Shown here: one piece after another, positions 1 through 64,000 of the stretch | How the letters are laid out: each line of letters opens with the position of its first letter | How positions within the stretch are numbered: the first letter of the stretch is position 1 | Source of the DNA: Opitutales bacterium | Lineage (GTDB): Bacteria; Verrucomicrobiota; Verrucomicrobiia; Opitutales; Opitutaceae | DNA length: 64,000 bases | Direction of reading: 5' to 3' | NCBI GenBank assembly: GCA_018700525.1 | Contig: JABITN010000171.1 | Coordinates: forward strand, 1 to 64,000 | Translations under genes and position numbers: made by a program | Notes under the pieces: model-generated | The model's database searches: none | What the model saw: only the letters and a program-made list of their open reading frames with translations | Told to the model about the DNA's origin: nothing

Positions 1-294
1 AAGCGCCTGATCCAGACCGGCCAGAACCGTATTGAGAATCGGTCCGTTACGCCAATAGGAGCTCAGGTTTACCGTTTGCCAGATATCTTCGATATTATCC
101 GGATTCTTTCCTTTGAGCAAGGGCGCGAGGTATTCGTCAACCGCTGTCGTAAGCGTTTTATAACGACGTATCCCAGTAGCACATTCAATTCCATACAAAC
201 CGGGCTCGCTGCTTTCGACCTTCACCACGCTGAGTCCGATGCCATTCGGGTTCGTATGGATGATTCTGACACGCGTTATCTTCAAAGGAGCCAT
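1..294 (-). CDS. Mandelate racemase/muconate lactonizing enzyme family protein (RspA/ManD-like), N-terminal part
   Basis: Minus-strand reading frame entering from the window edge, starting at the ATG at 294-292; 98 codons are visible with no stop. The product begins MAPLKITRVRII and contains IEDIWQ followed by SYWRNGPI, matching the capping-domain pattern of the RspA/D-mannonate dehydratase branch of the enolase superfamily (IEDIWQ, then YWRxGPV, then a VDMAL helix; here LDQAL). Family members dehydrate sugar acids using Mg2+; the catalytic barrel lies outside the window, so substrate cannot be assigned. No better start exists upstream before an in-frame stop near 397. The plus-strand ORF over the same bases is a shadow. 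Confidence 0.85.
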   Translation of the reverse strand, partial: MAPLKITRVRIIHTNPNGIGLSVVKVESSEPGLYGIECATGIRRYKTLTTAVDEYLAPLLKGKNPDNIEDIWQTVNLSSYWRNGPILNTVLAGLDQAL

Positions 295-637
295 TGTGCG
301 AGTAGCTACGTCATATCGCTGCGCCGAGGAATTGCTGACCCGTAACTTGATTGTCCAAGTCCAACTGCAGATCCCGCAGCTAGGATTGATATAGCATCAC
401 GTCGATTCATGGGCAAGTGGGGTTAAATTCGGAAAACCAAAATACAGAATCACTTATCTACTTGATTGGCAGAAAAATAAAGCCTCCCAAAACACATAAA
501 TAACGCCGCGAGCTTAGTAATCTGTGGGGTGATAAAATGCCGTCCGAATTACTTCAATGATTTCCCTTAATCTCTATTCGATACGCACCCCATTCGATTT
601 TGCTTCTCATGGGCCCCAATCTCGCAACAGTCGACCC

Positions 638-2194
638 ATGCACTTAAAGGCCTACCCACATCCATGCCCGCACGCTCAAACGCTTGTCGTATCCCTGCTC
701 GCGTTTCTCTTTTCAAACCTAACGGTCGCTGCTCAAAACATATATCTAGGACAAGGCATTCTTGCAGGGGAGATCACTGATCGACAAGCCATCCTTCAAG
801 CTCGATTAACAGCAGATACGAAATTGACTGATTGGGAACTTGCCGGAGCTTCAGGCTGGGGACGGTTTGAATACTCTGAATATCCGAATTTCAAGAACTC
901 CACTTTCACGCCCTGGGAAAAAACGGTCGAAAAACGCGATTTCATCCTGAAAGCTTTTCTGGACAACCTAAAACCCAACACGATCTACCATTACCGAATC
1001 CTCTACGGAGGAAAACGCTCCGACGTGCAGCCGAGCTATTCGGGTTCTTTTAGAACGCATCCTGGGATCGCGAATTCTACTCCGCTCAGCCTCGCCTTTA
1101 CGACCTGCGTGAACCACTACAAATACTACTTCGGTCTTGGCGGTAAAAACGCAGGAGCCGGCGAGATACTTCCCTACACCGGGCCCGACAAGGACCTAGG
1201 CTACCCCGGATTAAAGGCTCTTGAAATCGCTAGCCCTGATTATGTTTTCTTCAACGGCGACACCGTGTATTACGATGGCCCCAGCCTAAAATACGATCTG
1301 CCAAAGCAAGCGTTCACAATGGGCGACGAATATTGGTCTTCTCGCGGCGATCCCGCCAAGAACCAGCAAGATATCCGCCGCAAATACCATATCGAATTCA
1401 ACCAACCCCGATTCCACAGTCTCTTAGCCAAAGTCGGAACTTATTGGGCCAAAGACGATCACGACTTTCGCACGAACGACAGCGACCCGCACATCGACGA
1501 CCCCGTATCCACCGAACTTGGGATCTATAGCCTTAAGGAGCAGCTTCCCGTAGCGCCCTTGGACGACCCAGACGCAAAGACCTATCGAACTTACAGGGTA
1601 TCCAAAGACCTTCAGGTTTGGATGACCGAAGGACGTGACTATAGAAGCGCCAACGCCATGCCCGATGGCCCTGACAAGACACTCTGGGGAGTCGAGCAGC
1701 GCGAATGGCTCAAGCGTACCTTGGTCGAGAGCGACGCTACCTACAAAGTTCTCGTCAGCCCTACTCCTATGGTGGGTCCCGAAGATGCCTACAAGAATGA
1801 CAATCACTGTCTACCCAATGGATTCCTTCATGAAGGCGACGCATTTTTCAATTGGCTTGAAAAAGATAGTGGCATCCCAACCAACCAATTTTTCATCATC
1901 TGCGGCGATCGCCATTGGCAGTATCACTCCATCCACAAAACCGGATATCACGAGTTCTCCAGCGGAGCATTGGACGATTCCAGCGGACGCGTTGGACGCG
2001 TTCCTGGCGACCCAGAATCAACCGACCCGAACGCTACCGTCACTCAACTCTACGTTCACGACACTCCACAAAAAGTGTCAGGCGGATTCATTAGTCTCGA
2101 TATCACTCCCAGGCAAAACACCCAAGCATCCGCAAAAATCCGCTTCTCAGACGAAAACGGCACCGAACTTTACGTTTATTCCTTCGGCCCATGA
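638..2194 (+). CDS. PhoD-like alkaline phosphatase family metallophosphatase
   Basis: Exported phosphoesterase. An ATG at 557 opens the same frame, but residues 1-27 look non-coding, and the ATG at 638 puts a hydrophobic signal segment (TLVVSLLAFLF) close to the N terminus, so 638 is preferred. Counting from 557, an N-terminal beta domain is followed by NGDTVY (Asp about 235), KDDHDF (300-303, the metal-binding DDH region) and CGDRHWQ (449-455), the usual PhoD metal ligands. The family hydrolyses phosphomonoesters or diesters in the periplasm with Fe/Ca or similar metals; the substrate here is unknown. It stands alone on its strand, followed by intergenic palindromes. A decayed member of the same superfamily lies at 49371-50729. 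Confidence 0.85.
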   Translation: MHLKAYPHPCPHAQTLVVSLLAFLFSNLTVAAQNIYLGQGILAGEITDRQAILQARLTADTKLTDWELAGASGWGRFEYSEYPNFKNSTFTPWEKTVEKRDFILKAFLDNLKPNTIYHYRILYGGKRSDVQPSYSGSFRTHPGIANSTPLSLAFTTCVNHYKYYFGLGGKNAGAGEILPYTGPDKDLGYPGLKALEIASPDYVFFNGDTVYYDGPSLKYDLPKQAFTMGDEYWSSRGDPAKNQQDIRRKYHIEFNQPRFHSLLAKVGTYWAKDDHDFRTNDSDPHIDDPVSTELGIYSLKEQLPVAPLDDPDAKTYRTYRVSKDLQVWMTEGRDYRSANAMPDGPDKTLWGVEQREWLKRTLVESDATYKVLVSPTPMVGPEDAYKNDNHCLPNGFLHEGDAFFNWLEKDSGIPTNQFFIICGDRHWQYHSIHKTGYHEFSSGALDDSSGRVGRVPGDPESTDPNATVTQLYVHDTPQKVSGGFISLDITPRQNTQASAKIRFSDENGTELYVYSFGP

Positions 2195-2387
2195 AACGCC
2201 CAGAAACTAAACGTAGGGCTAGCGCTCGCGCCATGCCGTGTAGAAATAAAGTATCCCCGGGGTAAGCCCCGAGGTATTTCAAAGGTAGCGACCGATCTCC
2301 GAGGGGTCATTATAGTTGAAGTAGCTAAACGACTGCGTCGCTCAGTGCCCGCTCGGAGATCGGTCGCTACCGAAGCAAGCTCGGGCC
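2195..2387. repeat. Intergenic palindrome cluster (REP-like families A, B and E)
   Basis: Three elements are packed between convergent genes. A family B fragment starts at 2213 (GTAGGGCT, then CGCGCCATGCCGTGTAG). An imperfect hairpin of the GCATCCCCGGGG type (family E) spans about 2247-2277. A family A unit has perfect 20-bp inverted arms at 2284-2303 and 2352-2371 (left arm GGTAGCGACCGATCTCCGAG) around 48 bases. The position between converging stops suggests a bidirectional terminator as well as a repetitive element. No coding signal was seen. Confidence 0.75.
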
Positions 2388-3866
2388 CTACGCTCGGTTC
2401 TTCTTCCGCATCCACCCCGATACCACCGGCGCTAAAAACGCCGCAACCAACAAGATCACCAATACGGCGCAAATCGGTCTTGTAAAAAATGGCGTTATAT
2501 CCCCTTCCGTCTTTATCAATCCCGTTCGCAAGTTTTCTTCCACCATTGGGCCCAGAATCAGGCCAAGGATCAATGGGGCCAATGGAGCCTTTTGCGATTC
2601 GAGGTAAAATCCAACCAAACCGAATCCAGCAACCAAATACACATCAAAAAGACTGTTCCTCAAAGAATACGCCCCCACTACCGAGAAGACCAATACCGCC
2701 ACCATCACCACGCTTCGCGGCAAGCGCAATATCCAGCCAAAGGTCTTTAGCCCCAAATAGCCACAGGGGAGCAATAGGACTTGCGTTACCAATGCGATCA
2801 GGAAAATAGAATGCACTTGCTCCGGATTCTGCTGAAATATAAGCGGGCCGGGTTTAATCTCGTACATCATAAAGGCTCCCAAGACGATAGCCGTGACCGC
2901 ATCGCCCGGAATGCCAAATACTAAAGCCGGTATCCAAGCTCCCCCTACTGCTGCGTTATTTGCACTCGTCGGAGCTATCACACCCGCAATTGCTCCCTTT
3001 CCAAAAGACTCTTTATCCTTAGAAGTACGCTGCTCCATTCCATAAGCCGCCCAGGCCGCGATATCAGCCCCCGCACCCGGCAAGGCTCCAATCACCGTTC
3101 CGGAAATCGAGGATTTTACGACCGTTAGCTTCTTCCTCCATATCGCCTTCAATGCAGCTCCCACAGAGTCGTTCGAACGCTTGGTCTTTGTCGTTGAATC
3201 TTTCATCGATGGACTCTTCAGAACCGAACGAATCACCTCCGAAACTCCGAAGAGTCCAATCATAACCGGAATAAACCCAAACCCGCTCATCAATTCCGCA
3301 TTGCCGAACGTAAAACGCTGAGCCCCGCTCACCACATCCAAACCTACAGTCGCCAACAAAACCCCCAACCCAGCGGATATCAGTCCTCTTAATGTATTTC
3401 CCGAGCTCACCACCGCACTCATGCTCAATCCGAAAATCGCTAGCCAAAAATATTCGAAATTCGAAAAACGCAGGGCGAACCGAGCCAATTGCGGCGCTAT
3501 CATAATCAACAAACCCACGCCGACTAGGCCGCCAATACACGAGCAAAAGAGATCAATCAAAAGAGCGAACCCTCCCCTGCCTTGCTTTGCTAACTCATGT
3601 CCATCCAAGGTTGCCGCCGCTGACGCAGGAGTTCCCGGTATCCGAAGATAGGTCGCCGGAATGTCACCCGCAAAAATCGCCGTAAAGCTCACCCCGATTA
3701 TCATAGCCAATCCCGTATTCGGATCGGGCATATAAAAGCTAACGGGCACGATCAGAGCAACGGCCATCGTAGCCGTCAACCCCGGCGTCGCTCCAACGAA
3801 AATGCCGAATAGCATCGCTAGCAACCAAGGAACCAATACATGAAACTGAAGCAAATCGGCGATCAT
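2388..3866 (-). CDS. Tripartite tricarboxylate transporter permease, TctA family
   Basis: Large membrane subunit (492 aa) of a TTT-type secondary transporter that imports carboxylates delivered by a periplasmic TctC protein. The N terminus carries the TctA glycine-rich signature GIFVGATPGLTATMAVAL, followed by IPGTPASAAATLDGH; the second half repeats the pattern (GALPGAGADIAAWAAYG, then VFGIPGDAVTAIVLGA). About eleven or twelve hydrophobic segments are evident, and the C terminus is basic. It is the third gene of TctC-TctB-TctA, with only seven bases separating it from TctB, so it is co-transcribed. Substrate is not predictable from sequence. Length is normal for the family. Confidence 0.93.
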   Translation of the reverse strand: MIADLLQFHVLVPWLLAMLFGIFVGATPGLTATMAVALIVPVSFYMPDPNTGLAMIIGVSFTAIFAGDIPATYLRIPGTPASAAATLDGHELAKQGRGGFALLIDLFCSCIGGLVGVGLLIMIAPQLARFALRFSNFEYFWLAIFGLSMSAVVSSGNTLRGLISAGLGVLLATVGLDVVSGAQRFTFGNAELMSGFGFIPVMIGLFGVSEVIRSVLKSPSMKDSTTKTKRSNDSVGAALKAIWRKKLTVVKSSISGTVIGALPGAGADIAAWAAYGMEQRTSKDKESFGKGAIAGVIAPTSANNAAVGGAWIPALVFGIPGDAVTAIVLGAFMMYEIKPGPLIFQQNPEQVHSIFLIALVTQVLLLPCGYLGLKTFGWILRLPRSVVMVAVLVFSVVGAYSLRNSLFDVYLVAGFGLVGFYLESQKAPLAPLILGLILGPMVEENLRTGLIKTEGDITPFFTRPICAVLVILLVAAFLAPVVSGWMRKKNRA

Positions 3867-3873
3867 ATACGCT

Positions 3874-4410
3874 TCAAAATGGCAGTCCTAGAACACCTCT
3901 CGGCAATGGCACGTGAAACAACGCTCCAAACAAAACATTCCCGATTAACGTCAAAACAGCTGTTACCAAAAAGGCCATCTTCCATCGTATCCGTAAAAGC
4001 ATCATCATTGCTGTCGGAAAAACCAATGTGCTCAGGGTAAATCCCAAATATGGTAATGCTAAAATATAGACTAGAAACACTCCCATGAGCCCCCCGGCGC
4101 GCATTCGTCTATCATGCTCGCCATCGTCATTACTGAGATTCTCAACCCTCAAGGTAGATTTATCGTCGACCGAGCACACAGCTTCCAGCGATCCTAGCCG
4201 TGCACGCCAATCCTTCCAAATCTCGATCGCCCCACCGAGTGCCAGCAAAATTGAAAGCCCTATCGGAAACAGTTTAGGTCCTGGATCGGAATTACCGCCA
4301 AAGCCAAGTTCTCGAATATCCTTCGAAAGATAAAGTACGACCAGAGCGAATACGATTAATACGTATCCAAGCGAACGATTTCGCTTTGTCTCTATATTCG
4401 AAACGCTCAT
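3874..4410 (-). CDS. Tripartite tricarboxylate transporter small permease, TctB family
   Basis: 178-aa protein with four predicted membrane segments: residues about 13-27, 46-60, a pair around 110-140, and a C-terminal one ending in PLPRGVLGLPF. The motif DPGPKLFPIGLSILLALGG after the first helix is typical of TctB, as is the closing 'F...P.G' tail. It is the small membrane subunit that partners TctA. Its ATG overlaps the TGA of the preceding tctC (ATGA at 4407-4410), indicating translational coupling. A hydrophilic insert around residues 65-105 is somewhat long but within family variation. Confidence 0.88.
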   Translation of the reverse strand: MSVSNIETKRNRSLGYVLIVFALVVLYLSKDIRELGFGGNSDPGPKLFPIGLSILLALGGAIEIWKDWRARLGSLEAVCSVDDKSTLRVENLSNDDGEHDRRMRAGGLMGVFLVYILALPYLGFTLSTLVFPTAMMMLLRIRWKMAFLVTAVLTLIGNVLFGALFHVPLPRGVLGLPF

Positions 4411-5414
4411 TGCCTAGCATAACCCGTCGCTTCGATTACGTCTTTCCACTGAGCATCCTGCTCCTCCAAAAATACGGCGAAAGCCTCATTCGATTTCCAC
4501 TCCGTTGCAAAACCGTTCTTTCGCATGAATTCCTCAAACTCCGCCGATGCGACAATCTTCGAACAAACATCGCTGATCTTCTTCACGATATCGGGAGGAG
4601 TTCCTTTAGGAGCGACGATTCCCCGCCAGCCTACAGCCGACCAATCCACGCCTTCGTCGATCGCCGTCGGCAAATCTGGATGACCGCTCAATTTTTCTGG
4701 AGACATCACTACCAACGCCCGCAACTGGCCCGCTTCAATCTGCGAAATCGCTTCCGGAATACTGCAGCAAACCGCATCGATATGCCCACCCAACAACTCG
4801 ACGATCGACGGAGCAGATCCCTTGCTCGGAATCCATCGAACCGCGTCAACTGGGATTCCCGCTTCCAATTGAAAACCAGCTCTGGCTAAATCCCAAGCCC
4901 CACCGGTCGCAGTGCCCGACATGGTCAGCTTCCCAGGATTCGCTTCGATGTATCCGATTAAATCTTTCAGAGAATTCCATGGAGAATCGCTTCGCACCAT
5001 AATGGCTGCTGCATCAGCATTCAATTCCGCAACCGGCGCGTAATCCTTCCAGGTCAAATCGGAAATGCCCATCCAATGCATCGTACTCAGCTCGAATGTC
5101 GCCATCGTCAACGTATGCCCGTCCGGTTTTGCCAAAGCACCGGCTGAATGGCCCACTGCCCCACTACCGCCCGTTTGATTGACAACGACGAATGGTTTTC
5201 CCAGTTCCTTCTGCAGTTGATCTGCCATAAAGCGAGCCATACGATCGGTTCCTCCACCTGGAGCCCAGGGACAAATAATCGAACCGCTTTTGCTCGGAAA
5301 ATCTGCAGCGGTACCCGTCGACGGCCCAGATGCGGGCTGGCATGCTCCCAATAGCGCAATCCCAGCTATCGAAATAGTCGCTGAAATTTTCGTATTCAAT
5401 TTTTCGATCTTCAT
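4407..5414 (-). CDS. Tripartite tricarboxylate transporter substrate-binding lipoprotein, TctC family
   Basis: Periplasmic binding protein of the TTT system. The ATG at 5414 gives a lipoprotein signal (MKIEKLNTKISATISIAGIA, then LLGAC), so this start is preferred over one at 5447. The mature part has the Bug/TctC hallmarks: ICPWAPGGGTDRMAR near the N terminus, VVNQTGGSGAVGH, PDGHTL, then GGHIDAVCCS and VAPKGTPPD in the C lobe. Family members bind dicarboxylates, tricarboxylates or other acids between two alpha/beta lobes. It is first in a tctCBA operon downstream of a sulfatase and an aldo/keto reductase, so uptake of a sugar acid or similar degradation product is a reasonable inference. Confidence 0.9.
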   Translation of the reverse strand: MKIEKLNTKISATISIAGIALLGACQPASGPSTGTAADFPSKSGSIICPWAPGGGTDRMARFMADQLQKELGKPFVVVNQTGGSGAVGHSAGALAKPDGHTLTMATFELSTMHWMGISDLTWKDYAPVAELNADAAAIMVRSDSPWNSLKDLIGYIEANPGKLTMSGTATGGAWDLARAGFQLEAGIPVDAVRWIPSKGSAPSIVELLGGHIDAVCCSIPEAISQIEAGQLRALVVMSPEKLSGHPDLPTAIDEGVDWSAVGWRGIVAPKGTPPDIVKKISDVCSKIVASAEFEEFMRKNGFATEWKSNEAFAVFLEEQDAQWKDVIEATGYARQ

Positions 5415-5453
5415 ATTGGCACATCCCCGAAACATAAAACAAGGCACTCATAA

Positions 5454-5484
5454 GGTAGCGGCCGATCTCCGAGCGGCCACTACC
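5454..5484. repeat. Compact family A palindrome
   Basis: 31-base unit beginning GGTAGCGGCCGATCTCC and ending GAGCGGCCACTACC; the outer GGTAG/CTACC arms and inner GGCCG/CGGCC arms can fold into one hairpin. It lies between the sulfatase and tctC on the same strand and repeats the sequence seen at 2284, 27300, 28941, 29964 and 49154. Confidence 0.75.
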
Positions 5485-5523
5485 CAAGCAAGCAACGAAT
5501 CACTTCATCGAAGAAAGTAAAAT

Positions 5524-7182
5524 TCAAAAAGCATCATTCAAATAATCCCTCGATCCCGTCTGCCAGTAATGCTGCAGCTTAAGCATCCACTTCTCGTACC
5601 CGACGATCGCATCCGTTCGCGTTGCCCATCGATGCCATTCTCGAGCGAGCTCGATAACTTTGTTGTAATCCTGCGACGCGATATCGTTTTGCTCGAGAGG
5701 ATCCTTCTCGATATCGTAAAGTTCCCAATCGTGATGCGTTTGGCCATCCGTCGAAGTGAAATTCTTCGATACCAATTTATATCGTCCGCTAAAGAGAGCT
5801 CGATTCGCTTCATGCTCGAAAAAGAGGGCTCGATCCTCAATCGCTTCACCTTCAAAGGCTGGAATCAAACTGGTTCCTTCCATAGGCAAGAGCGTATTTG
5901 AACCGTATTTTTTCGGATACTCGATATCCATCAAGTCCGCTATCGTAGCCATGAAATCGATCACATGCCCCCGCTGAGATTCGGTTTCCCCCTTTCGCTC
6001 GATTCCATTTGGCCAATGCGCAATCAGTGGCGTATGAATTCCACCTTCGTGATTGAAATGCTTGTACAACCTGAAAGGCGTATTTCCCACAGCTGCCCAA
6101 GGAGAGCCCTCGTGGTGCTTCGTTCCAGGCTGACCCATATTGGCAAGCGCCTTCCCTTTAAGCGGGCCATCCCTTCCATTCGGTCCTCCCTCGTAATTCG
6201 CTCCATTGTCCGAGAGGAAGAATACCAAGGTATTCTCCAACTCGCCCATCGACTCTAACTGAGCAATCGTTCTACCAATTCCTTGATCCATTTGATCAAC
6301 CATCGCTGCAAATGTAGCCATACGTCGGGCCTGATCCGCCTTCTCCACCTTGCTCAAAGAGGTCCATTTTCGAATTTCAGTAGGCACTGCGTGTTCGTCG
6401 TGCCAAGCTGGAGAGTCCGAAAACGGAGGAACGGAATCGTAATTCGCGAATAACCCCCGCTCCTTCATCGCGTTCCAGCGAGCCTCGCGAATCTTGTCCC
6501 ACCCCTGTTCATACCGCGATACGTATTTGTCGATCAAATGTAGGGGAGCCTGAATCGGTGCATGCGGCGCTTGATAAGCCAAATAGAGAAAAAAAGGACT
6601 ATCACCTTCTTGACTCTCGTGGTGCTGCAAAAATCTGACCGCATAATCCGATGTGGCATCGGTAGCGTGAAACTCACCGTCCGCGTAAGTGATGGGGTTA
6701 ATTTCTGGAGATTCTAAAATGTATAACGGAGGTTCCCAATAATCGCCACAACAACCCTCATAAGCATATGAATGATCGAAGCCTCGCGCATGTGGCAGCC
6801 GTTCTGGCGTATTGCCCAAATGCCATTTCCCCGACATGTAAGTAGCGTATCCATTTTTCGACAGCAGCTCGGAGAGGAAGATATTGTTCCCGGGCTCAAC
6901 TGGCTCCAACTCGTAAACCCCCACCTGATGACTATAGAGCCCCGTCATGATACTTGCTCTGGTCGGCCCACAACGTGCACAATTATAGAATTGAGTGAAT
7001 GTCAAACCACCATCGGCGAGGCGGTCGATGTTTGGAGTCTCGATTTCACCTCCCTGAAAACCAAGATCCGAATAACCTAAATCATCAGCTAGTATGATTA
7101 GAATGTTCGGTCGGTCGCCAGAATACGCTACGTTTGCGATAGAGAGAGTAAAAAAACAGAGAATGGAGGAACGAATAAACAT
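5524..7182 (-). CDS. Arylsulfatase-type sulfatase, secreted
   Basis: 552-aa type I sulfatase with a signal peptide (residues about 1-21, cleavage near AYSG). Metal-binding DD at 33-34 lies in ILADDLGYSDLG. The CGPTR motif (Cys71) fits the CxPxR site that is oxidised to formylglycine by a sulfatase-maturating enzyme. SGKWHLG supplies the conserved Lys/His, and FFLSDNGANYEGG the second metal site. The C-terminal part (YDIEKDPLEQNDIA) is the usual DPxExxN tail. It should release sulfate from an extracellular sulfated sugar or polysaccharide; the exact ester cannot be told. It sits between the AKR gene (110 bases upstream) and tctC on the same strand. Confidence 0.92.
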   Translation of the reverse strand: MFIRSSILCFFTLSIANVAYSGDRPNILIILADDLGYSDLGFQGGEIETPNIDRLADGGLTFTQFYNCARCGPTRASIMTGLYSHQVGVYELEPVEPGNNIFLSELLSKNGYATYMSGKWHLGNTPERLPHARGFDHSYAYEGCCGDYWEPPLYILESPEINPITYADGEFHATDATSDYAVRFLQHHESQEGDSPFFLYLAYQAPHAPIQAPLHLIDKYVSRYEQGWDKIREARWNAMKERGLFANYDSVPPFSDSPAWHDEHAVPTEIRKWTSLSKVEKADQARRMATFAAMVDQMDQGIGRTIAQLESMGELENTLVFFLSDNGANYEGGPNGRDGPLKGKALANMGQPGTKHHEGSPWAAVGNTPFRLYKHFNHEGGIHTPLIAHWPNGIERKGETESQRGHVIDFMATIADLMDIEYPKKYGSNTLLPMEGTSLIPAFEGEAIEDRALFFEHEANRALFSGRYKLVSKNFTSTDGQTHHDWELYDIEKDPLEQNDIASQDYNKVIELAREWHRWATRTDAIVGYEKWMLKLQHYWQTGSRDYLNDAF

Positions 7183-7292
7183 CGGGGCAGAAACGAGGGT
7201 AAGGTTGAAACCATACCTCCCCCTGCGCCAACATCAACCCTAACGTTTCCAAAATGGGAACGAATTATCTCAATATTCGTTTCGCGAAGACT

Positions 7293-8300
7293 TTAAGCAC
7301 TCACCGTCGAAGATCTAAGAATTCCATCAATCCGGGCCAACTCTTCGTCCGAGAAAACCGTATTCTTGACCGCTCCCAAATTATCGGCTATCTGCTGAGT
7401 AGAACTCGCACCGATAATGACCGATGTTACCGTCTTGCGACGCAATACCCAAGCCAACGCCATTTGAGCCAGAGTCTGCCCGCGATCCTTAGCGACTTCG
7501 TTCAATGCCAGCGCCAACTCGCGCTTCGCATTAACCTCATCCGCATCCAAAAAAGGACTGTTCGCGGATCCTGCCCGCGAATTAGCAGGCACATCCTTGA
7601 AATAACGATCGGTTAGGATGCCTTGCTCGAGCGGGCTGAATGCCACGCTTCCCATCCCCAGTTCATCTAGCGTATCCAGAAGTTCATCTTCCACCCATCG
7701 ATCGAGCATATTGTAGCGCGGTTGATGCACTAAACAGCGAATACCCCGTTTAGCCAGTTCAGCATAGGCCGCTCGTGTCTGTGTGGCCGAATAGTTCGAA
7801 ATCCCCACGTAAAGCGCCTTGCCTGAGCGGACCGCATACTCCAACGCATCCATCGTCTCTTCGATCGGCGTATCCGGATCGGGGCGATGCGAATAGAAAA
7901 TATCCACATACTCGAGTCCCATCCGTTTCAAGCTTTGGTCCAAACTCGCCACGGCATACTTCTTCGAGCCCCACTCACCGTAAGGACCATCCCACATATC
8001 ATAGCCCGCCTTTGACGTGATAATCATCTCATCGCGATGACTCGCGAAATCCTCATTTAGGATCTTGCCGAAATTCGTTTCTGCCGAACCCGGGATTGGT
8101 CCATAATTATTGGCCAAGTCAAAGTGCGTAATGCCTTCGTCAAACGAATACCGGACCAAGTCGCGAGCATTCTCATAACTATCAACGCTACCGAAATTGT
8201 GCCACAATCCCAATGAAACCGGAGGTAGTTTAAGCCCGCTATTTCCACAGCGATTGTATTCGATTTTCGTATATCGTTCTTTCGATGGTTCGTATGTCAT
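7293..8300 (-). CDS. Aldo/keto reductase, L-glyceraldehyde 3-phosphate reductase (YghZ/Gpr) type
   Basis: 335-aa NADPH-dependent reductase of the AKR14 type. The N-terminal stretch (SGLKLPPVSLGLWHNFG, then THFDLANNYGP and GSAETNFG) follows Escherichia coli YghZ almost word for word. Catalytic Asp and Tyr are in DLANNYG, Lys in ITSKAGYDMWDGPYG, and His in YSHRPDPDTP. The C terminus has the NADP-binding VIIGASSTQQI segment. YghZ reduces L-glyceraldehyde 3-phosphate and methylglyoxal in vitro; in this locus it may act on a sugar-derived aldehyde (inference). Its start lies ten bases after the AraC gene, so the two are co-transcribed. Confidence 0.9.
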   Translation of the reverse strand: MTYEPSKERYTKIEYNRCGNSGLKLPPVSLGLWHNFGSVDSYENARDLVRYSFDEGITHFDLANNYGPIPGSAETNFGKILNEDFASHRDEMIITSKAGYDMWDGPYGEWGSKKYAVASLDQSLKRMGLEYVDIFYSHRPDPDTPIEETMDALEYAVRSGKALYVGISNYSATQTRAAYAELAKRGIRCLVHQPRYNMLDRWVEDELLDTLDELGMGSVAFSPLEQGILTDRYFKDVPANSRAGSANSPFLDADEVNAKRELALALNEVAKDRGQTLAQMALAWVLRRKTVTSVIIGASSTQQIADNLGAVKNTVFSDEELARIDGILRSSTVSA

Positions 8301-8310
8301 GAATTTGATA

Positions 8311-9249
8311 TTACTGATTCTTGGCCCGATAAGCCGAAGGGCTCTCGCCTAACGCCTGCCGGAATTGACGCGAAAAGAAAGAGCTGCTTCCGAAACCACA
8401 ATGGTAAGCAATATGCGTCATACTATTACTCTCATCCTTGAGCATTTCGCAAGCATCGTGAATCCGCAGTTTGTTAATGTAGGAGATGGGTGTGGTATCG
8501 TAAATTTTGCGGAATTTCCTCTGCAAGTGGCTGACCGATAGATTTGCGATTTCCGCCAGATCTTCAACCCGAATGGGATCTCTGAAATTCTTCTGAATAA
8601 AGGATGTGACTTTCGCCATCTGCGTCAGCGGGACAATGGTATCCTTCTTTTCGCGGCCGTACAAGCGGCACACGTATGCGACCAATAAATGAAATCCGCT
8701 CGTAATCACCAGCCTACGCCCCTCCACTTGATTCCCGTATTCAAGTTTTAAGTTCGTGATTAGGTTCGTCGCATAAGCCAAATCCTCGGGCGAAAGATGC
8801 AAGCGCTCCTGAAACCGATCGACGCTTCGCGTACGCGGCTGCAGCTCGAAGAGCGCCTGATACCCCATCATTTCCTTCAACTCCTTCCGTCCGCGAAGAA
8901 ACTGATCCGGATCGAACATGATATTGCAAAGACTCAACCCCTGCGCCTTTTTGAAACCGTGTTTTCGGTCGCCGCTTATTACAAAGACATCCCCATTCTC
9001 CAACTCATGCTCCTCGATCTCCGTCACATGGGTGGCGCGTCCGCTCATAACGAAGACCAATTCCGAATATTCGTGAGCGTGCATCTTGAAATCTCCCTCG
9101 TGCTGCACGAAAGCAATTCGAAACCGAAAATCCTGTTCCGGCATATCCTCAGCATACGAACCGTAGCATTTTCGCTCGTAGTGACGCCCCTCGGTAAACT
9201 CGAGAGCCGTGCCCACAACCTCGTTGAACTTCAGCGACGCCTCATTCAT
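8311..9249 (-). CDS. AraC family transcriptional regulator with cupin sensor domain
   Basis: 313-aa regulator from the ATG at 9249; a TTG twelve codons upstream is less likely. The N-terminal half is an AraC_binding cupin: HEGDFKMHAHEYSELVFVMS, then LENGDVFVISGDRKHGF, the typical sugar-sensing fold. The C-terminal 100 residues carry two helix-turn-helix motifs: VEDLAEIANLSVSHLQRKF, then IAYHCGFGSSSFFSRQF. It is first in the minus-strand run AraC-AKR-sulfatase-tctCBA and divergent from the PSD1/DUF1501 pair, so it could control either or both. The inducer is unknown. Confidence 0.9.
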   Translation of the reverse strand: MNEASLKFNEVVGTALEFTEGRHYERKCYGSYAEDMPEQDFRFRIAFVQHEGDFKMHAHEYSELVFVMSGRATHVTEIEEHELENGDVFVISGDRKHGFKKAQGLSLCNIMFDPDQFLRGRKELKEMMGYQALFELQPRTRSVDRFQERLHLSPEDLAYATNLITNLKLEYGNQVEGRRLVITSGFHLLVAYVCRLYGREKKDTIVPLTQMAKVTSFIQKNFRDPIRVEDLAEIANLSVSHLQRKFRKIYDTTPISYINKLRIHDACEMLKDESNSMTHIAYHCGFGSSSFFSRQFRQALGESPSAYRAKNQ

Positions 9250-9512
9250 CGCAAACAAAGAACAAAGCGAAACACGGCAGGTCAATCCTCATGATCATAT
9301 AATTAAAAATCATATGTCCACATAGGCTACGATCGTTTTGAAACAAAGAAAACAAGGCGCTGTTATTCTTAAAAATGGTGCAGCTATCTTGGTAGATTCT
9401 TGCAATTTAAATCTCTATAATCCATACTTTCGCTTTATCATTTTCATCCTTATGCGTTATTAAGGTCCACTGCTCTTAACCCATTTTAGATATCCGAACT
9501 CCGACTGACTCA
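9250..9512. promoter_or_regulatory. Divergent promoter region between AraC regulator and PSD1 gene
   Basis: A+T-rich spacer separating the minus-strand AraC operon from the plus-strand PSD1 gene. A consensus -10 hexamer TATAAT is at 9416-9421 on the plus strand, without a convincing -35 at 16-18 bases. The geometry makes this the likely operator region of the AraC protein. No clear inverted or direct operator repeats could be picked out by eye. Confidence 0.4.
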
Positions 9513-12296
9513 ATGACGATTCGTTCGATAGCCCTGCCAATCCTTTTGGTCCTGCTCCATTGCATTTACGTCTCCGCTGAAGAGGAATTCAGCGAAGGAG
9601 AAAAGCTCTTCGCGTTGGAGGTTATGCCCATTTTGGCCGACAAGTGCTTTTCCTGCCACGGAGACGATCCCGATGAGATCGAGGGCGAGCTCGATCTGAC
9701 GACCCGAGCAAAGATGCTCAAAGGAGGTGAATTCTTCGACGATGTGGTCATCCCAGGCGACGCGGAATTCAGCTTCATCATGGAAGCCGTCCGGTGGGAA
9801 GATCCGGACTTTGAAATGCCTCCCAAGGAAAACGATCGCCTGAGCGAAGAACAGACTTGGATGCTGCGCGATTGGATCAACGCCGGCGCTCCTTGGATTG
9901 AAGCGGATCGCATTGCCGCCATTCGCGAAGAACACGCCGAAGGCATCATCGTCCAAACCAGCGGGGCGCTTTCCGAGGAATGGGCCAATCGACGCTACAA
10001 GCAAGAAGACCTATGGGCTTACCAGCCAATCGGAAATCCCACTATTCCCGAAGCCAAAAACGAAAACGAGAATCCTATCGACGCTTTCATCAACCACCGT
10101 CTCGAAGAAAAGGGTATCCCCGCAGCGCGATTAGCTAACCGCTCCACCCTCATCCGTCGGGCCACGTTCGACCTTGTTGGGCTCCCACCGACTCCTCAGG
10201 AAATCGAAACGTTCAATGCCGATAAACGTTCGGACTTCGAGGCATTTCAATCCGTCGTCGATCGCCTGCTCGCCGATTCGCGCTATGGCGAACAATGGGG
10301 ACGTCACTGGCTCGACGTCGTACGCTACGCCGATACCTCCGGTTATTCCAACGACTTTGAAAGAACCAGCGCGTGGCGGTATCGCGACTACGTCATTCGA
10401 TCGTTCAACGATGACAAACCTTACGATCAATTCATCAAAGAACAGATAGCAGGCGACGAAAATAATCCCGATGACCCCGAATCGCTGATCGCAACCGGAT
10501 TCCTCCGCATGGGACCTTGGGAGCACACGTCCATGTCTGTCGCCAAATTGACACGACAGCAATATCTCGACGACGTCACCGATACCGTCGGACAAGCAAT
10601 TCTTTCCCACCCGCTGCAGTGCGCTCGCTGCCACGACCACAAATTCGATCCCATCCCAACCAAAGATTACTACCGTCTCCAAGCAGTCTTCGCCACGACG
10701 CAATTCGTCGACCGCGAAACGCCTTTCCTCGAAGCTGAGAATACAAACGGATTCGAAGAGGAGCAATTATACGAGAAACGAATCGATTACTGGAAATCGA
10801 TTAAGACCGAGATCCAGATCAGTCAAGACGCCGCGATCGCTCAATGGTGCGAGGAAAGAGGCATTCCATTGGCATCTTATACTGAACTCCGAGCGGTAGG
10901 CCGTCCAGAAGCGATCAAGCTCCCCCGAAACTACGGTCTCTCAAATGAAGATATCGGGAAGCGCAAAGTCGTCACCAAGAACCTAGCGCGAATCGCAGGT
11001 GAACGCAGGCGTTATTCTCCCGACGTTCTCTCCGTCTACAGTGGCGTTTCGCCTAAGATTTTGAGAAATTCCGGCGTCCATCTAAGCATGCCATCCGATC
11101 CCATGAAAGGCGGCGTCATCGAAGCTTCGCACATACTCACAGGAGGCGATCCATTCGCCAATGGCAGTGCCGTAACCCCAGGAGTATTAAGCGCGCTTCC
11201 CGGCTCGAACGACACCGTCGAAGCCACTGATTTCAACACGATCCCCGAAGATCCGATCGGCCGACGATCTGCCCTATCCAATTGGCTAACCAGTCCCCAG
11301 AATCCCCTTACGCCGCGATCGATTGTCAATCGGATCTGGAGCTACCACTTTGGCGAAGGCATAGCCGCCAATCCCAACAACTTCGGAGCTATGGGCAAGA
11401 AGCCGACCCATCCAAAGCTACTGGATCACCTATCTGCTCGCTTCATCGAAAATGACTGGTCCCTAAAGGCTCTCCACCGCTCCATAATGCTTTCCGACAC
11501 TTATCGACGAAGTTCGAGCTATTATAATCACGCCCTGCTCGACGAGCTCGATCTGCTTGGCCAAAGCTACGCAACCTTCAAACCAAGACGCTTGGCTGCC
11601 GAAGAAATCCGCGACAGCATGCTCTTCGTTTCCGGCGAACTGAATTCCCAGATGGGCGGAATTCCCATTCGTCCTGAAATCAACCTGGAAGTCGCCCTTC
11701 AACCGCGGCAAGTCATGGGCTCTTTTGCCGCCTCCTACGAGGCTTCGAAAACTCCCGAGCAGCGCAACCGGCGGTCCGTCTACGCCCACAAAATCCGCGG
11801 ACTGCGGAATCCGTTCTTCGAAGTATTCAACCAGCCCTCGCCCGACCTCTCTTGTGAAGCGCGCGATTCCTCAACCGTTACGCCCCAAGCATTTGCCCTT
11901 TTTAATAGCGAAGACACTCTCAAGCGTTCAATAGCGCTCGCCGTGGACCTCATCGAAAAAACGGCTACACGCAAAGACGCGATCAAAGAAATCTTCAATC
12001 GTGCCTATGGACGCGCCCCGAGCACCTCCGAATCCCGTCTGTGCATCAAGCACTGGAACGCGATGAAGAAACGGCACGAAGGCCTCAGCTTCGAACCGAC
12101 AACCTATCCGCAATCCGTCAAACGAGAAGCGGTCGAGGAAATGACCGGCGAGTCTTTCACCTTTGTGGAAAAACTCGTCGCCTACAAGGATTACACTCCC
12201 GATATCGAATTCGCCGACATCGATCCCAACACGCGGGCCTTAGCGGAAGTTTGCCTCGTCGTATTCAACAGCAACGAATTCCTTTACGTATACTAA
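9513..12296 (+). CDS. PSD1 and planctomycete cytochrome c domain-containing protein (DUF1549-DUF1553)
   Basis: 927-aa exported protein with a signal peptide (residues about 1-22). An N-terminal planctomycete cytochrome c domain has one CFSCHG haem-type motif and MPPKE. DUF1549 follows (RRATFDLVGLPPTP, GEQWGRHWLDVVRYADTSGYSND). A second CARCHDHKFDPIP motif lies in the middle, then DUF1553 (SPQNPLTPRSIVNRIW, then HPKLLDHL). Such proteins are abundant in Planctomycetes and Verrucomicrobia and are nearly always paired with a DUF1501 gene, as here with one intervening base. Their biochemical role is unproven; links to polysaccharide breakdown are drawn from gene context only. The laminin-G-like domain of many homologues appears to be missing. 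Confidence 0.92.
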   Translation: MTIRSIALPILLVLLHCIYVSAEEEFSEGEKLFALEVMPILADKCFSCHGDDPDEIEGELDLTTRAKMLKGGEFFDDVVIPGDAEFSFIMEAVRWEDPDFEMPPKENDRLSEEQTWMLRDWINAGAPWIEADRIAAIREEHAEGIIVQTSGALSEEWANRRYKQEDLWAYQPIGNPTIPEAKNENENPIDAFINHRLEEKGIPAARLANRSTLIRRATFDLVGLPPTPQEIETFNADKRSDFEAFQSVVDRLLADSRYGEQWGRHWLDVVRYADTSGYSNDFERTSAWRYRDYVIRSFNDDKPYDQFIKEQIAGDENNPDDPESLIATGFLRMGPWEHTSMSVAKLTRQQYLDDVTDTVGQAILSHPLQCARCHDHKFDPIPTKDYYRLQAVFATTQFVDRETPFLEAENTNGFEEEQLYEKRIDYWKSIKTEIQISQDAAIAQWCEERGIPLASYTELRAVGRPEAIKLPRNYGLSNEDIGKRKVVTKNLARIAGERRRYSPDVLSVYSGVSPKILRNSGVHLSMPSDPMKGGVIEASHILTGGDPFANGSAVTPGVLSALPGSNDTVEATDFNTIPEDPIGRRSALSNWLTSPQNPLTPRSIVNRIWSYHFGEGIAANPNNFGAMGKKPTHPKLLDHLSARFIENDWSLKALHRSIMLSDTYRRSSSYYNHALLDELDLLGQSYATFKPRRLAAEEIRDSMLFVSGELNSQMGGIPIRPEINLEVALQPRQVMGSFAASYEASKTPEQRNRRSVYAHKIRGLRNPFFEVFNQPSPDLSCEARDSSTVTPQAFALFNSEDTLKRSIALAVDLIEKTATRKDAIKEIFNRAYGRAPSTSESRLCIKHWNAMKKRHEGLSFEPTTYPQSVKREAVEEMTGESFTFVEKLVAYKDYTPDIEFADIDPNTRALAEVCLVVFNSNEFLYVY

Positions 12297-12297
12297 G

Positions 12298-13746
12298 ATG
12301 AGCAACCAACACCAACACGACTTTCTTCGCAACACCCTTGCCGCCCAAACCCTCAATCGCCGCGATTTCATCTACGGACTTGGCGCTAGCCTAGGAAGCG
12401 TCGCCCTAGCAGGTCTATCCGCTCAAGGCGCCCCTCCATCTTTAAACTCCGGCCCGCTATCTCCCAACGCACCCCACCTTCTCCCCAAGGCTAAGAACTG
12501 TATTTTTCTAATGATGGAAGGCGGTCCCAGCCATATCGATACATTCGATCCGAAACCAGATCTGGCCAAACTTCACTTGAAGCGATTCCAGCGTAGCGGC
12601 GCCACGAAATCGAAAATGGAAAGCGGCGAACGCTATTACGTGCAAAGCCCCTGGGAGTTCAACCAAATCGGCCAATCCGGGGCCTGGATGTCCTCCCAAT
12701 GGCGCCATTTGCCAGGAGTCGCCGACGACATTTGCTTCTACCGAGGTGCCCAAGCCGAATCAGTTAATCATCCGACTGCCCTATTCCAAATGAACACTGG
12801 CAATCGTTTCGTAGGCGACCCCGCCATTGGTTCATGGGTCACTTACGGGCTAGGGTCCGAAAACCAAGATTTACCCGGATACATCGTTCTTCCCGAGGTT
12901 TCCTACCCTCAAGGCGGTTCTCCAAACTGGGGCAACGGCTACTTACCCGCTCATTACCAGGGCACGCCTCTGCGTCCCACCGGTACGCCCATCCTTGACC
13001 TAAAACCGCCAGCAGGAATTGTCCCCGAACACCAGCGCAAGAACCTCGACCTGCTGAGCTCGCTAAATCACAAACACCTCGAAAAACACCCCGAACAAGA
13101 CGAGCTCGCCGCCCGTATGGAAAGCTACGAACTTGCATTCCGCATGCAGATGTCCGTTCCGGGAATTCTTGACATCGATCAAGAAAACCAAAAAACGCAG
13201 GAACTGTATGGTATTGGCGACGATACTACCGACGCTTTCGGTCGGAAATGTCTGCTTGCTCGACGCCTCGTTGAAAACGGCGTCCGATTCATCCAGCTTT
13301 ATTCCGGCGGCTGGGATTCCCACGACTTTATTAAGAAAGCCCACGGGTCGCGTATCCAAAGTGTCGATAAGCCAATCGCAGGACTCATCGCCGATCTAAA
13401 AGCGCGCGGCATGCTAGACGATACGCTCATCGTCTGGTGCGGGGAATTCGGCCGCAGTCCCGACAATGGAAAACGCGAAGGACAAGATTCCTACGGCCGA
13501 GATCACAACGCCAAAGCCATGACCATGTGGTTCGCCGGTGGAGGCGTAAATGCAGGCCACACAATCGGCGCTACCGATGAACTCGGAGCCGAAGCAGTCG
13601 ACGTCATCCACCCAATTCGCGACGTACACGTAACGCTACTCAATTTGCTAGGACTCGACGACAACAAGCTCACCTACTTCCACGGCGGCCGCTACAAACA
13701 GCTCTCCCAGTTCGGCGGCAAAGTAATTTCCGAATTAATAGCGTAA
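12298..13746 (+). CDS. DUF1501 domain-containing protein (Tat-exported, sulfatase-like fold)
   Basis: 482-aa partner of the upstream PSD1 protein. The N terminus has a twin-arginine signal (NRRDFIYGLGASLGSVAL, residues about 20-37). The core shows the DUF1501 motifs FLMMEGGPSHIDTFDPKP, RLVENGVRFIQLYSGGWDSH, WCGEFGRSP and GRDHNAKAMTMWFAGGGV, which resemble the metal-binding elements of the alkaline phosphatase superfamily. It lacks the CxPSR formylglycine site, so it is not a classical sulfatase. It starts one base after the PSD1 stop, so the pair is translationally linked. Function is unknown; export through Tat implies folding in the cytoplasm. Confidence 0.93.
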   Translation: MSNQHQHDFLRNTLAAQTLNRRDFIYGLGASLGSVALAGLSAQGAPPSLNSGPLSPNAPHLLPKAKNCIFLMMEGGPSHIDTFDPKPDLAKLHLKRFQRSGATKSKMESGERYYVQSPWEFNQIGQSGAWMSSQWRHLPGVADDICFYRGAQAESVNHPTALFQMNTGNRFVGDPAIGSWVTYGLGSENQDLPGYIVLPEVSYPQGGSPNWGNGYLPAHYQGTPLRPTGTPILDLKPPAGIVPEHQRKNLDLLSSLNHKHLEKHPEQDELAARMESYELAFRMQMSVPGILDIDQENQKTQELYGIGDDTTDAFGRKCLLARRLVENGVRFIQLYSGGWDSHDFIKKAHGSRIQSVDKPIAGLIADLKARGMLDDTLIVWCGEFGRSPDNGKREGQDSYGRDHNAKAMTMWFAGGGVNAGHTIGATDELGAEAVDVIHPIRDVHVTLLNLLGLDDNKLTYFHGGRYKQLSQFGGKVISELIA

Positions 13747-14093
13747 AGGTAGAGCTGAGCGGCCCGCTTAGTCGCAGAAGCCCCCACGAAAAGAATAAAA
13801 ATTCGACGACGGATTTCACCAATAACACGGATCTTATAAACTCGTTTACACTGGAAACTCCACTCGAGTAGCTACGAAGCGAGGATGGTTGGGCCACTGG
13901 CCGTGGATAAACGTTTTGAAGGCAAAGCGAGGGAGGCATATTTCGTTGTTTCCGACATCTCCTATACTGGAGTACCGGCTAAATCATTCGAACCCTAAAG
14001 GAGCACAAGCTGGATAAGAACACAGTCGTGTTGTACATCTCGGACGATGGTGGATGTAATAAAGCATCCCCCGGGGCAAGCTCCGGGGATGCT
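13747..14093. other. Intergenic stretch with sulfatase sliver and terminator-like hairpin
   Basis: 347 bases without an intact gene. It holds a remnant of a sulfatase reading frame at 13983-14055 and a strong GC hairpin at 14062-14094, each listed separately. The remaining bases (13747-13980) show only low-similarity echoes of other intergenic segments, and I see no coding signal in them. Confidence 0.5.
13983..14055 (+). pseudogene. Sliver of a sulfatase gene
   Basis: Twenty-four codons read IIRTLKEHKLDKNTVVLY followed by ISDDGG, which is the region around the second metal site of type I sulfatases (compare the usual L-D-x-N-T-x-V-x-x-x-S-D-x-G). A TAA directly precedes the segment and the similarity stops just after GG, where the 14062 hairpin begins. 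No start, N-terminal formylglycine region or C terminus is present, so this is a residue of a mostly deleted gene. Confidence 0.6.
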
Positions 14094-14094
14094 T
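14062..14094. terminator. GC-rich hairpin (family E), likely bidirectional terminator
   Basis: Arms AAGCATCCCC(C)GG and CCGGGGATGCTT enclose a short GGCAAGCT loop. It abuts the stop of the SDR gene on the minus strand and lies downstream of DUF1501 on the plus strand. Related sequences occur near 2247 and 30106, so it doubles as a dispersed repeat. There is no long U-run. Confidence 0.55.
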
Positions 14095-14798
14095 CATTCA
14101 TTCAGACTTTTTCCCATACTCCACGGAATTACCGCACCACTTCGATCGAGGAAACAACCCGTTTGCGACATATCTACTTGGGTCAACACATCCCGCAGTA
14201 GGCGCACCGAATCTTCGATCTCGTAGATTGCCTGGCTGCCGCCCATATCCGTTTTAGTGTGCCCCGGACGAAGACAAACGTAAGGGATTCCCAGTTCTTT
14301 TAAATCGTTTGCGAATATAACTGCCGCCGAATGGGCCGCTGCTTTGCTGGTACGGTAGATATAAATTCCACCTGTTTCGTATAGAGTCAGGCATCCTTGC
14401 TCACTACCAATCGTTGCGGCTACGGGTTTATCGGCACAAGAAAGATTTCCAAGCAATGCTTTCGTAAGAAGCACTGGAGCTATGGAATTCACTTTGAATC
14501 CTTCAACCCAACGGTCCGTTTCGATTTCTAAAATCCCCTCTACCTTGCTCCGGTCAATAATTGCCGCATTGTTGATTAGCAGGTCGATGGGCACGCCGTC
14601 CAGTGATTCGGCGAAATTATTGATCTCATCAAAATCGAGCAAATCCAGTTTTCGAATAGACACATCTGCCTTGGCCAACTCGGTTGCTGTTTCTGGGTTA
14701 CGGCAACAAGCGATCACTTTCCAGTTCTCTGCTTTGTATTGCCTCGCAAATTCTAAGCCCAATCCTCGATTGGCACCTGTTATCAATACTGTCTTCAT
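14094..14798 (-). CDS. SDR family oxidoreductase
   Basis: 234-aa short-chain dehydrogenase/reductase. The N terminus has the Rossmann TGANRGLGLEFA motif (TGxxxGxG). LLINNAAI is the NNAG-like motif. A catalytic Ser lies in ATIGSEQGC, and Tyr/Lys in YIYRTSKAA (YxxxK). It ends with RPGHTKTDMGG, typical of the C-factor/sniffer-like subgroup. It probably uses NADP(H), given the basic residue CCR after beta-2. The substrate is not predictable. It is monocistronic on the minus strand, convergent with the DUF1501 gene and divergent from the sulfatase at 15073. Confidence 0.9.
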   Translation of the reverse strand: MKTVLITGANRGLGLEFARQYKAENWKVIACCRNPETATELAKADVSIRKLDLLDFDEINNFAESLDGVPIDLLINNAAIIDRSKVEGILEIETDRWVEGFKVNSIAPVLLTKALLGNLSCADKPVAATIGSEQGCLTLYETGGIYIYRTSKAAAHSAAVIFANDLKELGIPYVCLRPGHTKTDMGGSQAIYEIEDSVRLLRDVLTQVDMSQTGCFLDRSGAVIPWSMGKSLNE

Positions 14799-15072
14799 AA
14801 CGGGGTACTCAATTCCCTCCTAAGAATACAATTATTCAAAGCGACCGCAGGGCAATCCTTTTCATAGGGCTTGCTTATCGCACAGCAATACTCGCGTTTT
14901 TCGCTATAAGAATCTTTGTATCCAAATATCATGGATATTTTCACTAGCAGTGCAGGTTCAAGTGACTCGCCAAAACCGCAACGTACCACGCGTAAAAACA
15001 GCTGATAAACAGATTCTTTCAATTGCTTCTTTTCCATTTAAGTCGATTCTGGCACCTATCAATCAAGTACTA

Positions 15073-16518
15073 ATGAATTTATCCGTGATTATCCGCGCGA
15101 TCCGTGGTCAGCTAATCCTATTTTCGCTATCCTTCTCCACCATTTTTGCTGAGAGCCTGTCGAAACCCAACATCCTTATCATAGGAATCGACGATCTAAG
15201 GCCCGAGCTCAACTGCTACGGAGCCGAGCACATCCACTCGCCAAACATCGATCGTCTCGCCGCTCGCGGTACGCTCTTCGAACGCGCCTACAGCCAATAC
15301 GCAGTCTGCGGGCCTTCGCGTTCCAGCATGTTCACTGGCTGCCGCCCCGACACAACCGAAGCCTACAACAATAAAACTCATTTTCGGAATAACCTCCCGG
15401 ATACCGCATCCTTGCCAGAGTTTTTCAAAGAAAACGGATACAAAACTTACGGCTTCGGCAAAATCCTCCACAACACTCAAAGCGACCCGCAATCCTGGAG
15501 CGAGCCGCAGCTCTACATAAAAGGCCACCAATACGCATCCCCTGGATACGAAGATAAACAAGCGGGTATCGACGGGTATCACGCGTCCAACAAACTCATT
15601 CCCCTCTTCGAAGGTCCCGACGTCGACGACGATGCCTACCGCGACGGACTCGCCAACATTGCCGCAATCGAAAAGCTGAAATCCGCGGCAGAAGCGGAAA
15701 CGCCTTTCCTTCTCTTCATGGGCTACCAAAAGCCCCACACGCCCTTCAACGCACCCAAGAGATACTGGGACCTCTACGACCGCGCCAACCTGCCTCTCGC
15801 CCCCAACCCTTTCCCGCCTCAAGGCGCTCCCGACTTCGCATTGAGTAACTGGCGCTACGTCCATAGTTTCGGCGGCGTGCCAGACGAGGGCCCGTTTCCA
15901 GAACCAATCGCTCGCAAAACCCTCCATGCCTATTTCGCATGCGTCAGCTACATCGATTCGCTCATAGGCGAGCTCATCGCCGCTCTCGAAGCAACCGGCG
16001 AAACCGACAACACGATTATCGCCCTCTGGTCCGACCATGGCTACCAACTCGGCGACCATGGCATGTGGTGCAAGCACACGAACTTCGAAACCTCCACCCG
16101 CATCCCATTCATCCTAGTCGACCCAAGAAGTCACTCTCATGACCAACGCTCTTCAGCCCGAGTAGAACTTATCGATATGTATCCAACCCTAGCGGAGATA
16201 GCGGGACTAGAAGCTCCCGCCAACATCGACGGCAAATCCCTCGCTCCTCTACTGGTCAATCCGAATGCATGGGATAACCGAGACACTATGGCCTTCAGCC
16301 AATTCAACCGAGCAGGTAACCAAGGTTATTCGATACGAACCAAAGACTTCCGCTACACCGAATGGCGCAATGCCAAGACTGAAAAGATCGTTGCCCAAGA
16401 ATTTTACAATCACCAAAACGACCCCCAAGAAAACGTAAACGTAGCAAATTCGCCCGAACTAAAAAACCAGCTCCACTACGTCCAAAACCGCCTCCATAAA
16501 CAGTGGCCGCTAAAGTAG
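15073..16518 (+). CDS. Sulfatase, iduronate-2-sulfatase-like
   Basis: Type I sulfatase, 481 aa from the ATG at 15073. A longer frame opens at 14950, but its first 41 residues look non-coding, whereas 15073 gives a signal-like segment (LILFSLSFSTIFA). Metal site IIGIDDLRPELNCYGA (DD at 40-41), modification site AVCGPSRSS (Cys79, CxPSR), SDHGYQLGDHGMW for the second metal site, and the tail YNHQNDPQENVNVA are all intact. These features match the iduronate-2-sulfatase-like group (S1_7) common in polysaccharide-degrading Verrucomicrobia. A second gene of the same group follows 155 bases downstream. Substrate is unassigned. Confidence 0.9.
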   Translation: MNLSVIIRAIRGQLILFSLSFSTIFAESLSKPNILIIGIDDLRPELNCYGAEHIHSPNIDRLAARGTLFERAYSQYAVCGPSRSSMFTGCRPDTTEAYNNKTHFRNNLPDTASLPEFFKENGYKTYGFGKILHNTQSDPQSWSEPQLYIKGHQYASPGYEDKQAGIDGYHASNKLIPLFEGPDVDDDAYRDGLANIAAIEKLKSAAEAETPFLLFMGYQKPHTPFNAPKRYWDLYDRANLPLAPNPFPPQGAPDFALSNWRYVHSFGGVPDEGPFPEPIARKTLHAYFACVSYIDSLIGELIAALEATGETDNTIIALWSDHGYQLGDHGMWCKHTNFETSTRIPFILVDPRSHSHDQRSSARVELIDMYPTLAEIAGLEAPANIDGKSLAPLLVNPNAWDNRDTMAFSQFNRAGNQGYSIRTKDFRYTEWRNAKTEKIVAQEFYNHQNDPQENVNVANSPELKNQLHYVQNRLHKQWPLK

Positions 16519-16673
16519 AAAGTAGAGTTGTTCGCCCACGGGTCCGCAGGCTTGCCCGAAGGCCTGTTCCGAGCGGCTGCACGTTTCTCGATTCTTGGAA
16601 CCCGAAGTCTCCATATGTATTTTTACACACTAAAAAACTGATTGAGTAAAAATAGATTCCAAAAACCTAGGCT

Positions 16674-18104
16674 ATGATAAAGCGCATAAAGCTACCTTCC
16701 TTACTCGTAATTGTACATTTATTACTGCCGTTTCTGGGTGCGCAAGATAAACCAAATGTATTGATGATTGCGATTGATGACATGAATGACTGGGTAGGAG
16801 CAATGGGTAACCACCCAGATATTCAAACACCCAATATAGATCGGCTAGCGGCCTCTGGGGTACTCTTTAATAATGCTCATTGCCAATTCCCAGTATGTGG
16901 TCCGTCGCGAACGAGCGTATTCTCTGGTTATCGCCCAACTACGACAAATGTACTGAATAATGATGGCAAAGTTAAGGACTCTGCCGTTTGGGAGATGGCT
17001 GAAGTGCTAGAGAATAAACTGATGCATGAATACTTAAGGGACTTCGGGTACAAAACCATGGCAGTAGGCAAACTGATGCACAACCATATAGCGATTGGTA
17101 GTGTAGATGAGTCAGGTGGTCGACTCAAGAACCCCAAGAAACGATCAGAGCACAATTATGATAACGAAAATACAGGTACGGACTGGGGCGTATTCCCCGG
17201 CGCGGACTCCGAGATGGCCGATTATAGGCAGGCTGATTGGGCGATAGCTAGACTAGGTGAAAAGCAGGAAAAGCCTTTTTTACTTATGCTCGGATTTCAA
17301 CTCCCACATGTACCATGGATTGTTCCGCAAAAATGGTGGGATCTCTACGACTCGGAAAGGGTTTCTCTAGCACCCTACAAAAAAGATGATCGTGACGATT
17401 TGCCAGGGCCATCCATTGCGACGAACATCTTGAATTTCATGCCGCAAACAGACGAACTGTTGGAAACCAATAAGTTGAGACAGGCGACTCATTCGTACTT
17501 GGCCAGCATAAGCTTTATCGATCATCAAGTAGGTCGAGTTTTGAGGGCCTTGGATTCGAGTATCTACAAAAGTAATACGATTATCATTCTCTGGTCTGAT
17601 CACGGCTATCTTCTCGGTGAAAAGGGCAGTTTTCAAAAACACAGCCTTTGGCAACGGGCGACGCATGTCCCGCTGATAATCTCCAGCCCGGACATGGATA
17701 AGGGTCTCATATGCACCAAACCAGTTGAACTATTGGATCTCTACCCAACTTTAGTAGACCTCTGTGGTCTTCCTGAAAATCCAAAGAATGAAGGATTAAG
17801 TCTTAAAGGACTCATTGGCAATCCAGATTCAGCATGGTCTAAATTAGCTGTGACGACCTACAGGAAACAAGAAAAACATTCTGTCGCCACCGGAACCGCC
17901 TACGATGGAAGACCGAGCCATTCTGTTTTTGACGAGAGGTTTCACTACATCCTCTATCCAGATGGAAACGAAGAGTTTTACGATCTTAAGGCGGATCCAA
18001 ACGAATGGACGAACCAAGCATCGAATCCCGAGTTCGATGACTTAAAGAATAGAATGAATAAAGCGCTCAAAAATCAACTACACCCCAAAGCGCATACCAA
18101 CTAA
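16674..18104 (+). CDS. Sulfatase, iduronate-2-sulfatase-like (A+T-richer)
   Basis: 476-aa sulfatase with a clear signal peptide (residues about 8-23, cleavage after LGAQ). It has IAIDDMNDWVGAMG (DD at 35-36), FPVCGPSRTSVFSG (Cys75), LWSDHGYLLGEKGSFQK, and the tail YDLKADPNEWTN. It is full length and in the same subgroup as the gene before it, but its codons use noticeably more A and T than the flanking genes (for example many AAA, ATA and GTA codons), so it may have been acquired separately rather than by local duplication. It is followed by a transposase remnant. It probably shares a sulfated-glycan role with its neighbour. Confidence 0.9.
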   Translation: MIKRIKLPSLLVIVHLLLPFLGAQDKPNVLMIAIDDMNDWVGAMGNHPDIQTPNIDRLAASGVLFNNAHCQFPVCGPSRTSVFSGYRPTTTNVLNNDGKVKDSAVWEMAEVLENKLMHEYLRDFGYKTMAVGKLMHNHIAIGSVDESGGRLKNPKKRSEHNYDNENTGTDWGVFPGADSEMADYRQADWAIARLGEKQEKPFLLMLGFQLPHVPWIVPQKWWDLYDSERVSLAPYKKDDRDDLPGPSIATNILNFMPQTDELLETNKLRQATHSYLASISFIDHQVGRVLRALDSSIYKSNTIIILWSDHGYLLGEKGSFQKHSLWQRATHVPLIISSPDMDKGLICTKPVELLDLYPTLVDLCGLPENPKNEGLSLKGLIGNPDSAWSKLAVTTYRKQEKHSVATGTAYDGRPSHSVFDERFHYILYPDGNEEFYDLKADPNEWTNQASNPEFDDLKNRMNKALKNQLHPKAHTN

Positions 18105-18575
18105 AAGGGGCTGCTGGATGAATTTAAAAAAACGTTGCACGCAGTCGCTACCAAGCAGGCGACCAGAACTAGCAACTGAATAAAAATTCCTTGAATTGCC
18201 TCAACGTTTCCCGAAGCCAATATCGAAGACATCATCAATAAACGAATATGGATAAAATATGGGCCTGTCCTAGCTAATCGTTAATGTTTTGTCCTTTTAT
18301 ACCCCTATTTAGGCTGCTTGAGCAGCTCTTTATGTTTCCTTTCATTGAAGCGCCATCCGCACTCCTTGAGAAATAGGTGAAAATTCTCCGGTTCAATGCC
18401 GTTGAAGCGGCGCATTTGCATCAACTTAAGCGGTAAATAGCAGAGTCAGTTATAAGATCCACACGAGTCCCTTGCGTAGCTAAGCGGTACAGTGGCGTGT
18501 TTTTAGAATATTTTCCAGTTGCCTTGACGCCTGTAGGGCTTTGCTCGATGGCGACTATTCAAGCACTCCCTACCC
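18105..18575. other. Gene-poor stretch with transposase remnant
   Basis: 471 bases between convergent genes. The only recognisable item is the 3' end of an IS1595-type transposase (18305-18435, listed separately). On the minus strand at about 18433-18552 there is a start-less open frame containing NTPLYRLATQGTRVDLIT, which I do not recognise; it may be another gene scrap. Confidence 0.5.
18305..18435 (-). pseudogene. IS1595-family (ISXO2-like) transposase, C-terminal remnant
   Basis: The minus-strand frame reads RRFNGIEPENFHLFLKECGW, then RFNER, and ends at a TAG (18307-18305). This is the closing segment of DDE_Tnp_IS1595 transposases, whose C terminus has the pattern F-x-G-[IV]-x-x-E-x-F-x-L-[YF]-L-K-E-[CS]-E-[FW]-R-[FY]-N. 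The catalytic domain and N terminus are gone; an in-frame stop lies about 15 codons upstream of the similarity. No terminal inverted repeats could be identified. Confidence 0.65.
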
Positions 18576-19358
18576 CTACCCTTGAATTGCGATCTTCGCA
18601 GAAGCTTCAAGCGGGATGTCACTATTCCAAATCATATCGAGTTGCAGACCATTAGCTTCCTCGTATTGACCAACCACCCTGTCATTCTCCGGCGTATACG
18701 GGCACTCCCCGTATTTTGAATACGGCTCCTGACTCGCATAAACCCGATTGCTCAATGCTGATTCGAAATAGAACTGACTCGTCAAGTAGTCACGGTCTCC
18801 GATGATGATCTTAAAGTGTATATGAGGAGTCCGTCCATCGTACCAGCCAGGGAATATCGTATCGAATTCAACGATTCCTTCAGCGTTGGCAAGTTGAGCT
18901 CCACGCAAAAAGCGCTTCTCGTTTACCGGATCGACATGCTCCCCTTTCAGCCCTATGAAGTTGAGGGTCTTCCACAGATCGTGCGCTAACTCTTCAGGAT
19001 AGCCGCTATAAACTCCCTCAGCATCGCAGTGCCAAATTTCGACGATCGCCCCTTCTATCGGCGAGCAATCAGACATCCCTATGATCTGCATTTTCAATTT
19101 CAGGTCTTTGCCCTGACGGTCCTCCTTCACGTTACTTCGATTCGGAGCGGATACGAAAAAAGGCCCTTCGACCTGTTGAGACGTCAAAACGCATAGATCG
19201 TCTCCGATTACTGGAGCCATGCTCATTTCCAATTCCCCGTTTCGATTACGCAAAGCAAGCCACCGCAATATACTGTTTCTCCTAAACCATACCAGGAGTC
19301 CTCCAATTACAAAAACACCCAGCCACCTGAGGAACTTTCTTCTCGTCGTTTTTTTCAA
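18576..19358 (-). CDS. Intradiol ring-cleavage dioxygenase-like protein, membrane-anchored or exported
   Basis: 260-aa protein. Residues 5-25 (TRRKFLRWLGVFVIGGLLVW) form a signal/anchor with a twin-arginine-like RRKFL. The rest matches the protocatechuate 3,4-dioxygenase beta-like fold: QVEGPFFV, IEGAIVEIWHCDAEGVYSGY, then FDTIFPGWYDGRTPHIHFKI, with the Tyr and the two His (HIH) that bind Fe3+ in true dioxygenases. Exported members of this family are common in soil and marine bacteria and are of uncertain substrate; some act on aromatic acids. It is 64 bases from the rhodanese gene on the same strand and possibly co-transcribed. Confidence 0.83.
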   Translation of the reverse strand: MKKTTRRKFLRWLGVFVIGGLLVWFRRNSILRWLALRNRNGELEMSMAPVIGDDLCVLTSQQVEGPFFVSAPNRSNVKEDRQGKDLKLKMQIIGMSDCSPIEGAIVEIWHCDAEGVYSGYPEELAHDLWKTLNFIGLKGEHVDPVNEKRFLRGAQLANAEGIVEFDTIFPGWYDGRTPHIHFKIIIGDRDYLTSQFYFESALSNRVYASQEPYSKYGECPYTPENDRVVGQYEEANGLQLDMIWNSDIPLEASAKIAIQG

Positions 19359-19422
19359 ACCAGCACCCTAACCATCGCTTCTTTTTCCAATCTTGATCGC
19401 CTAAACTGACCTGCAACGCCAA

Positions 19423-19872
19423 TTACTTCTCAGTTGGCTTACCTGCGTTTTTCCAGGCAATGATACCTCCGTCTAGGTGGTAAATCTTCGTCGCTCCTGC
19501 GGCTTTCAAACTATCTACGGCTTTACGACTGCGGCCTCCGTCTACCCCTGAGGCGCAATGTACCAGGTAGGGCTTACTCTGGTCCAAAGACTTCACGGCA
19601 TCCAAGAAGCCATCACCATGAATATTGTGGTTAAGAGCGCTTGCGATGCGCCCCATTGAAAATTCCTCAGGCGTGCGTACGTCCAGCACTGCCACATTAC
19701 CTTCTGCCAACAACTTCGCCGCTGCCTCAGGGCCTACGTCGACTACCTCCACAGACTCTCCGCCAACCGAATTAATCGCGGAAGCGGAATCGCTCTTCGA
19801 GCACGAAATCGAGCTGAGCCCTAAAGCAAGACACATTAGACAAACGAACCGGTTCATGAACGGTTTTTTCAT
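19423..19872 (-). CDS. Rhodanese-like domain lipoprotein
   Basis: 149 aa with a lipoprotein signal ending at Cys24 (SISC). A single rhodanese domain spans about residues 41-145: AVLDVRTPEEFSMGRIASAL, then the active loop LVHCASGVDGGRS with Cys106, and TKIYHLDGGIIAWKNAG at the end. It is a periplasmic sulfurtransferase or cyanide-sulfurtransferase-like protein; the partner is unknown. The alternative ATG at residue 6 would also leave a lipobox. The plus-strand ORF overlapping it is a shadow. Confidence 0.9.
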   Translation of the reverse strand: MKKPFMNRFVCLMCLALGLSSISCSKSDSASAINSVGGESVEVVDVGPEAAAKLLAEGNVAVLDVRTPEEFSMGRIASALNHNIHGDGFLDAVKSLDQSKPYLVHCASGVDGGRSRKAVDSLKAAGATKIYHLDGGIIAWKNAGKPTEK

Positions 19873-20179
19873 AGACCAATCCCATCTTGGAGCGTTTCTC
19901 TTGTCGATTCAATTCCACAGAGGAGAGGCATTCCAATCAGTATCCCAGCTTTATGGATACCGGCCTATCCTTACCCAATGTATGGCGAAAAGGCCCATAC
20001 GATACGTAGGGCTGGTGCTTGGACCACGCCACGTAGTTTGAGGATTATTTCGTAACGCGGTACGGAGGCAAGCTCCGACCCTACAAAGAGGCAGGTGTTT
20101 ACCTCAACTGGATTCGCGATCGCGGGATAAACCCGCTCCTACAATTAGGCAGGTGCACGGCATACCGAGCATCCTATTT
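19873..20179. repeat. Intergenic repeats: family B element and half of family C
   Basis: 307 bases with no gene. A family B element spans 20006-20084, from CGTAGGGCTGG to CGACCCTAC, with the internal CGCCACGTAG segment and GGAGGCAAGCTCC. A family C half-unit lies at 20111-20143 (ATCGCGGGATAAACCCGCTC, then CTACA), matching one arm of the full palindrome at 55035-55095. The remaining bases show nothing I can name. Confidence 0.65.
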
Positions 20180-21661
20180 CTAGTAATTCGTCGGCTTAGG
20201 CCTCGGTTCTGTAGGAGGTTTTACTCCTTGGGAAAGCATGATTTCGGTAATCGTATCTACCGTCGCGAACGAAGTCTTGAAATTGCCCGGACGATATCCT
20301 TCCGCAATGAGAAGCGGCGTCCAACCGGAATTGTTGTTCCTATTCCAAATTTCTATATCCGCGCCCTGCTCGTGAAGATATTGAGCCACTAAAGGCGCAT
20401 TTTTATAGGCAGCTCCGTGCATCGCCGTTTCGCCATTCGCATCGACGACATTCACATCGGATCCGAGTCCTACCATAAACTTCACGACCGCCAGTCACTC
20501 CTCGAGGCTACCGGCCTCTTCTTCCGGAGCGCGGCTTCCCAAACCAGCGGCGACCATCAGCGGTGTGCAACCATCGACATTAGGTATAAACGGATCGGCT
20601 CCCAATTCCAAAAGCAACTTCATATAAGGTAAATCGGCACGATCGGCAGCCATAAAAAAGGGCGTCGATCCCACAGCTGCAACATGCCCGTTCACAGCTT
20701 TTTGTCCTCGCTTCAACTTGGCGTTAACGGCTGCGCCTCGCTTAACGATTTCCCGAATGAACTGATCGCTGTTGCGTCTTCCGGAACCGTGTGGAGCAGG
20801 GTCTCCATTAGCCGACTCGCCAATATCCGGTTTGCGAATCCAGGTCAGTGTATGCAAAATAGTGAACCCTGAGCGATCATCGTTGGGGTCGGCTCCCATA
20901 TCGAGCAATTCGATGGCCAAATCGTAGTGACCGTTTTCAACCGCAAGGACCAAAGGACTCGTCCCATTCTTAGGAAGCTTGCCCCTGGATTTTTCGAGAT
21001 GCATCACAGCATTCACATCCACGCCCGCTTCGAGCAGTATCCGAACAACTTGAGCATTGCCCTCCCGAACGGAAAAAAAGAACGGCGTGTACCCTGATCC
21101 CTCCAACGGAGTTTGAAAATCCGCTCCCGCATCGATCAAGGCTCATACGACAGCGACATGCCCTTCCGCCGCAGCCCACATCATAGCCGATTGCCCACTA
21201 CGCTCCGTCGCATCGACATCAGCGCCGGCATCGATCAAAGCAACAACCGCGTCCACCTTGCCCGTCCGAGACGCTGTCATTAAAACAGTCTCGCCTCCTT
21301 TGGCCTCGGTATTGGCATCCGCTCCCAAGTCGATTAACGCTTTTACGAGATTAGCATTTCCGTTCACGCAGGCCAAGTAAAGCGGCGTAATTCCATAACG
21401 GTTTTGAACAACTGGGCTGGCTCCTTTATCCAGTAGCCGCTTCGCGATTTTCCAATCGTCGTGATAGGCCGCCCAATGCAAAGCAGTCATCCCATCGACC
21501 TGCGAGGCGTCGATATCGATTTTTCCAGAGAGCACCGATTGAATCCGCTCAAAGTCTCTCGATTCCACTGCATCGGCTAAGATCGCATCGGCAAATGCCC
21601 TGCCTAAGAGCACAGTACAAATAAAAACGAAAATCCATGTCCGCAATTCGATTTTCTTCAT
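20180..21661 (-). pseudogene. Ankyrin repeat protein gene with two in-frame TGA codons
   Basis: One continuous minus-strand frame of 494 codons is interrupted only by TGA at 21145-21143 and at 20497-20495, and ends at TAG 20182-20180. It begins with a signal peptide (RTWIFVFICTVLLG, then RAFA) and carries roughly eleven ankyrin units such as DGMTALHWAAYHDDWKIAKR, GGETVLMTAS and VDGCTPLMVAA. Repeat phase is kept across both stops: GHVAVV(stop)ALIDAGADF and SLEE(stop)LAVVKFMVGLG, where Arg (CGA) or Trp (TGG) would be one transition away. TGA is an ordinary stop elsewhere here (for example tctC), so nonsense mutation is the simplest reading. It lies 77 bases beyond the DUF1552 stop, upstream in its orientation being that gene. 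Confidence 0.8.
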
Positions 21662-21738
21662 GTGACGATCTGTGACTCTAAACTTATAAACCGAGTTCCT
21701 CCTGCAAGCTCAGGCAATGCTCCGAGCTCACGTTCTTA

Positions 21739-23085
21739 CTATATTGACAATGGGTCAAACAACCCATCGATCTTACCGGTACTATCTCCAAATTGATCGA
21801 CTTTCACTCCAACCTTATCGAGTAAGCTAAGGTGCAAATTCGCCAAAGGCTTCGGTTCTTTGTACCGTATATGACGATTGCCCTTCATGCCCCCCGCAGC
21901 ACCACCGGCAACGATGATTGGCAAATTCGAATGGTTGTGCACATTGGGATTTCCAATGCCGCTGCCATAAAGCAAGATAACATTATCGAGTAAAGACCCG
22001 TTCCCTTCGGGCGTATTCTTGAGCCGCTCAAGGTATTCGGCAAACAGCGACACGTGAAAAGCGTTAATCTTCGACATCTTCTCGATCTTTTCGGGATTAT
22101 CGCCGTGGTGCGAAAGTGGATGATGTGGATCGGAAATGCCGATCTCAGGATAGGATCGATTGCTGGTTTCCCGAGCGATCTGAAAGGTAGTAACTCGCGT
22201 TATATCGCCTTGATATGCCAATAATTGCAGGTCGAACATTAATCGAGCATGATCGGCATACGCGGCAGGAACGCCCATTGGCCTATCCAAATCAGGCATC
22301 GGTTTGTCCTTTGTATCTGTCTCGGCTTTTTGGATACGCCGCTCCACTTCGCGAATAGAATCAAGATAATCCGAAACCCGTGAACGGTCATTTGCTCCTA
22401 GGCCACGCTTGAGGCGTTTCATGTCACCGATGATCGAATCCAGCAAACTAGCTCGCTTGCGCAAATCGGCTTGACGTTCTTCGGGCGTCCCGCCCTCTCC
22501 AAACAGACTTTCGAAAACGATGCGCGGGTGAGCTTCCGCTGGAAGCGGCGTGGTCGGCGAGGACCAGGACAAATTATTCTGGTAGACGCACGCATAGCCA
22601 TTGTCGCATTGGCCAACCACTTGAAGTAAATCCATCGCAAGTTCCAAGGAGGGCAATTGCGTTTGCTGTCCTATTTGCTGGGCCGCCAATTGGTCTGCCG
22701 TAGTTCCCAAGTAGTAGTCGGAACTCTCGGTGACCTTGGCTTTGGCAGCACTAAGAAACGAAGAATTCGAAGTAGCATGCGATCCGGGATAAGCAGGCTT
22801 CAACTGCATATTGGTGAAAATCGCTGCCTGGTCCTTAACCGGTGCCAATGAATCGAGAATCGGCGAGAGCTTGTCGAGAGTGCCTTCGCTTCGAGGCGTC
22901 CAACGCGATTGGTCGCAACCCATTGGCATGAAAACATAACCGAGTCGCCGAACTGGAGTGGCAAGCGTCCTCGAAGCCGCCGTAGCCGCCGGAATCATGG
23001 CATCTAGCAATGGCAGGGCAAAAGAGGCCCCCATACCTTTCAAAAACGCTCTGCGAGCGACGGCCTTCTTAGTTATGAACTTCAT
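21739..23085 (-). CDS. DUF1552 domain-containing protein (Tat-exported)
   Basis: 448 aa. The N terminus has a twin-arginine-like signal (ARRAFLKGMGASFALPLLDA). DUF1552 features follow: GYVFMPMGCDQSRWTP, a conserved middle segment with LASxRxxxRRIQKAE-like helices, HHPLSHHGDNPEKI, LLYGSGIGNPNVHNHSNLPI and IVAGGAAGGMKGNRHIRY, ending with VDQFGDSTGKIDGLFDPLS. These proteins occur as partners of DUF1592 proteins in Planctomycetes and Verrucomicrobia. Their function is unknown. It starts 32 bases after the DUF1592 stop, so the two are one operon. A C-terminal scrap of the same family survives at 51734-51907. Confidence 0.93.
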   Translation of the reverse strand: MKFITKKAVARRAFLKGMGASFALPLLDAMIPAATAASRTLATPVRRLGYVFMPMGCDQSRWTPRSEGTLDKLSPILDSLAPVKDQAAIFTNMQLKPAYPGSHATSNSSFLSAAKAKVTESSDYYLGTTADQLAAQQIGQQTQLPSLELAMDLLQVVGQCDNGYACVYQNNLSWSSPTTPLPAEAHPRIVFESLFGEGGTPEERQADLRKRASLLDSIIGDMKRLKRGLGANDRSRVSDYLDSIREVERRIQKAETDTKDKPMPDLDRPMGVPAAYADHARLMFDLQLLAYQGDITRVTTFQIARETSNRSYPEIGISDPHHPLSHHGDNPEKIEKMSKINAFHVSLFAEYLERLKNTPEGNGSLLDNVILLYGSGIGNPNVHNHSNLPIIVAGGAAGGMKGNRHIRYKEPKPLANLHLSLLDKVGVKVDQFGDSTGKIDGLFDPLSI

Positions 23086-23117
23086 TTGGTTTTTCTGTCT
23101 GTAAGGCTCATCGAGCT

Positions 23118-25742
23118 CTACTCACTTTCCGATTTCGTTCTCATCTGAAAAGGAACGCTTTTTACAATACCGAGAATCATAGAGGAAAAGCGGTAATCAT
23201 TGTCGTGAGCTTCTGCGATGATTTTGCGAACAGCGGGAGCGTCATAGGCTTCAACGCCCCTACCCAGGGCAAATATGAGCAACTTTTCGCTCAAAGCGCG
23301 AACAAAAAGTTCAGGTCGTTCCAGTAACCCATTTTCCAAATTAGCGACTCCATCGAAAACGCTTCCATCGGGTAGCCCGCCCGATACGTCGATTTCCGCG
23401 CCGTACTCGAATTCACGCCAGCGACCAATCGCGTCGAAATTCTCGAGGGCGAAACCGACCGGATCCATAAGGTCGTGACAACTAGCACAAGCAGGATTCG
23501 CTCGATGCTCTTCTAGCCGCGCTCGCATCGATAGCGTCGCATCCAAAGTATTTTCTTCCAACGCAGGTACGTCCGCAGGCGGTGGCGGCGGAGCCGTTCC
23601 GATAATATTCTCCAAAACCCAATTGCCGCGAATGACCGGCGAGGTCCTCGTTGCATAAGAGGTAACCGTAAGAATGCTTCCCTGTCGGAGAAGCCCTCCG
23701 CGATGATCCTCCGGCTTCAATTCAACACGGCGAAAACGACTTCCGAAAACATTGGGTACACCGTAGTGATGAGCCAAGCGTTCGTTAAGGAATGTGTAAT
23801 CCGCTTTCAGCATTTCGAGTACGCTCCGGTCTTCGGTCAATATGCCTTCGATAAACAGCTCAGTCTCCTTCCGAAAGGCTTGCCTCAAATTATCATCGAA
23901 ATCCGGATACAAGCGTAAATCAGGCGTCACCGAATCCAAATTCCTTAAATGAAGCCATTGGCTTGCGAAATTCTCAACTAAGCTAAGCGCACGCGGATCC
24001 GCCAACATTCTTCGCACATGAGCTTCAAGCGTCTCCGGATCGCTTAAATTACCGGCAATCGCATCGTCTATTAAAGCTTCGTCAGGCAAGCTGCTCCAAA
24101 TGAAAAACGAAAGCCGACTTGCCAATTCGATATCGCTGATTCGGTAAGCCTCTCCCGGTTTAACGTCAGCGGGCTCGCATTCGACGCGAAAGAGAAACTC
24201 CGGATTGACCAAAATCGAACTGAGAGCCGCTTCGATGCCCGATTCGAAACCGCTTTCATCCGCACCTTCCTTATAGAAGGACATTGGCCCCTTCAAATCC
24301 GCCTTGGTAATAGAGCGGCGATAGGCCCGCTTCATAAGGTTTTCCATAATCTCCCGAGCGGCCAATGCCTCTTCACTGGGCTGACTCGGCTTGCGAATGA
24401 ATATTTTCTCCCGACTCGGAGTGCTCATCGCTCCCTGAGCATTGTAGGGTCCTGTAATGGATACTTGATACACCGCGGGAGACAAGCGTGGGTGACGGTG
24501 ATAATTGAAATGCACCTTGAAGGGCTCACGCTTGTTTTCAAGAAGCGAATACGAATTCTTCAGAAAGGTAACCCCTAGCTTGCGCGGACCGGCTTGAACT
24601 TGAATCCGCGTTTTCAAATGCTTGTCGACCATACTATGATCTCTTCGCCCCTTTGGAGGACCCACCGTGAATCGTTCGACCAATACTCGGTCGAGCAGGA
24701 TCTCCATTTCGTGTTTTCCTTTGAGTCCCTCGACGTGCTCATTGCGATCCCGAGTGAGTGTTACTTCAACCTCGTATTCTCCATCCTGGGGAAACGTATA
24801 GTCCAAGAGCAGTCCTCCACGCGTGCCGATCGGCAACCCCTCCACGTGAAACTCTTGCGTATAGTCGGCAGGCAGCCTGACGGTGTAACCCTGAAGCTTA
24901 TCGCTGCGGGCGCCTACTGCCAATCGGCTGATTTTTTGAGCGGCCGAAATATAACGATCAAGCAAACTAGGCGAAAGCGTTCCAACGGTTACATTGTCAA
25001 AGCCATGACTCTCTTCGTCTTTAGGCAACAAGGTATCCGTATCGATTTCCAAACCAACGAGATCTCGAATCGCGTTTCGGTACTCCGTCCGATTGAGGCG
25101 GCGAAAAGTTTCTACGCGACCCGGTTTCGGGTGGGACGCAGCATTAGCATCCAAGGTTTCGGTCAGTGCAGCCAAAACTGCTTCATAAGTAGCCTCGCTC
25201 GGGCGTTCGCGATTCGGAGGCGGCATCTGCCTCGAATACAAACGCAAAACAACATGCTCCCACAGCTCAGGATCTATCGTCGGGTCGTCTAGCGAGATAC
25301 CGTCGAGAATCAGATCCCCTTTGTTCTCATCCGCATTGTGGCAGCTTACGCAATACTCACTGATCAACGCATGCTTGGACGATAGCGTAAGCTCGCCCTC
25401 GTCCGGAGCGAGCGTTTGCAGTTTCGTTTCCAGCCACTGGCTCGCAGCGTTAAATTCGGATTCGCTTGGTCGCTCTACGTCCGGTTCGTCCTCGGGAGGC
25501 ATCTCACGCTCGCTCAGCATCCAAGAGACATCATCCCACACATCGAGGTTCTGGCTTATGCCCACCGAAAGGATACTCTCAAGATCCAGTTTCCCCTTCT
25601 TCTTTTCCGGGTTGTGACAGCTAATGCAGTGATCATTCAGCACATTCATCAATGGCTGACCAATTGCTACTCCTTCCCCATCCAAATGAGTAGCGAGAAA
25701 CACTTTAAATAGCACTGCAGCGAGTATTGGGGTACGAAACAT
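23118..25742 (-). CDS. DUF1592 domain-containing protein with cytochrome c-like domains
   Basis: 874 aa from the ATG at 25742, which gives a signal-like start (MFRTPILAAVLFKVFLA); a start at 25817 adds 25 unconvincing residues. Two N-terminal haem-type motifs, CISCHN and CVSCHN, each precede a KGxLxL segment. Then come DUF1587 (RRLNRTEYRNAIRDLVGL), a PSD5-like carbohydrate-binding region (GEYEVEVTLTRDR), DUF1592 (RLSFFIWSSLPDEALI), DUF1588 (GGLLRQGSILTVTSYATRTS and CASCHDLMDPVGFALENFD) and DUF1585 at the C terminus. Exported, role unproven. Operon partner is the DUF1552 gene downstream. Confidence 0.92.
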   Translation of the reverse strand: MFRTPILAAVLFKVFLATHLDGEGVAIGQPLMNVLNDHCISCHNPEKKKGKLDLESILSVGISQNLDVWDDVSWMLSEREMPPEDEPDVERPSESEFNAASQWLETKLQTLAPDEGELTLSSKHALISEYCVSCHNADENKGDLILDGISLDDPTIDPELWEHVVLRLYSRQMPPPNRERPSEATYEAVLAALTETLDANAASHPKPGRVETFRRLNRTEYRNAIRDLVGLEIDTDTLLPKDEESHGFDNVTVGTLSPSLLDRYISAAQKISRLAVGARSDKLQGYTVRLPADYTQEFHVEGLPIGTRGGLLLDYTFPQDGEYEVEVTLTRDRNEHVEGLKGKHEMEILLDRVLVERFTVGPPKGRRDHSMVDKHLKTRIQVQAGPRKLGVTFLKNSYSLLENKREPFKVHFNYHRHPRLSPAVYQVSITGPYNAQGAMSTPSREKIFIRKPSQPSEEALAAREIMENLMKRAYRRSITKADLKGPMSFYKEGADESGFESGIEAALSSILVNPEFLFRVECEPADVKPGEAYRISDIELASRLSFFIWSSLPDEALIDDAIAGNLSDPETLEAHVRRMLADPRALSLVENFASQWLHLRNLDSVTPDLRLYPDFDDNLRQAFRKETELFIEGILTEDRSVLEMLKADYTFLNERLAHHYGVPNVFGSRFRRVELKPEDHRGGLLRQGSILTVTSYATRTSPVIRGNWVLENIIGTAPPPPPADVPALEENTLDATLSMRARLEEHRANPACASCHDLMDPVGFALENFDAIGRWREFEYGAEIDVSGGLPDGSVFDGVANLENGLLERPELFVRALSEKLLIFALGRGVEAYDAPAVRKIIAEAHDNDYRFSSMILGIVKSVPFQMRTKSESE

Positions 25743-25939
25743 TAGCCTAAACTGGTAACCGGAAACGATACCGGTCGGACAGATTCCGTCCCCACTCCCA
25801 AAAGTGGACAACATCATTCCTAATTTAACTAATTTCTAACCTAATTTCGTCAAGACTAGATCAAACTAGCCATAATGAAATCAGTTGTATTCTAATCCCC
25901 CGAAAAGGATCTCCATTGGCCAATCGCAGGCCTAGTGCC

Positions 25940-27148
25940 CTACTCGTGATTCAAGGCCCTTAGCTGCTCGCTCAACCAAATTTTGTGCTTCCAACGAAGA
26001 TTCTTAGAGGACATGTCAATCGAATAAAGACTGCTATCTTCTCCTTGAGGCGGTACTGGCAACTCAAGGATGCGGCGCAAATTCAAGGCCAGCCACTTCT
26101 CGATTTTCAAAACGACCATCTTCTTGCGAAGGCGACCTTGAATGTCGCGATTGAGCACGGTTGGAATCGTATTCAGCGTTAGAATTTCATCGATAGCCGT
26201 ATTCGCCATCTTAACACGCCCCTCTTCGCTTGCATAAAAGTGAGTCAAAGCAAACACGGTTTTGCCAGGATTGACCTGTTTTAGCAACTGACAGGACTTA
26301 ACGACAGTCGATCCCGTGCGCACCATATCGTCGAATAAAACGATATCGTGACCCTTAATCTCGTCTAAACTCGACTCGCTTTCCTCGTGGATCTTGATCT
26401 CAACCTTTCGCTCTCCCGTCCGCTCCTTGTCCAAGAGCACGAACTTGGCTTTGCTCAAGTTCAATCGATTGCACATCTCCTTCACGAAATCGCGAGCGCC
26501 TTTATCCGGTGCGCACAATGCCAAACCTTCGCCCTCGTCACCGTATTTCACGATATTCGAATTCAACAGGTAATCCACGTAAATGTCGTAAGGGATGATA
26601 TTATGGAATTTCCCATCAAACACTTCGCTGAACATTGTCTGAACGGAATGCGAATGATTGTGCACGGTAAGCACTCGATCGACTCCCGCCAACTTGAGCA
26701 TCTGAGCGTAAAGCTTCGCAGTAAATAGCTGACCGTCGAATTTCTTTAAATCCTTTTGGTCGCGTTCAGCTATCGTTTTCCCCAGGTCTAACCGAGGACC
26801 TCGATCCTGCGCGCTGTAATAAAGATCAGGTTCAACCAGGATAACCTCAGAGGCGCCGTTTTCCTTGGCGGCCCGGGCGATCATGATCGTCCGCATGGCC
26901 AAACTCTGGCGACTCATCACTAAGCTGCTTGTGCTGACAATGATGATACTTTTTCCAAGCAGTTTATTGCCGATCTCTGCGAAATCCTGCTCATCGGAAA
27001 TAAATCGCGGGCAAAACTCCGAATTCGCAAAACGTTTCATACTGATTAAATCAGCCACATCTTCGCTCTGCCCCATGGCAAACGCAACGTCGATCGCAAA
27101 GGGATCATCCGAAGAATTTCCAACGACAATATATTTCGGTTCGGTCAT
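25940..27148 (-). CDS. Ribose-phosphate pyrophosphokinase-like protein (long form)
   Basis: 402 aa from the ATG at 27148; an upstream TTG/ATG-type extension is non-coding in character. The PRPP-binding loop is clear (DIVLFDDMVRTGSTVVKSC), as are VLTVHNHSH, YSAQDRG (equivalent of the ATP-binding RQDR region) and an RTGERKVEI flexible loop. Compared with normal Prs (about 315 aa) there are inserts around residues 120-150 and an added C-terminal tail after VLNRDIQGRLRKK. Prs makes PRPP from ribose 5-phosphate and ATP for nucleotide, His and Trp synthesis. Because the N-terminal KRxxxxE segment is diverged, this could be a paralogue with altered substrate. A terminator-like hairpin precedes it. 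Confidence 0.8.
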   Translation of the reverse strand: MTEPKYIVVGNSSDDPFAIDVAFAMGQSEDVADLISMKRFANSEFCPRFISDEQDFAEIGNKLLGKSIIIVSTSSLVMSRQSLAMRTIMIARAAKENGASEVILVEPDLYYSAQDRGPRLDLGKTIAERDQKDLKKFDGQLFTAKLYAQMLKLAGVDRVLTVHNHSHSVQTMFSEVFDGKFHNIIPYDIYVDYLLNSNIVKYGDEGEGLALCAPDKGARDFVKEMCNRLNLSKAKFVLLDKERTGERKVEIKIHEESESSLDEIKGHDIVLFDDMVRTGSTVVKSCQLLKQVNPGKTVFALTHFYASEEGRVKMANTAIDEILTLNTIPTVLNRDIQGRLRKKMVVLKIEKWLALNLRRILELPVPPQGEDSSLYSIDMSSKNLRWKHKIWLSEQLRALNHE

Positions 27149-27199
27149 AGAAGAAGCAATCAAACAGTGGAAGAATTCAATAGCCGGGCAAATGGCTCT

Positions 27200-27238
27200 A
27201 AAAAAAAACAAGCGCCCGAAAAGAAAAGGGCGAGCTTT
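27200..27238 (-). terminator. Rho-independent terminator-like hairpin in the prs leader
   Basis: Read on the minus strand, the arms CGCCC and GGGCG (extended by AAG/CTT with a bulge) are followed directly by a run of nine T after TTG. It lies only about 50 bases upstream of the PRPP synthetase start, where no minus-strand gene ends. It therefore either stops stray transcription from the decayed region to the right or acts as a leader attenuator. Confidence 0.55.
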
Positions 27239-27299
27239 ATTCTAATCAATTTTCCAGAAAGCCATTCGATCCGGCCACCACACTCAAACACGACCGAAC

Positions 27300-27362
27300 G
27301 GTAGCGGCCGATCTCCGAGCGGCCATTCATTGCCCTCTATGGCCGCCCTGAGGTCGCGGTCC
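27300..27362. repeat. Family A palindrome, degenerate right arm
   Basis: Begins GGTAGCGGCCGATCTCCGAG and continues CGGCCATTC; a diverged opposite arm (GGCCGCCCTGAGGTCGCGGT) follows within 40 bases. It sits between the divergent prs and membrane-protein genes, so the promoters of both must lie around it. Confidence 0.65.
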
Positions 27363-27505
27363 TAACTCTAAATTGGTTAATCGTACCAGCGACCCAAAGC
27401 TAGCGAGGAGAAATCGCTATTGCCTATCCATACCTTAGGCTTCACCATTTCAACATGAAATGCTTCGGACTTACCCCAACCAGCGTCCTAGAGCGCTCCT
27501 CGCAA

Positions 27506-28078
27506 ATGACGATCAGACCCGCCGCGACTCAATCGTTTTCGATTATTTTCGGCAGCATAAGCTTCGGACTGGTTAGCCTCCTTGCTTACGCGATCTGGGC
27601 CTTCCGCCTCGTACCAGGCCAAGCGGCCATGTATAGTGCAATCGCCGCCATCTATCTTATCCTTTCCGGTTTGGCCCTCAATCGCCTAGCCATCGCCCCG
27701 AAAATCCTACTACGGTTTACCCTACTCTTCGCCACTGCCTTTCTAGCCTACGCGATCTTCTGGTGTCTACTTTGGTTCCAGCTCAAAGGTAAGTACCACG
27801 GCGACCTATGGGGCTCGCTGCTAGGACTCGCCGCTATGACTTGGCTCTTCCAAAAGGCCTTCGGCTCGAAGCGTGGCTTCCTCGCGGCGTTCTCGATCCT
27901 ATTCACCTTCCACACGATCGGCTACTACCAGGGTAACGAGTGCTACACTTATTTCGGCGGTACCACCGGACGCCTCCTCTGGGGAGCCTTCCACGGCGCC
28001 GGTTTCGGAGCCGGTCTCGGCAATCTAATGTTCCACTGCCAGAAACCCTTGATCGAAAAATCCCAAAATAGTTCTTAG
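27506..28078 (+). CDS. Conserved small integral membrane protein of unknown function
   Basis: 190 aa from the ATG at 27506 (a start at 27455 adds 17 residues). Hydrophobic segments lie around FSIIFGSISFGLVSLLAYAI, AMYSAIAAIYLILSGLAL, LLRFTLLFATAFLAYAIFW, LWGSLLGLAAMTWLF, a further one at FLAAFSILFTFHTIGYY, and a glycine-rich final one (GAFHGAGFGAGLGNLMF). I do not recognise a named family; the YxGNEcYTYF and GAFHGAGFGAGLG motifs look conserved enough to be useful for a search. Monocistronic, with ordinary codon use. Confidence 0.6.
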   Translation: MTIRPAATQSFSIIFGSISFGLVSLLAYAIWAFRLVPGQAAMYSAIAAIYLILSGLALNRLAIAPKILLRFTLLFATAFLAYAIFWCLLWFQLKGKYHGDLWGSLLGLAAMTWLFQKAFGSKRGFLAAFSILFTFHTIGYYQGNECYTYFGGTTGRLLWGAFHGAGFGAGLGNLMFHCQKPLIEKSQNSS

Positions 28079-28136
28079 CTGACAAGCTTCGCCTATCAGG
28101 AAATAGGCTCCTCAATTCCTAGCACTCAAGACGCTC

Positions 28137-28437
28137 ATGCCATTCGCTAGAAGATTAGTCATCTGCATAGCCGCACTGCTGATACCGCTAATCTTCAAAG
28201 CGGCAAATCCCTCCTCTCGGAATTCCAATTTCTAATGAAATTCGGTCCGAACTGCAAAACGGCTTCGAGGCACTCGAGCGAATGATCGAAAGGCTTGAAA
28301 ACGAAGCAATAAACTTCCCTTTCATTAGGGCTCTGCTCCCCGACGTCGAAATCTACTACAACGCCGTTCGATACGCTCTGATCTACGATCAATTCTATCA
28401 GGATTGGAAACCTGATGAATTCGAAGTTGCCGCCATG
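28137..28437 (+). pseudogene. Alpha/beta hydrolase family protein, N-terminal remnant
   Basis: The ATG at 28137 opens a signal peptide (RRLVICIAALLIPLIFKAA) that reaches TAA after 34 codons. Shifting one base near 28200 continues as IPPLGIPISNEIRSELQ, then LLPDVEIYYNAVRYAL and [18 protein letters not shown]. This is the N-terminal helical segment of exported alpha/beta hydrolases (prolyl-oligopeptidase-like) common in Planctomycetes and Verrucomicrobia, which have the pattern P-x-x-x-R-x-E-L then LLPDVxIYxxAVxxAL. Similarity ends at about 28437, where the antisense sulfatase remnant begins, so the catalytic domain is gone. Confidence 0.65.
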
Positions 28438-28918
28438 TCACTGACTACCCCGGGCTTGATTTTACCTGACCAACGAAAGATCCCAGGCACCCGATACCCA
28501 CCTTCCCAAGTGGTCCCCCTCCCCCTGCTAGCGGAGCAGCAGTTCCCTCATGAGGACCAAACATCGTCTACGCCCCATTGTCGCTCGTAAAAATCACCAG
28601 CGTATTCTGATCTATGTTCTGTTTTTCAATGCCTCCATGACCTTCCCGACAGACCAATCGATCTCCTCAATAACATCGCCAAATCGTCCGCCTTCGCTAC
28701 ACCCCTGAAATTCCTTCGAAGCGAACATCGGCGCGTGGGGCATATTGCGAGCCAAGTAGAAAAAGAATGATTTATCTTTATGCTCCGCAATCCAGTCAAC
28801 CGCTTCCTTGGTGTATCGCTTAGTAAACAATTCTTGATCCGCAGGAGACTCGACGATTTCGCGCCCGCGAATCAATCAAAGGAAATTGAAAAGTGAACTT
28901 CTCGGTCACATCGGCATC
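28438..28918 (-). pseudogene. Sulfatase gene remnant with several lesions
   Basis: The minus strand reads, in changing frames: FTFQFPLI, then RGREIVESPADQELFTKRYT and FFFYLARNMPHAPMFAS, then DQNTLVIFTSDNGA, then THE motif [20 protein letters not shown]. This is the middle of an arylsulfatase (A-type). Lesions: a 4-bp tandem duplication AATCAATC at 28870-28877, loss of one T/A in a homopolymer at 28622-28626, a TAG at 28570-28568 where Trp is usual, and another shift near 28510. Both ends are missing, including the CxPSR site. The longest open piece is 28612-28875. Confidence 0.8.
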
Positions 28919-28940
28919 TGAAGGATTACATCGTTCAGAT

Positions 28941-28967
28941 TGGCCGCTCGGAGATCGGCCGCTACCC
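28941..28967. repeat. Single-arm family A repeat
   Basis: TGGCCGCTCGGAGATCGGCC followed by GCTACCC, the reverse-complement orientation of the family A unit at 5454. It lies between the sulfatase remnant and the SDR stop. Confidence 0.65.
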
Positions 28968-28997
28968 AAAAACAAAGCATTCCCAAGGCAACTAGTA

Positions 28998-29783
28998 TCA
29001 ATCCGGTATCTTTAAATTGGGTACGGGACTCGTACACGTCCATCCACCATCCACTTGCAAGGTTTGACCGGTAACGTGCCTTGCCTTATCCGACGCCAAG
29101 AAAAGCACGGCATCGGCGATATCCCCCGGCGTGGCAATTCGCCCATTTGGCGTGGCCCCCGACCAACTCTCCTTGAAATCCGGATCGTCGCCGATCGTAC
29201 GCTCCGTACCTACGGCTCCTGGTGAAATCGCATTCACCGTAATCCCGTACTGAGACAATTCTCCAACCAGCCCTTTGGCCAACATTCTCAATGCCGCCTT
29301 GGTCATCCCGTAAGGCACAAGGTGAGGATGCGATTGGTGACCCGTCACTGATGACATGAACAAAATGCGCCCACCCGTGCCCTGGTCCTTCATACGTCTT
29401 GCCGCGCCTTGAGCCAGAAAAAAACTACCTTGAAGGTTCAGCCCTATGAGCGACTGAAATTTCTCAACCGTATATTCCAAAAACGATCCATAGGTAGTGA
29501 TTCCCGCATTCGCGACCGCTATGTCGATCGCTCCATAACGAGTCACTGCTTCAACAAGCATTTTCTCCACAAAATCCGGATTCCCTGCATCCCCAGGAAA
29601 CGCATGGCAAACACCTCCCGCAGACACGATTTTTCCCGCGGCTTCCTTCGCTAGAGCAGGATCCAAATCATTAAGTAAAACCGATGCGCCTCGAGCCGCC
29701 AGGGCACGACAAATCTCATAACCAATTCCATTTCCGGCACCGGTCACGATCGCCACCTTATTCGTAAATTCACTATCCGCCAT
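28998..29783 (-). CDS. SDR family oxidoreductase (FabG-like)
   Basis: 261-aa classical SDR. Nucleotide-binding VTGAGNGIGYEICRAL (TGxxxGIG), DAGNPDF for the adenine site, AVANAGITTYG (NAG), catalytic Ser in FMSSVTGHQ, and YGMTKAAL (YxxxK). The C terminus has the usual ISPGAVGTERT and TGQTLQVDGGWT. It is probably NAD(H)-preferring because beta-2 ends in NDLD. The substrate may be a sugar or acyl alcohol; context gives no help, since its neighbours are gene remnants and repeats. Normal length, no lesions. Confidence 0.9.
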   Translation of the reverse strand: MADSEFTNKVAIVTGAGNGIGYEICRALAARGASVLLNDLDPALAKEAAGKIVSAGGVCHAFPGDAGNPDFVEKMLVEAVTRYGAIDIAVANAGITTYGSFLEYTVEKFQSLIGLNLQGSFFLAQGAARRMKDQGTGGRILFMSSVTGHQSHPHLVPYGMTKAALRMLAKGLVGELSQYGITVNAISPGAVGTERTIGDDPDFKESWSGATPNGRIATPGDIADAVLFLASDKARHVTGQTLQVDGGWTCTSPVPNLKIPD

Positions 29784-30469
29784 ATGATCGCAATTCCCTA
29801 CACACCGTTTACCCTCCTGACAAAAGCTTTCTTCTTCGAGAAAGCGAATGTATCGCGATCAATGCTCAAAGTTGCTATAATAAGAACATTTTTCCGTAGG
29901 TTGGATACGCTTTCAATTCGAAACAGTGACGATTCGATAAAGCATCTTCGGGGGATTTGAAATGTAGCGGCCGATCTCCGAGCGGCCACCTCTGCACTGA
30001 TCCTTTTCATATGGCCGCTCGGGGATCGGCCGCTACCAAAACGAGCAACGAAGGAACCAAGAGACTCAGAATCTGCGACAACCTTCGGAGTATTACACTC
30101 AAAAATAAAGCATCCTCGGAGCAAGCTCTCGACTTCGTCGACTGACGCTTTGCGCCAGCGGGGTATTTTTGCAGGTAAGGAGGCCCGGTCCTCCCTACCA
30201 AAGCCAAAGCAAGCTTTGGGGTATTAAACCCAAAGGAAATAAACCCAATCTGCAGACGACTCAAACCATCGCCCTGATTCATCAGGGATCAAGCGAGGCA
30301 CGAGCGATGTTCTTTTCAAATTTCCACCCTCTGCGGCCTCCAACTGCGCTCTTCGAGCTACGACCGACGTGATCGGCAGTACCGCCCTAGCTATTTGAAC
30401 AGCCCTCCCCGCTTTCTCCGATTATTGTCTTCCGTTTAAAACCCCTTCCCGTATTTCCATAAAACACAC
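29784..30469. repeat. Long intergenic region rich in palindromes
   Basis: 686 bases without a supported gene. It contains a family A pair at 29964-30037 (GTAGCGGCCGATCTCCGAGC, then after 35 bases the inverted copy ending CGCTACC), a family E relative at about 30106-30167 (AATAAAGCATCCTCGGAGCA ... GCGGGGTATTT), and a hairpin GGTAAGGAGG/GTCCTCCCTACC at 30174-30199. A small CCCTGAT/ATCAGGG inverted repeat lies near 30272-30290. Short ORFs through here change frame within the repeats and are not believable. The promoter for the MATE gene is presumably in the last 150 bases. Confidence 0.65.
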
Positions 30470-31852
30470 ATGTTGGGATGGATACAAAAACGCTGGAACG
30501 AAGAAGCGGGCTATCGACAATTGCTCGTCGTCGCCATCCCTCTCATTCTCAGCATGGGTTCGTTTTCCGTTCTGATTTTCGTCGACCGCGTTTTCCTCGC
30601 CCATTACTCGGCAGATGCCTTAGCCGCCGCCCAACCAGCGGGCATGCTGAATTTCTCGATCCTCTGTTTCTTCCTCGGCGTATCGATCTACACATCCACA
30701 TTTGTCGCCCAGTACATGGGTGCCAAGCAGCCTGAAAAAGTCGGCCCATCCGTTTGGCACGGAGTTTACATTGGAGTCATCGGCGGCCTAAGCCTTCCGT
30801 TCTTCGCCCCCTTCGCCACCGACATATTCGCTTTCATCGGACATGCTCCGGAAGTCCAAAAAGATGAAGCGGCATTTTTCAGAATCCTAAATTTCGGAGC
30901 TTTCTTCTTTCTCGCTAACAGCGCCTTCTCCTGCTTCTACTCAGGCCGCGGTAAGTCTTGGCCAATCGTCTGGATGAACATATCCATGACCTGCCTGAAC
31001 ATCCTCCTGGATTACCTATTGATATTCGGGAATTTCGGCTTTCCTCGCTTAGGAATCACCGGTGCAGGCATCGCCACAGTAACATCGTCGGCATTCGTAA
31101 CGATCGCTTACCTCATCCTATTTTGCCGACACTCTAACAACCTTCGATTTCAAACACGCTCGAGTTGGCGACTGCAAAAAAGGCTTCTCCTACGCATTCT
31201 CCGCTTCGGCACTCCTTCGGGAGCTCATTTCTTCCTCGATGTCATGGGCTTCACCGTATTCGTACTGCTAATCGGTCGCATCGGCACCGTCGAACTCGCC
31301 GCTAGCAACATCGCTCTCAACATCAATTTACTCAGTCTTCTCCCCATGATCGGTCTCGGCACAGCTGCGAGTATCATGGTCGGTCGATTTCAGGGAGCCC
31401 GCCAAAGCCCCCTCGCGGTCAAGACCACCTATTCCGCCCTCCATATGGCCGTTGTCCACAACACAGTCATGGCCTCACTCTACTGGTTCGCACCAGAGAT
31501 CCTGATCAGTCCATTCATACAGGAAACGAGTGGAGGCGATCTCCCTTTGATCGAATCGACGGCCTCCTCTTTGCTTCGCTACTTTGCCATTATTATCTTC
31601 CTCGATTCCCTCATCATTATGACCGGAGGAGCCTTAAAAGGCGCAGGAGACACCCGATATGTCATGACAGTACTCGCGTTCACTTCGATCTTCTTCCTGG
31701 TCATACCGGCTTACATTCTCATCGAAGTCCTTCATCAGCCAGCATCCGTGGCCTGGATATGTGCTATTGTGAATTTAGCCGTCGTAGCCCTGGCCTTCTC
31801 CCTTCGATTCCGTTCCGGAAAGTGGCAGAATATCGACGTCATCGATAGGTAA
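30470..31852 (+). CDS. MATE family efflux transporter
   Basis: 460-aa multidrug and toxin extrusion type antiporter with about twelve membrane segments. Family hallmarks: AIPLILSMGSFSVLIFVDRV in the first helix, LAAAQPAGMLNF, GLGVSIYTSTFVAQYMGA-like region (FFLGVSIYTSTFVAQYMG), FGFPRLGITGAGIATVTSSA between the two halves, LIGRIGTVELAASNIALNIN opening the second half, and GLGTAASIMVGRFQGA. It would export cationic compounds using Na+ or H+. The gene stands alone. Length and layout are normal. Confidence 0.92.
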   Translation: MLGWIQKRWNEEAGYRQLLVVAIPLILSMGSFSVLIFVDRVFLAHYSADALAAAQPAGMLNFSILCFFLGVSIYTSTFVAQYMGAKQPEKVGPSVWHGVYIGVIGGLSLPFFAPFATDIFAFIGHAPEVQKDEAAFFRILNFGAFFFLANSAFSCFYSGRGKSWPIVWMNISMTCLNILLDYLLIFGNFGFPRLGITGAGIATVTSSAFVTIAYLILFCRHSNNLRFQTRSSWRLQKRLLLRILRFGTPSGAHFFLDVMGFTVFVLLIGRIGTVELAASNIALNINLLSLLPMIGLGTAASIMVGRFQGARQSPLAVKTTYSALHMAVVHNTVMASLYWFAPEILISPFIQETSGGDLPLIESTASSLLRYFAIIIFLDSLIIMTGGALKGAGDTRYVMTVLAFTSIFFLVIPAYILIEVLHQPASVAWICAIVNLAVVALAFSLRFRSGKWQNIDVIDR

Positions 31853-31976
31853 GTTAGCCCAAGCTGTTCCCCTCCAGGTTCGCCCAGTACAAATTACCCA
31901 GAATAGATGTAAAACTTTGAACACCTTATTCGTTTAAATCCTTGCGAACCTACAACTCCGGCAATTAACTTTTAGC

Positions 31977-34577
31977 GTGCTTCGAACCCTAGCTATCTCA
32001 CCTTCTTTCATACTGATTTTGATAGGTCTGGCTTTTTTCGAATCGACTCAATTCGTCCATGGGCAGGACGAAGAGGAAGAAGAGCCAATGGAATTCCAAG
32101 CTGTCGAAGCTTTGTACCAACGCGGCCAATACGATCAAGTCCTCGCAGAGGCTGCAATCGGACGTAAAAATCAGCCTTGGAATGAAAAGTGGTGGCAAAT
32201 CGAATCGCAGTCCCTACTCGACACCGGTCGCTACCAGGAAGCTTACGAGTTACTGAGCGAAGGCGTTTCCGCCCGATACTCTAGCATCCGCCTACGCCTC
32301 ATGATTCGCGAAGCCGCACTTTACGTAGACGACTTGCAAACGGCAAATTCCGTCCTCAGAGAAATCGATAATATCATTCGGCGCAGCGGACGTTTCTCCT
32401 ACGACCCGGAATCCCTTGTCTCTATCGGGGATGCCGCAATCCTCTTAGGGATAGAGCCGCGTATCGTTCTCGAAAACTTCTACAAACGAGCCCAAGACGA
32501 TGCCAATCCCGTTGCTAGTTCCTTTCTTGCCCCTGGTAACCTCGCTCTCGAAAAAAGTGATTTCAGCCTCGCATCGAAGACTTTCCAAAACGGACTGAAA
32601 CATTTCCCCAGCAACCCCGAACTCTGGTACGGTCTCGCTAGCTCATTCGTCGAGGGCGATCGCGCCAAACTTATCGAATACGCCGAAGGTGCCCTCGCCC
32701 TCAACGAAAACCATACCGGCACTCGCATCCTACTAGCCCAGCATCTTGTCGATGCCGAAGCCTACGACGAAGCGCTCGAGCAATTGGAAGTCGCCCTCGA
32801 AGTCAACCCCTTGCATCCCGAAGCATTGGCTCTCAAAGCCGTAGTGTCATACCTTCGCAATGACAGTGCCACTGGAAACCAACTGCGCGAACAAGCGCTT
32901 TCAACCTGGCAAACCAATCCCCACGTCGACCACCTGATCGGCCGTAACCTTTCCCGCAAATACTGGTTCAAAGAAGGAGCGGCAGCCCAACGCCTCGCCC
33001 TCGCCTTCCAACCTGATTTCCTACCCGCCAAAACGCAACTTGCTCAGGACCTCCTTCGCCTAGGACGTGAAACCGAAGGTTGGCAACTAGCGGATGAGGT
33101 CCACGAAGCCGACCCCTACAACATATCCGCCTATAACCTGGTTACTCTCCGCGACAAAATCGACGACTTCGAAACCTTGGAAACCGAACACTTCCGTATC
33201 CGTATTTCAAAAGAGGAAGCGCCCATCTACGGACAACGAGCCATCGACCTGCTCGAACCTGCCTACGTGTACCTTAAAGACCGATACGGCGTCGAAATCG
33301 ATCAAAAGGTAACCGTTGAGATCTATCCGAATCCCGCCGACTTCGAAGTACGCACTTTCGGAATGCCCGGCAACCCAGGCTACCTAGGCGTCTGCTTTGG
33401 GCCGGTTTTCACTATCAACAGCCCCGCCACCAGCCTCGCTAACTGGGAGGCCGTGATGTACCACGAATTCTGCCACACAATAACGCTCACTCTCACACGC
33501 AATCGCATGCCTCGTTGGCTAAGCGAAGGCATCTCCGTTTACGAAGAACGCGAACGTAACGGAGCTTGGGGACAGATGATGACCGTTGACTACCGCGATC
33601 GCATCCTTGACGGCCGTATGCAGGCAATCAGCGAGATGAGCGCCGCCTTCCTCAAAGCCCAAACCAGCGACGATACCCAATTCGCCTACTATCAATCCTA
33701 CCTAGTCGTCGAATACCTATTCCAAACTTACGGAATCGAAGCCATGCGAGCCGTTCTGCTTTCCCTCGGCGAAGGCGAGACAATGAACGATGCCCTCGCC
33801 ACGCATGTCGCTCCGCTTGACGAACTCGACGAACGATTCCTAGAAATGGCCCGCTCGAAAGCCAACACTCTCGGCGGAAGCTACTCCCTCCAACGCGCCG
33901 AAGCTGTGCTTGAAATGGCCGTCGAACTGATTACTCCGGAACCAAACTACTTTAAAGCGATCGAGACCATCCAACCATTGATCGAAGCTGAAGATTGGAC
34001 AGCCGCCCGCGATGCCCTGGAACCCATCGTCAAAAAGTCAGGCTACTTAGCTGGCGCCGAAAACGCTCATTCGCTTTTGGCCCACATTTACCGGCAACTC
34101 GACGATGTAGATAACGAACGCGACACCCTAACGCTCATCGCCACCCAAGAAGGCAACCGCATCGAACCGGTAGACCGACTTCTCGAAATCGCCATCGAAC
34201 AAGATGACCCACCAGCCATCGTGCGATGGGCCAACGCATCCATCGCGATCAAACCGATGGCTATCGAACCCTGGCGAGCCCTCTTCACGACTCATGCCCG
34301 TTTTCAATACGAGGCTTCAGCGATCGAAACCGGAAACATCCTGCTCGAACTCGACCCGCCCGATATCGCAATGGTCCATTATCACCTCGCCCGTCAATAC
34401 GAACGTAAAGATCCCAAAACCGCCCGGCGCCATACGCTCATGGCCTTGGAAGAAGCGCCTCGATTTAGACTCGCTTACGAACTGCTAAACGCCCTAAAAA
34501 AACGTCAAAACAATCGGAATTCGTCCGCGACGCCATCCAGACTCGACGATGCCATACATGAAGCTACCCGTCTATAA
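31977..34577 (+). CDS. TPR-repeat protein with peptidase MA-like (gluzincin) domain
   Basis: 866 aa from a GTG start that places a signal peptide (about residues 8-27) directly at the N terminus; an acidic EEEEE run follows. Residues about 40-390 are tetratricopeptide-like repeats, and 400-620 a peptidase MA-like domain with YHEFCHTITLTLTRNRMPRW; HEFCH at 496-500 fits HExxH and LSEGISVYEE supplies the third ligand Glu. More TPR units fill the C terminus. It is probably a periplasmic or secreted zinc peptidase or scaffold. Its last 29 bases overlap the DUF4159 gene, so it is the head of the plus-strand block that runs to 46797. Confidence 0.85.
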   Translation: MLRTLAISPSFILILIGLAFFESTQFVHGQDEEEEEPMEFQAVEALYQRGQYDQVLAEAAIGRKNQPWNEKWWQIESQSLLDTGRYQEAYELLSEGVSARYSSIRLRLMIREAALYVDDLQTANSVLREIDNIIRRSGRFSYDPESLVSIGDAAILLGIEPRIVLENFYKRAQDDANPVASSFLAPGNLALEKSDFSLASKTFQNGLKHFPSNPELWYGLASSFVEGDRAKLIEYAEGALALNENHTGTRILLAQHLVDAEAYDEALEQLEVALEVNPLHPEALALKAVVSYLRNDSATGNQLREQALSTWQTNPHVDHLIGRNLSRKYWFKEGAAAQRLALAFQPDFLPAKTQLAQDLLRLGRETEGWQLADEVHEADPYNISAYNLVTLRDKIDDFETLETEHFRIRISKEEAPIYGQRAIDLLEPAYVYLKDRYGVEIDQKVTVEIYPNPADFEVRTFGMPGNPGYLGVCFGPVFTINSPATSLANWEAVMYHEFCHTITLTLTRNRMPRWLSEGISVYEERERNGAWGQMMTVDYRDRILDGRMQAISEMSAAFLKAQTSDDTQFAYYQSYLVVEYLFQTYGIEAMRAVLLSLGEGETMNDALATHVAPLDELDERFLEMARSKANTLGGSYSLQRAEAVLEMAVELITPEPNYFKAIETIQPLIEAEDWTAARDALEPIVKKSGYLAGAENAHSLLAHIYRQLDDVDNERDTLTLIATQEGNRIEPVDRLLEIAIEQDDPPAIVRWANASIAIKPMAIEPWRALFTTHARFQYEASAIETGNILLELDPPDIAMVHYHLARQYERKDPKTARRHTLMALEEAPRFRLAYELLNALKKRQNNRNSSATPSRLDDAIHEATRL

Positions 34578-35418
34578 TTTACCGTTTATCGCAGCCGCCA
34601 TATGTTTGCTGCCCTTGAGCTTTAGTCAACGCCACCAAAGCTACGACAACCGTGCCGGCGTGCCGGAATGGCAGGTTGATTCCGAATTCAAACAAGACGT
34701 ATTTACATTCGCTCGGGTAAAATACACGTCCACTCGCGGAGGCGGCGGTCATGGAGGTTGGGGCTACGGCCGACGAGGAGGGCGAGGCGGCGGTGGTTGG
34801 CAAACCGATTACCCTGACGCCGAACTCAACTTCGCCTACCGACTCCAGCAGATGACGAGCCTTAAGGTCAATCCAGACTCTACCGTCGTAGAACTTACCC
34901 AGCCCGATCTTTTCAACTACCCCTTTCTCTATATCGTCGAACCGGGACGACTCATATTCCTCGAAGAAGAAGTAACCGCTTTGCGCGAATACTTACTCAA
35001 TGGCGGATTCCTCATGGTCGACGATTTCTGGGGAGACAGTGAGTATGATAATTTTCACTACGAAATCAGTCGTGTCTTTCCAGAACGCGAACCTGTCGAA
35101 ATCCCCATCGAACATCCGATATTCCACATGGTTTTCGATCTCGAAGAAAAACCGCAAGTCCCCAGCGCAGGTCACGCAATCGGAGCGCGTAGAGCCGGTT
35201 ACGGCACCGTCAGCAATCAAGGCCCCGGAACCGAAGAAGTACACTACAAAGCAATCTTCGACGATAACGGACGCATCATGTGTATCATTTGCCACAATAC
35301 CGATCTCGGCGACGGCTGGGAACGCGAAGGCGAAGACGAGTGGTACTTCCGCGAATTCGCCGAAAAGAAAGCCTACCAAATGGGCATCAACATAATCTTC
35401 TACGCCCTAACCCACTGA
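34549..35418 (+). CDS. DUF4159 domain-containing protein, exported
   Basis: 289 aa; the ATG at 34558 is an equally good start. A signal peptide (FIAAAICLLPLSFS) is followed by a Gly/Arg-rich stretch (RGGGGHGGWGYGRRGGRGGG, residues about 63-83) and then DUF4159: DAELNFAYRLQQMTSLKVNP, FLYIVEPGRLIFLEEEVTAL, YLLNGGFLMVDDFWGD and HPIFHMVFD, with a C-terminal MGINIIFYALTH. DUF4159 resembles a class I glutamine amidotransferase-like fold and is regularly encoded beside MoxR/BatA genes. Function unknown. It is translationally coupled to the TPR/peptidase gene, then a 196-base gap precedes moxR. Confidence 0.88.
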   Translation: MPYMKLPVYNLPFIAAAICLLPLSFSQRHQSYDNRAGVPEWQVDSEFKQDVFTFARVKYTSTRGGGGHGGWGYGRRGGRGGGGWQTDYPDAELNFAYRLQQMTSLKVNPDSTVVELTQPDLFNYPFLYIVEPGRLIFLEEEVTALREYLLNGGFLMVDDFWGDSEYDNFHYEISRVFPEREPVEIPIEHPIFHMVFDLEEKPQVPSAGHAIGARRAGYGTVSNQGPGTEEVHYKAIFDDNGRIMCIICHNTDLGDGWEREGEDEWYFREFAEKKAYQMGINIIFYALTH

Positions 35419-35614
35419 AACCACAATTCATCGAAATAATTTTAGAGACTGTCTAAAACGCCCGTACGTTAAAATTTTCAAAATCCAGACTTATTCAACA
35501 ATCATCTTAGGAAAATAAATAACCTAGCCGAGATTTCAGAGGCTCCCTTTTTCATCAGCAGGTCTCAACATAATCTTCCACGCAACCCCATTTCATAATT
35601 CACACTTTAAACAA

Positions 35615-36610
35615 ATGTCCTTACTAGAATCCACCGAAGAGCAAGAAGCCGTATTCAATCGCCTCCAAGAAGGCCGCAAAAAAGTGGAGGCCGAGCTCAG
35701 CAAGGCCGTCATCGGCCAAAAAGCCGTCGTTGAACAGATCATGCTAGCCCTCATATCCGGTGGCCATTGCCTCATCACCGGCGCTCCAGGACTAGCGAAA
35801 ACGCTCCTCGTTAAATCCGTAGCGAAAGTCTTCCATTTAGATTTTCAGCGTATCCAATTCACGCCCGACCTCATGCCAGCCGACATCACCGGCACGGAGA
35901 TCTTCACCGATACGCCCGAAGGACGGAAACTCGTATTTGCCAAGGGGCCCATTTTCACAAACCTACTGCTCGCCGACGAAATAAACCGTACCCCTCCCAA
36001 AACCCAATCCGCTTTACTGGAAGCGATGCAGGAACACCAGGTCACGGCTGCCGGAGCCACCCATACGCTTTCCGAACCGTTCTTCGTTCTGGCCACCCAG
36101 AACCCAGTCGAAATGGAAGGTACCTACCCGCTTCCCGAAGCTCAACTCGATCGCTTCCTGTTCAATGTCCTCATCGACTACCTGCCCGAGGGCGACGAAA
36201 TCGAAGTAGTCAAACAAACGACCGCCAAAGATCACGACCCGATAGAATCCATTTTCTCCGCCGAGGACGCTATCGGATTCCAATCGCTCGTCCGCAAAGT
36301 ACCTGTTTCAGACGAAGTCGTTAAGTTCGCCGTCCAACTCACAGCCGCAACCCGGCCCAGTGATCCCAACGCTCCGGACTTCATTAAAGAATGGATCAGT
36401 TGGGGAGCCGGTACCCGCGCCGCGCAAGGCCTCGTCCTAGCGAGCAAAGCCCTAGCCCTCTGGAACTCCCGAGCCCATGTCACCAAAGAAGACATCATCA
36501 GCCTCGCTCACGTAATCCTACGCCACCGCATCCTCCTCAATTACCGAGCCGAAGCCGAAGGCGAAACCGTCGAAACCGTCATCGACAAACTCTTAGAAGC
36601 GAAATCCTAA
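35615..36610 (+). CDS. MoxR family AAA ATPase
   Basis: 331-aa AAA_3 ATPase. Walker A is GAPGLAKT (residues 56-63), Walker B LLADEINRTPPKTQSALLEA, sensor 1 ATQNPVEMEG followed by TYPLPEAQLDRFLF, and the C-terminal lid AAA_lid_2 carries the conserved GAGTRAAQ. MoxR proteins act as chaperones that mature VWA-domain proteins or metal enzymes; here the next two genes encode a DUF58 and a BatA-type VWA protein, the canonical association. The promoter probably lies in the 196-base gap upstream, which is A+T-rich. Cytoplasmic. Confidence 0.95.
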   Translation: MSLLESTEEQEAVFNRLQEGRKKVEAELSKAVIGQKAVVEQIMLALISGGHCLITGAPGLAKTLLVKSVAKVFHLDFQRIQFTPDLMPADITGTEIFTDTPEGRKLVFAKGPIFTNLLLADEINRTPPKTQSALLEAMQEHQVTAAGATHTLSEPFFVLATQNPVEMEGTYPLPEAQLDRFLFNVLIDYLPEGDEIEVVKQTTAKDHDPIESIFSAEDAIGFQSLVRKVPVSDEVVKFAVQLTAATRPSDPNAPDFIKEWISWGAGTRAAQGLVLASKALALWNSRAHVTKEDIISLAHVILRHRILLNYRAEAEGETVETVIDKLLEAKS

Positions 36611-36633
36611 AAACCTAATTCTTAATTCGCCAA

Positions 36634-37542
36634 ATGCCCACCGCATCCAACACCGGCATAGACCCCCATGTCTTGCTCGCGATTCGCGATCTAGAGCTTC
36701 GTGCCCGTGTCGTGGTAGAAGGCCTTTGGTCAGGATTACACCGCAGTCCCTTGCAAGGGTTCTCGGTCGAATTCACCGAATACCGCCAGTACACCCAAGG
36801 CGACGATCTGCGCTACCTGGATTGGAAACTCCTCGCCCGCACTGATCGGGAATTCATCAAGAAATTCGAAGACGAAACCAATCTTCGCTGCATGATCCTA
36901 TTCGACGCAAGCCGCTCGATGCAATTCGGATCGGACGGCGTATCCAAAGCCGAATACGCACGAACTTTAGCAGCAACCTTCGCCTATTTCCTGCTTAAAC
37001 AACGCGATGTCGTCGGCCTCGCTCTTTTCGATAGCGAACTGCGCGAATACCTACCCGCTCGGTGGCGACCCGGACAATTTCGTCGGCTCCTAGCTCTACT
37101 CGGCAAAAAATCCGATGGGGATGAAACCAATCTAGGCAAAGCGCTAGAACAAGCTGCCCATCTGAACTCTAAACGAAGCCTAATTCTCGTTCTTTCCGAT
37201 TTCCTCTCCTCCCCCGATTCTTGGAAACGCTCTCTTGGCCAACTTGTCGCCGCAGGTCACGATGTTCGTGCCCTTCAAGTTCTCGACTCTGCGGAGCTTG
37301 ATCTCGACTTTGGCAAAGCTGCCCAATGGGAAGATCTCGAAACCGGTAATCGCCTTTACATTGATCCCTCCGAAGCGCGCAGCGCTTACAAGGAAAGCTT
37401 CGAAGCCCATCAAACTCTCGTTCAACAGGCTCTCGAAGAACGCGGGGTTAAGCACCTAGTTGCTCCAACGAACAAACCGCTAGACTTCGTATTGATCGAT
37501 CTCCTCCGAAGCCAACCTTTAACCGGAAGGGTGGCTCAATGA
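36634..37542 (+). CDS. DUF58 domain-containing (VWA-like) protein
   Basis: 302 aa. The DUF58 signature RQYTQGDDLRYLDWKLLART precedes a VWA-type fold with the metal-binding DASRSM (from Asp91, DxSxS). It probably interacts with the MoxR ATPase encoded just upstream and is likely membrane-associated through its partners, since no clear transmembrane segment is present. Its TGA overlaps the ATG of the BatA gene by four bases. Members of this family occur in aerotolerance (Bat) operons, but the phenotype in Verrucomicrobia is not established. Confidence 0.93.
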   Translation: MPTASNTGIDPHVLLAIRDLELRARVVVEGLWSGLHRSPLQGFSVEFTEYRQYTQGDDLRYLDWKLLARTDREFIKKFEDETNLRCMILFDASRSMQFGSDGVSKAEYARTLAATFAYFLLKQRDVVGLALFDSELREYLPARWRPGQFRRLLALLGKKSDGDETNLGKALEQAAHLNSKRSLILVLSDFLSSPDSWKRSLGQLVAAGHDVRALQVLDSAELDLDFGKAAQWEDLETGNRLYIDPSEARSAYKESFEAHQTLVQQALEERGVKHLVAPTNKPLDFVLIDLLRSQPLTGRVAQ

Positions 37543-39602
37543 ATGTCCTATCTCCATGGTTCCTAGCCGGAGCAGCGCTTATAGTTGGGCCGATTCTCTT
37601 CCACCTTATAAAACGGGCCACAAAGGATCGAATACGTTTCAGCGCGACCCAATTCCTCAAAGAATCGCCTCCAAAGCTTCAACGCAAAAGTCACATCCAA
37701 AACCCTTGGCTACTTCTCCTGCGCTGCTTTATCATCGCACTCTTAGCATTTGCCTTCGCTCGTCCGTTTCTAGACTCGAACATCCCGATTACTCCATCCG
37801 TTTCGCCTCCAAACGCCCTAGTCATCGTACTCGATACCAGTGCCAGTATGCGTCGAGAAGGTGCTTGGCAAACTGCTATTCAACGAACCATCGATCAAAT
37901 CGAGAACCTGGAAAGCCAAGATCGACTTTCCATAATTTCAGCATCCAACACTGCTCGCCCGCTTATCTCTTTCGACCGTTGGAAAGAATGGCCTCCCAAT
38001 GAACGAACAACCCTAACTGCCAACCTGCTCAATGCTCTCGAACCAAGTTGGCAATCAACTCGCTTAGACGAGGCTCTCGGCCTAGCCCTAGCCGAACTGG
38101 AGCAATTAACCGACAACTCCGAGACCGACGCCAACAAACGAATTCTCGTCGTATCCGATTTCCAAAAATCCTCTAAAATCGCAGGTATCGCCGGACGCAA
38201 ATGGCCCAAAGATTCGATTCTCGAATTGGCGAGCATTCAAGGTGCTCAACCAGGAAACACCGGACTCCGCTGGCTCGGTTGGACAGGCGATGAATCCGCC
38301 AAGCGTTCGATGCGAATCGGAATCCAAAGCTCTGGTCAACTCGAAGCGACCGAACACACCCTATCGCTTTTCGATGCTCGCTCGGGAATCGCTCTTTCCG
38401 AACCAATCACTGTGTATTCAAGTCCCGGCGACGACCGAATGCTCCTTCTTGATATTCCAAAAGATGCCGAAGGACCGTTCAAAGTCGAGCTGACTGGTGA
38501 CGCCGAACCGTTCGACAACACACTATTCGTTACGCAGGAAGCTCCGCGCAGTATTTCCCTCAATTATTACGGTCTCGAGGAAAACGCCGACAACCCCAAG
38601 CAGGCCGCCTTCTACCTTAAACGAGCGACAGCCGGTTGGAGCGACCCTCTCGTGACATTCGACATCAGTTCGAAATCAACGAATTTGCCCATCCCATCCT
38701 CCAATGTAATTGTCATCGACTCCGAGCTTGACCGCGCCTCAGCCGAAGCCGTCCGGTCGCGAATCGAATCGGGATCCAATGCCCTAATGCTAATCTCCGA
38801 CCCGAGCCGCATCGAGTCTCTCGGCACATTGCTAAACGAAACCGACTGGTCCACCAGCGCATCCGATCGGGACGATTCCCGGCTTGGCTCAATCGATTTC
38901 CAGCATCCAGCCTTTGTCTTGTTCGCCGATCCTCGATTCAGCGACTTCTCACGTATTCGATTCTGGCATACGTTCGCCGCCAATTATCCCGATGAAACGA
39001 TAGCATCCGTCATTGCTAGCTACGATGATGGAGCTCCTGCCCTAATTGAAGCCACTCTCGGAGAAGGAACCCTCACCGCCTGGGTCGGAGATTGGGCTCC
39101 ACAAAAAAGCCAATGGGCTCTCTCCACCAAATTCGTTCCCTGGCTCCAACGCCTCTTCGAACAGGCAGTGGGTGGTCCCGATCAACCGAATATGGCCGAG
39201 ATGGATGAAGTAGCGACGATATTAGCAAGCAACCAATCTCAATGGAAAGCGATCGAGACGAACGCTTTTAGCAACGCCAATCCAACCGAGCCTGGCCTCT
39301 ATCGTTTGCAAACCAATCGAGCCGAACGTTGGGTAGCGCTCAATACGCCTATCGAAGAGAGCGAATGGGATACGCACCCCATAGAAGACTGGGAAAAGCT
39401 CGGCACTCCTTTAGACAACCCTTTTGCAAAACCTGAAACAACGGATACAGATGAATCCGATAGTCGTTTCGAAAACTCCATCGAACTGGAAAGCCAACAG
39501 CAACTCTGGAGATGGATGATTATAGCAGTCGCCGCAATGCTCGCAATTGAGAGCCTCATCGCTAAACGCCTGCAAACAAGAAAGGATGGGATAGCAGCAT
39601 GA
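37539..39602 (+). CDS. BatA domain/VWA domain membrane protein
   Basis: 687 aa. The N-terminal BatA domain has two membrane helices (residues about 4-22 and 58-77: LSPWFLAGAALIVGPILFHL and PWLLLLRCFIIALLAFAFAR) with the RIRFSATQFL link. A VWA domain follows with DTSASM at 99-104 (MIDAS). The middle is a periplasmic beta-rich region and a GATase-like segment; a final helix (WMIIAVAAMLAIESLIAKRL) lies near residue 655-675. It probably serves as a membrane partner of MoxR/DUF58. Both ends overlap neighbours by four bases, indicating tight translational coupling. Confidence 0.9.
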   Translation: MNVLSPWFLAGAALIVGPILFHLIKRATKDRIRFSATQFLKESPPKLQRKSHIQNPWLLLLRCFIIALLAFAFARPFLDSNIPITPSVSPPNALVIVLDTSASMRREGAWQTAIQRTIDQIENLESQDRLSIISASNTARPLISFDRWKEWPPNERTTLTANLLNALEPSWQSTRLDEALGLALAELEQLTDNSETDANKRILVVSDFQKSSKIAGIAGRKWPKDSILELASIQGAQPGNTGLRWLGWTGDESAKRSMRIGIQSSGQLEATEHTLSLFDARSGIALSEPITVYSSPGDDRMLLLDIPKDAEGPFKVELTGDAEPFDNTLFVTQEAPRSISLNYYGLEENADNPKQAAFYLKRATAGWSDPLVTFDISSKSTNLPIPSSNVIVIDSELDRASAEAVRSRIESGSNALMLISDPSRIESLGTLLNETDWSTSASDRDDSRLGSIDFQHPAFVLFADPRFSDFSRIRFWHTFAANYPDETIASVIASYDDGAPALIEATLGEGTLTAWVGDWAPQKSQWALSTKFVPWLQRLFEQAVGGPDQPNMAEMDEVATILASNQSQWKAIETNAFSNANPTEPGLYRLQTNRAERWVALNTPIEESEWDTHPIEDWEKLGTPLDNPFAKPETTDTDESDSRFENSIELESQQQLWRWMIIAVAAMLAIESLIAKRLQTRKDGIAA

Positions 39603-42600
39603 CACCGGAAGAACCGCCCAATTCGACACCAAAACCTTCAAATGTAGAACCACGTCTCAAAGGCGAAATTCACGAAGTCGCCAAACACCTCCGTTCGATA
39701 AGCTTGATGAAGCGGCAAACGAGGCGCTGGCTTATAGCAAGTGCCATCGGATTAGTCTTCATAACGATCAGCTTCTTCGTACCCATAGCCGGACAATTCT
39801 TAATCGTCTTGATGCTGGCCTTAGTTACCGGCGTCCTCTTCCTGAATCGCCGAGCAGCCAGCCGAACAAACTTAGACTACCCTGCGGCTGCTTTAACGAT
39901 CGAAACGAGTCACCCCTCCCTCCAACAAGCCCTCTCCACCGCCATCGAGCAAGGCGAAGATGGCAATCGCCTAGATTTCCTCCAACAAAAACTCATCGAC
40001 CAAGTTCTCCTCCATCCTTCGCGATTGAAATGGCACAAGGTCGGTCAAATTCGACGCAAACACGCGCAAACACGAAACCTCGTCGCCACGCTACCACTCT
40101 GGCTCCTTCTTTTGGGCGCGTTCTTTTTGAATACTCCGAATTCCCCAATCACACTGTCCGGATCCTATCAGCGAGTTCCTATATCAATCATCGTTAACCC
40201 AGGCCACACCGAAGCGGAACGCGGCTCGACCGTGGTAATCACCGCTCGCTTCGCAGGCGAAGCCCTTCCTAAAGAAATTTCGCTCGTCGCCCTTTACCCG
40301 GATGGTACTAGCCTCAGCAAACCTATGGGACAAAGCTTGTCCGATCCTGTATTTGTTCACTCTATACAAAAGATCGACTCCAATTTACGCTACCAGGTCG
40401 AATATGACGGACAAGAATCCGATTCATATCGGATCGAAATCTTCGACCTGCCCGCATTAATTCAAGCGGACGCGACCCTCGATTTTCCTGAGTACACGAA
40501 CTGGCCCGATAGATTCATTGAAGATACGCGTCGCGTCAGCGCCGTCGAGGGCTCTCAGCTTTCATATTCGTTTACGACCAACAAGCCCCTCGAAAGTGCC
40601 ACCCTCGTAGATCGTGACGGAGCAACGCTCCCACTAACGCCAGCGAACCCCGAACGCACCCGCTTCGAAACGACCCTCACTGTCACCGAGACGCTACGTT
40701 ACGCTCTCCACCTTGCTGACGACAAAGGCCGTACCAATCCCTTTCCACCCGATATCCGCATCGAGGCTCTTCTCAATAAACGACCGGATCTGAAAATCGA
40801 ATTCCCCAAGGGCGATCAGCGTGTATCTCCTATAGAAGAGGTCGCCCTGGAAGCTGCTGCTAGCGATGATTTCGGCCTCGTCGATTTCGGCCTTGCCTAC
40901 AGCATCGGCACCGAGCCTCCCGTCTATCTCTCGAAGCTGTCTCAATCAGTCGTTGCCCTGGAAACCGTATTCGAGGAAATGCTTTCCCTGGAAGAACAAT
41001 CCCTTGAAGTCGATGATTTACTTTCCTGGTGGGCCTGGGCCGATGACTATGGACCCGACGGCTCTACGCGACGTTCCACGAGCGACCTGTACTTCGCTGA
41101 GGTCCGGTCCCTAGATGAAATCTTTCGCGAAAACGAAAGCGGCGGCGGAGAAGGCCCCCCTTCTGGTCAAGACGAGCAGAATGAAGAGCTCATCGAAATG
41201 CAACGCCAGATAGCTATCGCTATTTGGAAACTAAAGCAACGCGGACAGAGAGATTCGAATTTCCTCGACTACACTCAGGTAATCAATGAATCGCAGCAAG
41301 AGATTCGCGGCAATCTCGAAGAGCTCAAAGCTAAGCTTGAAGCAGAACGCGAACAAAACGCCGCCGAGCTAGCTGGAACGCTCATGGATCGTGTAATCAA
41401 GAATTTGGACACTGCTCTTGAAGACGAATCTGATGACACATTAGAACTCGCCTGGTCCAGCGCCCAAGGAGCTACTCAAGCGCTTCTGCGTATGCAGCCC
41501 AAAGAGTTCAACGTATCCAAATCGCAACAACCCGGCGGTGGAGGGGGAGGAGGACAATCTCGCAATCAACGCCAGCTCGATCAGCTTGATTTCCGTCAAG
41601 AGGAAAACCGCTACGAAACTGCGAGCCAAGCCCAAGAGATGACCTCGCCAGAGCAAAAAGAGCAACTCCAAGTTTTGAGCAAACTCAGCGAACTCGCTCG
41701 CCGGCAAGAGGACATGAATAAACGCCTCCAAGAACTGCAAACCGCCATCGCAGCCGCCAAAGACGAAGAAGAGCGCGATAAGATTCGCCGCGAACTCAAA
41801 CGTCTCGAAGAAGAGCAACGTCAAATGGTGGCCGATGTCGATGAAACGCGACAACGCATGGATCGGCTTCAATCAAACGAATCCAATCGCGAATCCCGCG
41901 AACGGCTTGATCAAACCCGCGAGGAAATGCGTCAACTCAGCGAAGAACTCGAAGCCGGCGACGTATCGCAAGCCCTCGCTACTGGTTCCCGCGCTCAAGA
42001 AAACCTGGAAGAGCTCAGAGAAGAATTCCGAAACGAAACCTCCAGCCAATTTGGCGAACAACTTCGCGACGCTCGGAAAACCGCTCGCGACATGGCCGAA
42101 AAGCAACGTTCGATCGCCGAAGCCTTGGATGCCATCGATCAAAACCAAGGTCGCCGTCTCGACAATTCCGAAGAACGCGACGCCATCACTCAAGACCTGC
42201 GCAAACAGCAAGCCGACCTCGAAAACTTTCTTGAGCAATTACGCGAAGTCACCGAAGCCTCCGAATTCAGCGAACAGCGCCTGCACCGCGAACTCTACGA
42301 TGTGCTGCGCAAGCAAAGTCAAAGCGACATTGACCAACGACTCCAATCCAGCTCTGACATGCTCTCGCAAGGCTTCGTCGAGCAAACCCAAGATCTTCAG
42401 CCCGGACTGCAAAAAGCGTTCGATGAATTAGAAAGCAATGTCGAGCAAGCAGCGAACAGCGTTCTTGGCGACGAAGAGTCAATGCTCCGATTCGCTCAAG
42501 ACGAACTGAACGAACTTTCAAACGACCTCCAAGCCAATCGTGAAGGCTCAGAAACCGGTTCACAAAGAACTCCAGGTTCAGAGGAAAATGGCCGTAGTCA

Positions 42601-43390
42601 AAATGCAGCGACGCCCAACGATAATTCCGAGCAATCCCTCGCGAACGCAAATTCGCCAGGTCAACAACCAGGACAGGGCCAGCAACCTGGACAGAATCTC
42701 GGCGAAGGCAGGGAACCTTCAAACTCCGGTCAACCCGGAGGCAATGGACAGGAACCGGGATCCGAATCACTCGCCCAACAATCCAATGGCCAGGGGCAAT
42801 CAGCCGGACAAGGCGAACAGCCCGGTCAGGGCCAAGGCCAGCAACCCGGGCAAGAACAGGGTCAGCAGCCTGGGCAAGGTCAAGGCCAAGGGTCCGACAG
42901 TGAAATAGCTCAAAGCCCCGGCCAAAGGCAATCACCTGGTAGCGCCCAAGTTGGCGGCGGCGGTTCATCCGGAGGGGGCAATGGTGCCGAAAATCTTGCG
43001 ACAAGCCTCGACAATTTCCTACGCGATTTCTCGGGCGACCCAAACCAGCCCGGCCAATCCCCCATTACCGGTCGCGGTTTCGGCGAATGGTCGGAACGAT
43101 TGCGTACCGTCGAAGAACTCGTCGACCAGCCCTACATTCGCCAACGCCTTTCCCAAGCCCGCGAACAAGCTGAACGAATGCGAGCGGAATTCAAACGCCA
43201 CGGAACTGCACCTCAATGGGGTGTCGTAGACGAAGGAATCATCGCCCCGCTCAATGACGCGAGAACGTGGGTTCGCCAAGAACTCGTGCGCCACGAAAAC
43301 CCAAATGCTTTGCAACCCATCGATCGCAACCCGGTTCCTCGCGCCTACCAGGAATCCGTCAGAAAATACTATGAATCGCTCGGAGAATAA
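39599..43390 (+). CDS. DUF4175-like large membrane protein with coiled coil and Gly/Gln/Pro-rich tract
   Basis: 1263 aa. Two hydrophobic hairpins lie at residues about 44-83 and 160-176. A periplasmic beta-sandwich region follows (about 190-500, TLDFPEYTNWPDRFIEDTRR), then a very long Gln/Glu/Arg-rich coiled coil (about 530-960), then a low-complexity tract of GQGQQPGQ-type repeats (about 1010-1125), and an ordered C terminus rich in VEELVDQPYIRQRL. Domain order matches DUF4175-type proteins found after BatA in Bacteroidetes, Planctomycetes and Verrucomicrobia. Role unknown, possibly structural in the envelope. It overlaps the BatA stop by four bases. Confidence 0.82.
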   Translation: MTPEEPPNSTPKPSNVEPRLKGEIHEVAKHLRSISLMKRQTRRWLIASAIGLVFITISFFVPIAGQFLIVLMLALVTGVLFLNRRAASRTNLDYPAAALTIETSHPSLQQALSTAIEQGEDGNRLDFLQQKLIDQVLLHPSRLKWHKVGQIRRKHAQTRNLVATLPLWLLLLGAFFLNTPNSPITLSGSYQRVPISIIVNPGHTEAERGSTVVITARFAGEALPKEISLVALYPDGTSLSKPMGQSLSDPVFVHSIQKIDSNLRYQVEYDGQESDSYRIEIFDLPALIQADATLDFPEYTNWPDRFIEDTRRVSAVEGSQLSYSFTTNKPLESATLVDRDGATLPLTPANPERTRFETTLTVTETLRYALHLADDKGRTNPFPPDIRIEALLNKRPDLKIEFPKGDQRVSPIEEVALEAAASDDFGLVDFGLAYSIGTEPPVYLSKLSQSVVALETVFEEMLSLEEQSLEVDDLLSWWAWADDYGPDGSTRRSTSDLYFAEVRSLDEIFRENESGGGEGPPSGQDEQNEELIEMQRQIAIAIWKLKQRGQRDSNFLDYTQVINESQQEIRGNLEELKAKLEAEREQNAAELAGTLMDRVIKNLDTALEDESDDTLELAWSSAQGATQALLRMQPKEFNVSKSQQPGGGGGGGQSRNQRQLDQLDFRQEENRYETASQAQEMTSPEQKEQLQVLSKLSELARRQEDMNKRLQELQTAIAAAKDEEERDKIRRELKRLEEEQRQMVADVDETRQRMDRLQSNESNRESRERLDQTREEMRQLSEELEAGDVSQALATGSRAQENLEELREEFRNETSSQFGEQLRDARKTARDMAEKQRSIAEALDAIDQNQGRRLDNSEERDAITQDLRKQQADLENFLEQLREVTEASEFSEQRLHRELYDVLRKQSQSDIDQRLQSSSDMLSQGFVEQTQDLQPGLQKAFDELESNVEQAANSVLGDEESMLRFAQDELNELSNDLQANREGSETGSQRTPGSEENGRSQNAATPNDNSEQSLANANSPGQQPGQGQQPGQNLGEGREPSNSGQPGGNGQEPGSESLAQQSNGQGQSAGQGEQPGQGQGQQPGQEQGQQPGQGQGQGSDSEIAQSPGQRQSPGSAQVGGGGSSGGGNGAENLATSLDNFLRDFSGDPNQPGQSPITGRGFGEWSERLRTVEELVDQPYIRQRLSQAREQAERMRAEFKRHGTAPQWGVVDEGIIAPLNDARTWVRQELVRHENPNALQPIDRNPVPRAYQESVRKYYESLGE

Positions 43391-43426
43391 AATCCAACTC
43401 CCGTTCAACAAAGAAAAGCTCTCCGC

Positions 43427-45808
43427 ATGCTAGGCACCCTAACGTTCAATGCTGAAAACTGGTGGTGGGTCGTGCTCTTGAGCGGGCTCCTTCTATTGCC
43501 GATTTCCTACTTCGCTTGGAAAAGCGAAGGACGACTCGTCAAAGGATACATATGGGGATTCATCTTACGCGCTCTTGGAATCGTCTTGCTTTTACTCTGC
43601 CTCCTCGATCCTCACTGGACTGGAGAACGTCCAGCCAAAGGAGCGAACATAGTGGCAGTCGTCGCCGACAACAGCCAAGGCCTCCAATTGATCGATTCAA
43701 ACCAAACGGAAAGTCGCGGTCAATTACTGAAAGACAAACTCGCCGGTGCCGAAGCAGACTGGCTCGCTACCCTCGGCGAAGACTATCAAACGCGCTCCTA
43801 TCGATTCGATCGCGATCTACGACGGGTTACCGATTTCGGCAGTCTGGATTTCTCCGGCGACCGAAGTAATCTTTCGCAGGCCCTCACTCAACTCAATGAA
43901 CGCTTCGATGGACTGCCCCTCGGGGGCATTCTACTGTTCACCGATGGCATCGCAACTGATTCTGACGCAATTGAAACGCTGAACTTAGACAACCTCCCAC
44001 CAATCTACCCAGTCATAGTTGGCGACTCCGAACCCTTGCCCGATCTTAGTATTGATCGTATAGATATTAGGCAAACTGCCTTCGACGACGCACCCGTATC
44101 GCTCAGTGTATCCCTTTCCTCAAACGCCCTACCCACTCAAAGCGCTCGAGTCGCGATCACACCCATTCAGATCGAAGGCGATATTTCACTCATCGAAGAC
44201 GACCCCGATACCCCGCGCCCGCAAACGATTCGAACACGAAGCGAAGGCTCCAATCACTCGCTAGCCTTCGATTGGCGCCCAGCCAAGACGGGGATTCAAT
44301 TTTTCGACGTATCCACAGAACCAGCGCAAGGCGTGGAGCAAGAAGCCACAAAATCGAACAATCGCCGACTTTTCATGGTAGACGGCGGCCAAGAAGTCTT
44401 TCGGATTCTCTACGTAACCGGTCGCCCGAACTGGGAATACAAATTCCTCAACCGCGCGCTCTACGACGACCATCAACTCCAAATGAGCGGACTCATTCGC
44501 GTCGCCCGGCGAGAACCCAAATTTGAATTCAAGGGACGTGCCGGAGAATCCAGTAACCCACTCTATCGAGGATTCGACAAAGCCGACGAGGAAGCCGAAG
44601 AATACGACCAACCGGTACTTATCCGAGTCAACACCCGCAATGCCGAAGAACTAGCCGACGGATTTCCCGACGATGCCGAAGAGCTTTTCGAATACGACGC
44701 GCTTATCCTCGATGATCTCGAAGCCGACTTTTTCAGTTTCAATCAACAAACGCTCATTCGACGATTCGTCTCTGAACGCGGCGGAGGGCTCCTCGCTCTC
44801 GGCGGCGCCGATGCCCTCGACCACGGTGGCTACGACGACACGCCTATTGCCGCCACGCTCCCTATCTACCTCGACAAACAGTTCCAAAGAGCCAACAGCG
44901 AAAACCTCCAATGGAAACTCACTCGCGAAGGCTGGGTCGAGCCATGGACGCGCGTTAGGTCGATTGAAACCGAGGAACAAGTGCGGCTCAACGAAATGCC
45001 TCCGTTCAGCGTTCTCAACACTATCCCTCGCATCAAACCCGGCGCCCGTGTTCTTGCAGAAGTCGAAAATCTTCTCGGCGACCGCTACCCAAGCCTAATC
45101 GCTCACAATTTTGGTTCCGGCAAAGTTGCCTGCGTCGCCGTAGGCGATCTCTGGAGATGGGGCATGCGTGGACCCGCTGAGCAAGAAGATCTCGCCAAAC
45201 TCTGGCGACAGATCGCTCGATGGCTCGTTACCGACGTCGCTATGCCCGTGGAAATCGAAGCCCACCAAAATGGCGAAGGCGTCGAGCTTATCGTCGAAGC
45301 TCGTGACGAAGCCTACAAAGCTCTGGAAATCGGCCGAGCACGGATCAGTATCCAGCGCGTCGATTTAGACCCAGCTGAAATGGCCAACTACACAGGGTTC
45401 AAGGAAGTCGATCTCTATGCGGATCCCGTTACCAATGCTTCCGGCCGTTTTGCCGCGAATTTTTCCTCTACCGACGAAGGAGCCTACATCGCCAAGGTTG
45501 AAGTATTGGGCCCCGAAGGTGAAGTTGTCGGAACTGCTGAAACGGGCTGGGTCAACGAACCCTTGGCCAATGAATTTCAATCCCTATCGCCGCAAACCGA
45601 TCTTCTCGAATCGATCGCCGCTAAAACCAAAGGCCGAATCATCCGGTGGGACGAACTCGATTCCCTTACCGAACTATTCGACAAACGTAGTGCTCCGATA
45701 ACCGAAACCTGGTCGTATCCGCTTTGGCACAACGGTTGGCTCTTTATCGCAGCCCTTTCCTGTTTCCTCGCCGAATGGGCCCTCCGCAGAAAGCGAGGTC
45801 TCGCATGA
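43427..45808 (+). CDS. Membrane protein with VWA-like and glutamine amidotransferase-like domains
   Basis: 793 aa. Two N-terminal membrane helices (WWWVVLLSGLLLLPISYFAW and FILRALGIVLLLLCLLDPHW) are followed by a degenerate VWA domain (VVADNSQGLQLID lacks the full DxSxS). An amidotransferase-like region then appears: RILYVTGRPNWEYKFLNRAL, YDALILDDLEADFFSFNQQT, ERGGGLLALGGADAL. The C-terminal helix (LFIAALSCFLAEWALRRK) anchors the other end. No catalytic Cys-His-Glu triad of a true GATase can be traced. It is 36 bases after the DUF4175-like gene and overlaps the caspase-fold gene by ATGA. Confidence 0.85.
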   Translation: MLGTLTFNAENWWWVVLLSGLLLLPISYFAWKSEGRLVKGYIWGFILRALGIVLLLLCLLDPHWTGERPAKGANIVAVVADNSQGLQLIDSNQTESRGQLLKDKLAGAEADWLATLGEDYQTRSYRFDRDLRRVTDFGSLDFSGDRSNLSQALTQLNERFDGLPLGGILLFTDGIATDSDAIETLNLDNLPPIYPVIVGDSEPLPDLSIDRIDIRQTAFDDAPVSLSVSLSSNALPTQSARVAITPIQIEGDISLIEDDPDTPRPQTIRTRSEGSNHSLAFDWRPAKTGIQFFDVSTEPAQGVEQEATKSNNRRLFMVDGGQEVFRILYVTGRPNWEYKFLNRALYDDHQLQMSGLIRVARREPKFEFKGRAGESSNPLYRGFDKADEEAEEYDQPVLIRVNTRNAEELADGFPDDAEELFEYDALILDDLEADFFSFNQQTLIRRFVSERGGGLLALGGADALDHGGYDDTPIAATLPIYLDKQFQRANSENLQWKLTREGWVEPWTRVRSIETEEQVRLNEMPPFSVLNTIPRIKPGARVLAEVENLLGDRYPSLIAHNFGSGKVACVAVGDLWRWGMRGPAEQEDLAKLWRQIARWLVTDVAMPVEIEAHQNGEGVELIVEARDEAYKALEIGRARISIQRVDLDPAEMANYTGFKEVDLYADPVTNASGRFAANFSSTDEGAYIAKVEVLGPEGEVVGTAETGWVNEPLANEFQSLSPQTDLLESIAAKTKGRIIRWDELDSLTELFDKRSAPITETWSYPLWHNGWLFIAALSCFLAEWALRRKRGLA

Positions 45809-46797
45809 AAATGACAAATAACCTCACTCGAGTACTTTTCGCAACCGCGCTCGCTGCCACTTCCTGCTTCTTTATTTATGCAGCTGATCAAAACGTACCC
45901 GATCACGAGTTGCTTCTCATCGTCGGTAGCCCGGGCGAACCGAAATACAAAGAAGGCTTTCACTCCGCAGCCGAAGCATGGATACGGGCGGCCAACTCTA
46001 CCAATGCTCGCCTAAAAGTCGTCGGCTTGGAAGACGGCGACGATTCCGATCACGACAAAATTGAAAACTGGATAAACGATCTCGAAGCCAAATCGCCCGT
46101 CCCCGCTTGGATCGTCTACATCGGGCACGGAACTCACACGCAAAAACGCACTTCTCTCAATTTGAACGGCCCCGATCTCACCGCAACCGATATGGCTTTC
46201 TGGCTCGATCGACTTGAGAGAACCTTTATCTTCATTCATGGGGGCTCCGCATCCGCACCTTTTATCAACAAGCTCTCCAAACCCAACCGTATCCTAATGA
46301 CCGCTACACGCAGCGGCGAAGAGCTCAACTACGCCCGTTTCGGCGAACGCTTCGCCATGGTTATCGAATCACGCGACGGCGATGCAAATCAGGACGGGCA
46401 AGTTTCCTTGCTCGAAGCTTTCGTCGCAACCGCCCGTTCAGTCGAAAGCTTCTACGAAGAAAATAAACGTCTAGCCTCCGAGCATGCTCTTATCGATGAC
46501 AACGGTGACAGCACCGGTACTCCCGCCGACTGGTTTCGCGGAGAACGTCTCATAAAGACTCCCAAAGACGATCGCTCGCCCGACGGCTTTCGCTCCCGTC
46601 AAATAGCCTTCATCGCCTCGGAGCAAGAAAGCCTCCTTTCCCCAGATCAGCGCCAAAAACGTAACCAACTCGAATTAGAACTCGAACACCACCGAGCTAA
46701 AAAATCGAAACTAGACGAAGCCGCCTACTACGACCAACTCGAAGCTATTCTCTTAAAACTCTCCAAGATCTACCTGGCAACAGACAGAGATTCCTAG
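45805..46797 (+). CDS. Caspase-fold (C13-like) exported protein, catalytic cysteine not seen
   Basis: 330 aa from the ATG at 45805 that overlaps the preceding TGA; the longer frame from 45724 is an overlap artefact. A signal peptide (RVLFATALAATSCFFIYAAD) precedes a caspase-like alpha/beta fold: LLLIVGSPGEPKYKEGF, WIVYIGHGTHTQ (His108-Gly) and FIFIHGGSASAPFINKL. In caspase/legumain-type peptidases a Cys ends the next strand; here that place is HGGSAS (Gly146). DRDG-like DANQDGQVSLLEAF and DDNGDSTGTPADWFRG resemble Ca-binding loops. It ends the operon and may be a binding-only pseudo-protease. Confidence 0.75.
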   Translation: MKMTNNLTRVLFATALAATSCFFIYAADQNVPDHELLLIVGSPGEPKYKEGFHSAAEAWIRAANSTNARLKVVGLEDGDDSDHDKIENWINDLEAKSPVPAWIVYIGHGTHTQKRTSLNLNGPDLTATDMAFWLDRLERTFIFIHGGSASAPFINKLSKPNRILMTATRSGEELNYARFGERFAMVIESRDGDANQDGQVSLLEAFVATARSVESFYEENKRLASEHALIDDNGDSTGTPADWFRGERLIKTPKDDRSPDGFRSRQIAFIASEQESLLSPDQRQKRNQLELELEHHRAKKSKLDEAAYYDQLEAILLKLSKIYLATDRDS

Positions 46798-46849
46798 CAA
46801 CCAAAGGGTAGCGAAACGGTTCCCCACCGGCAAATCGTCATTTCCGATA

Positions 46850-46881
46850 AACCTCCCCTCCGAATCAAATCGGAACAATTG
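46850..46881. repeat. Left copy of a 32-bp direct repeat flanking the CehA-like gene
   Basis: AACCTCCCCTCCGAATCAAA followed by TCGGAACAATTG; 30 of 32 bases match the copy at 48358-48389. A short downstream match (TCCTATCAAC) also follows both copies. Confidence 0.6.
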
Positions 46882-46940
46882 AATGTCCTATCAACAAGGT
46901 TGCGATTTCATATTCAATTAAATTTCATGATAATGTTAAG

Positions 46941-48071
46941 ATGAAATACACATACGCTCTCCTTTTTATATTAAGCATTGGCTTATTTTCTATTAGCTGT
47001 AGCACCAACCGGGACGTCCCCGCAACAAAATGGTATCGAGGTAACACACACACCCATACCTCAGCACTTCGCGTCCACGCCAAAACAAGCCCTAAAGATG
47101 TCACCGCGTGGTATCACAAACGTGATTACAACTTCTTAATATTGAGTGAACACGACCTTTTTATCGACCCTAAAAAAGTGGAGATGCCTAAAGATAAACG
47201 TGATGATTTTATCCTGATCCCAGGCATTGAATTGTCCGAAGAATTGCACGGTACTTGCATGAATGTTCTCGATAAAGTTAAAAAAATAAGTGGTAAAGGG
47301 AAAACCAATAAACAAATCATCCAATCACAAGTTGACCGTACCTTAGCCATAGGCGGGCAATTCATCCATAATCACCCCAACTGGTTATCGAAAGTCAAAA
47401 AAGAAGATATTGAAGGCATTAAAAACCTCACGCTGTTTGAGCACTACAACGGCACCATGTCTGTAGAACAAACTTTCGGCAGCGATGAATTCGAAAGCAC
47501 ACAAGTTATTTGGGACTACCTCCTAGGCAAGGGCGATGTCATGTACGCCGTTGCCGCAGATGATGCTCACTCCCACGAACCCGGCTCAGATGCGCCAGGC
47601 AGAGGCTGGGTCATGGTCAATGCTCAAAAAGCAAAAGAACTCACGCCCAAAGCCATCACCGATGCAATGTTACATGGCGAATTTTATGCAAGTAGCGGTG
47701 TCTTTCTTGATAACTGCGATTTTGATAATGGCACCTACCGTGTAGTCATTAATAAGGAAGCAACGATTAAAGAACTCGCAAATTTAGCCCAAGTACGCGG
47801 CAAGCCGATCAAAAACGGAAAAGCTGGCTTTCGTATTGAATGGATCGAAAAAAACGGAAAAGTATTCAAGACAACCACAGCCCTTAGCTCTTTTTTGAAA
47901 GCCAAAAAAGATCAAATCTATATTCGTCCTCGCATCGTTTACACGCGAAAAAATCTAACATTTGGTTGGGAAGAGTATTTCGCCTGGGGGCAGCCTCAAT
48001 TCATGGATGGCCGAACTATAAAGTCTAACCATACACACGGTCTTGCAAGCAAGATCGCTCATACTCACTAA
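46941..48071 (+). CDS. CehA/McbA-type PHP metallohydrolase lipoprotein
   Basis: 376 aa with a lipobox ending at Cys20 (FSISC). The PHP-type metal motif NTHTHTSAL (His37, His39) is followed by NFLILSEHDLF, ILIPGIELSEELHG, FIHNHPNW and YAVAADDAHSHE, which provide the usual His/Asp/Glu ligands. CehA-type enzymes hydrolyse phosphoesters or carbamates; substrate here is unknown. Base composition is clearly richer in A and T than in all neighbouring genes, and a 32-bp direct repeat brackets the segment, so it looks like imported DNA. Not part of the upstream operon; its own promoter is probably in the A+T-rich 80 bases before it. Confidence 0.85.
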   Translation: MKYTYALLFILSIGLFSISCSTNRDVPATKWYRGNTHTHTSALRVHAKTSPKDVTAWYHKRDYNFLILSEHDLFIDPKKVEMPKDKRDDFILIPGIELSEELHGTCMNVLDKVKKISGKGKTNKQIIQSQVDRTLAIGGQFIHNHPNWLSKVKKEDIEGIKNLTLFEHYNGTMSVEQTFGSDEFESTQVIWDYLLGKGDVMYAVAADDAHSHEPGSDAPGRGWVMVNAQKAKELTPKAITDAMLHGEFYASSGVFLDNCDFDNGTYRVVINKEATIKELANLAQVRGKPIKNGKAGFRIEWIEKNGKVFKTTTALSSFLKAKKDQIYIRPRIVYTRKNLTFGWEEYFAWGQPQFMDGRTIKSNHTHGLASKIAHTH

Positions 48072-48419
48072 AAAATAAATGAGAATAAGTAAAAAAGTAA
48101 TTCCTTGTGTTTAAAAATCAATCGGGGGTTAATCATCATATTGGCATGAAATATAGTTTTTCTATGTGAATAGGACACCAGCGTCAAAAGTCTAGAGCAG
48201 CGTTAATTCTGAGTTGTGAGCCTTACTTTCAAGTAATAAAAACGACTTTTGTCGAAGGCATATAATAATACATTATTCGGGAAGAAGGACTTTTTAGGTG
48301 CGGGCTTTATAAACGTCGATTCGTCTTTTATCGCTTGGTCGATGGTAAACTCAAGCCAACCTCCCCTCCCAATCAAATCGGAAAAATTGTACCGAGCGAA
48401 GAGACACATTCAATTCCTA
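48072..48419. other. A+T-rich spacer, no gene seen
   Basis: 348 bases between the CehA-like gene and DUF4202 (convergent). It continues the A+T-rich composition of the CehA gene until the right copy of the 32-bp direct repeat at 48358-48389. Short ORFs on both strands overlap each other and resemble nothing I know. Confidence 0.45.
48358..48389. repeat. Right copy of the 32-bp direct repeat
   Basis: AACCTCCCCTCCCAATCAAA followed by TCGGAAAAATTG, two mismatches from the copy at 46850-46881. It lies just beyond the stop of the convergent DUF4202 gene. Confidence 0.6.
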
Positions 48420-49058
48420 TCAACCCGCCAAAGCCAGCCCTACCAACCGAGATTCTTCCTCTCCCAAGTCCAACGCTAAAGTAGCCTTTTGGCCCCGTTC
48501 GCTCATCTTACCCCAGGTTTTGCGGAGAATGGATATCATTTTCTCTTCGCTCGTCTTAAGGCGAAATTCCGAGAACTGAACTTCGAGGAAAACCAAACAT
48601 AAGGCGTCTTCCATTGTTTGGGCATCGGGATTCGATTTCAGATTCTCCTTCAAGTTGATCGACCGAACGTGATCGATCGTTGCCGAATCATATCCCGCAT
48701 CTTCTAATACCTCTGCCGCGACAGTTGCATGGTAACGCTTCAAACCCGAACGCCATTTCAGATATCCCGTTCTACCCATCGGAAAATCGCTCCGGGGCAT
48801 TTTCCATCGACCAACATGCTGAGCTCGAGCCGCTAGCAACAATGACTCCGATGCATCGTTATCGAGCGAAAGCGTTTTCGCAAACAAGAGCCGACTGAAG
48901 TAAAGCTCGTACCCAATATCCCGCCCTTCGTCAGCCACACGTTTAGGATCATCGTCATTTAAGAAGTCGATCGATCGGATCGCTTTCCGGAACCGAGTGG
49001 CCTCTGCCATTCGATTTGCCGCGTTCTCAATTCGCTCTAAGTCCATTTCGGAAATCAT
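48420..49058 (-). CDS. DUF4202 domain-containing protein
   Basis: 212 aa, full length. It matches DUF4202 throughout: RFRKAIRSIDFLNDDDPKRV, YELYFSRLLFAKTLSLDNDA, LLLAARAQHVGRWKMPRSDF (conserved AARxQHxxRWxxPR), GYLKWRSGLKRYHA, QTMEDALCLVFLEVQFSEF and KTWGKMSERG. The regular His and Asp residues suggest an HD-like metal-binding helical fold, but function is unknown. Soluble, no signal. It stands alone between the A+T-rich spacer and an intergenic repeat. Confidence 0.9.
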   Translation of the reverse strand: MISEMDLERIENAANRMAEATRFRKAIRSIDFLNDDDPKRVADEGRDIGYELYFSRLLFAKTLSLDNDASESLLLAARAQHVGRWKMPRSDFPMGRTGYLKWRSGLKRYHATVAAEVLEDAGYDSATIDHVRSINLKENLKSNPDAQTMEDALCLVFLEVQFSEFRLKTSEEKMISILRKTWGKMSERGQKATLALDLGEEESRLVGLALAG

Positions 49059-49370
49059 AAACCCAACCTAAGCACTTTGAACCCAGAGTAAAGAACCGGA
49101 ATTGGCAAAAGCTAATCGATCTAATATTGATGCCCCTCTGAATATACTGAAGTTAGCGACCGATCTCCGAGCGGCCACCTCAAGAAGTTCCTTGCAGATA
49201 AAGCCGCTAGGAGGTCGACCGCTACCAAATTCGAACACACCCTAAGCCAATCCCCCACGCTTTATTCAAAGCTTTCCAACGCAAAACGGTCTTTCCTTTT
49301 CCGAGCCTTCAATTAAAAATAATTTTAAATTTTACGCTGTTTCACGTAAGCCTTAACACATCGCAGATCT
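49059..49370. other. Intergenic region with family A pair and A+T-rich promoter-like part
   Basis: 312 bases. A family A pair lies at 49154-49226 (TAGCGACCGATCTCCGAGCG and the diverged inverse GGTCGACCGCTACC). The last 60 bases (AATTAAAAATAATTTTAAAT) are strongly A+T-rich and would have held the promoter of the decayed PhoD gene. Confidence 0.55.
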
Positions 49371-50729
49371 ATGCTGTTCCGTTCCAAAATTTCTTTACCC
49401 CTACTCACCTTAATGGTGCCCCCACTCGCCTTGAATGCTAGCCAACTAATGCAAGGTCCGATGGTAGGAGCGATCGACTCCAATGGCGCTACGATTTGGG
49501 CCCGTGTCGCTGGCGAGAAGGCATTGAGGATCCGCTACAGCGAGCGCCCTAGTTTCAGCGAATCGAAAAACAACTGCTCCTGTGAAGGCTTCAGCTCAAA
49601 ACGACTATTGCGTATTCACGAAAATCGAAGGTTTAGAACCGAATTCCTACTACTACTATCAAGTTCTACTTGATGGAGAACCCCTTGCCGACAATCGCGA
49701 AAACAAAGGTTACCCGATCCTCACCCCTCCAACTCCCGAAACCCTAGCGAAGTTTTCTATCGGATTCGGATCTGGTGCTGGCGCTGACCGCGATGGACTA
49801 CAGGCGATCTGTCTTCAAGTGCAAAACGCCCGCCCCCATGCCTTCTTTTGAGTTGGAGAAAACGAAGTAGTTTCTAAACTCGCTCCTGAGTTCCAGGCCG
49901 AAGCCTACCGCAGCCAACGAAGCGTTCCATTCCTGCAACCCCTCCTAAGTTCCATTCCCCAACTCGCAACCTGGGATGCCCCAAGCATCTCTTCCGAAAC
50001 CAGCCGCAAAGAATCACTCGGGATTTTCCAACGCTACTGGGCGAACCCTTCCAACGGAACCAAAGAGGCTAATGGCACCTACTTCACCTATAGTTACAGC
50101 GGCGTAGATTTCATTTTTATCGATACCTACACTTACCGCGACGAAATCGAGCAATCGACAATTCTCGGCGAGATCCAAATGGCTTGGCTGCAAGATGCGC
50201 TCAGCCAAAGCTCCGCAAAGTTCAAAGTATTGCTCAGCGGAAGCAGCTGGACCGATCGTTCTATCACAAAAAAGAATACTTGGACCGCCTATTCCGAAGA
50301 TCGCAATGGGCTATTCCATTATATCCGTGCAAAAATTAAATCGAAGGCGTTGTGCTATTGTCCGGCGACGATGATGAAGCTGAAATCAAAGCGATTCTGA
50401 TGTCACGAGAAGGCGGATACGACTTATACGAACTTGTTGGTAGCCCACTGGCTCAAGAGCCGACTCCCGACTACACTGAAGACAATGAATCGATCATCGC
50501 AATCGAAGAGCCTTATACCGACACGATGAATTTCGGAAGGCTCACTTTCGATATGTCCGAAGCCGACGCCAAAGTTTCGCTTAAAGTGATCAATGTCTTC
50601 GGCGAAAGCGTCTTCCCTGATTTTGAACTGAGAGCAAGCGAACTCTCGAATAGAAAAGCATCCTGGAAAAATAAAGTACCGAAGGAGGCCGTCGCTCACA
50701 TAGAGGCCAGAACCGCTTCAGCGCTCTAA
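49371..50729 (+). pseudogene. PhoD-like phosphatase pseudogene
   Basis: Three frames together rebuild one PhoD-type protein. 49371-49570 encodes a signal peptide and LMQGPMVGAIDSNGATIWAR. After a shift near 49571, frame two reads YCVFTKIEGLEPNSYYYYQV and stops at TGA 49849-49851 within HAFF(stop)VGENE, where PhoD has a Trp followed by GDN. It resumes in the same frame with QRSVPFLQPLLSSIPQLATW and shifts back near 50345 into GVVLLSGDDDEAEI. The metal motifs are also eroded (GENE for GDN, WDAPS for WDDH, GDDD for GDRH), so it has probably been inactive for some time. Confidence 0.85.
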
Positions 50730-50857
50730 TATTCAAACCTGCCACGACAAAACAATACGTTGGAGCAATCTGCCAGCATCGAAGACAGACAGTACGTCTG
50801 CCGAGCATGATAAGTTGGTGATTGCCAAGGTCAGAGCGAGGCGCAACAACGAGGACC

Positions 50858-51325
50858 ATGACTCAGGTCCGACACCCATTGTTGTCCCTCTTGTTGTTCT
50901 GTGCCTTGCCGATCATCACAGCTTGCAACCAAGACACTCAAACCGCCGCCACTAGCGAAAACAGCCTGCCCATTATCGACTTCGGCCACGCTCAAGTAGA
51001 GGTCGAGCTCGCGATCGATCGAAACACACAGGCCAAAGGGCTCATGTACCGCAAGGAAATGGCAGAAGACCATGGAATGCTCTTCATCTTCGACCAGCCC
51101 AAAGAAATGTCATTCTGGATGCGCAATACGCACCTCCCGTTGGATATTGGGTATCTCACCGCTGACGGCGTCCTACGCGAAGTCTACCCGCTTTATCCTC
51201 ACGACGAAACCTCCAGAAAATCAATACGCACCGACCTGAAATTCGCCCTCGAGGTTAATCAAGGCTGGTTCGCTAGACACAACGTAAAGCCGGGCGACGC
51301 TTTCGATTTAGAAGCATTGCGCTAA
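50858..51325 (+). CDS. DUF192 domain-containing lipoprotein
   Basis: 155 aa from the ATG at 50858, which has GAGGA just upstream and yields a lipoprotein signal (LLSLLLFCALPIITAC, Cys23). DUF192 follows: VEVELAIDRNTQAKGLMYRK, GMLFIFDQPKEMSFWMRNTH, PLDIGYLTADGVLREVYPLY, then VLEVNQGWFARHNVKPGD-like end (FALEVNQGWFARHNVKPGD). The fold is a small beta barrel of unknown function, widespread in bacteria and archaea. Intact, between two pseudogenes. Confidence 0.92.
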   Translation: MTQVRHPLLSLLLFCALPIITACNQDTQTAATSENSLPIIDFGHAQVEVELAIDRNTQAKGLMYRKEMAEDHGMLFIFDQPKEMSFWMRNTHLPLDIGYLTADGVLREVYPLYPHDETSRKSIRTDLKFALEVNQGWFARHNVKPGDAFDLEALR

Positions 51326-51534
51326 AAATTGGAATCAATTTTCTAGCACTGCTTTAGCGATTGCTTAAAACGCTTTCCGAACGGGAAAATTGTCTACGCT
51401 GTTGAACCCCCGGTGCTGAATCATTAAGATGTAAATCGTCTACGTTAGCGGGTCGTGTCACACTCGCTACGGATTCGATTGATTCGACAAATAGGAATAA
51501 GTCTCCAAAATCATTTTCGAATCGAGTCTCATTC

Positions 51535-51907
51535 ATGGATCGCCCACCAACCCCAGTCATACATATTTGGGCCATTACTAGCGCTTTGGCTCTGATACCG
51601 CTTGCATTCGCAAAGGTCGCAGAACTCCCGACGTCGGCTCTAACGTTCCTCGAAGACCATTGTCTCGATTGTGACGATTCGTCCGAACAAAAAGGTGACT
51701 TGGATCTAGAGAGCCTCGGCTTCGACCGACAACATGCCGATTCTAATTTCGGGCGGCAGCTTCAAACACGGACAGCACATCGCATTCGATCGCGACCGGA
51801 ACTACCCTTTGCCAAACCTGTTCGTCAGCATGCTGCAACAAATGGGAATCGAGACAGAAAAATTCGCCACATCCACTGGCACTCTCCGTGGATTGGATTT
51901 TGCATAA
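51535..51907 (+). pseudogene. Deletion remnant: DUF1592-type N terminus joined to DUF1552 C terminus
   Basis: The ATG at 51535 opens a signal peptide and a cytochrome-like N terminus (ALTFLEDHCLDCDDSSEQKG, then [10 protein letters not shown]); the expected haem His is Asp (CLDCD). From about 51728, one frame over, the sequence reads [20 protein letters not shown], then [20 protein letters not shown] and ATSTGTLRG, ending at TAA 51907. This is the C terminus of a DUF1552 protein. Because DUF1592 genes normally precede DUF1552 genes (as at 25742-21739), one internal deletion removing most of both genes explains the structure. Confidence 0.8.
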
Positions 51908-52035
51908 GCGGCAATCGAACTCTTGTTCACGGCACTCCTCGGTAGGCACGATTAGCCACTCGCAAATCGTGCCGATTCCTTATCGTCTTCGAATTGAATA
52001 CTCATTCTTAACTACATCGACCAATCGACCTCGCT

Positions 52036-52809
52036 ATGCCTTCTCAATCCTTTCGTTTCGCCATTCTCGCCTTATCCTTTGCTCTCGCGACCTCCAACGT
52101 CTTGGCAACGAGCAAAACCGCTCTGAAACCCTTGCTAGCCCAGCCCGACGCCATCGTATTGGAAAGCTCATTTTCAAAACCCGCTCCGCTTGCTAAAGGT
52201 GTTTGGCAGCAACGCCAACACACACGCTGGGCGATCAAAGACGGCATCCTGCTCGGTATCCCTTCTACCGACGAATACCAGAAGTCCCGAGGAGATCACC
52301 AAGGATTCGAGCCACGCGTCAGCGTTCCCGCTACGCCCGCCGAATGCATCGCTCAGTTTTCCGTTCGATTCTCGGGTGGCGAGGAAACACCCATCGCTCC
52401 CTTCGTCGAAATCGGTCATCATGTAGCGCGTGTCAAATTCAGCGAAAACGGCGTATTTCTGATAGCGGATGGTGAATCCGTCAAAGTAGCCGAGGCCAAA
52501 AACTTCAAATACATTCAGGGGAAATGGTACCACATTCTCGCCGAACTGAAAAGCGATGAATTCGTCATGCAATTCACAGACGGCCCCACTCTCTACGCAA
52601 GACACCCATCATTCGCCAAACCAGTAAAAAGCGGCGGCAACGGACTTGGTATCACTGGACCCAAGGGCGGAACTGTCGAAATCGATAACCTCACTCTCTG
52701 GAGCATTAAGCCCAAAGAACGCTCTACTTGGGCCAAGACACGCTCTGCGTTTCCTCATTTCAAACCCGTCATTCTGAAGAAAAAAAAGCCAGCTAAAGCG
52801 ACGCAATAA
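52036..52809 (+). CDS. Exported DUF1080/LamG-like protein (family 16 glycosidase-like fold)
   Basis: 257 aa with a signal peptide (FRFAILALSFALATSNVLA). The mature protein follows the concanavalin-like layout of DUF1080/3-keto-disaccharide hydrolase-type proteins: RWAIKDGILLGIP, CIAQFSVRFSGGEETPIAPF, GKWYHILAELKSDEFVMQFT, LGITGPKGGTVEIDNLTLW. Such proteins are frequent in Planctomycetes and Verrucomicrobia and bind or cleave carbohydrate; without a clear catalytic motif I cannot call it an enzyme. It has a basic C-terminal tail (KKKKPAK). Monocistronic. Confidence 0.7.
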   Translation: MPSQSFRFAILALSFALATSNVLATSKTALKPLLAQPDAIVLESSFSKPAPLAKGVWQQRQHTRWAIKDGILLGIPSTDEYQKSRGDHQGFEPRVSVPATPAECIAQFSVRFSGGEETPIAPFVEIGHHVARVKFSENGVFLIADGESVKVAEAKNFKYIQGKWYHILAELKSDEFVMQFTDGPTLYARHPSFAKPVKSGGNGLGITGPKGGTVEIDNLTLWSIKPKERSTWAKTRSAFPHFKPVILKKKKPAKATQ

Positions 52810-53160
52810 TTCAGTATCTATTCAATTTCGATGTAGGGCTGGCACTTGTGCCACGCAGTGTAGTTAGAGAATTTTTTGTATCGCGGCACGGCGCAAGCGC
52901 CGGCCCTAAACTGCCTTATTTAACTGTCTCGCAGAGAATTTGATAACCACTGACGATTTAACCCAGTTCAAAAGCATCAGCGTTCATCAGTGTCCTCAGC
53001 GGTCAAAAAAATCTAGTGTACTGTTTTCCAGCCACTCACTACACCAGTACGACAAATCAAAAGAGCCTCATTTCTTTCCCCGAATGGCACGCCAGAATTA
53101 TCATTACCGCTTAAGCACCTTGACAAGCGGGTCGATACACATACTCGTTTTAGCAGCTCA
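52810..53160. repeat. Intergenic region with family B element and CAGTG-type repeat
   Basis: A family B element spans 52833-52908 (GTAGGGCTGGCACTTGTGCC to GCGCCGGCCCTA), alignable with 20006-20084. At about 52940-53012 lies a second repetitive-looking tract (AACCACTGACGA, CATCAGCGTTCATCAGTGTC, CTCAGCGGTCAAAAAAA). A consensus -35 hexamer TTGACA is at 53120-53125, 35 bases before the leuA leader ORF; the -10 is weak. Confidence 0.55.
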
Positions 53161-53223
53161 ATGAACTTTAGCGTCCTGTATTTCCTACGACTTACGAATT
53201 TTGACAGCCTCCTACTCGGTTAG
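53161..53223 (+). promoter_or_regulatory. Candidate Leu-rich leader peptide and structured leader of leuA
   Basis: A 20-codon ORF encodes MNFSVLYFLRLTNFDSLLLG, with six Leu including three in a row (CTC CTA CTC) before the TAG. The Leu codons lie in a hairpin (53203-53213 with 53222-53234). Downstream, GACGCAAT at 53236-53243 pairs exactly with ATTGCGTC at 53309-53316, enclosing another stem TTCTCG/CGAGAA. The arrangement resembles amino-acid attenuation, but there is no obvious U-run terminator and no Shine-Dalgarno before the ORF, so it is only a candidate. Confidence 0.4.
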
Positions 53224-53359
53224 GAAGGACTGTCGGACGCAATTTCTATTCTCGTGCTTTTCTGATTGTTTGCGAGAAATCGGCCATAAGCCACGATAAA
53301 GCTTTTGTATTGCGTCAACAGGTTCGCCTAACTTTCGTTACTTTCAACCCGATACAAAC

Positions 53360-55027
53360 ATGCAAAAATCGCCTATAACCAAATATCGTCCTCATCCGGC
53401 CATCGAATTGCCGAACAGGCAATGGCCAGATCGCGTCATCGACACTGCTCCCATCTGGTGCAGCGTCGATCTACGAGATGGTAACCAGGCGCTCGCAATT
53501 CCAATGAGCGTCGAAGAGAAGGTCGAAATGTTCAATACACTGGTCAAAATCGGATTTAAGGAAATCGAAGTCGGCTTTCCCTCCGCATCGGATACGGAGT
53601 TCGCATTCTTACGTCGTCTCGTATCGGACAATTTGATACCCAATGACGTAACTATCCAAGTACTCGTACAATGCCGTGAACACTTGATTCGCCGTACATT
53701 CGAATCTATAGAAGGCATCAAGAACGCCATCGTACACATCTACAATTCGACAAATCCGCTTCAACGTAAAGTGGTCTTCGGCAAAGACAAAAAAGAGATC
53801 AGAGAAATCGCTGTAGCAGGCGCGCAATTGGTCAAAAAGTTGACTCCTAGCCTTCCCGGAACGAATGTTCGCCTCGAATACTCGCCAGAAAGTTTCAGCG
53901 ACACCGAATTGGAATTCTCACTCGAATGCTGTGAAGCTGTATCCGATGTTTGGGAACCTACTCCAGAGAATAAAATTATTTTAAATTTGCCCGCTACCGT
54001 CGAGCTATTCACGCCCAACGTACACGCCGACCAGATAGAATGGTTCTGCCGCAACCTTGCGCGTCGCGATAGCTCGACAATCAGCTTGCATACCCACAAC
54101 GACCGAGGCACCGGCGTCGCGGCAACCGAGCTTAGCCTCATGGCTGGAGCTGATCGCGTAGAAGGCACGCTTTTTGGAAATGGCGAACGTACCGGAAACC
54201 TGGACATCGTAACGGTCGCCCTCAACATGTACACGCAAGGGGTTCATCCCGAATTGGATTTTTCGGACTTGAACGGTATCCGCGACATGTACGAGCGCAC
54301 GACCCGCATGGAAGTCCATCCGCGCTGGCCCTACTCGGGCGATCTAGTATTCACCGCCTTCTCAGGCTCTCATCAGGACGCCATCAAAAAAGGCTTTGCA
54401 CAGCAACCGACCGAAGATAGAGACCTCTGGCAAGTTCCTTACTTACCGATCGATCCGGCAGATATGGGCCGCAGCTATCGAGCGATCATCCGTATCAATT
54501 CCCAATCCGGTAAAGGCGGCGTCGCCTACATAATGGAAAAAGAGTACGGCTACCAATTACCTAAAGAGATGCACAAGGAATTTGGGAAATCGGTGAACCG
54601 AGTAGCTGACAAAACAGGCGCGGAAATAACACCCGAAGGCGTCTACACGTGTTTTCAAAACGAATACATCGACATCAAGGAACCGATCGAATTGATCGAA
54701 TTCCGAAGCGAACGCATCGACGAGCGCACGGTTGAAGTATGGGTCGTCATTTCCCACAACGGAACGAATAAGAATCTGAGAGGAACGGGCAACGGACCTA
54801 TCGCTGCCTTTTTCAACGCTCTGAAAGAAATTGAAATCGAAGATTTCGAGCTACTCGCATACAGCGAACACTCGCTTGGTCGAGGCGCCGACTCCAAAGC
54901 GGTATCCTATATCCAACTAAAGAATACCGTCACAAGCACGGTTTGCTTTGGCGCCGGTATCGACACCAATATATCGCTAGCATCGATCCGAGGCGTCATC
55001 AGCGCTCTCAATCGATTGATGAAATGA
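53360..55027 (+). CDS. leuA: 2-isopropylmalate synthase
   Basis: 555 aa, the long LeuA type 2 form. It condenses acetyl-CoA with 2-oxoisovalerate, the first committed step of leucine synthesis. The catalytic barrel has SVDLRDGNQALAIPM (LRDGNQ at 38-43), EIEVGFPSASDTEF, the metal-binding SLHTHNDRGTG (His244, His246) and GTLFGNGERTGNLDIV. The C-terminal regulatory LeuA dimer domain (about 430-555) binds leucine for feedback inhibition (SEHSLGRGADSKAVSYIQL). No other leu genes are adjacent. A structured leader precedes it and a strong palindrome follows the stop. Confidence 0.96.
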   Translation: MQKSPITKYRPHPAIELPNRQWPDRVIDTAPIWCSVDLRDGNQALAIPMSVEEKVEMFNTLVKIGFKEIEVGFPSASDTEFAFLRRLVSDNLIPNDVTIQVLVQCREHLIRRTFESIEGIKNAIVHIYNSTNPLQRKVVFGKDKKEIREIAVAGAQLVKKLTPSLPGTNVRLEYSPESFSDTELEFSLECCEAVSDVWEPTPENKIILNLPATVELFTPNVHADQIEWFCRNLARRDSSTISLHTHNDRGTGVAATELSLMAGADRVEGTLFGNGERTGNLDIVTVALNMYTQGVHPELDFSDLNGIRDMYERTTRMEVHPRWPYSGDLVFTAFSGSHQDAIKKGFAQQPTEDRDLWQVPYLPIDPADMGRSYRAIIRINSQSGKGGVAYIMEKEYGYQLPKEMHKEFGKSVNRVADKTGAEITPEGVYTCFQNEYIDIKEPIELIEFRSERIDERTVEVWVVISHNGTNKNLRGTGNGPIAAFFNALKEIEIEDFELLAYSEHSLGRGADSKAVSYIQLKNTVTSTVCFGAGIDTNISLASIRGVISALNRLMK

Positions 55028-55034
55028 TCGAATC

Positions 55035-55095
55035 TGTAGGAGCGGGTTTATCCCGCGATAACGCTAGTGGATCGCGGGATAAAACCGCTCCTACA
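55035..55095. terminator. Full family C palindrome after leuA
   Basis: Arms TGTAGGAGCGGGTTTATCCC, then GCGAT, and the inverse ATCGCGGGATAAAACCGCTC, then CTACA, enclose an 11-base loop. It forms a 25-bp hairpin with one mismatch, lying between the convergent leuA and HugZ-like genes. It probably acts as a bidirectional terminator and is also a dispersed repeat (half copy at 20111-20143). Confidence 0.7.
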
Positions 55096-55098
55096 GGA

Positions 55099-55605
55099 CT
55101 ATTTTGCACGGTGACCGCCACCACCGACGTAATCGATTTCCTTCAAGCCTGGTCCGAAGACTTCATAAGACCGACCGAAGCCAAGGACAAGCCTGCCTTC
55201 AATCGGGTTTAGTTGAAAAAGGTCGAAGTCAACATACGACTTAAGCGAGCTCATGATTTCTCCATGTCGTTCTTCCATCGCTGCGATTCCCTCCAGCCAA
55301 ACCTCCGAGTCACGCTCCAGTACCTTGGCTTCGCAATCGATTGTTAGGCGCTTTCGAGCGAAAAGGTTCTCCGCGACTGACTCGTCTTCGATTAACATCA
55401 CGCTCGCCTTTCCGGAGCGACGGATCTGCGAAGTATGCTTTGCCATTGAGCTGATGTATACGTGACACCGTCGTTCTGCATCTACGTAAACCGGAGCGTA
55501 ACTGGACAACGGGTCCCCTTTAGAACTAACGGAGCCGAGAACTGCCGACTTCACTGTCCCGATCAAAGACTCCATTTCTTCTAACGCTTTTTTAAATTCT
55601 TCCAT
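55099..55605 (-). CDS. Pyridoxamine 5'-phosphate oxidase/HugZ-like family protein
   Basis: 168 aa from the ATG at 55605 (an alternative six codons upstream). It has the split-barrel FMN-binding fold: SAVLGSVSSKGDPLSSYAPV, YISSMAKHTSQIRRSGKASV, MLIEDESVAENLFARKRLTI, and the HugZ/HutZ-like end FDLFQLNPIEGRLVLGFGRS. HugZ proteins degrade or store haem; other members only bind flavin. The C-terminal GGGGHR stretch resembles the HugZ haem-contact tail. It follows the THUMP-like methyltransferase by 21 bases, so the three minus-strand genes form an operon. Confidence 0.83.
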   Translation of the reverse strand: MEEFKKALEEMESLIGTVKSAVLGSVSSKGDPLSSYAPVYVDAERRCHVYISSMAKHTSQIRRSGKASVMLIEDESVAENLFARKRLTIDCEAKVLERDSEVWLEGIAAMEERHGEIMSSLKSYVDFDLFQLNPIEGRLVLGFGRSYEVFGPGLKEIDYVGGGGHRAK

Positions 55606-55626
55606 AATAAGGTTCTTCTCCACAAC

Positions 55627-56817
55627 TTACTGTACTCGGTCGCACTTGAGCAACAGTCGCTGCTCCGATGCATCTGTCGTTCCGATGGCAAACCAGTCAC
55701 CGCCGTCGCCAAGCTTGAGTTTTCGCTTCAAGGCGTCGCTGGTTATACCCGCATTCCGAGCGAAGGTATTCGCTTTCCCATCAGGGAAAAGCGTCCGAGC
55801 GACTTTCGATCGAATCTCCCCAGTATCCACTATTTCAAACACGCGTCCAGGAAACTGCTCACGCAGTTCGTCCGATGTATAAAATCGCGTTCTCGGGTGG
55901 AGCGCCGGCAAGCACATCGATTTTCCGAACGCCTTAAACGCGCCAGCTTTCATGATAGACGCATTGGGTTCGTACAAATAATGCCCGCATTTTACGAATT
56001 CTCCGACAAGAGCTTTTTCCTCGGATCGCAAAAATGTAAAACGATCCCAATGACCGCTGGATCGCTCATTAACACACGTTATTTTCGCTTCATCCTTATA
56101 AGCATCTTCGGCTACGCAAAAGGTTTCTTTGCATTCATTGGCAACCGAAATGACGTGAATTTCTCGAATACTGCGAAGCTCGCTTCTAATCGAATCGATA
56201 TCCAATCCAGGCGATAGTTTAACAGCCACGCGTTTCGCTCGCTTTAGCAATTGCTCCCAAACCAGCGTAAGGTTCGGTTCGCATTCCGCCAATGCGGAAA
56301 CTTTCAAATCCCGACCGTCTCGTCGGGCAGGATCAACGTATAGTAAATCCAATTCTCCATCGTACGTATCCAACCATTCAAAACCATCTCCCGTAATGGT
56401 CTCCACAATCGACGTTTTCCCAAGCACTTCGACATTCGCCGAGACGATCTCCGATAGTTCCGCAGATCTCTCGATATGAAAAACACGTTCGAATTTTTTG
56501 GAAAACGCAAGCGCATCGACGCCCAACCCGCCCGTCAAATCCGCCATGGTACCGCCTTCGAACAATCCCGCCTTATAGTCAGCGGCAGTTTCGGACGAGC
56601 ATTGCTCCAACGAAAGGCTTCCGGGGAAAACAACATCGTCGTTGCCATGCCAAGTCGGCAGCTTTTTCTGAATACGTTGGCGGGCTTTTACTTGCCGAGC
56701 GATAAACGCCATCGGCAGATCCGAATACCGTTTCGACTGCAAGGCCAAGGTTTCCGGATTTTCATCGGCATGTTCGCGAATGAATGCTTTAATCTCAGGA
56801 TTCAGCAAACCCATCAA
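55627..56817 (-). CDS. Class I SAM-dependent methyltransferase with THUMP-like C-terminal domain
   Basis: 396 aa. The SAM-binding motif MADLTGGLGVDALAFSKKFE is followed by VFHIERSAELSEIVSANVEV and LLYVDPARRDGRDLKV, the active-site-like DPAR segment. N-terminal residues about 1-90 are helical (FIREHADENPETLALQSKRY). The C terminus matches the THUMP-like domain of this family. Members occur widely in Bacteroidetes and Verrucomicrobia; an RNA substrate is suspected but unproven. It overlaps the SDR gene before it by four bases. Confidence 0.85.
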   Translation of the reverse strand: MMGLLNPEIKAFIREHADENPETLALQSKRYSDLPMAFIARQVKARQRIQKKLPTWHGNDDVVFPGSLSLEQCSSETAADYKAGLFEGGTMADLTGGLGVDALAFSKKFERVFHIERSAELSEIVSANVEVLGKTSIVETITGDGFEWLDTYDGELDLLYVDPARRDGRDLKVSALAECEPNLTLVWEQLLKRAKRVAVKLSPGLDIDSIRSELRSIREIHVISVANECKETFCVAEDAYKDEAKITCVNERSSGHWDRFTFLRSEEKALVGEFVKCGHYLYEPNASIMKAGAFKAFGKSMCLPALHPRTRFYTSDELREQFPGRVFEIVDTGEIRSKVARTLFPDGKANTFARNAGITSDALKRKLKLGDGGDWFAIGTTDASEQRLLLKCDRVQ

Positions 56818-57572
56818 TGAAACCCTGGGCTCACAGTAATTCCTCCATCCACGACCACCGTTTGACCTATCATGTAGCTATTCAGATCCGAAACCAAAAA
56901 AGCGGCAAAACGAGCGATTTCAATTTCATCACCCATCCGCCCCATTGGAACGATTTCCGCAAGACTGCGGCGACGTTCCTCGCTCAACATCGACTTGGTC
57001 ATATCGGTCAAAATAAACCCTGGAGCAATCGCATTTACTACAATTCCTTCGCGAGCTAACTCAAGGGCAACCGAACGCGTAATTCCCGCAAGTCCCGATT
57101 TCGTAGCCGTGTAGCAGTGACGATTGGGACGACCGATCACTCCGAACAATGAACTTACATTCAGGATACGCCCCTGCGTACAGGCGTTCTTCATAACCTT
57201 TGTCGCCGCACGCATCAATTTCATGGGCGTGGTTAGATTCACTTCCATCACGCGATCCCAATCTTCGTCCAGTAATCCATCCACCGAATCGACCTGATTG
57301 ATGCCGGCGTTGTTTACCAGGATATCAAGTTTCGGCAAATCCAAGATTCGAGCCTGACATTCAGCGACACTTTCGCGGCTCGTTGCATCCATCTGCCAAT
57401 ATTCCTTGGTTTCGCCAGAAGCCACATCACAAAATCGCTTCGTCCCCGTATAGATCACCCGCGCGCCCAGCTCACTCAACAGGTCGGCAATCGAGCGACC
57501 AATACCCCTGGAAGATCCAGTCACAAGGGCGGTTTTGTCGGTAAAATCTATTGAACAGCCTATAATATCCAT
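56814..57572 (-). CDS. SDR family 3-oxoacyl-ACP reductase-like protein
   Basis: 252 aa from the ATG at 57572; the frame opens at 57704, but the first 44 residues are not SDR-like. It has VTGSSRGIGRSIADLL (TGxxxGIG), ILVNNAGINQVD, catalytic Ser in LNVSSLFGVIG and YTATKSGLAG (YxxxK), and the C-terminal IGQTVVVDGGITV. NADP(H)-dependent reduction of a 3-oxoacyl or sugar substrate is expected. It overlaps the THUMP-like gene and shares the intergenic region 57573-57813 with a divergent tctC. Confidence 0.9.
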   Translation of the reverse strand: MDIIGCSIDFTDKTALVTGSSRGIGRSIADLLSELGARVIYTGTKRFCDVASGETKEYWQMDATSRESVAECQARILDLPKLDILVNNAGINQVDSVDGLLDEDWDRVMEVNLTTPMKLMRAATKVMKNACTQGRILNVSSLFGVIGRPNRHCYTATKSGLAGITRSVALELAREGIVVNAIAPGFILTDMTKSMLSEERRRSLAEIVPMGRMGDEIEIARFAAFLVSDLNSYMIGQTVVVDGGITVSPGFH

Positions 57573-57813
57573 TCGAGCAGTCTCACTGTCCGAGCCGAAA
57601 AGTGAATCAGAAAAACGAGAATTCGGGATTGCCGTACCAATTCTTATTGTGCCCGCGTGCAAATTCCACAGTCGACGTGTCAACAGAACTCGTAATCGCT
57701 CCACTCCCTAAGCGTTACATGTATCACCCATGATACGAGAACGGCATCCGGATAAACGTTGACCCCCGCCATTCAAGTTCGATCATCGAGGTTTCGCACC
57801 CTTTCCCAACTTT
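57573..57813. promoter_or_regulatory. Divergent promoter region, SDR operon and second tct operon
   Basis: 241 bases between opposed starts. There is an ATGTATCACCCATGATAC segment near 57719-57736 whose outer GTATCA/TGATAC bases are inverted repeats and could be an operator. No confident -35/-10 pair was seen. Confidence 0.35.
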
Positions 57814-58812
57814 ATGCGCGCGCTCAAACCAGTCGACAGTTACGATCCGCCACGAAACGCGACCAGACCCTCAAAACTGCTCGCTTGGGCAATCGCTGCA
57901 ATAGGACTCGCGCTCGCAGCCAATGCCCATTCCTACCCGGAGCGTCCTATTAAGATAATCGTGCCGACCAATGCCGGAGGAGAAGTCGATACGCTCGTTC
58001 GAATATTCCAGCGGGCATTTCAGGAAAACGACCTGCTTCCAGTCAAAACGGTAGTCGTCAATATGCCCGGAGCCGGCGGCACTTTGGGAACGCGTAAAAT
58101 CAAGGACTCGCGAGCTGATGGGTACACAATCGGCGTATGGACTCCCGGTATCGTTACATCGAAAGCGATGGGCATCGCCAAATACGACCACTCTTCCTTC
58201 GAGATCATCGGACGGACTGGTTATTCCGATCTTGGGTTTGGCGTAAACAGCGATTCCAAATTCAATTCCATTCAAGAGCTCATCGAACAATCCAAAGCCA
58301 ATCCCAAATCACTCCAAGTCGCCACGAATATAGGACTGCCCGTCCACTTAATTCCCTTAATGTTCGCCGAATCGGCAGGGACCGATTTCAAATTCATCCA
58401 GATTGGCGGAGGCTCCAAGCGGTTAAGTTCGATTCTCGGAGGACATACCGATATGGCGATGTTCTCGCTGCTCGCCTTCATCCAATACAAAGATGCTGGC
58501 ATCAAACCGCTCGTGGTTCTTTCAGAACAACGAACGTCGCTATTTCCCGATGTTCCAACCGCTAAGGAGATCGGAGTCGATTTGGTAATGCAAGATACAC
58601 GCATCTGGCTCGCTCCCAAAGGAACCCCTCCCGAACGTATCGAACTAATTGCGACAGCTCTACGCACGGCAATGGAATTACCGGAAGTAAAAAAGGAATT
58701 TAAAACGCTCGGGATCCATACCACTTTTGGCGATGCCGCCGAACTTCAGCCATTTCTTGACAATATGTTGGAGCGCGTCACTCCGCTCGTAGCCAAAGCC
58801 AGAGGACGATAG
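57814..58812 (+). CDS. Tripartite tricarboxylate transporter substrate-binding protein, TctC family
   Basis: 332 aa. A signal peptide (LLAWAIAAIGLALAANAHS, residues about 22-41) is followed by YPERPIKIIVPTNAGGEVDT, VNMPGAGGTLGTRKI, DGYTIGVWTPG, GHTDMAMFSL and LAPKGTPPERIEL, all TctC hallmarks. Unlike the copy at 4407 it has no lipobox, so it should be a soluble periplasmic protein. It leads a tctC-tctB-tctA operon, whose members are more distant from the first set than a recent duplication would give. Substrate unknown. Confidence 0.92.
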   Translation: MRALKPVDSYDPPRNATRPSKLLAWAIAAIGLALAANAHSYPERPIKIIVPTNAGGEVDTLVRIFQRAFQENDLLPVKTVVVNMPGAGGTLGTRKIKDSRADGYTIGVWTPGIVTSKAMGIAKYDHSSFEIIGRTGYSDLGFGVNSDSKFNSIQELIEQSKANPKSLQVATNIGLPVHLIPLMFAESAGTDFKFIQIGGGSKRLSSILGGHTDMAMFSLLAFIQYKDAGIKPLVVLSEQRTSLFPDVPTAKEIGVDLVMQDTRIWLAPKGTPPERIELIATALRTAMELPEVKKEFKTLGIHTTFGDAAELQPFLDNMLERVTPLVAKARGR

Positions 58813-58825
58813 TTCCGAATCGACT

Positions 58826-59302
58826 ATGCCCACCCGTTCCCAAAAACCAACATTAGATCTCTCCATTAGTGGAGTCCTAATCGCGCTTTCCGTATTCGTC
58901 CTTTGGGGAGTCAAAGAGATACCCCCACCCTTCTTCGACCCCATCGGCTCCGCAGCATTTCCGAAATATACCGCTTACATAATCATAGCCCTCGCGCTTG
59001 GCATTGCTCTACGGGCCAGCTTCGCGCTTCGCAATACGGTTGCCCCCTCCAAGGAGTCTTTTCGAGAAGAACCTCTCCTCGCAGTTTCGGTCGTCGCGCT
59101 TTCCGCTCTCTACACGCTTTCCATGCAGTTGGAACTGTTGAGTTTTCGCTGGGCTACCATCGTATTCATTTTCCTCTTAAGCACCGCTTTATCGAAATTC
59201 GAAAAACGCGTAATGATCATCAGCGCGGTCATCGGCTTCGTCTTTGGGTTCGGCGGCCAGTATTTATTTACCGAAGTCTTCTACATCGATCTTCCACAGT
59301 AG
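58826..59302 (+). CDS. Tripartite tricarboxylate transporter small permease, TctB family
   Basis: 158 aa with four membrane segments (LDLSISGVLIALSVFVLWGV; YTAYIIIALALGIALRASFA; LLAVSVVALSALYTLSM; VMIISAVIGFVFGFGGQYLF). PPPFFDPIGSAAFPKYTAY is the TctB motif after helix one and FYIDLPQ is the C terminus. It starts 13 bases after tctC and ends 13 bases before tctA. Confidence 0.88.
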   Translation: MPTRSQKPTLDLSISGVLIALSVFVLWGVKEIPPPFFDPIGSAAFPKYTAYIIIALALGIALRASFALRNTVAPSKESFREEPLLAVSVVALSALYTLSMQLELLSFRWATIVFIFLLSTALSKFEKRVMIISAVIGFVFGFGGQYLFTEVFYIDLPQ

Positions 59303-59315
59303 TCCGATAGCTAAT

Positions 59316-60821
59316 ATGGAAATCCTAAACGCCTTTCAATACGCACTATCTCCTTATCCCATGCTTTGGATCCTCATTGGCGTGGCGAGTGGGATATTCG
59401 TTGGCGCTATCCCTGGACTGGGCGGCGGTATGCTCATGGCGCTTACAGTTCCGCTCACGTTTTCGATGGATAGCACCCACGCGATATTACTGCTGATGGG
59501 TATGCATGTCGGTTCCGTAAGCGGCGGGCTCATTAGCGCAACTTTGCTCAAAATGCCTGGTACGCCGTCGGCCATGATGACTACTCTCGACGGCTACCCC
59601 ATGGCCCAAAAAGGACAACCCGGCAAGGCCCTCAGCCTGGGTATTGGAGCGTCGCTTTTCGGAGGTATCGTTTCGGGCATTTTCCTACTGGCGCTAGCTC
59701 CGCCACTATCGAGCTTTGCTCACAAGTTCGGACCGTGGGAATATTTTACAATGGTCCTAATGGCGCTGGTCCTCATCGCATCGATCACTCAAGGATCGAT
59801 GCTCAAGGGGCTCATGGCCGCCACGCTCGGATTGCTGGCCGCGATGCCAGGGCTCAACGAATCCGACGGTCAGCTTCGATTGACCTACGGCTTCGAAGCA
59901 ATGGACGACGGTTTCAATCTGCTTCCCGTTCTCTTAGGCATTTTCGTGATGAGCCAAATTATCAAGGACGCCCTGCAGATCAACAAAAAGGGCGTCAGTG
60001 TCGTCATGAAAAAGGGCGAACGCATTTTCCCGAAATTCCAAGAATGGAAAAAACACACCGTCAACATCCTGCGTTCTTCTTGCATCGGAACCTGGGTGGG
60101 AATCCTACCAGGGATTGGAGCCAGCATTTCTTCGATGGTCTCCTACGGCATTGCAAAAACTTTTAGCAAAACGCCCGAGAAATTCGGCACAGGCCACGAA
60201 GAAGGAATCGTCGCTGCAGAATCGGCCAACAACGCAAACGCAGGCGGTGCCCTCATCCCGCTCATAACCATCGGTATTCCAGGCGCGCCCGTCGACGCCA
60301 TCCTACTGGGAGCGATGATCATGCATCAGATACAACCGGGACCCCTCTTGTTCGAAACCAATGGTCCCCTCGTTTGGTCGCTCATGACCGGATACTTGGT
60401 AGCGAACCTCGTCATGTTTCTCATCATGGTATTCTCGGCCCGCTTTTTGGCCAAGGTCGTCACGATCAACCGGGCTTACCTCATTCCCATCGTTTTCGCC
60501 TTCTGCCTGATCGGCGCCTACGGTCCTTCCAACCGCATGTTCGATGTCTGGGTCGTCCTTGGTTTCGGCGTTCTCGGCTATTTCCTCGATCGAGCCAAAT
60601 TCCCGCTCGGTCCCTTCGTAATCGGATACGTCTTGGCGGGAATCATGGAATCCGAACTGCGTTCAGGACTCCAAATGTCGGAAGGTTCATTCGCTCCGAT
60701 GATCACTCGCCCCATAGCCGGGAGCTTCACTGTTATCGCGATCGCATTCCTCGCCTACTCTATTTATCAAGAATGGCGTTCGCGGACGCGCGTCAGTTCC
60801 GAGGACCTCTCCATTGATTAG
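59316..60821 (+). CDS. Tripartite tricarboxylate transporter permease, TctA family
   Basis: 501 aa from the ATG at 59316; the frame opens at 59244 but the first 24 residues overlap tctB and look like antisense noise. TctA motifs: ASGIFVGAIPGLGGGMLMAL, LKMPGTPSAMMTTLDGYPMA, a second-half GILPGIGASISSMVSYG and IGIPGAPVDAILLGAMIMHQ. About twelve helices. It completes the second Tct operon. Length is normal. Confidence 0.93.
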   Translation: MEILNAFQYALSPYPMLWILIGVASGIFVGAIPGLGGGMLMALTVPLTFSMDSTHAILLLMGMHVGSVSGGLISATLLKMPGTPSAMMTTLDGYPMAQKGQPGKALSLGIGASLFGGIVSGIFLLALAPPLSSFAHKFGPWEYFTMVLMALVLIASITQGSMLKGLMAATLGLLAAMPGLNESDGQLRLTYGFEAMDDGFNLLPVLLGIFVMSQIIKDALQINKKGVSVVMKKGERIFPKFQEWKKHTVNILRSSCIGTWVGILPGIGASISSMVSYGIAKTFSKTPEKFGTGHEEGIVAAESANNANAGGALIPLITIGIPGAPVDAILLGAMIMHQIQPGPLLFETNGPLVWSLMTGYLVANLVMFLIMVFSARFLAKVVTINRAYLIPIVFAFCLIGAYGPSNRMFDVWVVLGFGVLGYFLDRAKFPLGPFVIGYVLAGIMESELRSGLQMSEGSFAPMITRPIAGSFTVIAIAFLAYSIYQEWRSRTRVSSEDLSID

Positions 60822-60833
60822 AAACGCTAACGC

Positions 60834-61334
60834 GTGAATACGCTTCACATTATTGCCGGACTTCCCGCTTCGGGAAAAACCACCTACGGCCAAAGTCTCG
60901 CGAGGCGTTTGGACGCAGCGTTTCTGGATATCGACACGACCACCGAACCGATCGTCAAAGCGGGTTTACGATTGGCAGGACAAAATCCAGACGATCGAGA
61001 TAGCCCACTTTTCAAAGAGACTTTCCGTATTCCAATCTACGATACTCTTTTTCAAATCGCCCAAGAAAACCTGCAGCATATCGACGTCGTGTTGGTCGGT
61101 CCGTTCACCTCGGAAATACAGAACCCCAATTGGCCGGAAGCGCTTAACGAACGGTTTCAAGTCCCCATCGAAGTCCACTACGTTCGGTGCCTACCCGAAC
61201 AGCGGCGCCAGAGGATGCAGCAGCGAAACCAGGCCAGAGACGAAATGAAACTCGCCGATTGGGCTAAGCACCTCGCCTACTACCCAACCGAACTACGTCC
61301 AGCCTTCGAACATCATTTCGTCGATTCCAGCTAA
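60834..61334 (+). CDS. AAA family ATPase, predicted kinase
   Basis: 166 aa from a GTG start. The P-loop GLPASGKTTYG (residues 9-19) opens an AAA_33-type kinase, with DIDTTTEPIVKAG and VLVGPFTSE around Walker B and the lid-type RRQRMQQRNQARDEMKLADW. Such small proteins phosphorylate sugars, nucleosides or other small molecules; the partner is unknown. It is 12 bases after tctA on the same strand, so probably co-transcribed, and precedes trpE by 171 bases. Confidence 0.83.
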   Translation: MNTLHIIAGLPASGKTTYGQSLARRLDAAFLDIDTTTEPIVKAGLRLAGQNPDDRDSPLFKETFRIPIYDTLFQIAQENLQHIDVVLVGPFTSEIQNPNWPEALNERFQVPIEVHYVRCLPEQRRQRMQQRNQARDEMKLADWAKHLAYYPTELRPAFEHHFVDSS

Positions 61335-61487
61335 ACTGGCAGGGAGGCATCGTCGAGGCTACAACAGAGCCTAAATCAAAAACCAGGGTTCTGCGGCAGT
61401 CTCGGCAATGCTGCCTTACCCATCTCCAACGAAGGGCAAAGCGATTTTCGTAGACACGGGAGAGAGCCCGCGTAGCGTAGCGGCGTT

Positions 61488-61500
61488 AAATCAAGAGGAT
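61488..61500 (+). promoter_or_regulatory. Ribosome binding site of trpE
   Basis: TCAAGAGGA precedes the ATG at 61506 by about seven bases, one of the few strong Shine-Dalgarno sequences in the window, and fixes the trpE start. The preceding 150 bases have a GGCAG/CTGCC hairpin-like segment near 61394-61414; no Trp-rich leader ORF was found. Confidence 0.5.
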
Positions 61501-61505
61501 TTTCA

Positions 61506-63005
61506 ATGCCGCACGAACTACAGCCCAATATCGATCTCGAACGTTTCGAGGCTTTGTCCCTAGAAGGCAACCTCATCCCTGTCTATGCAGATATGATGGC
61601 GGATCTCGAAACCCCGGTCACTGCGTACGCCAAGCTCAAATCCGAAAGTCCCGCTTTTTTACTCGAATCGATCGAAGGCGGCGAACGCCTCTCGCGCTAC
61701 ACTTTCATCGCTTGCCGACCGCGCAAGATCATCAAAAGCTTCTGGGAGACCACGTTTATCGAAGAGCAAGGTGAGCCGACCAAAGAAATCCCCACTCCCG
61801 AAGATCCGCTCACGCTGATTCAGGACGAAATCGATCGCTATCACCCTATCGACTTCCCCGAGCTACCTCCATTCACTGGCGGAGCGGTCGGGTATCTTTC
61901 CTACGAATACATTTCCCGCGTCGAAAACACCGTTCCTCGCGCAAATACCAACTGCCATAGTTCGCCGCTTACTTACTACATGCTAGCCGATTCGATGGTC
62001 ATCTTCGATCGGGCGAAACAAATCATCCGCCTTTTGGTCAATGCACGCCTCGACGCCTACGATTCTCCCAAAGCCGCGTACGAAGCCGCTCTCGCGGAAT
62101 TACAGAGTCTTAAAGCAACGCTCGATTCGCCGAACATCGTAAGCCCAGCCTCCCTCGTCCCGCAGTCGGATATCAATATCCCCGACGGCAATTTCGTCAA
62201 AGAGGACTTCGAAGCGATGGTCGAGCAGTCTAAGGAGTACATTCGAGCCGGCGATATTTTCCAAGTCGTACTGAGCCAACGCTTCGAAAAGGATTTCGAG
62301 AAAAGTCCCCTCGATCTCTACCGAGCCCTTCGCACGGTAAATCCATCACCCTACATGTTTCTCCTCGAAGCAGATGGATTCTCCATCATCGGCGCCTCGC
62401 CTGAAGTTCACGTGAAGCTAACGGGCGACCAAGTGGAAATTCGCCCAATCGCAGGAACGCGCCATCGCGGCAAAACCGAAGCCGAGGATCTCGCTCTTGA
62501 AAAAGACCTGCTCGCCGACGAAAAGGAAAAAGCCGAGCACCTGATGTTAATCGACCTCGCTCGAAACGACATCGGTCGCGTTTGCCAATACGGCTCCGTC
62601 CACGTCCCCGACTACATGATTGTCGAGCGCTACTCGCACGTCATGCATATCGTTTCGCAGGTTGAAGGCCTAATTCGTCCTGACCAAAATGGGTTCGATT
62701 TGATGCGAGCAACCTTTCCCGCTGGTACCGTCAGCGGCGCTCCGAAGATCCGCGCCATGCAGATCATTTCCGAAAGCGAACCCGATCAACGCGAATTCTA
62801 TTCCGGCGCTCTCGGCTACTTCAGCTACAACGGTAATCTCGATTCCTGCATTACGCTTCGGACCGCCATGATAGCGGACAAAAAGGTAATCATCCAAGCC
62901 GGTGCTGGCATCGTAGCTGATTCCGTCCCGGAAGCCGAATACCAAGAAACGATTTTCAAAGCCTCCGCTTTGTTCAAAGCCGTTTCTCTAGCCGAATCGT
63001 TTTAG
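61506..63005 (+). CDS. trpE: Anthranilate synthase component I
   Basis: 499 aa. TrpE makes anthranilate from chorismate with glutamine supplied by TrpG. The N-terminal regulatory domain has TPVTAYAKLKSESPAFLLES with the LLES Trp-binding segment, RYTFIACRPRKI, and GGAVGYLSYEYI. The chorismate-binding domain has DIFQVVLSQRFEKDF, NPSPYMFLLEADGFSIIGAS, PIAGTRHRGKTEAED, LMLIDLARNDIGRVC, and TFPAGTVSGAPKIRAMQIIS. Length and motifs are complete, so feedback inhibition by Trp is expected. trpG is not in the window. Confidence 0.97.
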   Translation: MPHELQPNIDLERFEALSLEGNLIPVYADMMADLETPVTAYAKLKSESPAFLLESIEGGERLSRYTFIACRPRKIIKSFWETTFIEEQGEPTKEIPTPEDPLTLIQDEIDRYHPIDFPELPPFTGGAVGYLSYEYISRVENTVPRANTNCHSSPLTYYMLADSMVIFDRAKQIIRLLVNARLDAYDSPKAAYEAALAELQSLKATLDSPNIVSPASLVPQSDINIPDGNFVKEDFEAMVEQSKEYIRAGDIFQVVLSQRFEKDFEKSPLDLYRALRTVNPSPYMFLLEADGFSIIGASPEVHVKLTGDQVEIRPIAGTRHRGKTEAEDLALEKDLLADEKEKAEHLMLIDLARNDIGRVCQYGSVHVPDYMIVERYSHVMHIVSQVEGLIRPDQNGFDLMRATFPAGTVSGAPKIRAMQIISESEPDQREFYSGALGYFSYNGNLDSCITLRTAMIADKKVIIQAGAGIVADSVPEAEYQETIFKASALFKAVSLAESF

Positions 63006-63278
63006 GGTTCACTCTGAAAACGCGGGCTCTGTGGCACGATTTTTAGCGGTTCGTTTATAAATCCGGCGTGAATGCCGCAAGGCTCTGCTATCTACTTGGC
63101 TTTAGGCTTTTGCAGCTTCCAACTCAGGATTAAACTCCTCCTCGTAAATCGGTTTTGCTGCCTAGCCTGCCCACCCCCTTTTAGAGGTTTCGAATCCAAA
63201 TGAACTAATCGGAAACCTAAAGCGATTTGTTGGGGTCAAAGAAATCAGCAATCGAACACTCGAAGCCATTCTGAAGTT
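63006..63278. other. Intergenic region before the sigma factor gene
   Basis: 273 bases. On the minus strand a short frame reads KPIYEEEFNPELEAAKA and ends at TAA, which looks like the tail of some lost gene, but it is preceded by a stop within two codons. No terminator with a U-run was seen after trpE. No other signal was recognised. Confidence 0.35.
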
Positions 63279-64000
63279 ATGAACGCGACAATCGACGGAC
63301 CAACCGCGACCGGCAATCGCTTCGCGGAAAACGGAATCATCCAGGATTCCGTCAGCGCCACCCCAATCGAAACGGGGATGCTTTCATTTTCAAAATCCGC
63401 TCCTCGTCCGGCGCCAGTCGACACGATGCAACGAAACTGCATCAAGCATTACTTGAATGAAATCGGCAAGATCCCGCTACTCACCAGAGAGCAGGAAATC
63501 ACCTTAGCCAACCGTATTAAGAATGGCGATCTCAAGGCACGGGAACTCATGATCAAATCCAACCTTCGTCTCGTTGTTAAGATCGCCTACAACTATCAGA
63601 GCAAAACGATCCGCTTACCCATCCACCTCGTCGATAAAATCTCCAAGATCCACAAAATCGCCACCCAACTCACCGAAGAGTTCGGCCGCGAACCGAGCGA
63701 CGAAGAACTCTCCGAGGTCCTCGATATGCCGGTCAATAAAATCGCTCACTTGAAATCGGTAAGCGCCCGACCTGCATCGCTCAACGTTCCAATCGGCGCC
63801 AATGGCAATCTAACCGAATTCGGCGAAATAGTGGGCGACGACAACGCGATCTCTCCCTACCAGCTCTTAAGCGAAAAATCCCTTCGAACCGATCTCTCGG
63901 AATTGATCTATGATCTTGAAGACAGGGAAAGCTCAATAATAAAAATGCGTTTCGGAATCGAAGCCGATTCACCCCTCACTCTTGAAGAAATCGGAAGAAT
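63279..64000 (+). CDS. Sigma-70 family RNA polymerase sigma factor lacking region 2 (5' part; runs off the window)
   Basis: The frame runs from the ATG at 63279 to the end of the window with no stop (240 codons seen). Region 1.2 is clear (IKHYLNEIGKIPLLTREQEI, then TLANRIKNGDLKARELMI), with the first helix of 2.1 (KSNLRLVVKIAYNY). Residue 106 (Tyr) is then followed directly by QSKTIRLPIHLVDKISKIHK, which in homologues is the end of region 2.4/start of region 3. Region 3 (REPSDEELSEVLDMPVNKIA) and the start of region 4 (SSIIKMRFGIEADSPLTLEE) follow normally. The core-binding and -10-recognition helices (usually LLDLISEGNIGLMKAVERF to STYAAWWIKQ) are missing, yet the frame is kept. Confidence 0.88.
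   Translation, partial: MNATIDGPTATGNRFAENGIIQDSVSATPIETGMLSFSKSAPRPAPVDTMQRNCIKHYLNEIGKIPLLTREQEITLANRIKNGDLKARELMIKSNLRLVVKIAYNYQSKTIRLPIHLVDKISKIHKIATQLTEEFGREPSDEELSEVLDMPVNKIAHLKSVSARPASLNVPIGANGNLTEFGEIVGDDNAISPYQLLSEKSLRTDLSELIYDLEDRESSIIKMRFGIEADSPLTLEEIGR

Follow-up and report, generated by a model that had tools for sequence, protein, structure and literature searches.

In the leu operon attenuator of enterobacteria (Rfam Leu_leader), translation of a short Leu-rich ORF decides between alternative stems, and an intrinsic terminator lies at the end of the leader. For actinobacteria, a LEU element has been described in which the run of Leu codons pairs with the Shine-Dalgarno box, and a pseudoknot has been proposed (PMC1262725). 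Cysteine-rich upstream ORFs of mycobacteria have been proposed to act as attenuators in a setting where leaderless transcripts are common (PMC4633059). In the open-licence literature, where a subscription paper could be missed, we found no description of leucine attenuation or of a leuA leader in Verrucomicrobia or Opitutus.

Here we analyzed a leader in DNA of an Opitutales bacterium (the window, a stretch of 64,000 nucleotides), in which a tiny Leu-rich ORF and a set of switchable stems most likely switch leuA, the gene of the first enzyme of leucine synthesis, on when leucine is short. The initial annotation had suggested leucine attenuation from a 20-codon ORF with six Leu and a TTGACA 35 bases upstream, with the caveat that no terminator was visible. 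These observations hold: translation of 53161-53223 (+) gives MNFSVLYFLRLTNFDSLLLG, with 20 codons and six Leu, the gap between the end of TTGACA and the ATG measures 35 nt (Table 1), and no intrinsic terminator-like site was found in 52700-53700, versus 1.0 expected in shuffles, which is consistent with control of translation and not of transcription. At 16 nt from TTGACA the sequence reads TACTCG, and TTGACA was absent from the + strand sigma-70 sites returned by a promoter scan of 52700-53700. Transcription is expected to start at about 53153-53156, a few bases 5′ of 53161, and the lack of a Shine-Dalgarno before the leader ORF fits such a near-leaderless start. By eye, no Shine-Dalgarno precedes leuA in the window, and its start codon seems to do without one. 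Rfam release 15 gave no match in the window at gathering thresholds, and none in 12 related loci at E 0.5.

Table 1. Positions of the leader features and of the controlled gene in the window.
Feature	Position	Strand	Remarks
TTGACA, probable -35 element	53120-53125	+	ORF starts 35-45 nt after TTGAC in the 97 family loci measured
Leader ORF	53161-53223	+	20 codons, 6 Leu; stop TAG at 53221-53223; from translation, conserved frame and xRL core
seg1, GCGTCC, 5′ strand of P1, within the ORF	53171-53176	+	Pairs with 53235-53240; G-C/A-U exchange at outer pair between genera
Core, CTACGACTTAC, codons Leu-Arg-Leu-Thr	53185-53195	+	CGACTTA nearly invariant in family
Hairpin H1, GACAG (53203-53207) / CTGTC (53230-53234)	53203-53234	+	Predicted fold; 5′ arm contains Leu codons 17-19
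seg3, GGACGCAAT	53235-53243	+	3′ strand of P1 (53235-53240) and 5′ strand of stem 3:4 (53236-53243)
Hairpin H2, TTCTCG / CGAGAA, in the 3:4 loop	53249-53278	+	92.9% of cells paired in 10 genus sequences
seg4, TTTGTATTGCGTC	53304-53316	+	Partner seg3 (via 53309-53316) or seg5 (via 53304-53312)
seg5, CGATACAAA, directly 5′ of the leuA ATG	53350-53358	+	86.7% of cells paired with seg4 (10 sequences); own partners bind better
leuA, 2-isopropylmalate synthase, controlled gene	53360-55027	+	TIGR00970, 755 bits (cut-off 697)

The initial annotation had made its reading depend on conservation in relatives, and the comparison bears it out: the ORF, its distance from TTGACA, its frame and Leu content, P1 and H1 are kept in the genus and the family. 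The window's clade comprises 21 loci, 10 of the genus (one of the 11 genus genomes lacks a leuA match) and 11 of three sister genera, and the leader ORF is present in all of them. Each reaches a maximum of at least 4 Leu per 10 codons of an upstream ATG ORF, as compared with 9% of dinucleotide shuffles. The family survey covered 108 leuA upstream regions from 39 genera, with L032 (a second stretch of genome G008) and the pattern matches L035-L064 excluded from every count. CGACTTA lies 45-95 nt after TTGAC in 99 of the 108 loci, and 34 of the 39 genera have one or more members with this word. A start codon stands 34-46 nt after TTGAC in 97 of these 99, and the word is in frame with it in 96 of the 97, at 24, 27 or 33 nt, the sole out-of-frame locus having it at 20 nt; this count lost the nine loci without CGACTTA and two more without a start in range. 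When the ORF was found by its amino acids, a promoter-proximal ORF with an xRL motif was present in 101 of the 108 loci, a number from which leaders without [LFSI]RL are missing because this peptide served to find the ORF. Leaders poor in Leu are common elsewhere in the family, where only 20 of 87 loci attain a density of 4 Leu in 10 codons (shuffles, 4%).

The nearest genus with a name is Pelagicoccus (the naming is based on 80 of 546 loci), and the leader is present in Pelagicoccus mobilis, strain DG1235 and Puniceicoccaceae K14. In 10 of the 11 genus genomes, a covariance model of the clade's leaders gave a single strong match, which lies before leuA. Another 20 genomes gave 11 such matches, one in each searched member of the three sister genera and, as judged by position, each before leuA; the leaders of the other nine were not recognised. 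In a search for leader copies before other genes in the 31 genomes, whose first look scored 150 candidates per genome, the next matches only had E values of at least 0.099. An apparent insertion in the leuA gene of G008 proved to be a run of unknown bases. Conservation across these sequences confirms that the Leu-rich ORF before leuA is not a product of chance, and a conserved, translated leucine leader for leuA is almost certainly what they represent.

The region 53150-53360 folds mildly better than shuffles (z -1.78; 10 of 200 shuffles were equally good). P1 (GCGTCC/GGACGC; 53171-53176 with 53235-53240) encloses H1, and stem 3:4 is an exact 8-bp inverted repeat, GACGCAAT at 53236-53243 and ATTGCGTC at 53309-53316; because both use 53236-53240, P1 and 3:4 are mutually exclusive. 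Stem 4:5 spans the bases just before the leuA ATG. P1 and the complementarity of seg4 to these bases were both missing from the initial annotation, which had placed the Leu codons in a hairpin, as the predicted fold indeed does for the last of them in H1, and had pointed to the 8-bp stem and proposed a check for covariation in relatives. The 8-bp stem is exact in the window and present in the predicted fold, but its full length recurs only in L003 among the 10 genus sequences, the seventh pair being mismatched in the other eight. Within the genus this stem is conserved (88.5% paired in the 10 sequences), but its covariation is not above shuffles; stem 4:5 likewise shows no double change and no covariation above shuffles in these sequences.

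P1 is paired in 88.0% of cells and H1 in 93.3% among the 21 clade sequences, the outer P1 pair being G-C in 6 sequences, A-U in another 6 and unpaired in 9. In an alignment of 25 other genera, H1 reaches 97.6%, its inner hairpin 94.4% and P1 64.0%; this alignment holds 25 of 29 one-per-genus sequences, L018 and L030 (shortened by the end rule) and L120 and L138 (long loops) having been dropped before the count. The P1/H1 covariation score was 0.125 versus 0.078 in the clade and 0.226 versus 0.162 in the other genera, and no shuffle out of 500 was as high in either, in a comparison where neither permutation nor shuffling removes the relatedness of the sequences. Pairs with double changes were not clearly above shuffles, 57 of 500 being as high in the other genera and 300 of 500 in the clade. 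Inside the clade, P1 is clear in 13 of 21 loci, compared with 5% of shuffles and 43% of swaps between genera; for 78 family loci outside it, the figures are 39 loci, 13% and 26%. Outside the clade, pairing and start-access calculations covered the 74 to 78 of 87 loci in which the pattern located the motif, the start or H1. Conservation of the frame, P1, H1 and the bases shared by the competing stems are all shown by the sequences.

For seg4 and seg5 in 21 loci, pairing with the own partner averaged -9.45 kcal/mol versus -6.63 with partners of other genera (permutation p 0.001), and on this comparison the 4:5 partners change together between genera; taken singly, the pairing of the seg4 region with the start region exceeds that of shuffles (p<0.05) in only 2 of 21 loci. 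Inspection by eye suggests that seg4 of the Pelagicoccus group pairs with the 3′ arm of H1 and not with seg3. The leader of L007 (genome G005) has partly lost both seg3 and seg4, and retains the ORF and seg1.

Based on these features, we infer leucine sensing, the direction of the switch, the formation of P1 before seg4 is made, and a translational output. Transcription would begin a few bases before 53161, and ribosomes would start the ORF on an almost leaderless end. With sufficient leucyl-tRNA, the ribosome would finish and leave, P1 would enclose H1 and seg3 would be occupied, in which state seg4 would pair with seg5 and the leuA start would be closed. When leucine is short, a ribosome stalled at the Leu codons would cover seg1 together with the 5′ part of H1, and seg3, freed by the stall, would capture seg4, opening the leuA start. 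We consider this mechanism as a whole, leucine attenuation from a near-leaderless ORF acting on access to the leuA start, to be reasonably probable.

To calculate start access, we used a model in which P1 and H1 are taken to form cotranscriptionally, ahead of the synthesis of seg4, and a stalled ribosome is given a footprint of about 30 nt. In the window, opening the leuA start costs 6.1 kcal/mol with P1/H1 formed and 1.2 with the ribosome stalled on a Leu codon. With P1/H1 preformed, stalling eases opening by more than 0.5 kcal/mol in 20 of the 21 clade loci, or in 19 if the start region is widened, and the mean gain falls from 2.06 to 0.36 when the DNA between P1 and the start is shuffled, the best of 15 shuffle rounds giving 0.92. 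Among single loci, only 5 of 21 exceed all 15 of their own shuffles, and stalling gives no gain in L007. Unconstrained equilibrium folding shows no clear direction in the clade (start easier on stalling in 10 of 21 loci, harder in 2), and for the window a slightly opposite one (1.02 to 1.54 when stalled). In the family outside the clade, the same kinetic calculation is reversed, the start being harder to open in 42 of 74 loci and easier in 7.

These calculations also bear on the possibility that the same leucine-sensing ORF acts by premature transcription termination, which in the window's clade would have to be Rho-dependent because no intrinsic terminator is found there. Translation-coupled Rho attenuation is a known alternative that works without terminators, and has been raised for cys leaders (PMC1262725). 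Moreover, in 80 family loci outside the clade a downstream hairpin bears some resemblance to a terminator (rank 6.5 of 20 on average, with rank 0 in 14 loci), so that different clades may use different outputs. In the window's clade, however, no such signal is seen in the 21 loci (rank 12.4 of 20 on average, with rank 0 in no locus) or in the window itself, and the pairing of the start region together with the effect of stalling on start access argues against a termination output, which we regard as unlikely.

The hallmark of the LEU element, an ORF core that pairs with the region of the leuA start, was rejected as a general mechanism: such pairing reached p<0.05 in none of the 21 clade loci and in only 10 of 78 others. 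In nine loci (L016, at -22 kcal/mol, L077, L105, L110, L111, L117, L122, L130 and L158) the core shows strong complementarity to the sequence immediately 5′ of the leuA start, perhaps reflecting a different output in those genera.

Across the 101 xRL ORFs, Arg is encoded by CGA in all 101 and Leu by CTT in 98, an A follows in 99, and there is a variable third base in the preceding codon (A 26, T 58, G 4, C 13). Full leuA genes of the family outside the clade use CGA for 33 of 993 Arg codons and CTT for 40 of 1275 Leu codons; in the window's own 29 ORFs the two codons are not rare (13.1 and 16.2 per thousand). CGA-CTT-A is nearly invariant throughout the family, despite the rarity of both codons in high-GC relatives. 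One tentative idea, on which we would not insist, is that CGACUUA is a sequence-specific element in the leader ORF between two helices, kept at the nucleotide level as a recognition or programmed stall site. The leader would then be more than a run of Leu codons, with 2-3 of them sufficing in most of the family, and the near-invariance of the word permits a sharp mutational test of the cause of ribosome stalling. The complement of CGACTTA elsewhere in the leader shows no clear excess (mean 5.29 versus 5.28 shuffled, 80 loci); a score of at least 6 occurs in 16 of the 80 (20% versus 13% shuffled), and 12 of these 16 lie 12-22 nt before the leuA start. CGACTT may be complementary to 16S rRNA, a pairing that would leave the conserved A unexplained. 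In genome G058, nine contigs (C2-C10) share a 24-nt word that has two mismatches to our search pattern, probably a repeated element.

Conservation of CGACTTA beyond the need for its amino acids could also reflect an RNA element bound there by a protein or another ligand, with translation of the ORF being of little importance, and for the LEU element of actinobacteria Seliverstov et al. made the case for a protein (PMC1262725). Such binding is nonetheless improbable, given that the in-frame spacing in 96 of 97 loci and the Leu-rich ORFs without CGACTTA in other families both point to translation. The plan of a classic transcription attenuator is matched by the Leu codons, the alternative stems and the promoter-proximal ORF, but no terminator-like site was found in the window and no excess of such sites in the clade, and attenuation by an intrinsic terminator in the window is very improbable. 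A chance ORF with chance inverted repeats, with which the whole-leader z of only -1.78 would agree, is hardly credible in view of the conservation of frame, spacing, peptide and stems, which refutes it.

Returning to leucine attenuation, we found upstream ATG ORFs with at least 4 Leu in 10 codons in 38 of 64 loci from other families of the order (shuffles, 10%; 26 without), in 4 of 13 from other orders of the class (12%) and in 4 of 10 from other classes of the phylum (14%), for example MNTTCPILGLLLLGLPLLLPLGE, MIARAQLLLLLAKLLP and MKNRFNSLELLLLAG; the order and phylum sets consist of genomes drawn evenly from larger groups, with part of the leuA places fetched. A TTGAC-type rule locates a promoter-proximal ATG ORF in 25 of the 64 order loci, and for the bases around the stop of the 38 Leu-rich ORFs of the order, the fold ranks at a median of 3.5 against 50 shuffles, with 13 of the 38 ranking at 2 or lower. 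The suggestion that Verrucomicrobiota use leucine attenuation is thus supported by comparison, the ORF, frame, Leu content, P1 and H1 being conserved and Leu-rich ORFs recurring in other families of the order. In other classes of the phylum, L313, L315 and L316 have related-looking ORFs before leuA (MKNEFNNLLLGLLLLAGNDP.. and MKNRFNSLELLLLAG). Leu-rich ORFs also precede the same leuA type in Chloroflexota (L239, L250, L262, L263 and L233), starting 253 to 403 nt upstream, such as MKLLLLLLLLLIVPYGHFDRSTRDML.

Compared with known systems, the leader has the general features of a ribosome-mediated attenuator, namely a conserved Leu-rich ORF before leuA (21 of 21 clade loci; xRL in 101 of 108 family loci) and mutually exclusive stems overlapping the ORF (P1 and 3:4 paired in 88.0% and 88.5% of cells), and is on these grounds predicted to work like a leucine attenuator. 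It is not classed as a terminator-type attenuator because the intrinsic terminator looked for was not found, nor as an actinobacterial LEU element because the defining pairing of the latter was not found in the window's clade. With the enterobacterial leu attenuator it shares the short Leu-rich ORF and the alternative stems, but it has neither the terminator nor a match in Rfam. Unlike the Cys ORFs of mycobacteria, it concerns another amino acid, other genes and another phylum, and competing stems were analyzed here. The comparison, based on 195 leuA upstream regions, would extend leucine attenuation to a phylum for which we found no prior description. Closest in design is the LEU element, which shares the Leu-rich ORF before leuA, alternative structures and a structure reaching the leuA initiation region, with no terminator described (PMC1262725). 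Here, in contrast, the start region is paired by seg4, and no Shine-Dalgarno is seen by eye before leuA, such that the leader appears to combine a near-leaderless ORF, the lack of a terminator and the control of a start codon seemingly without a Shine-Dalgarno.
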